Source: Thioploca sp.
Lineage (GTDB): Bacteria; Pseudomonadota; Gammaproteobacteria; Beggiatoales; Beggiatoaceae
Direction: 5' to 3'
DNA length: 33,963 nt
Assembly (NCBI GenBank): GCA_030627235.1
Contig: DAOUSL010000021.1
Coordinates: 1-33,963, forward strand
This document shows positions 1 through 33,963 of the stretch, one piece after another. Position 1 is the stretch's first letter. Each line of letters opens with the position of its first letter. A program made the translations under genes and the position numbers. The notes beneath the pieces are model-generated. The model did not search any database and was not told the DNA's origin. It was given only the letters and a program-made list of their open reading frames with translations.

Positions 1-128
1 ATGTTCACGGAACGTCCTTATTCCGTGAACTAATCAATTTTTCAGCGAAACGGTTATAATTGCCCTGACACGTCCGGTCTCATAGGGCGACTCCGCACAA
101 AGCATCTCCGTCACACCTCTTCCACCAT
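1..128 (+). repeat. Composite intergenic repeat, copy 1 (cut by the window edge)
   Basis: This is the first of three related copies; the others are at 25034-25298 (+) and 30722-30926 (-). It opens with a perfect 10-base inverted repeat (GTTCACGGAA, 8-base loop, TTCCGTGAAC). It then shares with copy 2 a block containing CGAAACGGTTATAATTG and CCCTGACACGTCC, with a 16-base insertion near position 102. It is clearly less AT-rich than its surroundings and holds no plausible gene. The rest of the gap, 129-385, is very AT-rich leader DNA; I see no gene or clear regulatory site in it, though the promoter of the 386 gene must lie there. Confidence 0.8.
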
Positions 129-385
129 TTGCGTAACTTCAATTAGCTATAATTACTTTCTTTATGAAACGATGTCTAATTTAAACAAATTATATTTTTA
201 AATAAAACTTGAGAATGATAATAAATTAAGGTAATCTGTATTCAAAATAATTTTTTGGATAATATGTCAAATCATATATAATTAATACGATTTATTTTCC
301 ATTAGTATCTTATTAAGATTTTAACAACACTTAGGAAATAGATCATATTTTCCTAGATTACATTTAGTTATATTTATATATAAAT

Positions 386-2071
386 ATGAGTTATAAAATG
401 TTTAAATTTTTCATACTTTTAATAATTTTTTTTACTATTATAAGTTGCGAACAACAAGAAACTAAAATTACATCAGAAACCAAGAATTCAATTTCTCACT
501 CTGATTGTGAAAATATAAAAAGTTGCTTACGCATACCATTAGGTGGCAAGGTTAAAACTATTGATCCTGGTATGGTTAATCAAGTATTAGATTATATAGT
601 AGTTGATCAACTATTTATTGGTTTAACATCTTTAGAAAAAAATACCTATAATGTGATTCCTGCTTTAGCAACTAGTTGGCAATCCAGTGCAAATGGTACA
701 GTTTATACATTTACATTACGTCAAGATATAACTTGGAGTGATGGAAATCCAATAACCGCTCATGATTTTGTATGGACGATTCAACGCAATCTTGCCAAAG
801 AAACTAAATCTTCTAATGTTTCTGCATTATTTATTATTAAAAATGCTGAACTTTTTCACAAAGGTGAAGTAGATAAGAAAGTGGTAGGTGTACATGCAAT
901 TGGAGATTATAAACTTAGTTTTGAACTTGAACATGCAGCTGGATATTTTCCTTCTTTAGTAAATTTAAGGATTTATCGTCCTTTACCTAAAAATGTTATT
1001 ACTAAATATGGAACAAACTGGACTGATCCTGATAAGATAGTATCTAGTGGCCCTTATTATCTAAATGATTGGGAGAAAGGTAATAAAATTAGCTTAAAAA
1101 GAAATCCAGCATATTATGCAAAAAGCCAAGCTAATATTCAGGAAATTTATTACTATATAGTACCGGAAAATTACATTGGTTTGACTATGTATGAGAAAAA
1201 TGATTTGGATATAATAGGTGGTTTATATCTTAAATTACCACAAACCGAAATCCCTCGGATTGAAGAAAATGCCCAATTATCTAGTGAAATTCAAATGGGT
1301 CCTCAAGGATGTACTGAATGGTATGGATTTAATACCAAGCGATTTCCAACTAATAATATAAATGTTCGTAAAGCTATTTCCAGTGCTGTTAACAAACAAT
1401 TATTATTAGAAGTGGTATTTGGTGATAGTAACGTTCCAGCAGAAACTATCACACCTTCATGGTTACTTTCAAATAAAGATGAAGAAAAAATAGGCTTACA
1501 ATTCAATCCTAAACAAGCCAACGAATTTTTAACTCAAGCAGGTTATTCTAAAGGTAAAGCCTTCCCAGAAATTGTATTAATGCGTAGTACTGGAGAAACT
1601 GATGATCTAGAAGTTTCAAAAGCAATTAAAACTTTTTTAAAACATTATTTAAATATTAATATCAATGTAGTTGATTTAGCATCTAATCGCTATATGGCAA
1701 CTATATTTGGTAAACCATTTGAAGAAAGACCACATATTTTTCGAATCCGTTGGTGTGCTGACTATCCAGATCCAAATGATTTTTTATATCAACTTTTTCA
1801 TCCTGATAAAGGCTATTTTGGTTGGTTATTAACTGACGAAGAACTTAGGCAAGAATTAACCGAAGTTCTCGAAAAAGCTCAATGGGTTACCGATCCAATT
1901 GAACGTAAAATATTATATCGCCAAGCTGAAGAAATCTTAGTAAAAAAAGCTGCTGTCGTTATGCCTTTATATTTTGATAATGTACAATTTTTGGTAAAAA
2001 ACCGAGTGAAAGGTTGGTATAATATGGCTTTTGGTGGTCAACATATTCTTAACTGGTCATTGGAAAATTAG
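386..2071 (+). CDS. Oligopeptide-binding lipoprotein (OppA/DppA type, SBP family 5)
   Basis: Extracytoplasmic solute-binding protein of ABC family 5, which normally delivers oligopeptides to an Opp/Dpp permease. A hydrophobic signal segment (about residues 6-20) ends in IISC, a lipobox with Cys21, so the mature protein is probably anchored in a membrane. Family hallmarks are PALATSW near residue 91, the YTFTLRQDITWSDG block near 108 and VSSGPYYLNDW near 216. The 561-residue length is normal. No permease or ATPase gene lies nearby; instead a ligand-gated-channel fusion follows after 12 bases, almost certainly in the same operon. No clear Shine-Dalgarno precedes the ATG; a second ATG at 398 would also give a good signal peptide. 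The ligand is unknown. Confidence 0.9.
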   Translation: MSYKMFKFFILLIIFFTIISCEQQETKITSETKNSISHSDCENIKSCLRIPLGGKVKTIDPGMVNQVLDYIVVDQLFIGLTSLEKNTYNVIPALATSWQSSANGTVYTFTLRQDITWSDGNPITAHDFVWTIQRNLAKETKSSNVSALFIIKNAELFHKGEVDKKVVGVHAIGDYKLSFELEHAAGYFPSLVNLRIYRPLPKNVITKYGTNWTDPDKIVSSGPYYLNDWEKGNKISLKRNPAYYAKSQANIQEIYYYIVPENYIGLTMYEKNDLDIIGGLYLKLPQTEIPRIEENAQLSSEIQMGPQGCTEWYGFNTKRFPTNNINVRKAISSAVNKQLLLEVVFGDSNVPAETITPSWLLSNKDEEKIGLQFNPKQANEFLTQAGYSKGKAFPEIVLMRSTGETDDLEVSKAIKTFLKHYLNININVVDLASNRYMATIFGKPFEERPHIFRIRWCADYPDPNDFLYQLFHPDKGYFGWLLTDEELRQELTEVLEKAQWVTDPIERKILYRQAEEILVKKAAVVMPLYFDNVQFLVKNRVKGWYNMAFGGQHILNWSLEN

Positions 2072-2083
2072 ATTGGAATAACT

Positions 2084-4429
2084 ATGATTAATAAAATTAA
2101 TATTGGAATATTATTTCTAATTGTAGCTATTATGGCTGGAATTATAATTGGAAAAAAGCTATTTTACACTGATAATAATTCGTACATAGCTTTGGTCGGG
2201 CCAATGCAAAATAGCAATGGTGAAGCAATGCGGCAAGGCGTACAAATGTATTTAGATAAAGTAAATAAGCAAGGTGGTATTGGTAGTAAAAAAATTAAAT
2301 TATTACAATTTGATGATCAAAATCAATATGAAGTTGCCAAAGAACAAGCATTGAATATTGTTGATAGTAAAGCTCTTGCAGTTATTGGTCATTATGATAG
2401 CAAAGCTTCTATTGTGGCTGGTCAAATTTATAAACAATACGGTATTTCAGCAATTACTGGCAGCGCCACAGCTGATAGAATAACTAAAAATAACGATTGG
2501 TATTTTCGAGTTATATTTAATAATAGTGATCAAGGAGCATTATTAGCAAATTATACTAAAAAAATTCTCAATTTTAATAAAGCTTACATTTTTTTTGATG
2601 CCGATCCTTATGGTGAAAGCCTCGCAAAAACTTTTACTGAAACAGCCGACCGCATTAGGTTAAATATAGAACATAAATGGAGCTTTACTGAAGAAACTGG
2701 TAGTTTTGAGGATAATTTTAATAAAATGCTTAAAACTTTAGAAGAAGAAAGTGAACCAGGTATGTTATTTTTAGCAACTCATTCAAGTCATGCCATTAAG
2801 GCAATAGCTGGATTAAGGCGATTAGAAAATAAAATACCAATCATTGGTCCAGATGCTCTAGCAAGTAGTTACTTCATGAAAACTTTAAAGGAAAGCTATC
2901 CGCAGGAAAAAAATTATCCTGGTTATTATACTGAAGGAATTCATATGGCATCACCATTTATAGTCGGTATTGCTGGTAAAAAAGCTCAAGATTTTAAACA
3001 TGAATTTCTTAAACAAGGATATTCGATAAGTTCTATGATTACTTCAGCCTTATATTATGATGCAGCTATGGTTGCTGTAAATGCTTTGCAAAAACTTACA
3101 GATGGTGAAAATATTTCTATTAAGGAAAAACGTACACAAGTTAGAGAAAATTTAGCTAGTTTTTCTAAAGCGACCAGTGCAATCGAAGGAGTTACTGGTG
3201 GGATATATTTTGATAAAAATGGTGATGCTATCAAAATGATACCAGTAGCAGTTTTCAATAAAGGCAAACCAATTTCTACTTTGGAACAATATCAGCCGCT
3301 AGCCAATTTACGTAATGTAAACAACTTATTGCTTGATATATTACAAAATAAAACTATTCAAGTTAATGGCAAGTTTATGACTAAAGCCAATGTTGTTTAT
3401 GTTGGAGTAGATTTTAATAGTATTAGTGCCCTTGATTCAGGCAATTCGACTTATACAGCTGATTTTTACATCTGGTTTAGATATAAAAGTAGTGATGATG
3501 AGAATTTTTCTAATATAAATTTTACTAATATTTTTAATCCTAGTCATGATTTAAGTAAAAAACATTTATTTTTGGAAAAAACCTCCGAAATTTATAATAC
3601 TACTACTAAAACTTATCGGATTAAAACTCAATTTAAAAGTAATTTTGATTTTCATGACTATCCTTTAGATAATCAGGTATTAACCTTAGAATTACAACAT
3701 AAAAATCTTACTAAAGATAAATTAATTTATGTAGTAGATGTTCGAGGTATGAAAAAACAAAATTTAGATAAAAGTAATTTTTTTGCTATTGGTGGTTGGA
3801 AAATGAATAAAATAGCCTTCTTCCAAAATGGTCAAAGAAGTGATTCAACTTTTGGGATGCCAGAATTATTTGATTCTCAACAACGCATTGAATATTCTAG
3901 GTTTAATGTAAATATAGATATTGATAGATATGTGTTAAGTTTTATAATTAAGAATTTATTGCCTACGATATTCATCATTATATTAGGTTATGTAGTTTAT
4001 TACACTACTACTTTTGGCCTAAGAATGACTTTAAATATCAATATGATTTTAGCAACTTCATTATTTCACCTAAAACTTGCTTCATCATTATCTGCAATTG
4101 AATACAATGTGTTAATTGAATACGTGTTTTATATGGTTTATATGATGGCTATATTAGGTGTTGTTGCATCACTCATTATCAATCATATGGAAGACAAATT
4201 AAGTGGCCATAAAGAATCATTAGAAAAGATGAAAGATACTAGTGGAATTGATGGTGAAGATGGAGAAAGTTTTATTGGAGACTCTGCTTATAGAACCAAG
4301 ATTGAAATGACGGAAGGTAAGATTAGTCAAGACCAAAAAACTATTAAAAATATAATCTTAACTGGTAGAATTAGTTATCCAATCATAATCTTATTGACTT
4401 TAATTATATTAAGTTACGGTAAGTTATAA
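2084..4429 (+). CDS. Type-1 periplasmic binding protein fused to a pentameric ligand-gated ion channel
   Basis: Residues 7-25 are a signal or signal-anchor helix. Residues about 34-400 form a branched-chain-amino-acid-type (LivJ-like) binding domain: IALVGPMQNSNGEAMRQGVQ, then AVIGHYDSKAS and a late YYDAAMVAVNAL. Residues about 430-615 look like the beta-sandwich extracellular domain of a Cys-loop/Pro-loop receptor, with TADFYIWFRYK and the signature FHDYPLDNQ at 523-531 (Pro527, Asp529, Gln531). No flanking disulfide cysteines are evident, as in bacterial members. Four membrane helices follow: M1 about 617-641, pore-lining M2 about 646-668, M3 about 675-697, M4 about 764-779, with a charged 65-residue M3-M4 loop. 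Such fusions are known in a few bacterial genomes. It is cotranscribed with a peptide-binding lipoprotein. Ligand and ion selectivity are unknown. Confidence 0.88.
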   Translation: MINKINIGILFLIVAIMAGIIIGKKLFYTDNNSYIALVGPMQNSNGEAMRQGVQMYLDKVNKQGGIGSKKIKLLQFDDQNQYEVAKEQALNIVDSKALAVIGHYDSKASIVAGQIYKQYGISAITGSATADRITKNNDWYFRVIFNNSDQGALLANYTKKILNFNKAYIFFDADPYGESLAKTFTETADRIRLNIEHKWSFTEETGSFEDNFNKMLKTLEEESEPGMLFLATHSSHAIKAIAGLRRLENKIPIIGPDALASSYFMKTLKESYPQEKNYPGYYTEGIHMASPFIVGIAGKKAQDFKHEFLKQGYSISSMITSALYYDAAMVAVNALQKLTDGENISIKEKRTQVRENLASFSKATSAIEGVTGGIYFDKNGDAIKMIPVAVFNKGKPISTLEQYQPLANLRNVNNLLLDILQNKTIQVNGKFMTKANVVYVGVDFNSISALDSGNSTYTADFYIWFRYKSSDDENFSNINFTNIFNPSHDLSKKHLFLEKTSEIYNTTTKTYRIKTQFKSNFDFHDYPLDNQVLTLELQHKNLTKDKLIYVVDVRGMKKQNLDKSNFFAIGGWKMNKIAFFQNGQRSDSTFGMPELFDSQQRIEYSRFNVNIDIDRYVLSFIIKNLLPTIFIIILGYVVYYTTTFGLRMTLNINMILATSLFHLKLASSLSAIEYNVLIEYVFYMVYMMAILGVVASLIINHMEDKLSGHKESLEKMKDTSGIDGEDGESFIGDSAYRTKIEMTEGKISQDQKTIKNIILTGRISYPIIILLTLIILSYGKL

Positions 4430-4437
4430 AAATCTGA

Positions 4438-4470
4438 AGTCCAAAATTTATCTAGAATAGGTTTTGGACT
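4438..4470. terminator. Hairpin between convergent genes
   Basis: AGTCCAAAA at 4438-4446 pairs with TTTTGGACT at 4462-4470. It lies in the 45-base gap between two genes whose stops face each other, so a bidirectional terminator is the natural reading. Confidence 0.6.
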
Positions 4471-4474
4471 GATT

Positions 4475-6622
4475 CTATCCTCTACTGCGATGTATACGAG
4501 TTACGCTACTTAAACGTCTAACATGACGCATAATAGTAGCAAGATGATGACGATTTTTTACCGAAATACAAAATTTAAGAATACTGCGTCCATCATTATT
4601 TTCATTAGCAACATGTTCAATATTACTCTTCATGTTAGTGATACAAGTTGCCACATTTGCTAAAACTCCTTGTTGATCATTAACCTCAATTTGAATATCA
4701 ACCAAAAATTCTCCTTCAATTCCAACTTCCCATTCGATTGCTTGTAATTTTTCGACTTTATATTGAATAACCTGTTTACAGCTAGCAATATGAATCACAA
4801 TTCCTTTACCAGCACTAATAAAACCAATTATGTCGTCTCCTGGAATCGGATGACAACAACTGGCAAAATTCACAACGATATTTTCAGTACTTTTGATAAT
4901 TAATGGTTTAGGTTTACCAGTTTCTGTTGGTAATGATGGAGTTGGATCAAATTGACGAGCTACAATTAAGGCCATACAGTTACCAAACCCAATTTCGGCT
5001 AATAAAATCTCCATACTGTTACATTTGAAAATTTTTAATAAACTAGTAATTTGCTCTTCGTTAAAAGTATCTACATGTAAAGAATAAGCAATTAATTCTT
5101 TATCCAACATATGTTTACCCAAACGGATTGCTTCATCATGTTGGAGATTTTTTAAAAAATGTCGAATATTACTACGAGCTTTAGCACTAACTGCAAAATT
5201 CAACCAACTAGGATTTGGCCTAGCCCACTTAGCAGTGAATACTTCTACTGTTTGGCCACTGGACAGTTGAGTTGATAAAGGAACATACTGACCGTCAATC
5301 TTAGCGGATACACATTTATTACCAACATCAGTGTGAATTGCATACGCAAAATCAATGGCAGTTGCATCTTTAAGAATTTGCATAATCTCTCCTTTAGGAG
5401 TAAATACATATACTTCTTCAGGAAATAAGTCAGTTTTTACATGTTCTAAAAATTCTATGGAATCATTTGCTCTTATTTCTAATAATTCTCGTAACCATTC
5501 ACTAGCTCTTTGATAAGAAGGATTCTGATAATCATTTTCATTGCTAAAATGTTCTAAACCATAGGTTGTTATCCCAGTTTCTGATAATTTGTGCATTTCA
5601 ATAGTACGGATTTGAGTTTCAATCAACATACCATGCGAACTAAATAGCAAAGTATGGATAGATTGATAACCATTACTTTTTGGTATAGCAATATAATCTT
5701 TAAAGCATTCAAACATTGGTTTATATAAACTATGTACTGCACAAAGAGCAAGATAACAATCTGCTTTATTATCAACGATAATCCGTAACGCACAAATATT
5801 CATCAATTGTAAAAAAGTCTTGTTAGGTAAAGAAGACTTTTTTTTGTTACACATATTAAAGTAAATACGATATGGATTACGTTTACGTTTATAAACCTTG
5901 GCATTAAAAGTATATTTAGCTAATTGTTTTTCAATAGATATTTTAATAGCATTGAAAGTTTCGGAACGTTGATTATAAATTTTCTGCATTCGGTAAGCTA
6001 GGATTTTATAACGTTTGGGATATAAGGTTGCAAAACTAAGCTCTTCCAATTCAGATTGGATAATATTAATTCCTAAACGATTAGCAATAGGAGCATATAT
6101 TTCTAAAGTTTCTTTAGCAATACGTTGTCTTGCGGCTGGTCGCATCGCTCCTAAAGTTCGCATATTATGCAAGCGATCAGCAAGTTTAACTATGATTACT
6201 CGAATATCTCGATTCATTGCCAATAACATTTTACGAAAATTTTCAGCTTGAGCATGTTCACGAGTTCTAAATTCAATAGTTGATAATTTGCTAACTCCAT
6301 CCACTAATTCAGCAACCTGTTTACCAAATTCTGCCTCTAATTTTTCTTTAGTAATACCAGTATCTTCAATAACATCATGCAACATTGCAGCACATAGAGT
6401 TTGAGTGTCACTGTGCATTTCAGCTAAAATATAAGTTGCTGAAACTGGATGAAAAATATATGCTTCACCTGATTTACGCACTTGTCCATCATGAGCTTCA
6501 GCACTGAATAAATAAGCACGATAAACCTCTTTGATCTGTGAAGTATCAAGATATTTTTCTAGTAATTCACATAAATCACTAATGAATATTTTAGTTGAAT
6601 AATTAACTAAGAGCGGTAGCAT
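4475..6622 (-). CDS. spoT: SpoT-type (p)ppGpp hydrolase with a degenerate synthetase domain
   Basis: RelA/SpoT homologue of 715 residues (E. coli SpoT is about 702). The N-terminal HD hydrolase looks intact: FHPV at 57-60, HDVIEDT at 82-88, KLADRLHNM near 146. The synthetase domain (about 230-350) aligns but has lost key positions: the catalytic Asp of the MDIYAFR motif is Asn275, the Arg of RxKD is Cys306, the Ser of YSIY is Arg252, the Lys of CKM is Asn256; Glu335 of the ETQIRT motif remains. TGS (VFTPKGE, AIDFAYAIH), the CCHPIPGD Cys-His motif and a C-terminal ACT domain follow. I infer an alarmone hydrolase with little or no synthetase activity. rpoZ lies 27 bases upstream, the usual gammaproteobacterial order. 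Confidence 0.95.
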   Translation of the reverse strand: MLPLLVNYSTKIFISDLCELLEKYLDTSQIKEVYRAYLFSAEAHDGQVRKSGEAYIFHPVSATYILAEMHSDTQTLCAAMLHDVIEDTGITKEKLEAEFGKQVAELVDGVSKLSTIEFRTREHAQAENFRKMLLAMNRDIRVIIVKLADRLHNMRTLGAMRPAARQRIAKETLEIYAPIANRLGINIIQSELEELSFATLYPKRYKILAYRMQKIYNQRSETFNAIKISIEKQLAKYTFNAKVYKRKRNPYRIYFNMCNKKKSSLPNKTFLQLMNICALRIIVDNKADCYLALCAVHSLYKPMFECFKDYIAIPKSNGYQSIHTLLFSSHGMLIETQIRTIEMHKLSETGITTYGLEHFSNENDYQNPSYQRASEWLRELLEIRANDSIEFLEHVKTDLFPEEVYVFTPKGEIMQILKDATAIDFAYAIHTDVGNKCVSAKIDGQYVPLSTQLSSGQTVEVFTAKWARPNPSWLNFAVSAKARSNIRHFLKNLQHDEAIRLGKHMLDKELIAYSLHVDTFNEEQITSLLKIFKCNSMEILLAEIGFGNCMALIVARQFDPTPSLPTETGKPKPLIIKSTENIVVNFASCCHPIPGDDIIGFISAGKGIVIHIASCKQVIQYKVEKLQAIEWEVGIEGEFLVDIQIEVNDQQGVLANVATCITNMKSNIEHVANENNDGRSILKFCISVKNRHHLATIMRHVRRLSSVTRIHRSRG

Positions 6623-6649
6623 AGGGTATTAGCAAAGTTGAATTAAGAA

Positions 6650-6880
6650 TTAGTTTATTGGTTTAAATGATTGATCTTCTAAAAGTTTATCAAAGTTATC
6701 TGGATCGATTTTGCCTTCAGCGATTTCTCGTAATGCTATTACTGTTGGTTTATCATCATTTGCTGGAACTAATGGGGCTGCTCCCATAGCAATCTGCCGA
6801 GCACGTTTACTAGCGAGTAAAACTAAATCAAACCGATTATCAACATATTTTAAACAATCTTCTACAGTTATACGTGCCAT
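6650..6880 (-). CDS. rpoZ: RNA polymerase omega subunit
   Basis: A 76-residue protein starting [20 protein letters not shown], the characteristic omega N-terminus, with KRARQI and [14 protein letters not shown] further on. It binds the beta-prime subunit and helps assemble RNA polymerase; in E. coli, omega is also part of a ppGpp binding site, which fits its pairing with spoT 27 bases downstream. An AGGA Shine-Dalgarno (6887-6890 on the complement) sits 6 bases before the ATG. The gmk gene that often precedes rpoZ is absent; a divergent prenyltransferase pseudogene lies there instead. Confidence 0.96.
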
Positions 6881-6938
6881 TTGTTTTCCTAGGTATAAAT
6901 ATTATTAGAGGTACTTAAAATTTTTAGAAACAATCACA

Positions 6939-7139
6939 ATGAAAAATTTAACAGTTTGGGTTAAGGCAACTTGATTTCAGTTTTTTACATATTTTACCAA
7001 TTCTGTTAGGTATTGTTTGGAGTTTACAAGGTATTTTTTCACCAGTTTATTTGCTTTTATCATTATTAGCCAGTGTATTCATGCTAGTATTAATGTATTT
7101 AATTATTACTTTGATCACTTAAACCAAAGCTCAAACAGT
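6939..7139 (+). pseudogene. UbiA/MenA-family prenyltransferase, N-terminal part, broken
   Basis: From the ATG at 6939 the reading is MKNLTVWVKAT, then an in-frame TGA where family members have Arg (KATRPQFF-like), then FQFF. A frameshift later, another frame reads ILPILLGIVWSLQGIFSP and LLLSLLA, and a return to the third frame gives HASINVFNYYFDHLNQSSN, matching the HxxVNVxNDYFDYxSG metal-binding region of UbiA-type prenyltransferases. There are thus at least one nonsense and one or two frameshift lesions, and the sequence stops resembling the family after about 7139. The matching C-terminal part begins near 11441 on the same strand, 4.3 kb away. The two were probably one gene that was split. 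Confidence 0.7.
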
Positions 7140-7256
7140 TTTAAAAGGTATAACTTCAATAGGCGTAAAGGTCTATATTTAGGTTATCTAATTAAACTTA
7201 GTAAAATAAAGTTATTACAAAGCCTCATTTTATAACCTTAAAAACTGTCTTTACTA

Positions 7257-9242
7257 TTAAAAATGATTTTCAATTTTTTTCAAAGGTAACATGGCATCTC
7301 CTATTCCAATCCAGAAACCAGTCTGGTTAATAATTATTGTAGCAAGAATACCAAAGTGAAAAAAGAAAATACCGATAAGGTTGATTGGTAAAGGTATAAG
7401 ACTGATAATAAAGCTTTTTTGTAATTGATTATCCAAACCATTGGCGATATCAAATAGTTTACATAAATGGGATAGATTACCATCCATAAAAACTACTTGT
7501 GCTAAATCAGTAGCAACAGAAGTAGCTCCACTTAATGAGATAGAAACATTGGCTTTTTTCATAGCAATAGCATCGTTTACGCCATCTCCTATAAAACAAA
7601 CAAATTTTCCTTCTTGCTGGAGTTTTTCAACAATTTTTGCTTTATCTTCTGGCAAAATATCATAAAAATAATCATCCATATCCAGTTTTACAGCTAGTTT
7701 TTGCGTAGGGTGCTTATGATCTCCCGACACAATAGCAATATATTTAATACCACGTTGGCGTAATCCACTAATAATACCTTTTATTTCTGGACGTAACGCT
7801 GGTTGTATCTCGATTGCTCCTTCAATTTGATTATTGATAGCAATCATTATTACAGAATTACCTTGTAAATTATCTATTTTTATGGTTTCTGGAATAGTCA
7901 TTCCTTCCATAGTCATAAATCGAATGCTACCAACTTTGATAACCATATTATTAATAGTCACTGTAATACCATAGCCAATTTGATAATTAGAATCTGCTAT
8001 ATCAGGTAAGATCAAATTAGACTCACTGGCTTTTTGAACAATGGCTTTGGCAATTGGGTGTGCTAATTTACGTTCTGCAGCAGCAGCATAAGCTAAAATA
8101 TCATCTGCTTCATATTTACCACAAATAATAATTGTTTTAACTTCTGGTTGTTCCTGGGTTAAAGTACCTGTTTTATCAAATAAAACAGTGTCTATCTTAG
8201 TCAATGATTCCAAAGAACGACCATCTTTGATTAGAATATTATGATAGGAAGCTAAATTAAGATAATTTAATGTACCAAGTGGGCCACTGAGTTTTATACG
8301 ATAGCTGAAATTGGTATTTAGTACTGAAATAGCACCAATTGGTCCTACTGTCAATAAAGCTAAACTACTAAAGCCTAATTGGGGCAAAGCTGATTTATCA
8401 GCCCATTGTTCACCTTTTAACTGCGTAGTACTTTTAAAATCTGTGGTATGGTTTAAAATTTTACCAATTTGAGCAATTGCTGTATCAATTCCGGCTTTTT
8501 CAATCTGCACGTGAATTTGGCCAGTTATAATTGTTGTAGCTGCAAATACTTGTTCACCAACTATCTTTTCTGCTGGCTGTGACTCCCCAGTTAACGCATG
8601 TTGGTCGATAATAGCCTTACCTTTTATAATAAGGCCATCAACTGGAACTACTTCACCGGTATTTACCACCACAATATCATTTATATTTACAGCTTCTAAT
8701 GGTATTTCAATTTCAACATTATCTTTTAATATCCATATATTGCGAGGTTGTTGGTCAAACACATTAATAAGCATATCTTTAGACTTATCTTGAGTTTTAG
8801 CCTTAATTTTACCTGAAAGATAATAAATCATTTCAAAAAAACTAACAGCAAGATATTGACTAGTAGCAATAGCTGCAACTATTAGTATAGTATCAAGGGC
8901 TTGAGCATTTATTTTTTTGTCTTCCAACAGTGTTTTTTCTGTTTCTTTCATGTATGGGACAAAATTATACATATAGAGACTAAGATTTAACAGCACTACT
9001 AATGGAGATGAATAAAAGAATTGCCTTATAGTTGATACAAACATTGAAAAATAACTAACTTTTAATCGATGTTCTAATTGTTTATCATTTTTATCGTGAA
9101 CCAAAGATTTTTTATCAACATTATCTACTGAAAGCACAGAAGGTTTGTCTGGTTTAATGTCAACGGTTGGCTTATTGCTAAGTTTTTCAAACAATCTTCT
9201 GCCACTGTAAGCAGCAAATAAAATTCCGGCTTCTATTAACAT
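7257..9242 (-). CDS. P1B-like cation-transporting P-type ATPase lacking the CPC motif
   Basis: Membrane ATPase of 661 residues with the P-type machinery: actuator TGES at 218-221, phosphorylation site DKTGT at 356-360, HP in the KLAHPIAK motif near 398 (typical of heavy-metal P1B pumps) and hinge GDGVNDAIAM near 554. No N-terminal heavy-metal-binding CxxC domain is present; residues 24-60 are a charged linker. In the helix before DKTGT, where P1B pumps carry CPC or SPC, the sequence is LLTVGPIGA (296-304), with no cysteine. Three or more membrane spans are evident at 66-145 and two at the C-terminus. The substrate cannot be assigned. It ends about 120 bases from the first prenyltransferase fragment, with 153 bases to the fusion gene upstream. 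Confidence 0.85.
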   Translation of the reverse strand: MLIEAGILFAAYSGRRLFEKLSNKPTVDIKPDKPSVLSVDNVDKKSLVHDKNDKQLEHRLKVSYFSMFVSTIRQFFYSSPLVVLLNLSLYMYNFVPYMKETEKTLLEDKKINAQALDTILIVAAIATSQYLAVSFFEMIYYLSGKIKAKTQDKSKDMLINVFDQQPRNIWILKDNVEIEIPLEAVNINDIVVVNTGEVVPVDGLIIKGKAIIDQHALTGESQPAEKIVGEQVFAATTIITGQIHVQIEKAGIDTAIAQIGKILNHTTDFKSTTQLKGEQWADKSALPQLGFSSLALLTVGPIGAISVLNTNFSYRIKLSGPLGTLNYLNLASYHNILIKDGRSLESLTKIDTVLFDKTGTLTQEQPEVKTIIICGKYEADDILAYAAAAERKLAHPIAKAIVQKASESNLILPDIADSNYQIGYGITVTINNMVIKVGSIRFMTMEGMTIPETIKIDNLQGNSVIMIAINNQIEGAIEIQPALRPEIKGIISGLRQRGIKYIAIVSGDHKHPTQKLAVKLDMDDYFYDILPEDKAKIVEKLQQEGKFVCFIGDGVNDAIAMKKANVSISLSGATSVATDLAQVVFMDGNLSHLCKLFDIANGLDNQLQKSFIISLIPLPINLIGIFFFHFGILATIIINQTGFWIGIGDAMLPLKKIENHF

Positions 9243-9395
9243 AATTATGAAAGGTACAAGATACAGGTTATAGATGGAATACTATAATGTTAAAGTTGGA
9301 TAGTCATTCTTATCATTTTACATGGAGTAATTAGGTGAAATTCTATAATTAATTGTCCTTTATGATAAAAACCATATACTAATTTAAGCAATCTA

Positions 9396-11189
9396 TTAAG
9401 CCAATTTCTTTACTAAAACAAGCTCATGGTTACAACTACTCAAAACATTAAATTGCATTTTAAAAACTTCGCTTAAAATCCCAGCAATATAGTATTCTTT
9501 AAGCTTATTATAATAATAATTATTATCTTCTACTCTTAAAGCAACTAAAAATAAACCTTCTGGTTTTAAAATACGAATCAACTCTTCAAAAGAATTTAAT
9601 GGCACTTGTTGGCGAGTAAAAACACCACAGGATACTAATGCATCAAATGAATTATCTGCAAAGTCCAGCGTTTTGCCTAATTCTGTTTTAAATAATCCGT
9701 TATAAATATTAAATGTTTTAGCAAATTGTAAAGACTTTTCACTAATATCAAGCCCATCAAGGTTTTTGAAATTATATGAACTAAGTTCTTTACCAAGCAA
9801 ACCAGTGCCACAACCAATATCTAAAATTTTATCATCTGTAGTTAAATATGAAGTTAAGGTATACGCAACGTGAGTCAATAACTTCTTCCAGCCATTTTGA
9901 TGATGTTGCTGATCGTAGTCTGATACCCAATTATCGTACTTAGATATGACCTCATTTAAATCTTCAAAAGAAGAAGTCAATCCAGTTGGATAATCAACTT
10001 GATTTTCTTCTGCTACTATTTTATATAAAACATCTTTAATAATATATCCTATTAAATCAATATCATCAGTAGTAAATGATAAAGATAATTTTAAATCACA
10101 GGCAAAACATACAAATTCATCTGTTTGTTTTAGGACAGGTATTTCTTTAAATGAGTAATGCCAATTTTTAAAATAACGAGAGTTATCCTTGTGGCCAAAT
10201 AATTGGATTTTAACTCCTCTTTCTGAGGTCTGTTGAACAAATTCGTTAGCTTGTTTAATCGTTAAGTTAATGAGATTAAATTGTAAACTATCACAGACAC
10301 GAGTGACAGATTTTAAAGATTTAGGTATATCAATATTATTAGCTGGAGCTAAAATATTGGTTAATTGTTTATATTTTTTATTATATGCAGAAATTCTTTC
10401 TTCTAATATCGGGAGTTGTGGTCTTAAAATAGCAGCAGTTAAGTTATTCATTCTAAGACTAAAATTTGGTACTGACAATTTAATTTCTTCAAATATATGA
10501 TTATCAAAAGGTCGAGATAGATGTTTTTGGTATAATTTTTCATAAGAACCTGCTGCCAAAATACAATAGGCTGCTATTTTATCATCATCAGTTGCAATAA
10601 AACCGCCTTCTCCAGAATTTAAAAGTTTATAACTTTGGGAACTGAAACAAGCAATCTGTCCATGATGACCAGTTAGTTTATCTTGCTTAGATTTTTTATC
10701 GTACCATTTTGCACCTAAACTATGAGCACAATCTTCAATTAAGCAAATATCAGCCTCATCGCAAAGTTCTTCGAGTAGATCCATTTCTGAAACATAACCA
10801 CGCATATGAGATACAATAAAAAACTTAGCATCAGGATTAGCTTCGATTTTTCTTTTGCAATCATCTATATCTAATAGATATTGATTATTACATTCAATAT
10901 AAATTGGAATTCCACCAGCATGAACAATGCTACTAGGAACAGCTGTAAAAGTAAAAGCATTGGTCAATACTTTCTCACTATGTTGCAATCCAGCTGCTTT
11001 AAGACTTAAAAAAAGGGCACTACCGCAAGAATTGACAGCGACAACATATTTATGACCAGTATAATGGCTAAATTCATCTTCTAATTTAGCAACTTCAGTG
11101 GCCGGTTCATCTTTTAAATCTGAAGAAACAGTCTCTTCACAAATTTCAGCATCAAAATGATAACGAAATAAATAACCAGTTTCCATCAA
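9396..11189 (-). CDS. DegT/DnrJ-type sugar aminotransferase fused to a SAM-dependent methyltransferase
   Basis: Residues 1-390 form a PLP-dependent aminotransferase of the DegT/DnrJ/EryC1/StrS family: substrate loop NAFTFTAVPSSIVHAGG, IEDCAHSLGA, and the PLP lysine Lys188 in QSYKLLNSGEGG. Residues about 415-597 are a class I methyltransferase with motif I ILDIGCGTG (455-463) and a FADNSFDALVSCGVF motif. Family members usually make amino-sugars for surface polysaccharides; an attached methyltransferase is unusual and suggests N- or C-methylation of the aminated product. The start is doubtful: open frame continues upstream to 11258 with a plausible extra N-terminus (residues such as KFTKKTHPASIPQEG) and a good Shine-Dalgarno before an ATT codon (separate entry). 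The first ATG is at 11186, with a TTG at 11189. Confidence 0.88.
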   Translation of the reverse strand: MMETGYLFRYHFDAEICEETVSSDLKDEPATEVAKLEDEFSHYTGHKYVVAVNSCGSALFLSLKAAGLQHSEKVLTNAFTFTAVPSSIVHAGGIPIYIECNNQYLLDIDDCKRKIEANPDAKFFIVSHMRGYVSEMDLLEELCDEADICLIEDCAHSLGAKWYDKKSKQDKLTGHHGQIACFSSQSYKLLNSGEGGFIATDDDKIAAYCILAAGSYEKLYQKHLSRPFDNHIFEEIKLSVPNFSLRMNNLTAAILRPQLPILEERISAYNKKYKQLTNILAPANNIDIPKSLKSVTRVCDSLQFNLINLTIKQANEFVQQTSERGVKIQLFGHKDNSRYFKNWHYSFKEIPVLKQTDEFVCFACDLKLSLSFTTDDIDLIGYIIKDVLYKIVAEENQVDYPTGLTSSFEDLNEVISKYDNWVSDYDQQHHQNGWKKLLTHVAYTLTSYLTTDDKILDIGCGTGLLGKELSSYNFKNLDGLDISEKSLQFAKTFNIYNGLFKTELGKTLDFADNSFDALVSCGVFTRQQVPLNSFEELIRILKPEGLFLVALRVEDNNYYYNKLKEYYIAGILSEVFKMQFNVLSSCNHELVLVKKLA

Positions 11190-11264
11190 ATTAACTACTT
11201 GTGTAATTCCTTCTTGAGGAATTGAAGCAGGATGAGTTTTTTTAGTAAATTTTAAAATTTATTT

Positions 11265-11269
11265 CTCCT
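11265..11269 (-). promoter_or_regulatory. Shine-Dalgarno site in front of an ATT codon
   Basis: The minus strand reads AGGAG at 11269-11265, then AAATAA, then ATT TTA AAA TTT ACT in frame with the aminotransferase-methyltransferase. An in-frame TAA directly precedes the ATT. Spacing of 6 bases is ideal for initiation at 11258, while no such site precedes the TTG/ATG at 11189/11186. Either ATT is a rare start codon here, or an ATG has mutated. Confidence 0.5.
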
Positions 11270-11440
11270 TAAATATATATTACACACTTATTTGTTTTAC
11301 TATCTATGTTATTAGAGTAAATTCTTAAATACAGTTGAAGTATCTAATTAATAGTTATATTTTAAAAATAATTATTCCAATAATTTTATTTTACCATGAA
11401 CAGTGAATAAAATTCTAGTTTCAATAAACATCTTTCCTAA

Positions 11441-11894
11441 ATAGAGCAAGTTCTTAGGTTTACTTACAAGAGCAGCAACACTGATGAATTTAATCATTCT
11501 CCATTGACTGGTGGTAGTCGTATGATTCAAAATGGAGTTTTAACCGTTACAGAAACATATTGGATTAATTTTAATAATTCGGTTTTAGTTTCAGTAAGAG
11601 GATTACCTATGGATAGGAATCTTTGGTATATTGTCTGGCTATTTCTACTCAACTCCACTATTGACAAAGGCTTAGGAGAGTTATTAATTGGTTGTAATTT
11701 CGGAATATTAGCTGTGTTGGGAGCTTATTATGATAAACTCAAACTCTAATTAAGTTGGAACGTGGTTATTGCATCTTAGATTAATATCTGCTCGGCATAT
11801 TTATGCAATATTGATAGGGTTAAGTTTTTTTACTATAATTATTGGAGTAATATTTAATAGTTTACCATTATTTAAGTCTAATTGGTTTACTTAA
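11441..11894 (+). pseudogene. UbiA/MenA-family prenyltransferase, C-terminal part, broken
   Basis: One frame reads YKSSNTDEFNHSPLTGGSR and, further on, GLGELLIGCNFGILAVLGAY, both matching the middle of UbiA/MenA-type prenyltransferases (DYxSG, TGGSR and GEL.VG..FG.L.VLG.YY patterns). That frame stops at 11747-11749; another frame then reads RLISARHIYAILIGLSFF and a membrane segment to a stop at 11892. No start codon or Shine-Dalgarno fits. The fragment begins almost exactly where the 6939-7139 fragment ends (both contain the SSN of the DYxSSN region), supporting one ancestral gene. The stretch 11190-11440 before it holds only the leader of the divergent fusion gene and AT-rich sequence without a gene. 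Confidence 0.7.
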
Positions 11895-11993
11895 TATTAC
11901 CGCCTAGTATTAATTATAGCTTTTTTATTATAAGTTGATAATATGTTTACTGTCAAGTTGATTAAAATAGTTCAATTTGGTAAAAGTATGATT

Positions 11994-12989
11994 TTAAGTT
12001 CTTAATTCTAATTTTTTTACATTATAAATCAATATAATATAAATTATTACCCAACTAAATAATAAATACCATTGGATTTGTAGTAAAACTCCTAATAAAG
12101 CTGAAACACTACAAGCAGCCATTAAAATATATTCTCGTAATACAGTCCTTTTATGTCCCCAACCTAATTGGACTAAACGTTGATAATAATGTGATTTATG
12201 AGCTAACCAAATTTTTTCACCAGTTAATAAACGTCTTAGTAAAGTAACTGTAGCATCTACTATAAATGGAGAAAATATCAATAATGCTAACCATAAAGAA
12301 AAAATTCCTTCATTATTGCCCCATAAACTAAATGCTGCGGCTAAAAAACCTAAACTAGAAGCTCCAACATCACCCATAAAAATTTTCGCTGGTGGAAAGT
12401 TAAAAATTAAAAATCCACCTACTGCACTGATTATAATTAGATTTAATAACATAAACAGTTGTTGATTGGCTAGCATACCTAAGATTGCAAAAGTTCCAAA
12501 TCCAAAAATTGCCATGCCACCAGCAAAACCATCCATACCATCCATAAAATTATATAGATTAGTCATCCATACTATGAATAGAAAAGAAATACTAATTTGG
12601 AAAAATTTAGGTAATTCCCAATCTAAACCTGGTATATTAACAATAATAAAATCATATTGACTTAATAAAAAAAATGCCGCAATACAATGAGTTAATAATC
12701 GATAAGGAATGAAAATTTGTTTGCAATCATCAATAAAAGATACAATAGCAATTAATAAACAACTGATAAATAACCATAAATATTTATGTACGGGTAAATA
12801 GAATATATCAACAAAGATTAATGTTATGGCACATGCTAGTAATATTGCGACTCCACCAGTAACAGGGGTAGGTTTTATGTGTAAGGAACGTGAATTTGGT
12901 TTATCAAGAATACACAAAGCTGTTTCTGGACGACTTAAATAGGAAGTGAATCCAGCTGATAATAAAAAAGCTAGAAATATTAATAGCAT
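11994..12989 (-). CDS. Polyprenyl-phosphate sugar-phosphate transferase (WbpL/WecA-like, GT4/MraY superfamily)
   Basis: Integral membrane enzyme of 331 residues that moves a sugar-1-phosphate from a UDP-sugar onto undecaprenyl phosphate, the first step in building O-antigen or a related glycan. Hallmarks are DKPNSRSLHIKPTPVTGG near residues 29-46, the catalytic loop YNFMDGMDGFAGG near 146, KIFMGDVGASSLGF near 202 and the cytoplasmic loop HKSHYYQRLV near 264. About ten hydrophobic helices are visible. Its start overlaps by 10 bases the end of the SDR-like gene upstream, the pairing seen with wbpL-type genes in other gammaproteobacteria, so the two are cotranslated. WbpL-like is more likely than MraY because of that partner and the length. 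Confidence 0.88.
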   Translation of the reverse strand: MLLIFLAFLLSAGFTSYLSRPETALCILDKPNSRSLHIKPTPVTGGVAILLACAITLIFVDIFYLPVHKYLWLFISCLLIAIVSFIDDCKQIFIPYRLLTHCIAAFFLLSQYDFIIVNIPGLDWELPKFFQISISFLFIVWMTNLYNFMDGMDGFAGGMAIFGFGTFAILGMLANQQLFMLLNLIIISAVGGFLIFNFPPAKIFMGDVGASSLGFLAAAFSLWGNNEGIFSLWLALLIFSPFIVDATVTLLRRLLTGEKIWLAHKSHYYQRLVQLGWGHKRTVLREYILMAACSVSALLGVLLQIQWYLLFSWVIIYIILIYNVKKLELRT

Positions 12990-13831
12990 AATTTTATATC
13001 CGTAAATTTTCTAGATTGATAATTAAAATCATGTTGAGCTGGTGTACAATCAAAACATAAATCTTGATTAATTCGAGTAACCATTGTAGTTGATAAATGG
13101 GAATATTTAGGCAACCAAGTTATACAACGAATCATTGTGGTAAATAGCAATGGTGGAATAGATATAATGCGTGGTTCTTTACCTAAAGATTTAAAAATAG
13201 CTGTAATCATGGCATGATAACTAAGAGTTTGTCCACCAGTTAAATTATAAGTTTTATTAATTGTATTTGAAGATAAAGCAATTTTAATACAAGCTTGAGC
13301 TAGATCATCTGCATGAACCGGTTGCCTTAGTCCAGTTCCTTGGCCAATCACTGGGAAAAAACCAAATCGCTTAATAAAATTGGCAATGAATGTTATATTT
13401 TTATCCAAACCACAACCATACACTAAAGTTGGTCTCAATATTGTCCAAGTTATATTACGCTGTTGACATTCTTTTATCAATGCTGTCTCAGCTTGAATTA
13501 ATTGATTGGCTATAATTTGTTCTTTAGGATTGGTCGAATTTTTTTTTGTAAAACGGCTAGTTGAGCTAAAAGCAATGACTCTAGTTAATAATGTTGTTTT
13601 AGGTAAACGTGCTAGTAATGATGGCAATAATGGTAAAGGTGCTGAATAAAATAACTGGCTGGATACTTTGATTGGTAAAACTTCAGATGCTAAATCAGTT
13701 TGTAACCAACTTATCTTATCAGTATTTGGACGTGGCTGACGACTAATAGCAATTACTTTATGGTCTTGTAATCGTGGTAATAAAAAATGACCAATTTGAT
13801 TAGTAGCACCAGCTACAATTATAGTTGACAT
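12980..13831 (-). CDS. NAD-dependent epimerase/dehydratase-like protein (extended SDR, atypical)
   Basis: A 283-residue Rossmann protein with an N-terminal dinucleotide motif GATNQIG (residues 8-14), ILRPTLVYG near 136 and VHADDLAQA near 173, all typical of extended short-chain dehydrogenases acting on nucleotide sugars. The usual catalytic YxxxK is not evident: after SSTSRFTKK the expected region reads IIANQLIQAE, so the chemistry may differ or be lost. It sits just upstream of, and overlaps by 10 bases, the WbpL-like transferase gene, suggesting it prepares or modifies the sugar nucleotide used there. That role is inferred from context only. Confidence 0.8.
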   Translation of the reverse strand: MSTIIVAGATNQIGHFLLPRLQDHKVIAISRQPRPNTDKISWLQTDLASEVLPIKVSSQLFYSAPLPLLPSLLARLPKTTLLTRVIAFSSTSRFTKKNSTNPKEQIIANQLIQAETALIKECQQRNITWTILRPTLVYGCGLDKNITFIANFIKRFGFFPVIGQGTGLRQPVHADDLAQACIKIALSSNTINKTYNLTGGQTLSYHAMITAIFKSLGKEPRIISIPPLLFTTMIRCITWLPKYSHLSTTMVTRINQDLCFDCTPAQHDFNYQSRKFTDIKLCY

Positions 13832-13882
13832 AGGTTTATGAATATTTATACAAGATATTATTATTTAAGATTAAGTTGACTA

Positions 13883-14755
13883 CTATTTGGTATGTTCAAA
13901 TCCATTTGTTTTACCCCAAAATGAAATAGCTTTTTGCATAATTTTTGCCGCAGTAATTTCTGAAACATGAGAAGGTTCTGGAATTAGTTCCACAATATCC
14001 ATACCATATATTTCCACATTTTTATTAAAGAATACAGCTTCTAATATATCTAAACATTGATACCAATCTATTCCACCTGGTTGTGGTGTTCCAACTCCAG
14101 ATACTAAAGCTGGATTAAAAACATCCATATCAATAGTTAACCACACTGGTCCGGTTAATTCACTGATACAATGTATAACTTTTTCCATATCAAGTTTCCT
14201 ATCCATAAATGTAGTTATCTTATTAAGATATTCTACTTCTTCCTCAAATATAGAACGAATACCAACCATTATTAATGAATATCCTTGGGTGAAAATTTGG
14301 TATGCCGCACAAGCATGGCTATATTCTGAACCTTGATAAGTCTTTCTAAAATCAGCATGAGCATCCAAATAAATCACTGAACCATTTTTCGGCATACGAC
14401 CTTTTATCAAAGCTGGAGTTATGGAATGTTCACCACCAAGAGCTATTAATAGATTATCTTTTGGTAATTTACTGACGGTATTAGTCAAATTAGTATGAAA
14501 TTTAATTGTTTGTGAAGCAATAGTTTCTAATACACAAACTTTCATATGTTTCATAGGAGACCAAGCAATATCTTCCTCATAATGTTCAAGCTGTTCAGTT
14601 GCTTTTAGAATGGCAGCTGGTGCTAAAGAAGTTCCAGATTTATAACATACTGTCTGTTCCCAAGGAACTGGCAATATTAATATATCAGCTTCATCAACTG
14701 GAGAATTAGGCAAAAATTGAAAATAGTCGGTAGAACTTGGATTTTGGAAAGTCAT
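13883..14755 (-). CDS. speB: Agmatinase/ureohydrolase family protein
   Basis: Arginase-superfamily enzyme of 290 residues, probably hydrolysing agmatine to putrescine and urea with two manganese ions. Metal-site motifs are visible: GGEHS near 106, YLDAHADFR near 129 with SHAC after it, and the final motif TIDMDVFNPALVSGVGTPQPGG near 207, keeping the DxD metal ligands. In that last motif the usual DxxDP reads DVFNP, so a conserved but probably non-ligand Asp is Asn. Guanidinobutyrase or another guanidine substrate cannot be excluded. It is followed after 51 bases by the SDR-like gene; an inverted repeat separates it from uvrB upstream. Confidence 0.87.
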   Translation of the reverse strand: MTFQNPSSTDYFQFLPNSPVDEADILILPVPWEQTVCYKSGTSLAPAAILKATEQLEHYEEDIAWSPMKHMKVCVLETIASQTIKFHTNLTNTVSKLPKDNLLIALGGEHSITPALIKGRMPKNGSVIYLDAHADFRKTYQGSEYSHACAAYQIFTQGYSLIMVGIRSIFEEEVEYLNKITTFMDRKLDMEKVIHCISELTGPVWLTIDMDVFNPALVSGVGTPQPGGIDWYQCLDILEAVFFNKNVEIYGMDIVELIPEPSHVSEITAAKIMQKAISFWGKTNGFEHTK

Positions 14756-14777
14756 AGGTTATATTAATTCTTAATTT

Positions 14778-14864
14778 GTTGTTTCGGGAATGAGGTACGA
14801 TTTCCAGAAATCCTGATATTACTTAGGTTTCGGGAAATCCGCTATGCTCCATTCCCGAAACAAC
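14778..14864. repeat. Inverted repeat between uvrB and the agmatinase gene
   Basis: GTTGTTTCGGGAATG at 14778-14792 is exactly complementary to CATTCCCGAAACAAC at 14850-14864. The 57-base centre carries a further GGTTTCGGGAAATCC at 14826-14840, related to the arms. The layout suggests a miniature inverted-repeat element, which may also end uvrB transcription. The rest of the gap shows no gene. Confidence 0.65.
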
Positions 14865-14923
14865 CAGCAATTTGATGTTCAAACCTGGCAGGTTTAGTTT
14901 CGGGTTTTATTAAATCCTTATTC

Positions 14924-16909
14924 CTAATGAATATCTTGTAAGCTATTTATTTTATCTCGTAATTTAGCTGCTTCTTCAAACTCAAGGTTTTCGGCATGTT
15001 GATACATTTGTTTTTCTAGTTGTTTGATTTTTAAGGATAGTTTTTTGGGAGATAAATTAGTATAACTAGCTTGTTCTTCCGTAATTTGAAAAGCATTTAC
15101 TTCATTATTTTGTTCCATATTCAATATATTGGTAATTTTTTTACTGATTCCTTGTGGAATTATATTAAACTTTTTATTATGAGCTTGCTGTTTAATACGT
15201 CTTCGATTAGTTTCATCAATAGCTTTCTGCATTGCAGTAGTTATCACATTAGCATAAAAAATAGCTTGCCCATTAATATGTCGAGCAGCCCTTCCAACCG
15301 TTTGGATTAAGGAACGTTCTGATCGTAAAAAACCTGATTTATCTGCATCAAATATCATTACTAAAGATACCTCTGGCATATCCAAACCTTCTCGTAATAA
15401 ATTAATGCCAACTAGTACATCAAAAACTCCAATCCGCAAATCATGAATAATTTCCACCCTTTCTATTGTAGCAATATCTGAGTGTAAATAACGGGTTTTC
15501 ACGCCATGCTCAACCAAATATTCGGTTAAATCTTCTGCCATTCGTTTAGTTAAAGTAGTAATCAGAATTCGTTCATCTTGTTGTACTCGTTTATTAATTT
15601 CAGATAAAGCATCATCAACTTGAGTAGTAACTGGTCTAATTTCAATCGGTGGATCAATTAAGCCTGTTGGACGTACTACTTGTTCAATTATTTTATCAGC
15701 ATGTTGATGTTCATAAGAACCTGGAGTGGCAGAAACGAATACTATTTGCGGAGCAAGTCGTTCAAATTCTGCAAAAGTCAATGGCCGATTATCTAATGCT
15801 GATGGTAAACGAAAACCATAATCAACTAAAGTTTCTTTACGAGAACGATCGCCTTTATACATAGCACCAATTTGTGGCACAGTTACATGACTTTCATCGA
15901 TGATTAGCAGAGCATTTTCTGGCAGATAATCAAACAAAGTTGGTGGAGGTTCGCCAGCTTTTCGTTGAGACAAATAACGAGAATAATTTTCGATTCCAGA
16001 GCAATAACCAATTTCCAGTATCATCTCTAAATCAAACATAGTTCTCTGCTCTAAACGTTGAGCCTCTACTAATTTGTGTTTAACATATAATTTTTTTAGG
16101 TTAATTTGCAACTCTGTTTTAATATCGTCGATAGCTTTTAATAAAACATGACGAGGAGTTACATAATGGCTCTTGGGATAAATAGTTAAACGTGATACAC
16201 GCTGTAAAGTTTTGCCTGTTAATGGATCAAAGTAACTTAAGTTTTCAATTTCATCATCAAATAATTCTACTCTAATTGCATCTCGATCTGAATCAGATGG
16301 ATAAATATCAATAATTTCACCACGTACTCGATAATTTCCTCGTTCTAATACAGTTTCATTGCGGGTATATTGTAATTCAGTCAAACGACGGATAATAAAA
16401 CGTTGTCCAATTTCTTCTCCTTTAACTAAATGTAATACCATCTGCAAATACCAATCTGGATCTCCTAATCCATAGATAGCAGAGACTGAAGCTACTATAA
16501 TTGCATCTTTACGTTCTAGCATTGCTTTAGTGGCTGATAATCGCATCTGATCAATCTGTTCATTTATAGAAGAATCTTTTTCTATATAAGTATCCGATGC
16601 TGGCATGTAAGCTTCTGGTTGATAATAATCATAATAAGATACAAAATATTCCACTGCATTATGAGGGAAAAAATCTCGCATTTCACTATATAATTGAGCA
16701 GCTAAAGTCTTATTAGGAGCTAAAATTAAAGCTGGAACTTGTTTTTCCTGAATAACATTAGCTATAGTAAATGTTTTACCAGAGCCAGTCACTCCCAATA
16801 AAATTTGATGTTTATAATTATCTTTTAAGCCAGCTAATAATTGTTTAATAGCTTGAGGTTGATCACCTTTAGGTACAAATTTAGATTGAAGTTGGAAAGG
16901 TTTGATCAT
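14924..16909 (-). CDS. uvrB: Excinuclease ABC subunit B
   Basis: DNA-damage-verification helicase of nucleotide excision repair; it receives damaged DNA from UvrA and recruits UvrC. The 661-residue length is normal (E. coli 673). Visible motifs are Walker A GVTGSGKT near residue 39, the damage-binding beta-hairpin [12 protein letters not shown] near 92, DESHVTVPQ near 338, [15 protein letters not shown] near 500, QTVGRAARH near 534 and a C-terminal UVR domain ([13 protein letters not shown]) that binds UvrC. The start at ATG 16909 matches the family N-terminus; only a weak ribosome site is seen. Confidence 0.97.
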
Positions 16910-17027
16910 GATTAATAGTCTATTTAGGCAGATAGAAAAATATAATTTTACAGTTTTTTATAGTATTTAGAAATTGAATGATTTACACTTAATATCAATT
17001 AAATTATTGATATTTCTGTCGAAGTTA

Positions 17028-17060
17028 ATTAAGAATTAAGAATTATAGGATTAAGAATTA
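17028..17060. repeat. Heptamer tandem repeat (ATTAAGN), site 1
   Basis: The + strand reads ATTAAGA, ATTAAGA, ATTATAGG, ATTAAGA, ATTA. The same heptamer, on the other strand, forms a cleaner five-unit array at 26302-26336. It lies in the 314-base gap between uvrB and the divergent chemoreceptor gene. The gap also holds a 22-base palindrome (ATATCAAT at 16992-16999, ATTGATAT at 17006-17013), a possible operator, and the repeat at 17135-17191. No gene is seen. Confidence 0.65.
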
Positions 17061-17134
17061 CCATAATATATTGATTTTTTTGGTTGATGATTATACCATG
17101 TTTAATATCGGGCTAATTAATTTCTGCTACATTA

Positions 17135-17191
17135 TATAGCATTTTTTGATTGAATAAACTACAGCAATATAAGTAATTAATATTTATATAG
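17135..17191 (+). repeat. Dispersed repeat related to 26343-26397
   Basis: About 55 bases are closely similar to the complement of 26343-26397, sharing for example AAACTACAG and AATATAAGTA in register. Both copies lie near an ATTAAGN heptamer array, so the pair may be parts of one larger element. This copy ends 32 bases before the chemoreceptor start. Confidence 0.6.
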
Positions 17192-17223
17192 TTAAGAATT
17201 ACTATAATAATTAGGAATAATTT

Positions 17224-19884
17224 ATGGTCACCAATGTTAAATTAAAATACAAATTAATTTTATTGTTATTATTACCACTGTTAGGCTGGTTATATTTTTC
17301 TATAGGTTTAGTGACAAATAAGTTACAATTTAATAGTGAAATAAAAAATTCGGTTGAAATAACTGAATTATCTATTTTACTTAGTGATATTGTACATGCA
17401 ATCCAATTAGAACGGGGTTCTAGTAGCCTATTTTTTATCAAACAGCAATTTAGTAATGAATTACAACAATATCAGACTAAAACTGATACCAAAATTTTAT
17501 TACTAACTGAATTTATTAAAAGTTTTACCTTAGATAACGCTAAATTTAAAATAGAATTAGATAAAATTTTAGAAAAATTAACTAATCTTGAGTTAATTCG
17601 TAATAATATTATAGCTTTAACCATATCACAATCAGAAGCAATCAAAAAATATACTGCAATAAATAAGTTAATCTTTGATTTTGTTATACATACTACTCAT
17701 ATTTCTAGTTATAAAGATGTCTTTCCATTGAAAATGGCCTATATTAACTTTTTACGAATTAAAGAAGAAGCTGGTAAAGAGCGAGCTTTATTGGTAGCTA
17801 TTTCAGCTCAAAAAAACATAAAACCACAGCAATTACGCCAGTTAAATGAACTAATATCAATTCAAAAATATTATTTAAAACATGATATTATGAAGTATTT
17901 AACAGATTCTCAAATAGAATTATTAACTAATAAATTAGCATCTGCACAAGTAGAGGCAGCAAATAAAATTCGAGAGATAGTGATAAATTCATCAAAATTA
18001 CCAGCTAAAATTGATTCTGAACAATGGTTTAATGTTCAAACTGGTAAAATTGAAATCTTTAAAGAAATTGAGAATGTAATAGCTAATGATTTAATTAGTA
18101 AAGCTAAAACCAAATATACTAATAATAATAGTGAACTATTTTATTTAATACTAACAATAGTTTTTAATTTAAGTTTAATTATCATATTTTTTGTGATTAT
18201 TTTAAAAAATACTACAACTCGTTTAAATCAGGCAGTAAAATTAGCTAAATCTATAGCTGATACTAATTTAAATAATCAAATAGCGACTGATCAAAAAGAT
18301 GAAATAGGCCAACTATTACAGGCATTTGATAGTATGCAAACTCAATTGCGAGAACGAATTAAGCAAAATAAATTGATTACTGATAAAGCTATCCGAATTA
18401 ATTTAGCTTTAGATCGAGCTACTACTAATATCATGATTACAGATAGTAATTACGACATTATTTATATCAATAAAGCAGCTCAAACATTGTTCATTAAATA
18501 CGAATCCCTAATTCAAGCTAAAATTCCTCAATTTAATGCCAAACAGGTATTAGGTTCTAATTTTAATTTATATCATCAAGAAAATTATCAACATAAACGG
18601 CAAGCATTAGAAAATATAAAAACAACTCATCGTGCTAAAATTGTTATTGGGAATATTATTTTAGATCATATTATTACCGTAGTAACTAATGACAAAGAAC
18701 ATCTAGGAATTATTATTGAATTTACAGATCGTACTATTGAAGTAGCAATTGAGCAAGAAATTAATACAGTTATTCAGGCAGCTTCAGGCGGTGATTTTAG
18801 ACCACGTATTAGTATGGCAAATAAGGAAGGTTTTTTTGATATATTCGCAACCAGCATTAATGAAATTATGGATTTCAATCAATCTGTAATTGAAGACCTT
18901 ATGCGAATTATTTCTGCATTAGCCGAAGGTGATTTAACTAAAAAGATTGAAAATGATTATGTGGGAGCATTTGACCAATTAAAACATGATATTAACACTA
19001 CAGTTACTAAATTAACAGAAGTTATCACAGCAATGTTGCAAACTGCTACAATGGTCAATGGAGTAGCAGAAGAAATTTCTCAGAGTAATTTAAGCCTTAG
19101 TAAACGTACTGAATCGCAAGCTTCCTCATTAGAAGAAACTGCTGCCAGCGTTCAACAAATTACCGCTACTATTCAACAAAATGCCAATCATATTTCCAAA
19201 GCTAATGAATTAGCAGAAAAAGCCAAACAAAAGGCTAAAGATGGTGGAGAAATCATCAATGCAACTATACAGGCAATGACCGAAATAGATAAAAGTAGTA
19301 AAAAAATATCTGATATTATTGGAGTTATTGATGAAATTGCTTTCCAAACTAATTTATTATCCTTAAATGCTGCTGTAGAAGCTGCCCATGCTGGAGAACA
19401 AGGACGTGGTTTTGCGGTTGTAGCAACTGAAGTAAGAAATCTAGCTCAACGCAGTGCTACAGCGGCAAAAGAAATTAAAATTTTAATTCAAGATAGTGCA
19501 ATTAAAGTGAATGAAGGAACTAAATTAGTCAATCAATCTGGTGAAACTTTATCTAAGATTTTATCTGCCAGCAAAAAAGTTAATGATATTATTGCAAATA
19601 TTGCTGCTTCTACTAAGGAACAGTCTTCTGGGATTCATCAAATAAATATGTCTATAGCTCAAATTGATGATATGACCCAACAAAACGCTGAGTTAGCTGA
19701 AGAAGTTTCGTCAACCGGTGATTTAATGAAAGAACATGCTAAAAAGTTAGAAAAACAAGTAGCATTTTTTAATGTAGGCGATTTATCTAGTAAGCTGGTT
19801 AAAAAAATTATTGAGATTCCTCCAGTTAAAATCCCTAGCTTACCTTCAAATATTGAAAATGATGGAGGTTGGGAAGATTTCTAA
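17224..19884 (+). CDS. Methyl-accepting chemotaxis protein with NIT sensor domain
   Basis: Membrane chemoreceptor of 886 residues. Helix 12-30 leads into a periplasmic NIT-type (nitrate/nitrite-sensing) domain of about 45-295, recognised by the [13 protein letters not shown] helix. A second membrane helix (about 305-326), a HAMP domain, a PAS-like segment ([19 protein letters not shown], about 400-500), a second HAMP-like stretch ([11 protein letters not shown]) and the signalling domain follow; its hairpin tip reads [20 protein letters not shown]. The C-terminus GWEDF (882-886) resembles the pentapeptide that docks CheR/CheB. The start has an AGGA site 8 bases upstream. It is first in a tight run with a heme-type kinase and a ferredoxin fusion, so redox or electron-acceptor taxis is likely; the actual ligand is unproven. 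Confidence 0.93.
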
Positions 19885-19925
19885 CTTTCCGAACCAAAAA
19901 TTATAGTAATTAGAGGAGAAAAACT

Positions 19926-21926
19926 ATGCAGATTCAAACCAAATTATTACTTGTTATTGGAATTAGTTTATTTTTGATTTTCATAGGAGTAGAACTAATT
20001 AGTTATCAAAATACTAAACAAGAAATAAAAACTAGTTTACAAGAACAAGCCGAAAAAGTCAGAAGTTTATTAATGGCTTATCGACATGTGCAGCAAACTG
20101 CTTTTTTAGTAAATGATATTCCGTTAAATGATATGACAATTAATTTTCTACCAGCTTATGCCATAGGCCGAATTTCCGAAGATTATCCTAATTGGGACGC
20201 TTCTGGTTTTAGTTTTAATAATGTCTCAGATCAACCACGTAATCCAAGAAATACTGCTGATAAACTTGAGTTAGAAGCAATGGATTATTTTCGTGCTAAT
20301 CCAACAAAAAAGTTATTATTTGAACCATTTATAAATGATGATAAACAATATTATCTATATGCTCGTCCTATTTGGATAGAAAAACATTGTTTAAAATGCC
20401 ATGATAAACGTGAAGATGCTCCAGAAACAATTCGTAAATTATATGATACAGCTTGGAATTATAAGCTCGGTGATTTACGTGGAATTTTAAGTATAAAACT
20501 ACCAACTTCTACCATTACGGATAGAGCTTGGTCTTCTTTTAAGCAAGATATAATTACTCAATTAATTGGTTTTATCGTTATTTTTATATTAATATTATTA
20601 CTTATTAGGCGTAGTGTAACTCAACCATTAAATAAGCTAGCTAATAGTATTCAAATTTTTGCCTATAAAGATCATAAGCATAGATCCATTGAATTTGAAG
20701 GAGAATTTGGAATTTTAAGCCGTGCTTTTAATAATATGGCTGATGAAATGACAGCTCAACAAAAAATATTGCAGAATGAAGTAAAAGCACGTAAAACAGA
20801 ACAAGATTTTTTACAACATGTTATAGATTCGCTTAATCATCCTTTTTATGTAATAAATACAAACACTTATGAAGTTGAATTGGCTAATCTATTTATGCAT
20901 AAATTTGATTCTGAATCATCAATAGCTTGTCATAAATTAACTCATCATCAAGATAAACCTTGTAATAATATTAATACCCCTTGCCCATTAGCAGAAGTGA
21001 AAAAAACTAAACAATCAGTAATTTTAGAACATATTCAATATGATAAAGAAGGCAAGCAGAAAAATATTGAGATACATGGCTTTCCGATTTTTGATAATCA
21101 AGGTAATGTCATTAAAATGATTGAGTATTCTTTAGATATTACCAAACGTAAAGCTAATGAAAAAGCATTGCGAAACAGTGAAAAACATTTGTCAATTGCC
21201 TTAAAAAAAGCTGAAAAAGCCAATCAAGCTAAAAGCCAGTTTTTAGCAAATATGACTCATGAACTTCGTACTCCAATGATAGCTGTTATGGGTTATACTG
21301 AACTTTTATTAGAAGATACTGAAATTACAGAAGAACAAGAATATTATCTGAAATCTGTTGTTACTTCGTCTAAAAATCTAATTGGAATAATTAACGATAT
21401 TTTAGATACTTCTGCAATTGAAGCAAAAAAAATGGATATTAAAAAAATAAGTTTTCAATTAGATGAGTTATTGAACAATTTACTGGATTTATTTAATAAA
21501 GATGCGAAAAATAAGGGAATCCAATTACAATTAGTAACTTGTGATAATATACCTGCTAAACTTATTGGCGATCCATTACGAATCAGACAAATATTGATTA
21601 ATCTTATTAATAATGCAATTAAATTCACTAAACAAGGTGAAATAATTGTTGACATAAAAGTTAGTAATTTAAAGACAGAACAAGTAACATTAAAGTTTTC
21701 AATCCAAGATACTGGAATCGGTATTTCAACAAAAGCAATGCCTTATTTATTTGATACATTTACTCAAGCTGATAACAGTTACACTCGTGAATTTGGTGGA
21801 GCAGGATTAGGATTAGCGATCTGTAAACATTTAATTGATATGATGGGTGGTTACATATGGGTAGATTCCAAATTAGATAAAGGTAGTACATTTAACTTTA
21901 CAATTGTATTAGATTTTGAACATTAA
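19926..21926 (+). CDS. Membrane histidine kinase with c-type heme (DUF3365-like) sensor and PAS domain
   Basis: A 666-residue sensor kinase. A signal/membrane helix (5-22) is followed by a periplasmic DUF3365/Tll0287-like domain with CLKCH at 155-159, a covalent heme c motif. Membrane helix 208-228, HAMP (about 229-280) and a PAS domain (about 295-410) with a Cys/His-rich patch (CHKLTHHQDKPC, then CPLAEV) come next. The catalytic core has HisKA THELRTP with phospho-acceptor His445, NLINNAIKFT, DTGIGI and GGAGLGLAIC. No receiver domain is attached and no response regulator is adjacent. A strong GAGGAG site lies 7 bases before the ATG. Gaps of 41 and 13 bases to its neighbours indicate an operon. 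It probably senses redox state or a gas. Confidence 0.93.
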   Translation: MQIQTKLLLVIGISLFLIFIGVELISYQNTKQEIKTSLQEQAEKVRSLLMAYRHVQQTAFLVNDIPLNDMTINFLPAYAIGRISEDYPNWDASGFSFNNVSDQPRNPRNTADKLELEAMDYFRANPTKKLLFEPFINDDKQYYLYARPIWIEKHCLKCHDKREDAPETIRKLYDTAWNYKLGDLRGILSIKLPTSTITDRAWSSFKQDIITQLIGFIVIFILILLLIRRSVTQPLNKLANSIQIFAYKDHKHRSIEFEGEFGILSRAFNNMADEMTAQQKILQNEVKARKTEQDFLQHVIDSLNHPFYVINTNTYEVELANLFMHKFDSESSIACHKLTHHQDKPCNNINTPCPLAEVKKTKQSVILEHIQYDKEGKQKNIEIHGFPIFDNQGNVIKMIEYSLDITKRKANEKALRNSEKHLSIALKKAEKANQAKSQFLANMTHELRTPMIAVMGYTELLLEDTEITEEQEYYLKSVVTSSKNLIGIINDILDTSAIEAKKMDIKKISFQLDELLNNLLDLFNKDAKNKGIQLQLVTCDNIPAKLIGDPLRIRQILINLINNAIKFTKQGEIIVDIKVSNLKTEQVTLKFSIQDTGIGISTKAMPYLFDTFTQADNSYTREFGGAGLGLAICKHLIDMMGGYIWVDSKLDKGSTFNFTIVLDFEH

Positions 21927-21939
21927 TTGGTAAAAAAAT

Positions 21940-23376
21940 ATGCCAGAATTATTAACTATTCCTCGTGCAGCACGTTTAGCCGGAGTTTCCAGAGGTGAAT
22001 TGCAAAAACATATCCGTACTGGAAAATTAGAAACTTTTGAAGGTAAAATCACAATAAGTAATCTTTTGCGTTTATATCCAGTTATTGATATGAACAATAA
22101 TCCAATGTTGGAAAAAGTAGCAAGAATTAAGTTAGATGCTGCCAAAGATAAAGGTAAAACTGATACAGCATTACCTAGTTCCGCAGTATTAATGTCTCGG
22201 TTACAAGAATTTAGCGAACTATTAATTAACTTAAAAACGAAGTTAAATAAGCATAATAATCTATTTCAAGAAGTTGTTGAACGAGTTGATAACTTACAAC
22301 AAACAGATAATTTAAAAACTGAAGTTGATAATCTAGCTCAATGGTTAACGGATAAAAATAGCCAGTTACAAGATAGCAAAAAACCAGATGATAAGGCTAA
22401 ATTATTTGTTAGAGATACTTTCTTAAGATTCATAGCCGCTCAAGTAAAATTTGTTCCCAGTGGTAATGAATTTTTTGTAGAAGGCTCTGACTCTCTATTA
22501 GCATCTGCCATACGAGCTGGTCTTAAACCAAACTATGGTTGTAGTGGTGGTGTTTGTGGTTCTTGTAAAGCTAGAGTAATAACTGGTGAGGTAAAGAAAA
22601 TTCATGAACATGACTATGTATTAAGTGAATATGAGAAGGAAATGAACTACATGTTGATGTGTTCTAACACTGCTATCACTGATTTAACTATAGAAGCTGA
22701 AGAAGCTAAAACCCCTAGTGATTTACCATTACAAGAGATTCGAGTTATAGTCAAAAATAAAAAATTATTAAATGACAATTTGATGGTTTTAAATTTGCAA
22801 ACACCACATACTAAAACTCTACGTTTTATGGCTGGTCAAAATATTAAACTTATATTAGATAAGGATATTAAGGAATTGCCTATTGCTAGTTGTCCCTGTG
22901 ATGGACATAACTTACAACTACATGTTAAGAAAACAGATAGTAATTTCAGTAATATCATATTTAATGATTTAAAACTTGGCCAAACAGTTTCATTAGAAGG
23001 GCCTCATGGTGATTTTGTACTATCAAATTACAATAATCCAATCGTATTTATTACTCAAGACCATTTTTTTGCTCCAATAAAAAGTTTAATTGAACATGCG
23101 ATTTCTACTGATACAGTGGAATCTTTACATTTATATTGGATTGCAGAAACCGGACATTATTTAGATGGCCTATGCCGTTCATGGCAAGATGCTTTGGATA
23201 ATTTTTCCTATAATCCACTACAAAAATTTGCCGAACTTGAACAACAATTAAAGCAATTTTTACCAACAGTATCTGATCTAACCGAGTTTTATATATCTGG
23301 GAACAATGAAGTGGAAGCTATTTTACTTAGTCATGGAATTAATAAAGATAAAATACACAAGAATAACTTAACTTAG
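21940..23376 (+). CDS. HTH - 2Fe-2S ferredoxin - ferredoxin-reductase-like fusion protein
   Basis: A 478-residue cytoplasmic protein. Residues 1-50 look like a small excisionase/MerR-type helix-turn-helix (TIPRAARLAGVSRGELQKHI); 85-145 are helical and probably coiled-coil. Residues about 155-255 are a plant-type ferredoxin with Cys201, Cys206, Cys209 and Cys241 (CX4CX2CX31C). The C-terminal part resembles CDP-glucoseen/phenol-hydroxylase-type reductases: FMAGQNIKL, LPIASCP in the FAD region, then FITQDHFFAPIKSLIEH, where active relatives have GGTG before FAPIKS. The NAD(P) phosphate loop therefore seems lost. I infer a redox-responsive DNA-binding regulator rather than an enzyme; it lies 13 bases after the heme kinase gene. 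Confidence 0.85.
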   Translation: MPELLTIPRAARLAGVSRGELQKHIRTGKLETFEGKITISNLLRLYPVIDMNNNPMLEKVARIKLDAAKDKGKTDTALPSSAVLMSRLQEFSELLINLKTKLNKHNNLFQEVVERVDNLQQTDNLKTEVDNLAQWLTDKNSQLQDSKKPDDKAKLFVRDTFLRFIAAQVKFVPSGNEFFVEGSDSLLASAIRAGLKPNYGCSGGVCGSCKARVITGEVKKIHEHDYVLSEYEKEMNYMLMCSNTAITDLTIEAEEAKTPSDLPLQEIRVIVKNKKLLNDNLMVLNLQTPHTKTLRFMAGQNIKLILDKDIKELPIASCPCDGHNLQLHVKKTDSNFSNIIFNDLKLGQTVSLEGPHGDFVLSNYNNPIVFITQDHFFAPIKSLIEHAISTDTVESLHLYWIAETGHYLDGLCRSWQDALDNFSYNPLQKFAELEQQLKQFLPTVSDLTEFYISGNNEVEAILLSHGINKDKIHKNNLT

Positions 23377-23397
23377 ATTCCGCAAATACCGAAAATA

Positions 23398-23606
23398 GGA
23401 GTGCAAAATTTATTTTGCAATAAATTAATTCCATTAAAAAATATCTATATAACTCGGCTATCAAGTTTTTTAACAGGAATTTGGTATCTTGATGTAGAGA
23501 CAAAGCATGTCTTGTCTCTACAAGAAAACTTGATAGTCGAGTATAATGAAATTATTAGATGGAACGAATATATTTGAATTTGTTCGCAAAATAAATTTTG
23601 CACTCC
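23398..23606. mobile_element. MITE-like nested inverted repeat
   Basis: The ends 23398-23418 and 23586-23606 are perfect 21-base inverted repeats. Inside, 23453-23469 pairs with 23525-23541 with one mismatch, and the centre 23494-23521 is a GTAGAGACAA / TTGTCTCTAC hairpin with an 8-base loop. Most of the roughly 209 bases could fold into one long hairpin. No coding capacity is seen. It lies exactly between the convergent ferredoxin-fusion and murD genes and may act as a terminator for both. Confidence 0.8.
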
Positions 23607-23622
23607 GTATCAGTTGCTAAAG

Positions 23623-24942
23623 TTACAATTGCTGTACAGTCTCCTCAAATACTTTACCTCGATGTTCATAATTATCAAACATATCAAAGCTTGCGCAAGC
23701 TGGGGATAATAATACTGCATCTCCTGAATTTGCTATATTTGCCGCTTGTTTAACCGCATCTTCCATACTATCAGCATAATATATTGGTACAGACAATACT
23801 TTTGCTAATAATGAAGCATCTTTACCTATCAATACAACCGCATGACAATGTTCGGCTACTATATTTGTTAATGGAGTAAAATCAGCTCCTTTACCCTCAC
23901 CACCAGCAATAAGAATTGACTTCCTTGCTAACCCTTGAATGGCTGCAATCGTAGCTCCTACATTAGTTCCTTTAGAATCATTAAAAAAATCAACATTTTG
24001 TTTGGTAGCTACCCAAGCACAACGATGTGGTAAACCTTTAAATTGTTTAAGTGCCGTTAACATTGCAACTAAGGGTAGATTAATTGCATAACCCAATGCT
24101 AAAGCGGCTAAAGCATTAGCTTGCATCATGCTACCTTGTAAGTACATTTTATTAACTGGCAACAAAGGAATCAGCTCATTATTTTCTACTTTAGTTAAAT
24201 ATAATTCATTTTTTTGGTTAGATATCCGAAAATTACCTATATCAGATCGTAAACTAAAACTTAAATTTTTATTTATATCAATAGTATAAGGATCATCAGC
24301 ATTCACAACAATAATACCATTACCCTGATAAATTAATTGTTTAGTTTTTATATAGTCGGCCAAACTAGCATAACGATCCATATGATCCTCACTGATATTT
24401 AAAACTACAGCAACAGCTGGATTTAATGAATAAGTAGTTTCTAATTGAAAACTAGATAATTCTAAGACGTAGATATCAGGTGCTGGCTCACATAGTAAAT
24501 CAATAGCAGGAGTTCCTAAATTTCCTCCAACTTGTACTTTCCAACCAGCTTGTTGAACCATTTCTCCTAACAATGTAGTAACAGTACTTTTTCCATTAGA
24601 ACCGGTAATTGCAACTACTGGAGCATTAACATAACGAGCAAATAATTCAATTTCACTAATAATTGGAATGCCAATTGCCAATGCTTTTGCAAGAGCAGGT
24701 TCTTGCTTTGATAATCCAGGACTGATAATAATTTCACTAGCTTGGCTTAATAGTTCACTGTCGAATTTACCAGCAATACTAGTTATTTCAGGAAAATGTT
24801 GTTGTAATAAAGACAAACTTGGCGGATAAGTACGATTATCCATGATAATTACTGGAATATTTCGTTTATGTAAAAACTTAGCACAGGCTAGACCAGTATT
24901 ACCCATGCCCATGATTACTGTTGATTTAGAAGTTGATTGCAT
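23623..24942 (-). CDS. murD: UDP-N-acetylmuramoylalanine-D-glutamate ligase
   Basis: Cytoplasmic Mur ligase adding D-glutamate to UDP-MurNAc-L-Ala in peptidoglycan synthesis. The 439-residue length matches the family. The N-terminal Rossmann motif GMGNTGLACAKFL (12-24), the ATP loop AITGSNGKSTVTTLLG near 112, the LELSSFQLE motif near 156, NISEDHMDRY near 182, the FNDSKGTNVGAT motif near 317 and LLSPACASFDMFDNYEHRG near 410 are all present. In most relatives murD sits inside the dcw cluster next to mraY and ftsW; here it stands alone between a MITE and a repeat-rich zone. Confidence 0.96.
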   Translation of the reverse strand: MQSTSKSTVIMGMGNTGLACAKFLHKRNIPVIIMDNRTYPPSLSLLQQHFPEITSIAGKFDSELLSQASEIIISPGLSKQEPALAKALAIGIPIISEIELFARYVNAPVVAITGSNGKSTVTTLLGEMVQQAGWKVQVGGNLGTPAIDLLCEPAPDIYVLELSSFQLETTYSLNPAVAVVLNISEDHMDRYASLADYIKTKQLIYQGNGIIVVNADDPYTIDINKNLSFSLRSDIGNFRISNQKNELYLTKVENNELIPLLPVNKMYLQGSMMQANALAALALGYAINLPLVAMLTALKQFKGLPHRCAWVATKQNVDFFNDSKGTNVGATIAAIQGLARKSILIAGGEGKGADFTPLTNIVAEHCHAVVLIGKDASLLAKVLSVPIYYADSMEDAVKQAANIANSGDAVLLSPACASFDMFDNYEHRGKVFEETVQQL

Positions 24943-25033
24943 TTAAAATAGTTAATTAAGTACCAAATAGAATTTTAACAAATGTATAATATAAGTACCA
25001 TAGATTTCACCCCGTTGGGGTTAATCAACCTCG

Positions 25034-25298
25034 AAAGGAGTTTCGCAGAAATTTCATAATGTCCCCAGAACTTCCTTATTCCGTGAACTAATCAATTTTT
25101 CAACGAAACGGTTATAATTGCCCTGACACGTCCGGGTCTCATAGGAGTGACTCCGCACAACTCTTCCACCATGACTTAACGATGAGCTTGTTCAAAAATG
25201 CCAAGAAACGCCGCTACGCTTTAACTATTTCTTCATATTTGCGAACCCCTGCTACTCACGGACTACTCGACTTCGGCTTGCCTCTCCTTGTCTCACAG
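25034..25298 (+). repeat. Composite intergenic repeat, copy 2 (most complete)
   Basis: Its start (AAGGAGTTTCGCAGAAATTT) and its end (GCTTGCCTCTCC..GTCTC.CAG) are both shared with copy 3 at 30722-30926, in opposite orientation; the middle is shared with copy 1. The left arm of the GTTCACGGAA hairpin is degraded here. Relative to copy 3 it carries about 58 extra bases after CCCTGA. A CCCCGTTGGGG mini-hairpin lies just upstream near 25012. No ORF of note; it is an uncharacterised interspersed repeat. Confidence 0.8.
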
Positions 25299-25347
25299 CG
25301 AGAGGTTAAATATTAGGTAGTCCTAAAGAAAGTAGTTATGTATAAAA

Positions 25348-25604
25348 TTAAATAATATTAGCATTATAATTATGAATGAAATTCCAAATAGCTCCAATAT
25401 AATTTTCTATTTTTTTAGAAAAAGATAAAGCTTTTCTGACCAAGCGTGAGATACGTTGCCTGTGCAATTGAATCGCTCAATATGATTAGTAAATCCTGTA
25501 TCTTTCCCAACAGCTCTATGGCGTTTACTAAGAAACTTAATAAGCTTTCCCAAAATCAGTGTGACACAGCAAATTGTCGATAGATTCGAGGTAAGGGAGA
25601 CCAA
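25348..25604 (-). pseudogene. IS1-family transposase, C-terminal remnant with frameshift
   Basis: The minus strand first reads KRHRAVGKDTGFTNHIERFN, a stretch characteristic of IS1-type transposases near the catalytic Glu. A one-base shift is then needed to continue as RQRISRLVRKALSFSKK and IENYIGAIWNFIHNYNA, ending at the TAA at 25348-25350. The N-terminal half is missing and no terminal inverted repeats are recognisable, so this is a dead fragment. Confidence 0.75.
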
Positions 25605-25754
25605 TTTGTTGGAATGGATGTGGGATTAATTACTGCTGATGGAACCATAAAAATGGCTGGAATTGTTACTTATTATAGTGATAACCCACCAGATTATGGT
25701 AGCAGCTGGAAAACATCAAGTGCCTATTTTTCTAGGTATGCCTTTAGACTTTGA
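25605..25754 (+). pseudogene. Unrecognised gene fragment
   Basis: An open frame reads FVGMDVGLITADGTIKMAG and ends at TGA 25752-25754. No start codon with a ribosome site exists and the left end abuts the transposase remnant, so it looks like the cut-off tail of a gene. I do not recognise the product. Confidence 0.3.
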
Positions 25755-25766
25755 TAGAGTATCATC

Positions 25767-25843
25767 GATGTAATTCGCTTTACTCATTACATCCTACGAA
25801 TTAATTATTATGTAGGATGCAATGAATGAATATGAATTGCATC
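25767..25843. repeat. Pair of inverted GTAGGATG palindromic units
   Basis: 25767-25797 and 25812-25843 are imperfect inverted copies of one ~31-base unit containing GTAGGATG.AATGA and AATT.CATC, separated by 14 AT-rich bases. A third unit stands at 32992-33021. This looks like a small non-coding dispersed repeat of MITE type. Confidence 0.65.
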
Positions 25844-25872
25844 AATCACATTATGGAAATATAATTTAACAT

Positions 25873-26097
25873 TCAATGATTTTTAAACACTTCAGATAGT
25901 CCACTACGTCTTTGTAAGGAGAAAGAATTATTGGTGCTACTAGCACAATTTTTTAGTAATAGCTTGGAAGCATCATCCATAGTTTTAGTTAAACTTTCCA
26001 AACTATTGCTAAAGTTTTCTTGACCAGAATTAATTAAAATATCACCTTCCAAAGTGCTGTTACTAGATTGAATAAAATAATCTGCATTAATGAACAA
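25873..26097 (-). CDS. Hypothetical protein fragment, 74 residues
   Basis: An open frame of 74 codons, hydrophilic, with a Ser/Asn-rich middle (NFSNSLESLTKTMDDASKLL). I do not recognise it. Its apparent TTG start at 26097 lies within the perfect hairpin at 26089-26126 and no Shine-Dalgarno is seen, so it is more likely the 3' end of a gene disrupted there than an independent gene. It is flanked downstream by the palindromic repeat pair. Confidence 0.25.
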   Translation of the reverse strand: MFINADYFIQSSNSTLEGDILINSGQENFSNSLESLTKTMDDASKLLLKNCASSTNNSFSLQRRSGLSEVFKNH

Positions 26098-26126
26098 CCA
26101 CCTACTAAAGTAGGTGGTTGTTCATT
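26089..26126. repeat. Perfect 17-bp hairpin with TAAA loop
   Basis: The stem core is GAACAACCACCTAC, loop TAAA, GTAGGTGGTTGTTC, extended by AAT/ATT on the outside. Strong short hairpins like this mark the ends of IS200/IS605-type elements and some REP-type repeats, though it could also be a terminator. It interrupts a transposase-like frame on the minus strand. Confidence 0.75.
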
Positions 26127-26127
26127 T

Positions 26128-26261
26128 AAACCTCGTTTCTTCAATGCATTATGTTCCTTTTCTTCGTTAAGATAATCTTTCACATTACTACATAATTTTT
26201 GATAGTTTTCTTTTGATATTCCTACAGTTCGTTTAAATATTTCTGGGGATTCTTTTTTTAT
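26128..26261 (-). pseudogene. Transposase remnant (IS5-like, N-terminal segment)
   Basis: The minus strand reads ESPEIFKRTVGISKENYQKL and then NEEKEHNALKKRG, resembling the N-terminal helix-turn-helix region of IS5/IS4-group DDE transposases. A stop codon precedes it without a start, and after KKRGLN the frame runs into the hairpin and loses similarity. The DDE core is absent, so it is a dead fragment. The family assignment is by pattern only. Confidence 0.45.
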
Positions 26262-26301
26262 TTAGGAAAGATGTCTATTGAACTCAAGTTATTATAGCAA
26301 T

Positions 26302-26336
26302 TCTTAATGCTTAATGCTTAATTCTTAATCCTTAAT
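26302..26336. repeat. Heptamer tandem array (NCTTAAT = ATTAAGN on complement), site 2
   Basis: Five exact-length units stand in a row: TCTTAAT, GCTTAAT, GCTTAAT, TCTTAAT, CCTTAAT. Only the first base of the unit varies. The matching ATTAAGN array is at 17028-17060. The following stretch, 26398-26730, is AT-rich and holds no gene I can see. Confidence 0.75.
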
Positions 26337-26342
26337 AAAATT

Positions 26343-26397
26343 CAAAATAAATATCAAATACTTATATTACTGTAGTTTATCCAGTCAAAAAATACTA
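26343..26397 (-). repeat. Dispersed repeat related to 17135-17191
   Basis: The complement closely matches 17135-17191 over about 55 bases, with scattered substitutions. It lies 7 bases from heptamer array 2, as its partner lies near array 1. Confidence 0.6.
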
Positions 26398-26730
26398 TAA
26401 TTAAGTTTCATAAATTTCATTGGTGGTCATTAATATTTGGTAGCTATAAATATAGTAGTGGTAGATTTTTTAATGCATTAATTTTTTATAATTTTAAAGA
26501 ATCATCACTACTTTATTTATTCCTACTATAAAATATTTTGACTTTCAAATTCACAAGGAAATTTTTCTTTAAATTCATTTTAACTCTCTTAATTTATTCG
26601 AGATTATATTTTTATCAATGTGTAAATACTACAATTATGTAATTAACTATTGTAATGATTTTTTTTGTGGGATAGGTTCATCAAGAATATCCAGTTAAAA
26701 TTAAGCTGATTTTATATGCAAGTATTTATC

Positions 26731-27457
26731 ATGTCTCACATTAATTTATTCTTGGTTATTTCGCTTACTTTTCTTGGATTGTATCATCAAAATACGCTAT
26801 CTGGTGACTCAATACTACAGTACTGTTGATTTTATTTGTTTCCATAACTCCTTAGATGTATATTCCTCTTTTGACAAGAATATCGTAAATGTGGAAGGAA
26901 CTGGTAAATCCGCAGGGATTAATTATAGTTTTATTCCTGATGTAGAAAATATTATCCAAGGTGAGATTATTTGTGATTTTGATAATGCTCCCACAACTGT
27001 TCAGCCAGGAATTCATTGGCCTAGAGAAAGAGCTAGGTTTGAACCAGAATAAATAAAAGTGATATATGAAACTGGTATTTCGCAAACTTGTACTCCAACT
27101 GTATATTCACCAGAGACTTTTATTAAAGAAGGATTAAAGTTTCCAGGAGTAGAAAAATTAACTTTTAATGTAAATGGAACTTTTTACGTTCTGCATGAAG
27201 GTAATTCATATATACTTTCTCCAATTTTTACTTTAAAAACTATTAGAACTACTTCCAATGCTAATGTTAATATAGCCGTAAATGATGCAGGCAATCTGAA
27301 TTATTCAATACCAGTAGAAATACCAAATAAAACTAGAAGTAATTCTCAAATGATGTTTATGTTTGATTTATTTATTGAACCAGCCCCAGAAAATTGGTGT
27401 TTAGAAACTGATGACGATGCTATATTCTGTGACTTTGATAATATTCCAGAATTTTAG
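26731..27457 (+). pseudogene. Secreted protein of unknown function, broken by a frameshift and a stop
   Basis: ATG 26731 opens a clear signal peptide (MSHINLFLVISLTFLGLY) but its frame ends at 26824-26829. From about 26790 a second frame carries a likely mature protein (STVDFICFHNSLDVYSSFD) up to TAA at 27050-27052, and the same frame continues at once to 27457 (CTPTVYSPETFIKEGLKFPG, LTFNVNGTFYVLHEG). The motif CDFDN.P occurs in both halves (ICDFDNAPT, FCDFDNIPEF), suggesting an internal repeat. One frameshift and one nonsense change would restore a single exported protein of about 240 residues. I do not recognise the family; alternatively the 27059-27457 part could be a separate gene. Confidence 0.5.
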
Positions 27458-27723
27458 ATATCTATCTATGATAATTAGGTAGTTCTTATAGGACTACCGT
27501 TTATCGTACTAAATCTTACGCCACATCTCACAAAAACTTAGTAGGCTGATTAGAGTAACAACTAAACCCAGTATTTTAGTAAAAAATATAAAGGTTTTGT
27601 TGGGTTTTACTTCGTTCTACCCCATACATTTAAATAATTGAAAATTTGTGATACAAACTATTAATTGAATATGTTATATAATAACCATATATAATTCTTT
27701 CATAACCATAACATGCTAAAAAT

Positions 27724-28503
27724 ATGCAAACTAAATTAACTAAAGAAATTGTAAGAAGTGCAATTAAAATTCTTAAACAGCAGGATACTTTTACTTCTAT
27801 TGAGAAAATTTGGAATATAACCAAAGGCTCAAAACAGATTATTGCACAGTTGAGGAATGAAATTGAAAATGAGATCGAAATTGAGGACGAAATCGAAATT
27901 ATTGAGGATGAAACTATACGTTCGGCTAATATTCAACGTAATACCCATGAAACCCAAATAGATATCAAAATAAATCTGGATGGTGATGGTAAGAGCAATT
28001 TTGATATTGGTATACCGTTTTTAGAACATATGTTAGAACAAGTTGCTAAACATGGCATCATTGATTTGGATATTAAAGCTAAAGGTGATTTACATATTGA
28101 CGGTCATCATACAGTAGAAGATATTGGAATAACTTTAGGTAAGGCTTTTCAACAAGCTCTTGGTGATAAAAAAGGTATTTGTCGTTATGGCCATGCTTAT
28201 GTACCATTAGATGAATCTTTATCTAGGGTTGTATTGGATTTTTCTGGTCGACCAGGACTTGAATTTCACGCAGATTTCCCACGAGCTGCCATAGGTAACT
28301 TTGAAACTGATTTATTTCATGAGTTTTTTCAAGGATTTGCGAATCATGCTTTAGTAACTTTGCATATTGATAATTTACGTGGACAAAATTCTCACCATAT
28401 TGCGGAAAGTATTTTTAAGGCTTTTGGTAGAGCAATCCGGATGGCAATAGATTTAGAACCACGAATATTAAATTCTATACCGTCGACTAAAGGCAGTTTA
28501 TAG
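27724..28503 (+). CDS. hisB: Imidazoleglycerol-phosphate dehydratase with an HTH-like N-terminal extension
   Basis: Residues about 67-259 are a complete HisB dehydratase (histidine biosynthesis, step six): [15 protein letters not shown], the metal-binding HHTVEDIGI near 138, LDFSGRP, and the second metal motif HHIAES near 236. Standard monofunctional HisB starts near residue 66, and no ATG lies there. The extra 65 residues resemble the KfrA-type DNA-binding N-terminus ([30 protein letters not shown]) followed by an acidic repeat (IEIEDEIEI). Either this is a real fusion or a regulator gene was truncated onto hisB. No good Shine-Dalgarno precedes ATG 27724. The HAD gene downstream overlaps the stop by one base. 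Confidence 0.92.
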
Positions 28504-29297
28504 TGCCTGTTACAATTCAGGGTAAAGTTTACTCAGCTATTATTTTTGATGTTGACGATACTTTGATTGATACTTCTAAATCTTATGATCTAGCGATAAA
28601 AAAAACCGTCAGATATTATACTAATATTGAAATAACTGATTCAGATATTAATTTAATACGTTTTACTGGCATTAATTATGGGATTAATAATGATTGGAAT
28701 GTTTCCTGGTTACTGATTCAATTGGTAAAAAACTATCCTAAGGAACAATGGCAAACTGTTTTACAAACTGGAAAGATAGCTTCGATTGATAACCAAACGA
28801 TGGAATATATTGAAATGCAGGATTTTTTTCAAAATTTATATCTTGGTAAGCCCCATTTTAATGGACAAGGTTTAATTGATACTAATGAAAAACGACTGTA
28901 TTCTGATGGATTTTTTCCAAAATTGCAAAGTTACGAAGTGAAAATGGCAGTTGTGACTAGCCGTCCTACTATAGAAGCATTGCATACTTTGCGACAAATT
29001 AATAATTTAGTAAACGAATTTATCCAAGATGATTTGATAATAAGTATTGGTAGTAAAAATATGGCTGGCGAATTTATTGCTGAAAAGCCAAATCCAGCTC
29101 CAATTTTAGAATGTTTACACCGAATACAAGTTAAATCTGCAATTTATGTTGGAAATTCAGCTAGTGATTATATTGCTGCTAGAGATGCTAATATTGATTT
29201 TATTCAAGTTGGAACTAGTAAAATTAATAGAACAAATACCGATTTAACTTATATAAAACTTAATAATGTCAATGATATTTTAGCAATCTTAGGTTAG
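28503..29297 (+). CDS. HAD-superfamily phosphatase, overlapping hisB
   Basis: A 264-residue subfamily-IA HAD hydrolase. The nucleophile motif FDVDDTLID (residues 15-23) is intact, VVTSRP near 159 supplies motif II, and AEKPNPAPI with VGNSASDYIAARDAN supply motifs III and IV. It starts with GTG whose G is the last base of the hisB stop (TAGTG), implying translational coupling. From memory, relatives of this HAD clade occur next to or fused with HisB, so histidinol-phosphate phosphatase is a reasonable guess, not shown by the sequence. The extra segment at about 50-120 is a cap domain. Confidence 0.85.
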   Translation: MPVTIQGKVYSAIIFDVDDTLIDTSKSYDLAIKKTVRYYTNIEITDSDINLIRFTGINYGINNDWNVSWLLIQLVKNYPKEQWQTVLQTGKIASIDNQTMEYIEMQDFFQNLYLGKPHFNGQGLIDTNEKRLYSDGFFPKLQSYEVKMAVVTSRPTIEALHTLRQINNLVNEFIQDDLIISIGSKNMAGEFIAEKPNPAPILECLHRIQVKSAIYVGNSASDYIAARDANIDFIQVGTSKINRTNTDLTYIKLNNVNDILAILG

Positions 29298-29381
29298 ATG
29301 ATATCACTAAATGTATAAATTATATTCTATTGAAATAGTTAGTAAAAGTCGTATTTTCTGAATTTAATAAATTGGTATTTT

Positions 29382-29555
29382 ATGTCAAATGATTATAAAA
29401 GTTACAGGTGTGCTACTTGTAATTTGATTTACAACGAAGCTGATGGTTTACCAGATGACGGTATAGCTCCTAAAACTCGTTGGGAGGATATTCCAGAAGA
29501 TTGGATATGTCCAGATTGTAAAGTAAGCAAAAATGATTTTATATTAATAGATTAA
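29382..29555 (+). CDS. Rubredoxin
   Basis: A 57-residue protein with the two rubredoxin iron-binding knuckles: [15 protein letters not shown] (Cys10, Cys13) and [10 protein letters not shown] (Cys43, Cys46), plus the aromatic/acidic WEDIPEDW between them. It carries one Fe(Cys)4 centre and shuttles single electrons, for example to oxygen- or peroxide-reducing enzymes or alkane hydroxylases. It is followed by the DUF4340-type gene after 16 bases. Confidence 0.95.
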
Positions 29556-29571
29556 CTATGAGGAATAATAA

Positions 29572-30768
29572 GTGAATATTAAGAGTCTTAGTGTATTAGT
29601 CGTTGTCACTATGGTAGTAGTTATTGCTGCAGTATCACTGACTCAAACCGAAGTTACACCACTTAAAAAAGGAAAATTATTTCCGCAATTAGCAGCAACC
29701 ATTGATCAAGTAACAACTGTCAATGTACAAACCAATACTGAAACTATCACTATGATACGTGACGAAAGTTGGAATTGGCAAATGCAGGAAAAACATAATT
29801 ATCCGGTAGAAGCAAATAAGGTTAATAGTTTATTATTAGAAATGACTGAGTTAACCATTTTAGAAGCTAAAACCAGTAATTCAGAGCTTTATTCTAAAAT
29901 TGGGGTGGATGATGTTTCTGCTCCAGATGCACAGTCTATCTTGTTGACTTTAAAAACTAAATCAGATTCGTTAGCCAGTATTATTATTGGCAATAGTCAA
30001 ATAGCTAAAATTGATTCTACTCGTAATGAAATTTACGTGCGTAAACCAGATGATAAACAAGTTTGGTCAGTTTTAGGAAAGTTATCTGTAGAAAAGCAAT
30101 TAAACGATTGGCTAGAACGGTTAATAGTTAATATAAAAAATGATAATGTTCGTCAGGTTGCTATTGGTGAAGATATTTTAATTTTCAAAGATACACCAGA
30201 TGATGAAGAATTTCAATTGGATGATTTGCCTGTAAATGGTACAGTTAAAATGCCTTATGTACTGAAAAATATTGCTACGACTTTAAGTAACTTAGAGTTT
30301 GATGATGTTATAGCCGCTGATAAATTGGAATTAAAACCTGAAATTAAAGCAGTGTTTACTACTTTTGATGGTTTGGAAGTAACTATGCAAGTAGCTAAAC
30401 AAAATGATAAAAACTATGCTATATTTACAGCTAAATTTAATCCAGAAGCTGTATTAGCAAAATCTAAAGAAACTGATCCTAAAAAAGAAGATTCTAAAGA
30501 AGAAGATTCTAAATCAGAGGAAAAAATTGATGTTCATAAGCAGGTGGAATCGTTAAATACCAAACTTGCTGGTTGGGCATATGAATTATCTGAATATAAA
30601 GTAGATGATTTGGCAAAGAAACGAGATGAGTTAATAACAATTGCAGAACCAGAGGAAGAATTAGCAACTCCAACGACTTCAAGTTCGATCTCAACAGATT
30701 TACCAATGCCGTTTGCTACCACTGCGAGACATGGAGAGGCAAGCAGAAGTCAAGTAGTCCGTGACTAG
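29572..30768 (+). CDS. DUF4340-type exported/anchored protein, C-terminus altered by a repeat
   Basis: A 398-residue protein that starts with GTG, preceded by GAGGA. An N-terminal membrane helix (about 6-24) anchors a periplasmic region with the DUF4340 pattern: VNVQTNTETITMIRDESWNW, then SELYSKIGVDD, SIIIGNSQ and, late, LAGWAYELSEYKVDDLAKK near 340-360, where family members normally end. A Lys/Glu/Ser/Asp-rich low-complexity stretch lies at about 303-322. The last 14 residues (ARHGEASRSQVVRD) and the stop are encoded by composite repeat copy 3, so the native tail has been replaced. The role is unknown; relatives are often linked to gliding-type ABC systems, not seen here. Confidence 0.82.
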   Translation: MNIKSLSVLVVVTMVVVIAAVSLTQTEVTPLKKGKLFPQLAATIDQVTTVNVQTNTETITMIRDESWNWQMQEKHNYPVEANKVNSLLLEMTELTILEAKTSNSELYSKIGVDDVSAPDAQSILLTLKTKSDSLASIIIGNSQIAKIDSTRNEIYVRKPDDKQVWSVLGKLSVEKQLNDWLERLIVNIKNDNVRQVAIGEDILIFKDTPDDEEFQLDDLPVNGTVKMPYVLKNIATTLSNLEFDDVIAADKLELKPEIKAVFTTFDGLEVTMQVAKQNDKNYAIFTAKFNPEAVLAKSKETDPKKEDSKEEDSKSEEKIDVHKQVESLNTKLAGWAYELSEYKVDDLAKKRDELITIAEPEEELATPTTSSSISTDLPMPFATTARHGEASRSQVVRD

Positions 30769-30926
30769 CCGAGGATCGAAAATATGGATAAACAGTTAAA
30801 GCGTAGCGGCGTTTCTTGATATTTTTGAACAAGCTCAGGGCAATTATAACCGTTTCGTTGAAAAATTGATTAGTTCACGGAATAAGAATGTTCCGTGAAC
30901 ATCCTGAAATTTCTGCGAAACTCCTT
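30722..30926 (-). repeat. Composite intergenic repeat, copy 3
   Basis: This is the inverted copy of 25034-25298, starting inside the DUF4340 gene and ending with AACTCCTT at 30926. It retains the perfect GTTCACGGAA/TTCCGTGAAC hairpin, here with loop CATTCTTA (read on the minus strand). About 58 bases present in copy 2 are missing, with TGA at the junction. It supplies the last codons and stop of the upstream gene and the apparent GTG start of the next. Confidence 0.8.
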
Positions 30927-31272
30927 ATTAGCTTTCACGCATGAGAGTATTCAAAGTGCTGATTGTATTTTAAAAACAACAGATTCACCACCTCACTTTT
31001 ACATTAAACTACAACGGATGACATCTAGCAAGGTACAATGTAAACAAACTGCTAGAATAACAATGGAAAAAGTTGGATTTATCGATATTGTTTCCGGAAA
31101 ACATGGCATATGGGGTGTTAAAAATGGATATAAAGCTCAAATTAAATGCAGTAAGGCTGAACAAGCAATTATTTTTTTAGTTGTGGGAAAAGATGTCCAG
31201 ATTGCCGTAAGCTTTAATGATCAACTTCAACAAAATTTTGGTAGTGGTTTTCATATTACTCGTGACCCGTAA
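30895..31272 (+). CDS. Unrecognised small protein, possibly truncated at its 5' end
   Basis: A frame of 125 codons whose GTG and first ten residues lie in composite repeat copy 3 (30722-30926). The body is soluble, with ten or so basic residues and a beta-rich pattern (VGFIDIVSGKHGIWGVKNGY, IIFLVVGKDVQIAVSF). No Shine-Dalgarno precedes the GTG. An ATG at 31018 (MTSSKVQ) is a possible internal start, again without a clear ribosome site. I do not recognise the family. It may be a gene remnant whose start was replaced by the repeat. Confidence 0.4.
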   Translation: MNILKFLRNSLLAFTHESIQSADCILKTTDSPPHFYIKLQRMTSSKVQCKQTARITMEKVGFIDIVSGKHGIWGVKNGYKAQIKCSKAEQAIIFLVVGKDVQIAVSFNDQLQQNFGSGFHITRDP

Positions 31273-31286
31273 ATTATCGGATATTA

Positions 31287-31360
31287 TGGAGTTCAAAGCT
31301 TTGTACGCCTTGGCACTATTAATTTTCTTAATTACCAAAGCTGAAGCTCTTTGGACTCCA
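31287..31360. mobile_element. 74-bp MITE-like inverted repeat
   Basis: The left end TGGAGTTCAAAG and the right end CTTTGGACTCCA are near-perfect inverted repeats (one mismatch), with CTTTG/CAAAG pairing extending inwards. It lies in the 165-base gap between two convergent genes and has no coding capacity. It may double as a terminator. Confidence 0.55.
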
Positions 31361-31437
31361 AAAGTATTAAAACTTATGCTTTAGTATACTTATTTGGCTT
31401 ACAATACTGTGCTTTATTGAACAGTAAGACTAGTAGC

Positions 31438-32871
31438 TTATTTTTTTCTCAATTCCAATGATATTGTAATATCTTGTTTTTGAATTGTTACCAACTCGTT
31501 ATGGGTAAAATAACCGGGTTTTTCAACTCGAAGGCGATAACGTCCTGGGGGTAGTCTAATCCCACTAAAATATTTTGGGAGAATATTCATTATTCTTATC
31601 CGACTCCCAAATGGTACAACATTCACAGTTAATTTGTATTTTACTTGAGATACATTATTGATAATAGGAAGTAATTTACTTTTTAATCTTTTAATCCTTT
31701 GATAAGATTCTTCAATCCGTGTCTCGCTGATTTGTTTAGTTTGGATTAATCTCTTAATAATCGCAACCGTATTTTTAACAACGTTTCTTTCATATTCCGA
31801 ATTATTTCCAATCAAAATAATATCAACACCAGCTTCAATAGTTCTGTATATAGCTTCATTCCAATCATAATGGTGAGAAATTGCTTTCATTTGCATATCA
31901 TCAGAAATTACAACACCAGTATATTTCATATCTGTGCGTAATTCACCAGTAATAATTTTTTTTGAAAGTGTTGCAGGATATTTTGGATCAAGGATTCCAT
32001 TAAAAATATGACCTATCATAATAGCATTTTGAAAACCAAGGTCAGCATTAATAAGACTTCTGTACGGTTTGAGTTCACTTTCATCCCAACTATCAGTGAC
32101 ATCAACCCATCCCAAGTGTGAATCATGATAAGAACTACCGTGGCCCGGAAAATGTTTTAATACACAAATTATTTTATTTAAATTATGTTCACCGATAAAA
32201 GCTAACGCATGGTCAGTCACAAGCTTAGGATCATCTGAAAAACTGCGACCTAGTTTTCCTATAATTTGGTTATCAGGGTTAATATTAAGATCAACAACTG
32301 GAGCAAAGTTCAAATTAATTCCAACTTCAGTAAGTGTATTTGCTATTCTTCTAGATTGTATTTTAGTTTGCTCAGGCCCTTGCGTACCTAAGTACTGGGC
32401 AGAAAAGCGACCTGTTGAAGAAAAACCAAATTTTTTCTTCAAACGTTGTATATTACCACCTTCTTGATCGATACTAATGAACAAAGGAATTGTTGTCGAT
32501 GCTGCATTAGCAGATTGCAAGGCTTTAATAAGTTGTTTCAATTGATTACGTGATTTAATATTACGTCTTGGTGACTTCATAGCAATATCATAATCAAACA
32601 AAATAACACCACCTAAGTTAAAATGTTGAATATCTCGTATAATATCTTGAACTCCTTGATCGCGAACCGACATTCCACGAAACCCTACAATCAACATTTG
32701 TCCAATTTTGAAATCTAATGAATTTTCATATGACGAAGGTTGTTGAGTGATAGGTACATTGCTATCTGTATTATAATTACTATTATTCTGAGAGTAACAA
32801 CTACTAAATCCAGTAGTAAATACTACTACTAAAATTATTGAAAAAACAAGTGTTTTTACTAGTAACCACAT
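31438..32871 (-). CDS. NagZ-like beta-N-acetylhexosaminidase (GH3) with C-terminal PEGA domain
   Basis: An exported 477-residue glycoside hydrolase family 3 enzyme. A signal peptide (about 5-22) ends in GFSSC, a weak lipobox with Cys25. The GH3 barrel follows: IGQMLIVGFRG, ISIDQEGGNIQRL, LNFAPVVDLN, the acid/base loop KHFPGHGSSYHDSHLG near 238 and the nucleophile region VVISDDMQMKAI near 320. Residues about 410-477 are a PEGA-type domain (YRLRVEKPGY, then VTIQKQDITISLEL), which often binds cell wall or surface partners. It probably removes GlcNAc from peptidoglycan or other glycans in the periplasm. A GGAG site precedes the ATG. A lytic-transglycosylase fragment lies just upstream. Confidence 0.9.
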   Translation of the reverse strand: MWLLVKTLVFSIILVVVFTTGFSSCYSQNNSNYNTDSNVPITQQPSSYENSLDFKIGQMLIVGFRGMSVRDQGVQDIIRDIQHFNLGGVILFDYDIAMKSPRRNIKSRNQLKQLIKALQSANAASTTIPLFISIDQEGGNIQRLKKKFGFSSTGRFSAQYLGTQGPEQTKIQSRRIANTLTEVGINLNFAPVVDLNINPDNQIIGKLGRSFSDDPKLVTDHALAFIGEHNLNKIICVLKHFPGHGSSYHDSHLGWVDVTDSWDESELKPYRSLINADLGFQNAIMIGHIFNGILDPKYPATLSKKIITGELRTDMKYTGVVISDDMQMKAISHHYDWNEAIYRTIEAGVDIILIGNNSEYERNVVKNTVAIIKRLIQTKQISETRIEESYQRIKRLKSKLLPIINNVSQVKYKLTVNVVPFGSRIRIMNILPKYFSGIRLPPGRYRLRVEKPGYFTHNELVTIQKQDITISLELRKK

Positions 32872-32904
32872 CTTATAGTGTCTCCTAATATATTTATTAT
32901 AAAA

Positions 32905-32991
32905 TTATTTAGGTCTATCATTGTGCCAATCAGCCATAATCCTTCTAACATATTTTTTCACCGCACCTTCACCAGCATTATAAGCAGTCAG
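32905..32991 (-). pseudogene. Lytic transglycosylase, C-terminal tail only
   Basis: The minus strand reads LTAYNAGEGAVKKYVRRIMA and ends PK at TAA 32905-32907. AYNAG.GAV is the conserved end of the SLT (Slt70/MltC-type) catalytic domain. Similarity stops sharply at 32991, where a palindromic repeat unit begins; in frame the repeat would supply an ATG at 33031-33033, giving a 42-residue relic. The catalytic Glu region is gone. Confidence 0.7.
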
Positions 32992-33021
32992 GTAGGATGT
33001 AATGAATTTACGAATTACATC
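32992..33021. repeat. Single GTAGGATG palindromic unit
   Basis: This 30-base unit, with internal arms GATGTAAT and ATTACATC, belongs to the same family as the pair at 25767-25843. It directly abuts the broken end of the lytic-transglycosylase fragment. Confidence 0.65.
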
Positions 33022-33043
33022 TTGATGCAACATTTATATACCA

Positions 33044-33963
33044 TTATATATCAATCTTATCAATCTTATCAATCAATTCCAAAGTTTTCAAACTAACTGT
33101 AGTTACTCGTTTTAATAAATCTATAACTTGTGGTTTGTAATCGCTAAATTTATAATTATTAAACATTTCATTGACGGTTGGGTCTTTAATTTTCTTTTCT
33201 TTGTATCCGTCTAAAATCCATTCTATAGCACTTCGATTACCAAGTTTATAGTCTAAAGCTTCGGGTGGAAAGTTGGTTAAGGTCGTGAGTTCGTCGATTA
33301 AGATTTTAGTTTTGTCGGTGGATAATTTTAATTTTGGAGTATTGGGTTTATTAGTTGTGTGGTTTAATTCGGTTAAATTATATGGTTCTATTTGCTCAAA
33401 ATTTACGTGCAAATTTATTAACTCTGCTCCAATTTTAACCAATTTGGCAAAGTTTTTATAATACGGTATTCTCGGCAAGTCTTGTTTTAAGTTGGTTGCA
33501 TATTTTTCACGGTATTTTGGCGAGTGTAAAACTGCGTAACAATAGTTAAATATATCTTTTTTGGTGATATTTTTATCGGCATAATGCTTTTGGAAAGCTT
33601 TCAAACCAAAATTGGTTATGTTTTCTAGTTTTTCATTGTTTTGGTCGTAAATGTGAAATGGGAATGATTGATAGCTATTTGGAACAAAAATATCTAAACT
33701 AGGTATATTATTCGTAGATAAAGTAGTAAAATTACTTCTTTTACCTCCAGAAGTTCCTATAACTAAATTTTCACTTTTAGCATTTGGGAAAATATTTTTA
33801 AATTGTCCTTGTCTATGATTTAAAATAGAATCAAAATAAACATAATTTTTTATAAAAGGGCGATATAAAGAAATATAAATTTTCAGATTATTAAATTTTT
33901 CAGATTTTAAATTTCTATGAAAATAACTTTTTAAAGATGAACTCCATTTAATAGTATTTTCTA
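33044..33963 (-). CDS. Type ISP restriction-modification enzyme, C-terminal part (runs off the window)
   Basis: The frame is open from the right edge to TAA at 33044, 305 residues visible. Type ISP (LlaBIII-like single-polypeptide restriction-modification) target-recognition features are clear: SLYRPFIKNYVYFD and LNHRQGQFKNIFPN near the edge, IYDQNNEKLENITNFGLKAF in the middle, then IFNYCYAVLHSPKYREKY and LKQDLPRIPYY, and near the end NRSAIEWILDGYKEK. Such proteins combine nuclease, translocating ATPase, methyltransferase and specificity domains; only the last part is seen. A TTG at 33604 is not a real start, since homology continues upstream. A short CAATCTTAT tandem lies at the very end. 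Confidence 0.85.
   Translation of the reverse strand, partial: ENTIKWSSSLKSYFHRNLKSEKFNNLKIYISLYRPFIKNYVYFDSILNHRQGQFKNIFPNAKSENLVIGTSGGKRSNFTTLSTNNIPSLDIFVPNSYQSFPFHIYDQNNEKLENITNFGLKAFQKHYADKNITKKDIFNYCYAVLHSPKYREKYATNLKQDLPRIPYYKNFAKLVKIGAELINLHVNFEQIEPYNLTELNHTTNKPNTPKLKLSTDKTKILIDELTTLTNFPPEALDYKLGNRSAIEWILDGYKEKKIKDPTVNEMFNNYKFSDYKPQVIDLLKRVTTVSLKTLELIDKIDKIDI

Follow-up and report, generated by a model that had tools for sequence, protein, structure and literature searches.

A peptide-binding lipoprotein gene inherited as a pair with a LivJ-like/Pro-loop channel fusion in sulfur bacteria: candidate components of a receptor with two binding proteins

Introduction

It has long been asked what the bacterial relatives of neurotransmitter receptors detect and for what reason bacteria have them. 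The available part of Tasneem et al. (2004, PMC549065) reports, for 'some' bacteria, fusions of type-I periplasmic binding proteins (PBP-I) to prokaryotic ligand-gated channels (ART-LGICs) and operons that join such channels to PBP-II genes, and it proposes a chemoreceptor role. The theme is therefore not new, and the statement of a first-pass annotation that binding-protein/channel fusions are known in a few bacteria agrees with the PBP-I fusions of that account. In titles and abstract beginnings, nothing was found on the specific pair considered here, a channel with an OppA-class lipoprotein (denoted SBP5), and no description was found of an MscS/Cys-loop fusion. No literature was found that joins Beggiatoa and ligand-gated ion channels, and the available part of Jaiteh 2016 (PMC4795631) makes no mention of periplasmic, fused or Beggiatoa.

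Here we describe such a pair in a Thioploca genome. The window, that is, the whole stretch of DNA analysed, comprises 33,963 nucleotides (contig DAOUSL010000021.1 of assembly GCA_030627235.1).

Results

Architecture of the locus

The two genes and their features are as follows.

386..2071, + strand: SBP5, assigned as an OppA-class peptide-binding lipoprotein, 561 aa (SBP_bac_5, E 1.3e-75; solved relatives, E 7e-62 to 3e-32)
437..448, + strand: predicted lipobox IISC of SBP5, residues 18-21 (pattern match)
1760..1762, + strand: Asp459 of SBP5, which aligns (9rd1, 3tcf) with the Asp in the WCADY motif of OppA
2084..4429, + strand: fusion of a LivJ-like binding domain with a Pro-loop receptor channel, 781 aa (ORF, Pfam, TIGR00860, profile)
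2096..2164, + strand: N-terminal hydrophobic helix, probably an uncleaved membrane anchor (model and relatives)
2174..3298, + strand: type-I periplasmic binding domain (SBP6, LivJ-like; Pfam, profile, Foldseek, pocket alignment)
3299..3931, + strand: pLGIC sensor domain, ECD (TIGR00860, GLIC profile/alignment)
3650..3676, + strand: Pro-loop FHDYPLDNQ, residues 523-531 (sequence and relatives)
3932..4426, + strand: pLGIC membrane domain, M1-M4 (model, GLIC alignment)
4013..4087, + strand: M2 pore helix, basic at 0' and 17', without an acid at -2'/-1' (model, GLIC alignment)

The first gene coincides exactly with the frame that had been annotated as an OppA-type lipoprotein, and by its domain content and lipobox its product is an OppA-class lipoprotein. 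The Pfam SBP_bac_5 match scored 255.2 bits against a cut-off of 32.4, and oligopeptide-binding is the name of the top eight among 17 solved relatives. Asp459 falls on the Asp of the WCADY motif of OppA, which we take to be the binding site for the peptide N-terminus; this column holds Asp in 36 of the 44 partner SBP5s, the residue being absent or gapped in the other eight. Twelve nucleotides separate the two frames on the same strand, as had been counted, and a scan of the gap revealed nothing resembling a terminator. The 37 promoter-like sites of the scan, against 27.9 expected, carry no information.

The second protein, judged from its sequence, unites a LivJ-like domain with a pLGIC, in agreement with the original reading. 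Peripla_BP_6 matched residues 37-391 with an E-value of 2e-26 (93.9 bits; cut-off 31.7), and a profile built from 23 relatives matched GLIC over profile positions 453-756, covering the sensor and membrane domains (E 2e-20). The single fusion sequence aligned with GLIC over part of that region. Neur_chan_LBD scored 22.5 bits on the fusion (E 8.8e-5), below the Pfam single-protein cut-off of 26, and 27.3, above the cut-off, in the genome-level search; Neur_chan_memb reached 20.9 bits (E 4.9e-4), below its cut-off of 28.1, and TIGR00860 51 bits (E 8.7e-14), far under its cut-off of 280. The Pro-loop lies exactly where it had been placed, and its residues P527, D529 and Q531, as well as R615, the basic residue that ends the ECD, are present in all 23 relatives. 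The four annotated membrane helices were recovered in the predicted model after the ECD (617-640, 644-668, 677-720 and 733-780). With either model, none of the 50 Foldseek matches listed had a pLGIC fold, all being binding-domain or class C receptor structures, with mGluR ectodomains among them; the ECD of the fusion's model is poor (pLDDT 38-67 in blocks over 441-600). A frame or annotation artefact was ruled out by the open frame and by the occurrence of the same fusion in many genomes.

The model also contains a hydrophobic helix at residues 7-27 that was absent from the earlier annotation. Because this helix is preceded by 35-45 residues with 5-10 Lys/Arg in 8 of 23 relatives, it is probably an uncleaved fifth membrane helix. 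In M2, a basic residue at 0' was found in 35 of 42 relatives; an acid at -2'/-1', the cation-selective acidic ring, occurred in one of the 42 and not in the fusion itself. Since this acid is missing, we do not file the fusion as a cation-selective pLGIC; from its M2 sequence, anions rather than cations are predicted to pass.

In the alignment of the ligand pocket, S79, T102, Y150 and E226 of LivJ correspond to S106, T129, Y176 and D257 of the fusion, the last being a Glu-to-Asp exchange. LivJ Asp121, which holds the ligand's amino group, is replaced by Asn147 (Asn in 42 of 44) and Tyr202 by His233 (His in 33 of 44); because of these two replacements, the ligand of the LivJ-like domain need not be an amino acid.

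Pairing across relatives

The best 80 of 176 loci, from a single scan seeded with the window's relatives, yielded 74 named pLGIC-type channels, among which close kin are therefore over-represented and non-independent. An SBP5 gene lies upstream on the same strand at 51 of them (37 direct and nine second-of-tandem neighbours by script, five by eye). Nineteen of the 37 direct neighbours are at most 20 nt apart or overlap, these gaps being approximate because gene starts were assigned mechanically. The 23 pLGIC-type channels that lack SBP5 include all 11 cyanobacterial ones, and for three of the 23 the upstream DNA was too short to tell (<1.5 kb). In the same loci, an upstream SBP5 was seen at none of eight MscS-type and none of four SBP1-fused proteins, with too little upstream DNA for one of each. 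This tally (74, 8 and 4) omits one row marked other and six rows marked cut, three of which have SBP5.

The nearest named relatives of the pair are Beggiatoaceae-type sulfur bacteria. Within the window's family, 15 of the 16 SBP5-subfamily genes in 17 genomes (of 25 same-family genomes) adjoin a channel gene. A sample of 299 genomes, in which at most four candidates were scored per genome and matches at E 1e-45 or better were listed, yielded a single further member of the subfamily, from a distant family and 42% identical, which adjoins a channel in reversed order with a 4-nt overlap; the other matches at that threshold are at most 31% identical. Pair-member SBP5s found in these two sets are at least 42% identical to that of the window, and the subfamily is nearly confined to the channel pair in the genomes searched. 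Chance adjacency was ruled out by the 51 of 74, the 15 of 16 and the distant reversed-order pair. The first-pass annotation had held that its pairing would fall if the genes were not neighbours in relatives; they are neighbours in most relatives seen, and their adjacency survives order reversal. The spread of the pair over phyla is patchy.

Distance matrices of the two partners correlated with r 0.50 over 44 pairs, a value that none of 5000 within-genome partner shuffles reached, and with r 0.61 over 30 gammaproteobacterial pairs (0 of 5000 shuffles). Among the 44 pairs are two with cut channels (L094, L095) and one with a partial SBP5 (L093); L124 and L148 were left out. On a 98-row tree, the SBP5 label changed six times, compared with 32.8 after shuffling. 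The trees were quick searches with SH-aLRT support only, one of them with three outgroup rows on long branches. Collectively, SBP5 and channel genes have been passed on together across large evolutionary distances, and in giant and filamentous sulfur bacteria they have evolved as partners. Matching partner trees arise even without contact when adjacent genes are co-inherited as one cassette.

Host genome and variant forms

Matches to proteins related to the fusion number 13 in the host genome and 17 in a relative; a few of these cover the binding domain alone. The host also carries an SBP5-subfamily gene that is not linked to a channel (C84) and a channel gene that has no partner (C126). In the SBP5 tree, C84, a candidate for the lost partner of C126, shares an open fork with several gammaproteobacterial groups that are linked, among them the partners of C126's nearest kin.

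In the stretches examined, none of the five SBP5 genes in the genome had an Opp permease gene as a neighbour. Membership of SBP5 in a local Opp operon was thereby ruled out; the lipoprotein is without a neighbouring permease, as first described, and the Opp operon clearly using it that had been named as evidence against the pairing did not appear beside these genes. Elsewhere in the genome lie, scattered, an OppC-type gene (OppC_N, one match) and Opp-type ATPase genes (oligo_HPY, three matches), and because these exist, SBP5 could serve uptake.

In some relatives, SBP5 is replaced by an SBP1 domain fused to the C-terminus of the channel. Stand-alone SBP_bac_8 and NMT1_3 neighbours take its place at other channels, and an SBP6-SBP5 fusion serves as the partner at 12 loci in Thermodesulfobacteriota. 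An OPT peptide transporter gene lies directly downstream of the pair at four loci. A sister group keeps the LivJ-like and pLGIC sensor domains, has lost the Pro-loop residues and carries an MscS channel as its pore; the known MscS pore is heptameric.

Discussion

On balance, we consider it probable, by a modest measure, that this gene pair specifies a receptor that works with two binding proteins. The lipid-anchored, periplasmic SBP5 would bind a peptide or peptide-like compound and dock on the binding or sensor domain of the channel, the fused LivJ-like domain would bind an amino-acid-like compound, and the two together would control how a pentameric pore opens, with anion passage predicted from M2. 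The resulting shift in membrane potential would inform the gliding or filamentous cell of protein-breakdown products, and the OPT transporter of some operons may take up the same class of compound. We thus infer two-ligand gating, which suggests that sulfur bacteria turn two chemical signals into one electrical signal. Several findings weigh against this reading: 23 of the 74 pLGIC-type channels lack SBP5, the host has the unlinked C84 and the unpaired C126, Opp-type genes lie elsewhere in its genome, two LivJ pocket residues are replaced, and the OppA-type Asp is absent or gapped in eight partner SBP5s. Of the two-receptor chemosensory channel envisaged in the first-pass annotation, a peptide-type binding protein working with the channel now has strong comparative support; SBP5-channel contact, ligand gating and chemosensing stand as proposals.

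The two genes may instead share only their regulation: SBP5 would feed the scattered Opp ABC system or OPT, the channel would use its LivJ-like domain to sense a separate ligand, and co-transcription would reflect that both answer to protein-breakdown products. The OppC_N and oligo_HPY genes elsewhere in the genome, the downstream OPT genes and the retained OppA-type Asp all fit such a role. We nevertheless regard it as rather unlikely, given that none of the five SBP5 genes has a permease seen beside it, that, in the genomes searched, the subfamily hardly occurs apart from the channel, and that other lineages carry a second binding domain on the channel protein itself, which shared uptake would not predict. 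It is improbable, in our estimate, that SBP5 acts as a constitutive auxiliary subunit for stability or periplasmic placement of the channel, with its peptide site idle or structural; the inheritance of pairs as units and the eight partners in which the Asp is absent or gapped are in keeping with this role, but the 36 that retain it and the peptide transporters in the operon at four loci argue otherwise.

Joint transfer as one mobile cassette among filamentous bacteria could also have kept the genes together with no joint function. The patchy spread over phyla fits such an origin, as does the gene transfer among filamentous gliding bacteria reported in the available part of PMC6390638. The adjacency, however, survives reversal of gene order, the pair is retained over deep divergence in both trees, and other binding proteins occupy the same position in other lineages, so that we give this explanation very little credence.

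As a tentative and somewhat doubtful extension, the pair may represent one form of a modular receptor family of filamentous and giant bacteria. Its fixed part would be the LivJ-like domain and the pLGIC sensor; the second binding protein would be separate, C-terminally fused or of another class, and the pore a pLGIC (predicted anion) or MscS channel, in some members with a cyclic-nucleotide domain. A peptide and an amino-acid-like ligand, read together, would open the channel, and the current would steer gliding or signal along the filament; in the MscS form, the pLGIC sensor would drive an unrelated pore.

By naming a peptide-binding lipoprotein as the partner of the channel, evolution points to peptides as a concrete ligand class and to an auxiliary subunit, both of them testable. 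The MscS-pore sister proteins without Pro-loop residues offer a natural domain swap on sensor-pore coupling in this receptor family. Large sulfur bacteria glide or form filaments, and the many related proteins per genome make electrical signalling worth asking about there.

Among known systems, GLIC, the proton-gated channel of Gloeobacter, shares with the fusion the ECD, the four-helix membrane domain, the Pro-loop region and an ungapped M2 alignment, whereas no binding domain is fused to the GLIC chains that were aligned, and GLIC carries Glu at M2 -2', where the fusion has Gly. OppA-class proteins share with SBP5 the SBP_bac_5 domain, the lipoprotein signal and the Asp of WCADY; SBP5 differs in that no permease genes were seen beside it and in its low identity (31% or less) to ordinary OppA-class relatives among the matches from the 299-genome sample. 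Ionotropic and metabotropic glutamate receptors likewise use a type-I PBP domain as extracellular sensor, but the iGluR pore is unrelated to that of pLGICs and mGluRs have no pore. DeCLIC, also a prokaryotic pLGIC, has additional domains at its N-terminus with an influence on gating; according to the available parts of PMC9897478 and PMC12664993, these are two jelly-roll lobes rather than a periplasmic binding domain, and no partner lipoprotein is mentioned there. The ART-LGICs of Tasneem et al. complete this comparison. The available part of that paper (PMC549065) is without both themes in one case, a channel-tied SBP5 subfamily, a C-terminal second binding domain, an SBP6-SBP5 fused partner or an MscS exchange; it does describe, as at this locus, PBP-I fusion to a channel and a separate binding-protein gene in the operon, the stand-alone PBP-II gene of that type being represented here by SBP5, 12 nt upstream on the same strand and conserved.

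Gene identities

Two genes on the same strand, separated by 12 nt, form the pair:

386-2071, same strand as the fusion gene: OppA-class peptide-binding lipoprotein (SBP5; SBP_bac_5, E 1.3e-75)
2084-4429, same strand as the SBP5 gene: LivJ-like binding domain fused to a pentameric ligand-gated ion channel (pLGIC; Pfam, TIGR00860 and A1, a profile of 23 channels)

The first-pass annotation had read them as an OppA-type lipoprotein followed by a LivJ-like domain joined to a Pro-loop receptor, and the profile matches show both identities. SBP5 carries the lipobox IISC, and the best 8 of its 17 solved relatives are named oligopeptide-binding. In the fusion, Peripla_BP_6 covers residues 37-391 and the Pro-loop FHDYPLDNQ occupies residues 523-531. 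Single-protein Pfam scores of the pLGIC parts were weak (22.5 and 20.9 bits, below cut-offs), and TIGR00860 yielded E 8.7e-14 (51 bits; cut-off 280); the 23-member A1 profile matched GLIC over both the sensor domain (ECD) and the membrane domain (TMD) with E 2e-20. The AlphaFold model (mean pLDDT 77.4) displays the binding domain and helices M1-M4; its ECD is poor. In 8 of 23 relatives, 35-45 residues with 5-10 Lys/Arg precede the N-terminal hydrophobic helix, which is therefore probably an uncleaved anchor.

Elsewhere, the window contains a row of a nitrate-sensing (NIT) chemoreceptor, a histidine kinase and a ferredoxin-reductase-like gene (17224-23376), and a methyltransferase joined to a DegT-type aminotransferase in one gene (9396-11189).

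The host genome (4.58 Mb, 471 contigs; the window is contig 186) is that of a large sulfur bacterium of the Beggiatoaceae type: among named organisms it is closest to Thioploca, Thiotrichaceae MAGs, Ca. Halobeggiatoa and Ca. Parabeggiatoa, followed by Thiomargarita. Searching it with the fusion gave 14 matches at E <=10: three pLGIC-type channels (the window and contigs C254 and C126), two that carry an additional C-terminal SBP_bac_1-type (SBP1) domain (at C429 and, as a broken copy, at C282), seven in which the channel is of the MscS class, a LivJ-like lipoprotein that lacks a channel (C193), and a short piece of the C126 gene.

Conservation and co-inheritance of the pair

The neighbourhood noted in the first-pass annotation recurs in homologous loci. 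A first scan, of relatives and the host genome, placed a same-strand SBP5 gene upstream of 20 of 25 pLGIC-type fusions without SBP1, in a table read by eye that includes two fusions cut by contig ends, an intervening opposite-strand ORF (L071; L-numbers denote loci) and a frameshifted SBP5 (L052). In a second scan, seeded with the window's relatives and covering the best 80 of 176 loci, a script linked 46 of 74 pLGIC-type channels to SBP5 (37 direct neighbours, 9 second channels of a tandem). Five cases added by eye raise this to 51. In four of them (L104, L129, two L146 channels) the script had stopped at an ORF on the opposite strand; in the fifth, L124, an SBP5-MscS fusion gene lies two genes up. 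The two counts are not independent, since many loci are common to both scans. Of the direct neighbours, 19/37 lie within 20 nt of the channel gene or overlap it. The 23 unlinked channels include all 11 from cyanobacteria, and three have too little upstream DNA to tell. SBP5 was found upstream of 0/4 SBP1-fused and 0/8 MscS-type proteins, one of each having too little upstream DNA to tell.

Distance matrices of SBP5 and channel correlated with r 0.50 over 44 pairs, a value reached by none of 5000 within-genome partner shuffles (mean 0.33, best 0.486). Among the 30 gammaproteobacterial pairs, the correlation was 0.61 (best shuffle 0.607; 0/5000). In a tree of 98 fusions, 53 SBP5-linked rows and 7 unlinked ones fall on one side, and the MscS, SBP1-fused and remaining channels on the other. 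The linked label changes 6 times, against a shuffled mean of 32.8, and many clades recur in the SBP5 tree. The matrix correlations show that the pairs are inherited as units, which does not imply contact between the proteins.

The reciprocal search, starting from SBP5, covered 26 genomes including the host, 17 of them from the host's family. It found 16 genes of the SBP5 subfamily, all within that family, and outside it only one 29%-identical gene. Of the 16, all but one (C84, in the host genome) adjoin a channel. SBP5 was present in all 10 same-family genomes with a visible pLGIC-type channel (that of G003 is cut) and absent from all 7 without one, channel absence being judged for several solely by match length and open frame (G001 is 63% complete). 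A 299-genome sample of the phylum added one SBP5 of 42% identity, from a distant family, directly beside an SBP6-ECD-TMD channel (SBP6, the LivJ-like domain) in reversed gene order with a 4-nt overlap; all other non-host matches at E 1e-45 or better were <=31% identical. At 28 loci of low-identity OppA relatives, nothing within ~1.5 kb matched the fusion's LivJ-like, ECD or TMD parts.

Alternative second binding proteins and pores

Both the second binding protein and the pore are exchanged between lineages. In channels that branch apart on the tree (L011, L068, L069, L073 (twice), L074, L126), an SBP1-type domain follows M4, on the periplasmic side given pLGIC topology. Twelve Thermodesulfobacteriota loci carry as partner a 905-960-residue protein with LivJ-like and SBP5 domains (L118, L127 and L139 by Pfam, nine by phmmer), with one or two channels behind it. 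A Xenococcus locus has a stand-alone SBP_bac_8 gene that shares 47 nt with the channel gene, and a gammaproteobacterial one has a gene for an NMT1_3 binding protein 90 nt ahead of the channel gene; other unlinked channels follow unrelated genes, e.g. guanylate cyclase, MlaD, UreD, Uma2 or sulfatase. An OPT oligopeptide transporter gene lies directly 3' of the channel in four loci; the single OPT gene found in the host genome sits on a contig other than the window's. An SPFH/Band_7 gene recurs beside binding-protein and channel genes in 13 loci (by cluster; two confirmed by Pfam).

Features of fusion and neighbour genes
L011:3127-6642, channel with SBP_bac_1 fused after M4
L126:5746-9513, channel with SBP_bac_1 fused after M4
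L098:6842-8584, OPT transporter downstream of channel (Pfam)
L110:8120-9964, OPT transporter downstream of channel (Pfam)
L149:4986-6731, OPT transporter downstream of channel (BLAST cluster)
L161:8117-9814, OPT transporter downstream of channel (Pfam)
L114:8192-9076; L118:300-1244; L139:2345-3217, SPFH/Band_7 genes
L017:608-1447, SPFH/Band_7-like gene (own sequence)
L012:3442-6843; L012:7195-10134; L013:5244-8615; L008:293-3202; L014:5787-8672; L016:5136-8090, host MscS-type proteins (Pfam)
L015:5828-8761, host MscS-type protein (phmmer)

As judged by profile alignment, the MscS-type proteins share both sensor domains, LivJ-like and ECD, with the pLGIC type: the ECD profiles align with probability 100 (E 6e-57), whereas the membrane regions fail to align (probability 15). 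Pfam finds Peripla_BP_6 and MS_channel_2nd in the MscS-type proteins and, in some, also cNMP_binding; two of the seven host proteins contain this cyclic-nucleotide-binding domain. One modelled protein had a mean pLDDT of 80.8, with most ECD blocks at 66-92. Residues Y439, W464, N482, D552, G591 and S605 of the ECD body are common to both types. P527, D529, Q531 and R615, each present in 23/23 pLGIC-type sequences, occur in 0/24, 3/24, 0/24 and 0/24 of the MscS type. The Pro-loop sits at the boundary between sensor and pore, and its loss from proteins without a pLGIC pore fits this position.

Several architectures stand apart. At L124:961-3843 SBP5 is fused directly to an MscS channel; a second MscS gene and a pLGIC fusion gene come after it. 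At L135:2000-5905 (Pfam and phmmer) and L170:2168-5986 (phmmer), both Thermodesulfobacteriota, an MscS-type gene of ~1300 aa runs 4 nt into the beginning of a pLGIC fusion gene. L165:5780-9154 (1124 aa) combines LivJ-like and pLGIC sensor domains with a weak AAA_22 match and matches neither pore. L017:1453-4110, behind an SPFH-like gene, is a LivJ-like lipoprotein whose own sequence has a repeat-rich OmpA-like C-terminal part.

Ligand sites and pore

In an alignment to LivJ (1z15), the LivJ ligand contacts S79, T102, Y150 and E226 correspond to S106, T129, Y176 and D257 of the fusion; D121 and Y202 are replaced by N147 and H233. The site thus looks amino-acid-like but altered. In SBP5, D459 corresponds to the Asp of the OppA motif WCADY and is kept in 36 of 44 partners. 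M2 aligns to GLIC without gaps; basic residues occupy 0' in 35/42 and 17' in 32/42 sequences. Just 1/42 has an acidic residue at -2' or -1', and PMC9897478 ascribes acidic rings to all known cation-selective pLGICs; the pore is therefore predicted to pass anions.

Proposed working and relation to known systems

SBP5 would bind peptide and dock on the fusion, whose LivJ-like domain would bind an amino-acid-like compound, and the two would jointly gate an anion-passing pore. The fused LivJ-like and SBP5 partner suggests that one LivJ-like domain docks on another. As the main competing explanation, SBP5 and channel would simply be co-regulated with uptake, since the host genome has scattered genes of OppC type and for Opp-type ATPases. 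What the sequences show is gene identity, conserved pairing, partner-specific inheritance and, from lineage to lineage, a change of second binding protein and of pore.

The listings and passages covered by our literature searches contained no report of an SBP5 subfamily tied to a channel, of PBP-I fusion and PBP-II operon themes in one system, of C-terminal second binding domains on the channel or SBP6-SBP5 partners, or of OPT in a channel operon or an MscS pore under a pLGIC sensor. Tasneem et al. 2004 (PMC549065) had already described PBP-I fusions as well as PBP-II operons, together with the chemoreceptor idea. Among seven other pLGIC matches in the phylum, taken as a control, a PhnD-like binding protein lies beside one and a Cache-like gene beside another (protein starts read by eye), which agrees with the binding-protein operon theme of that study.
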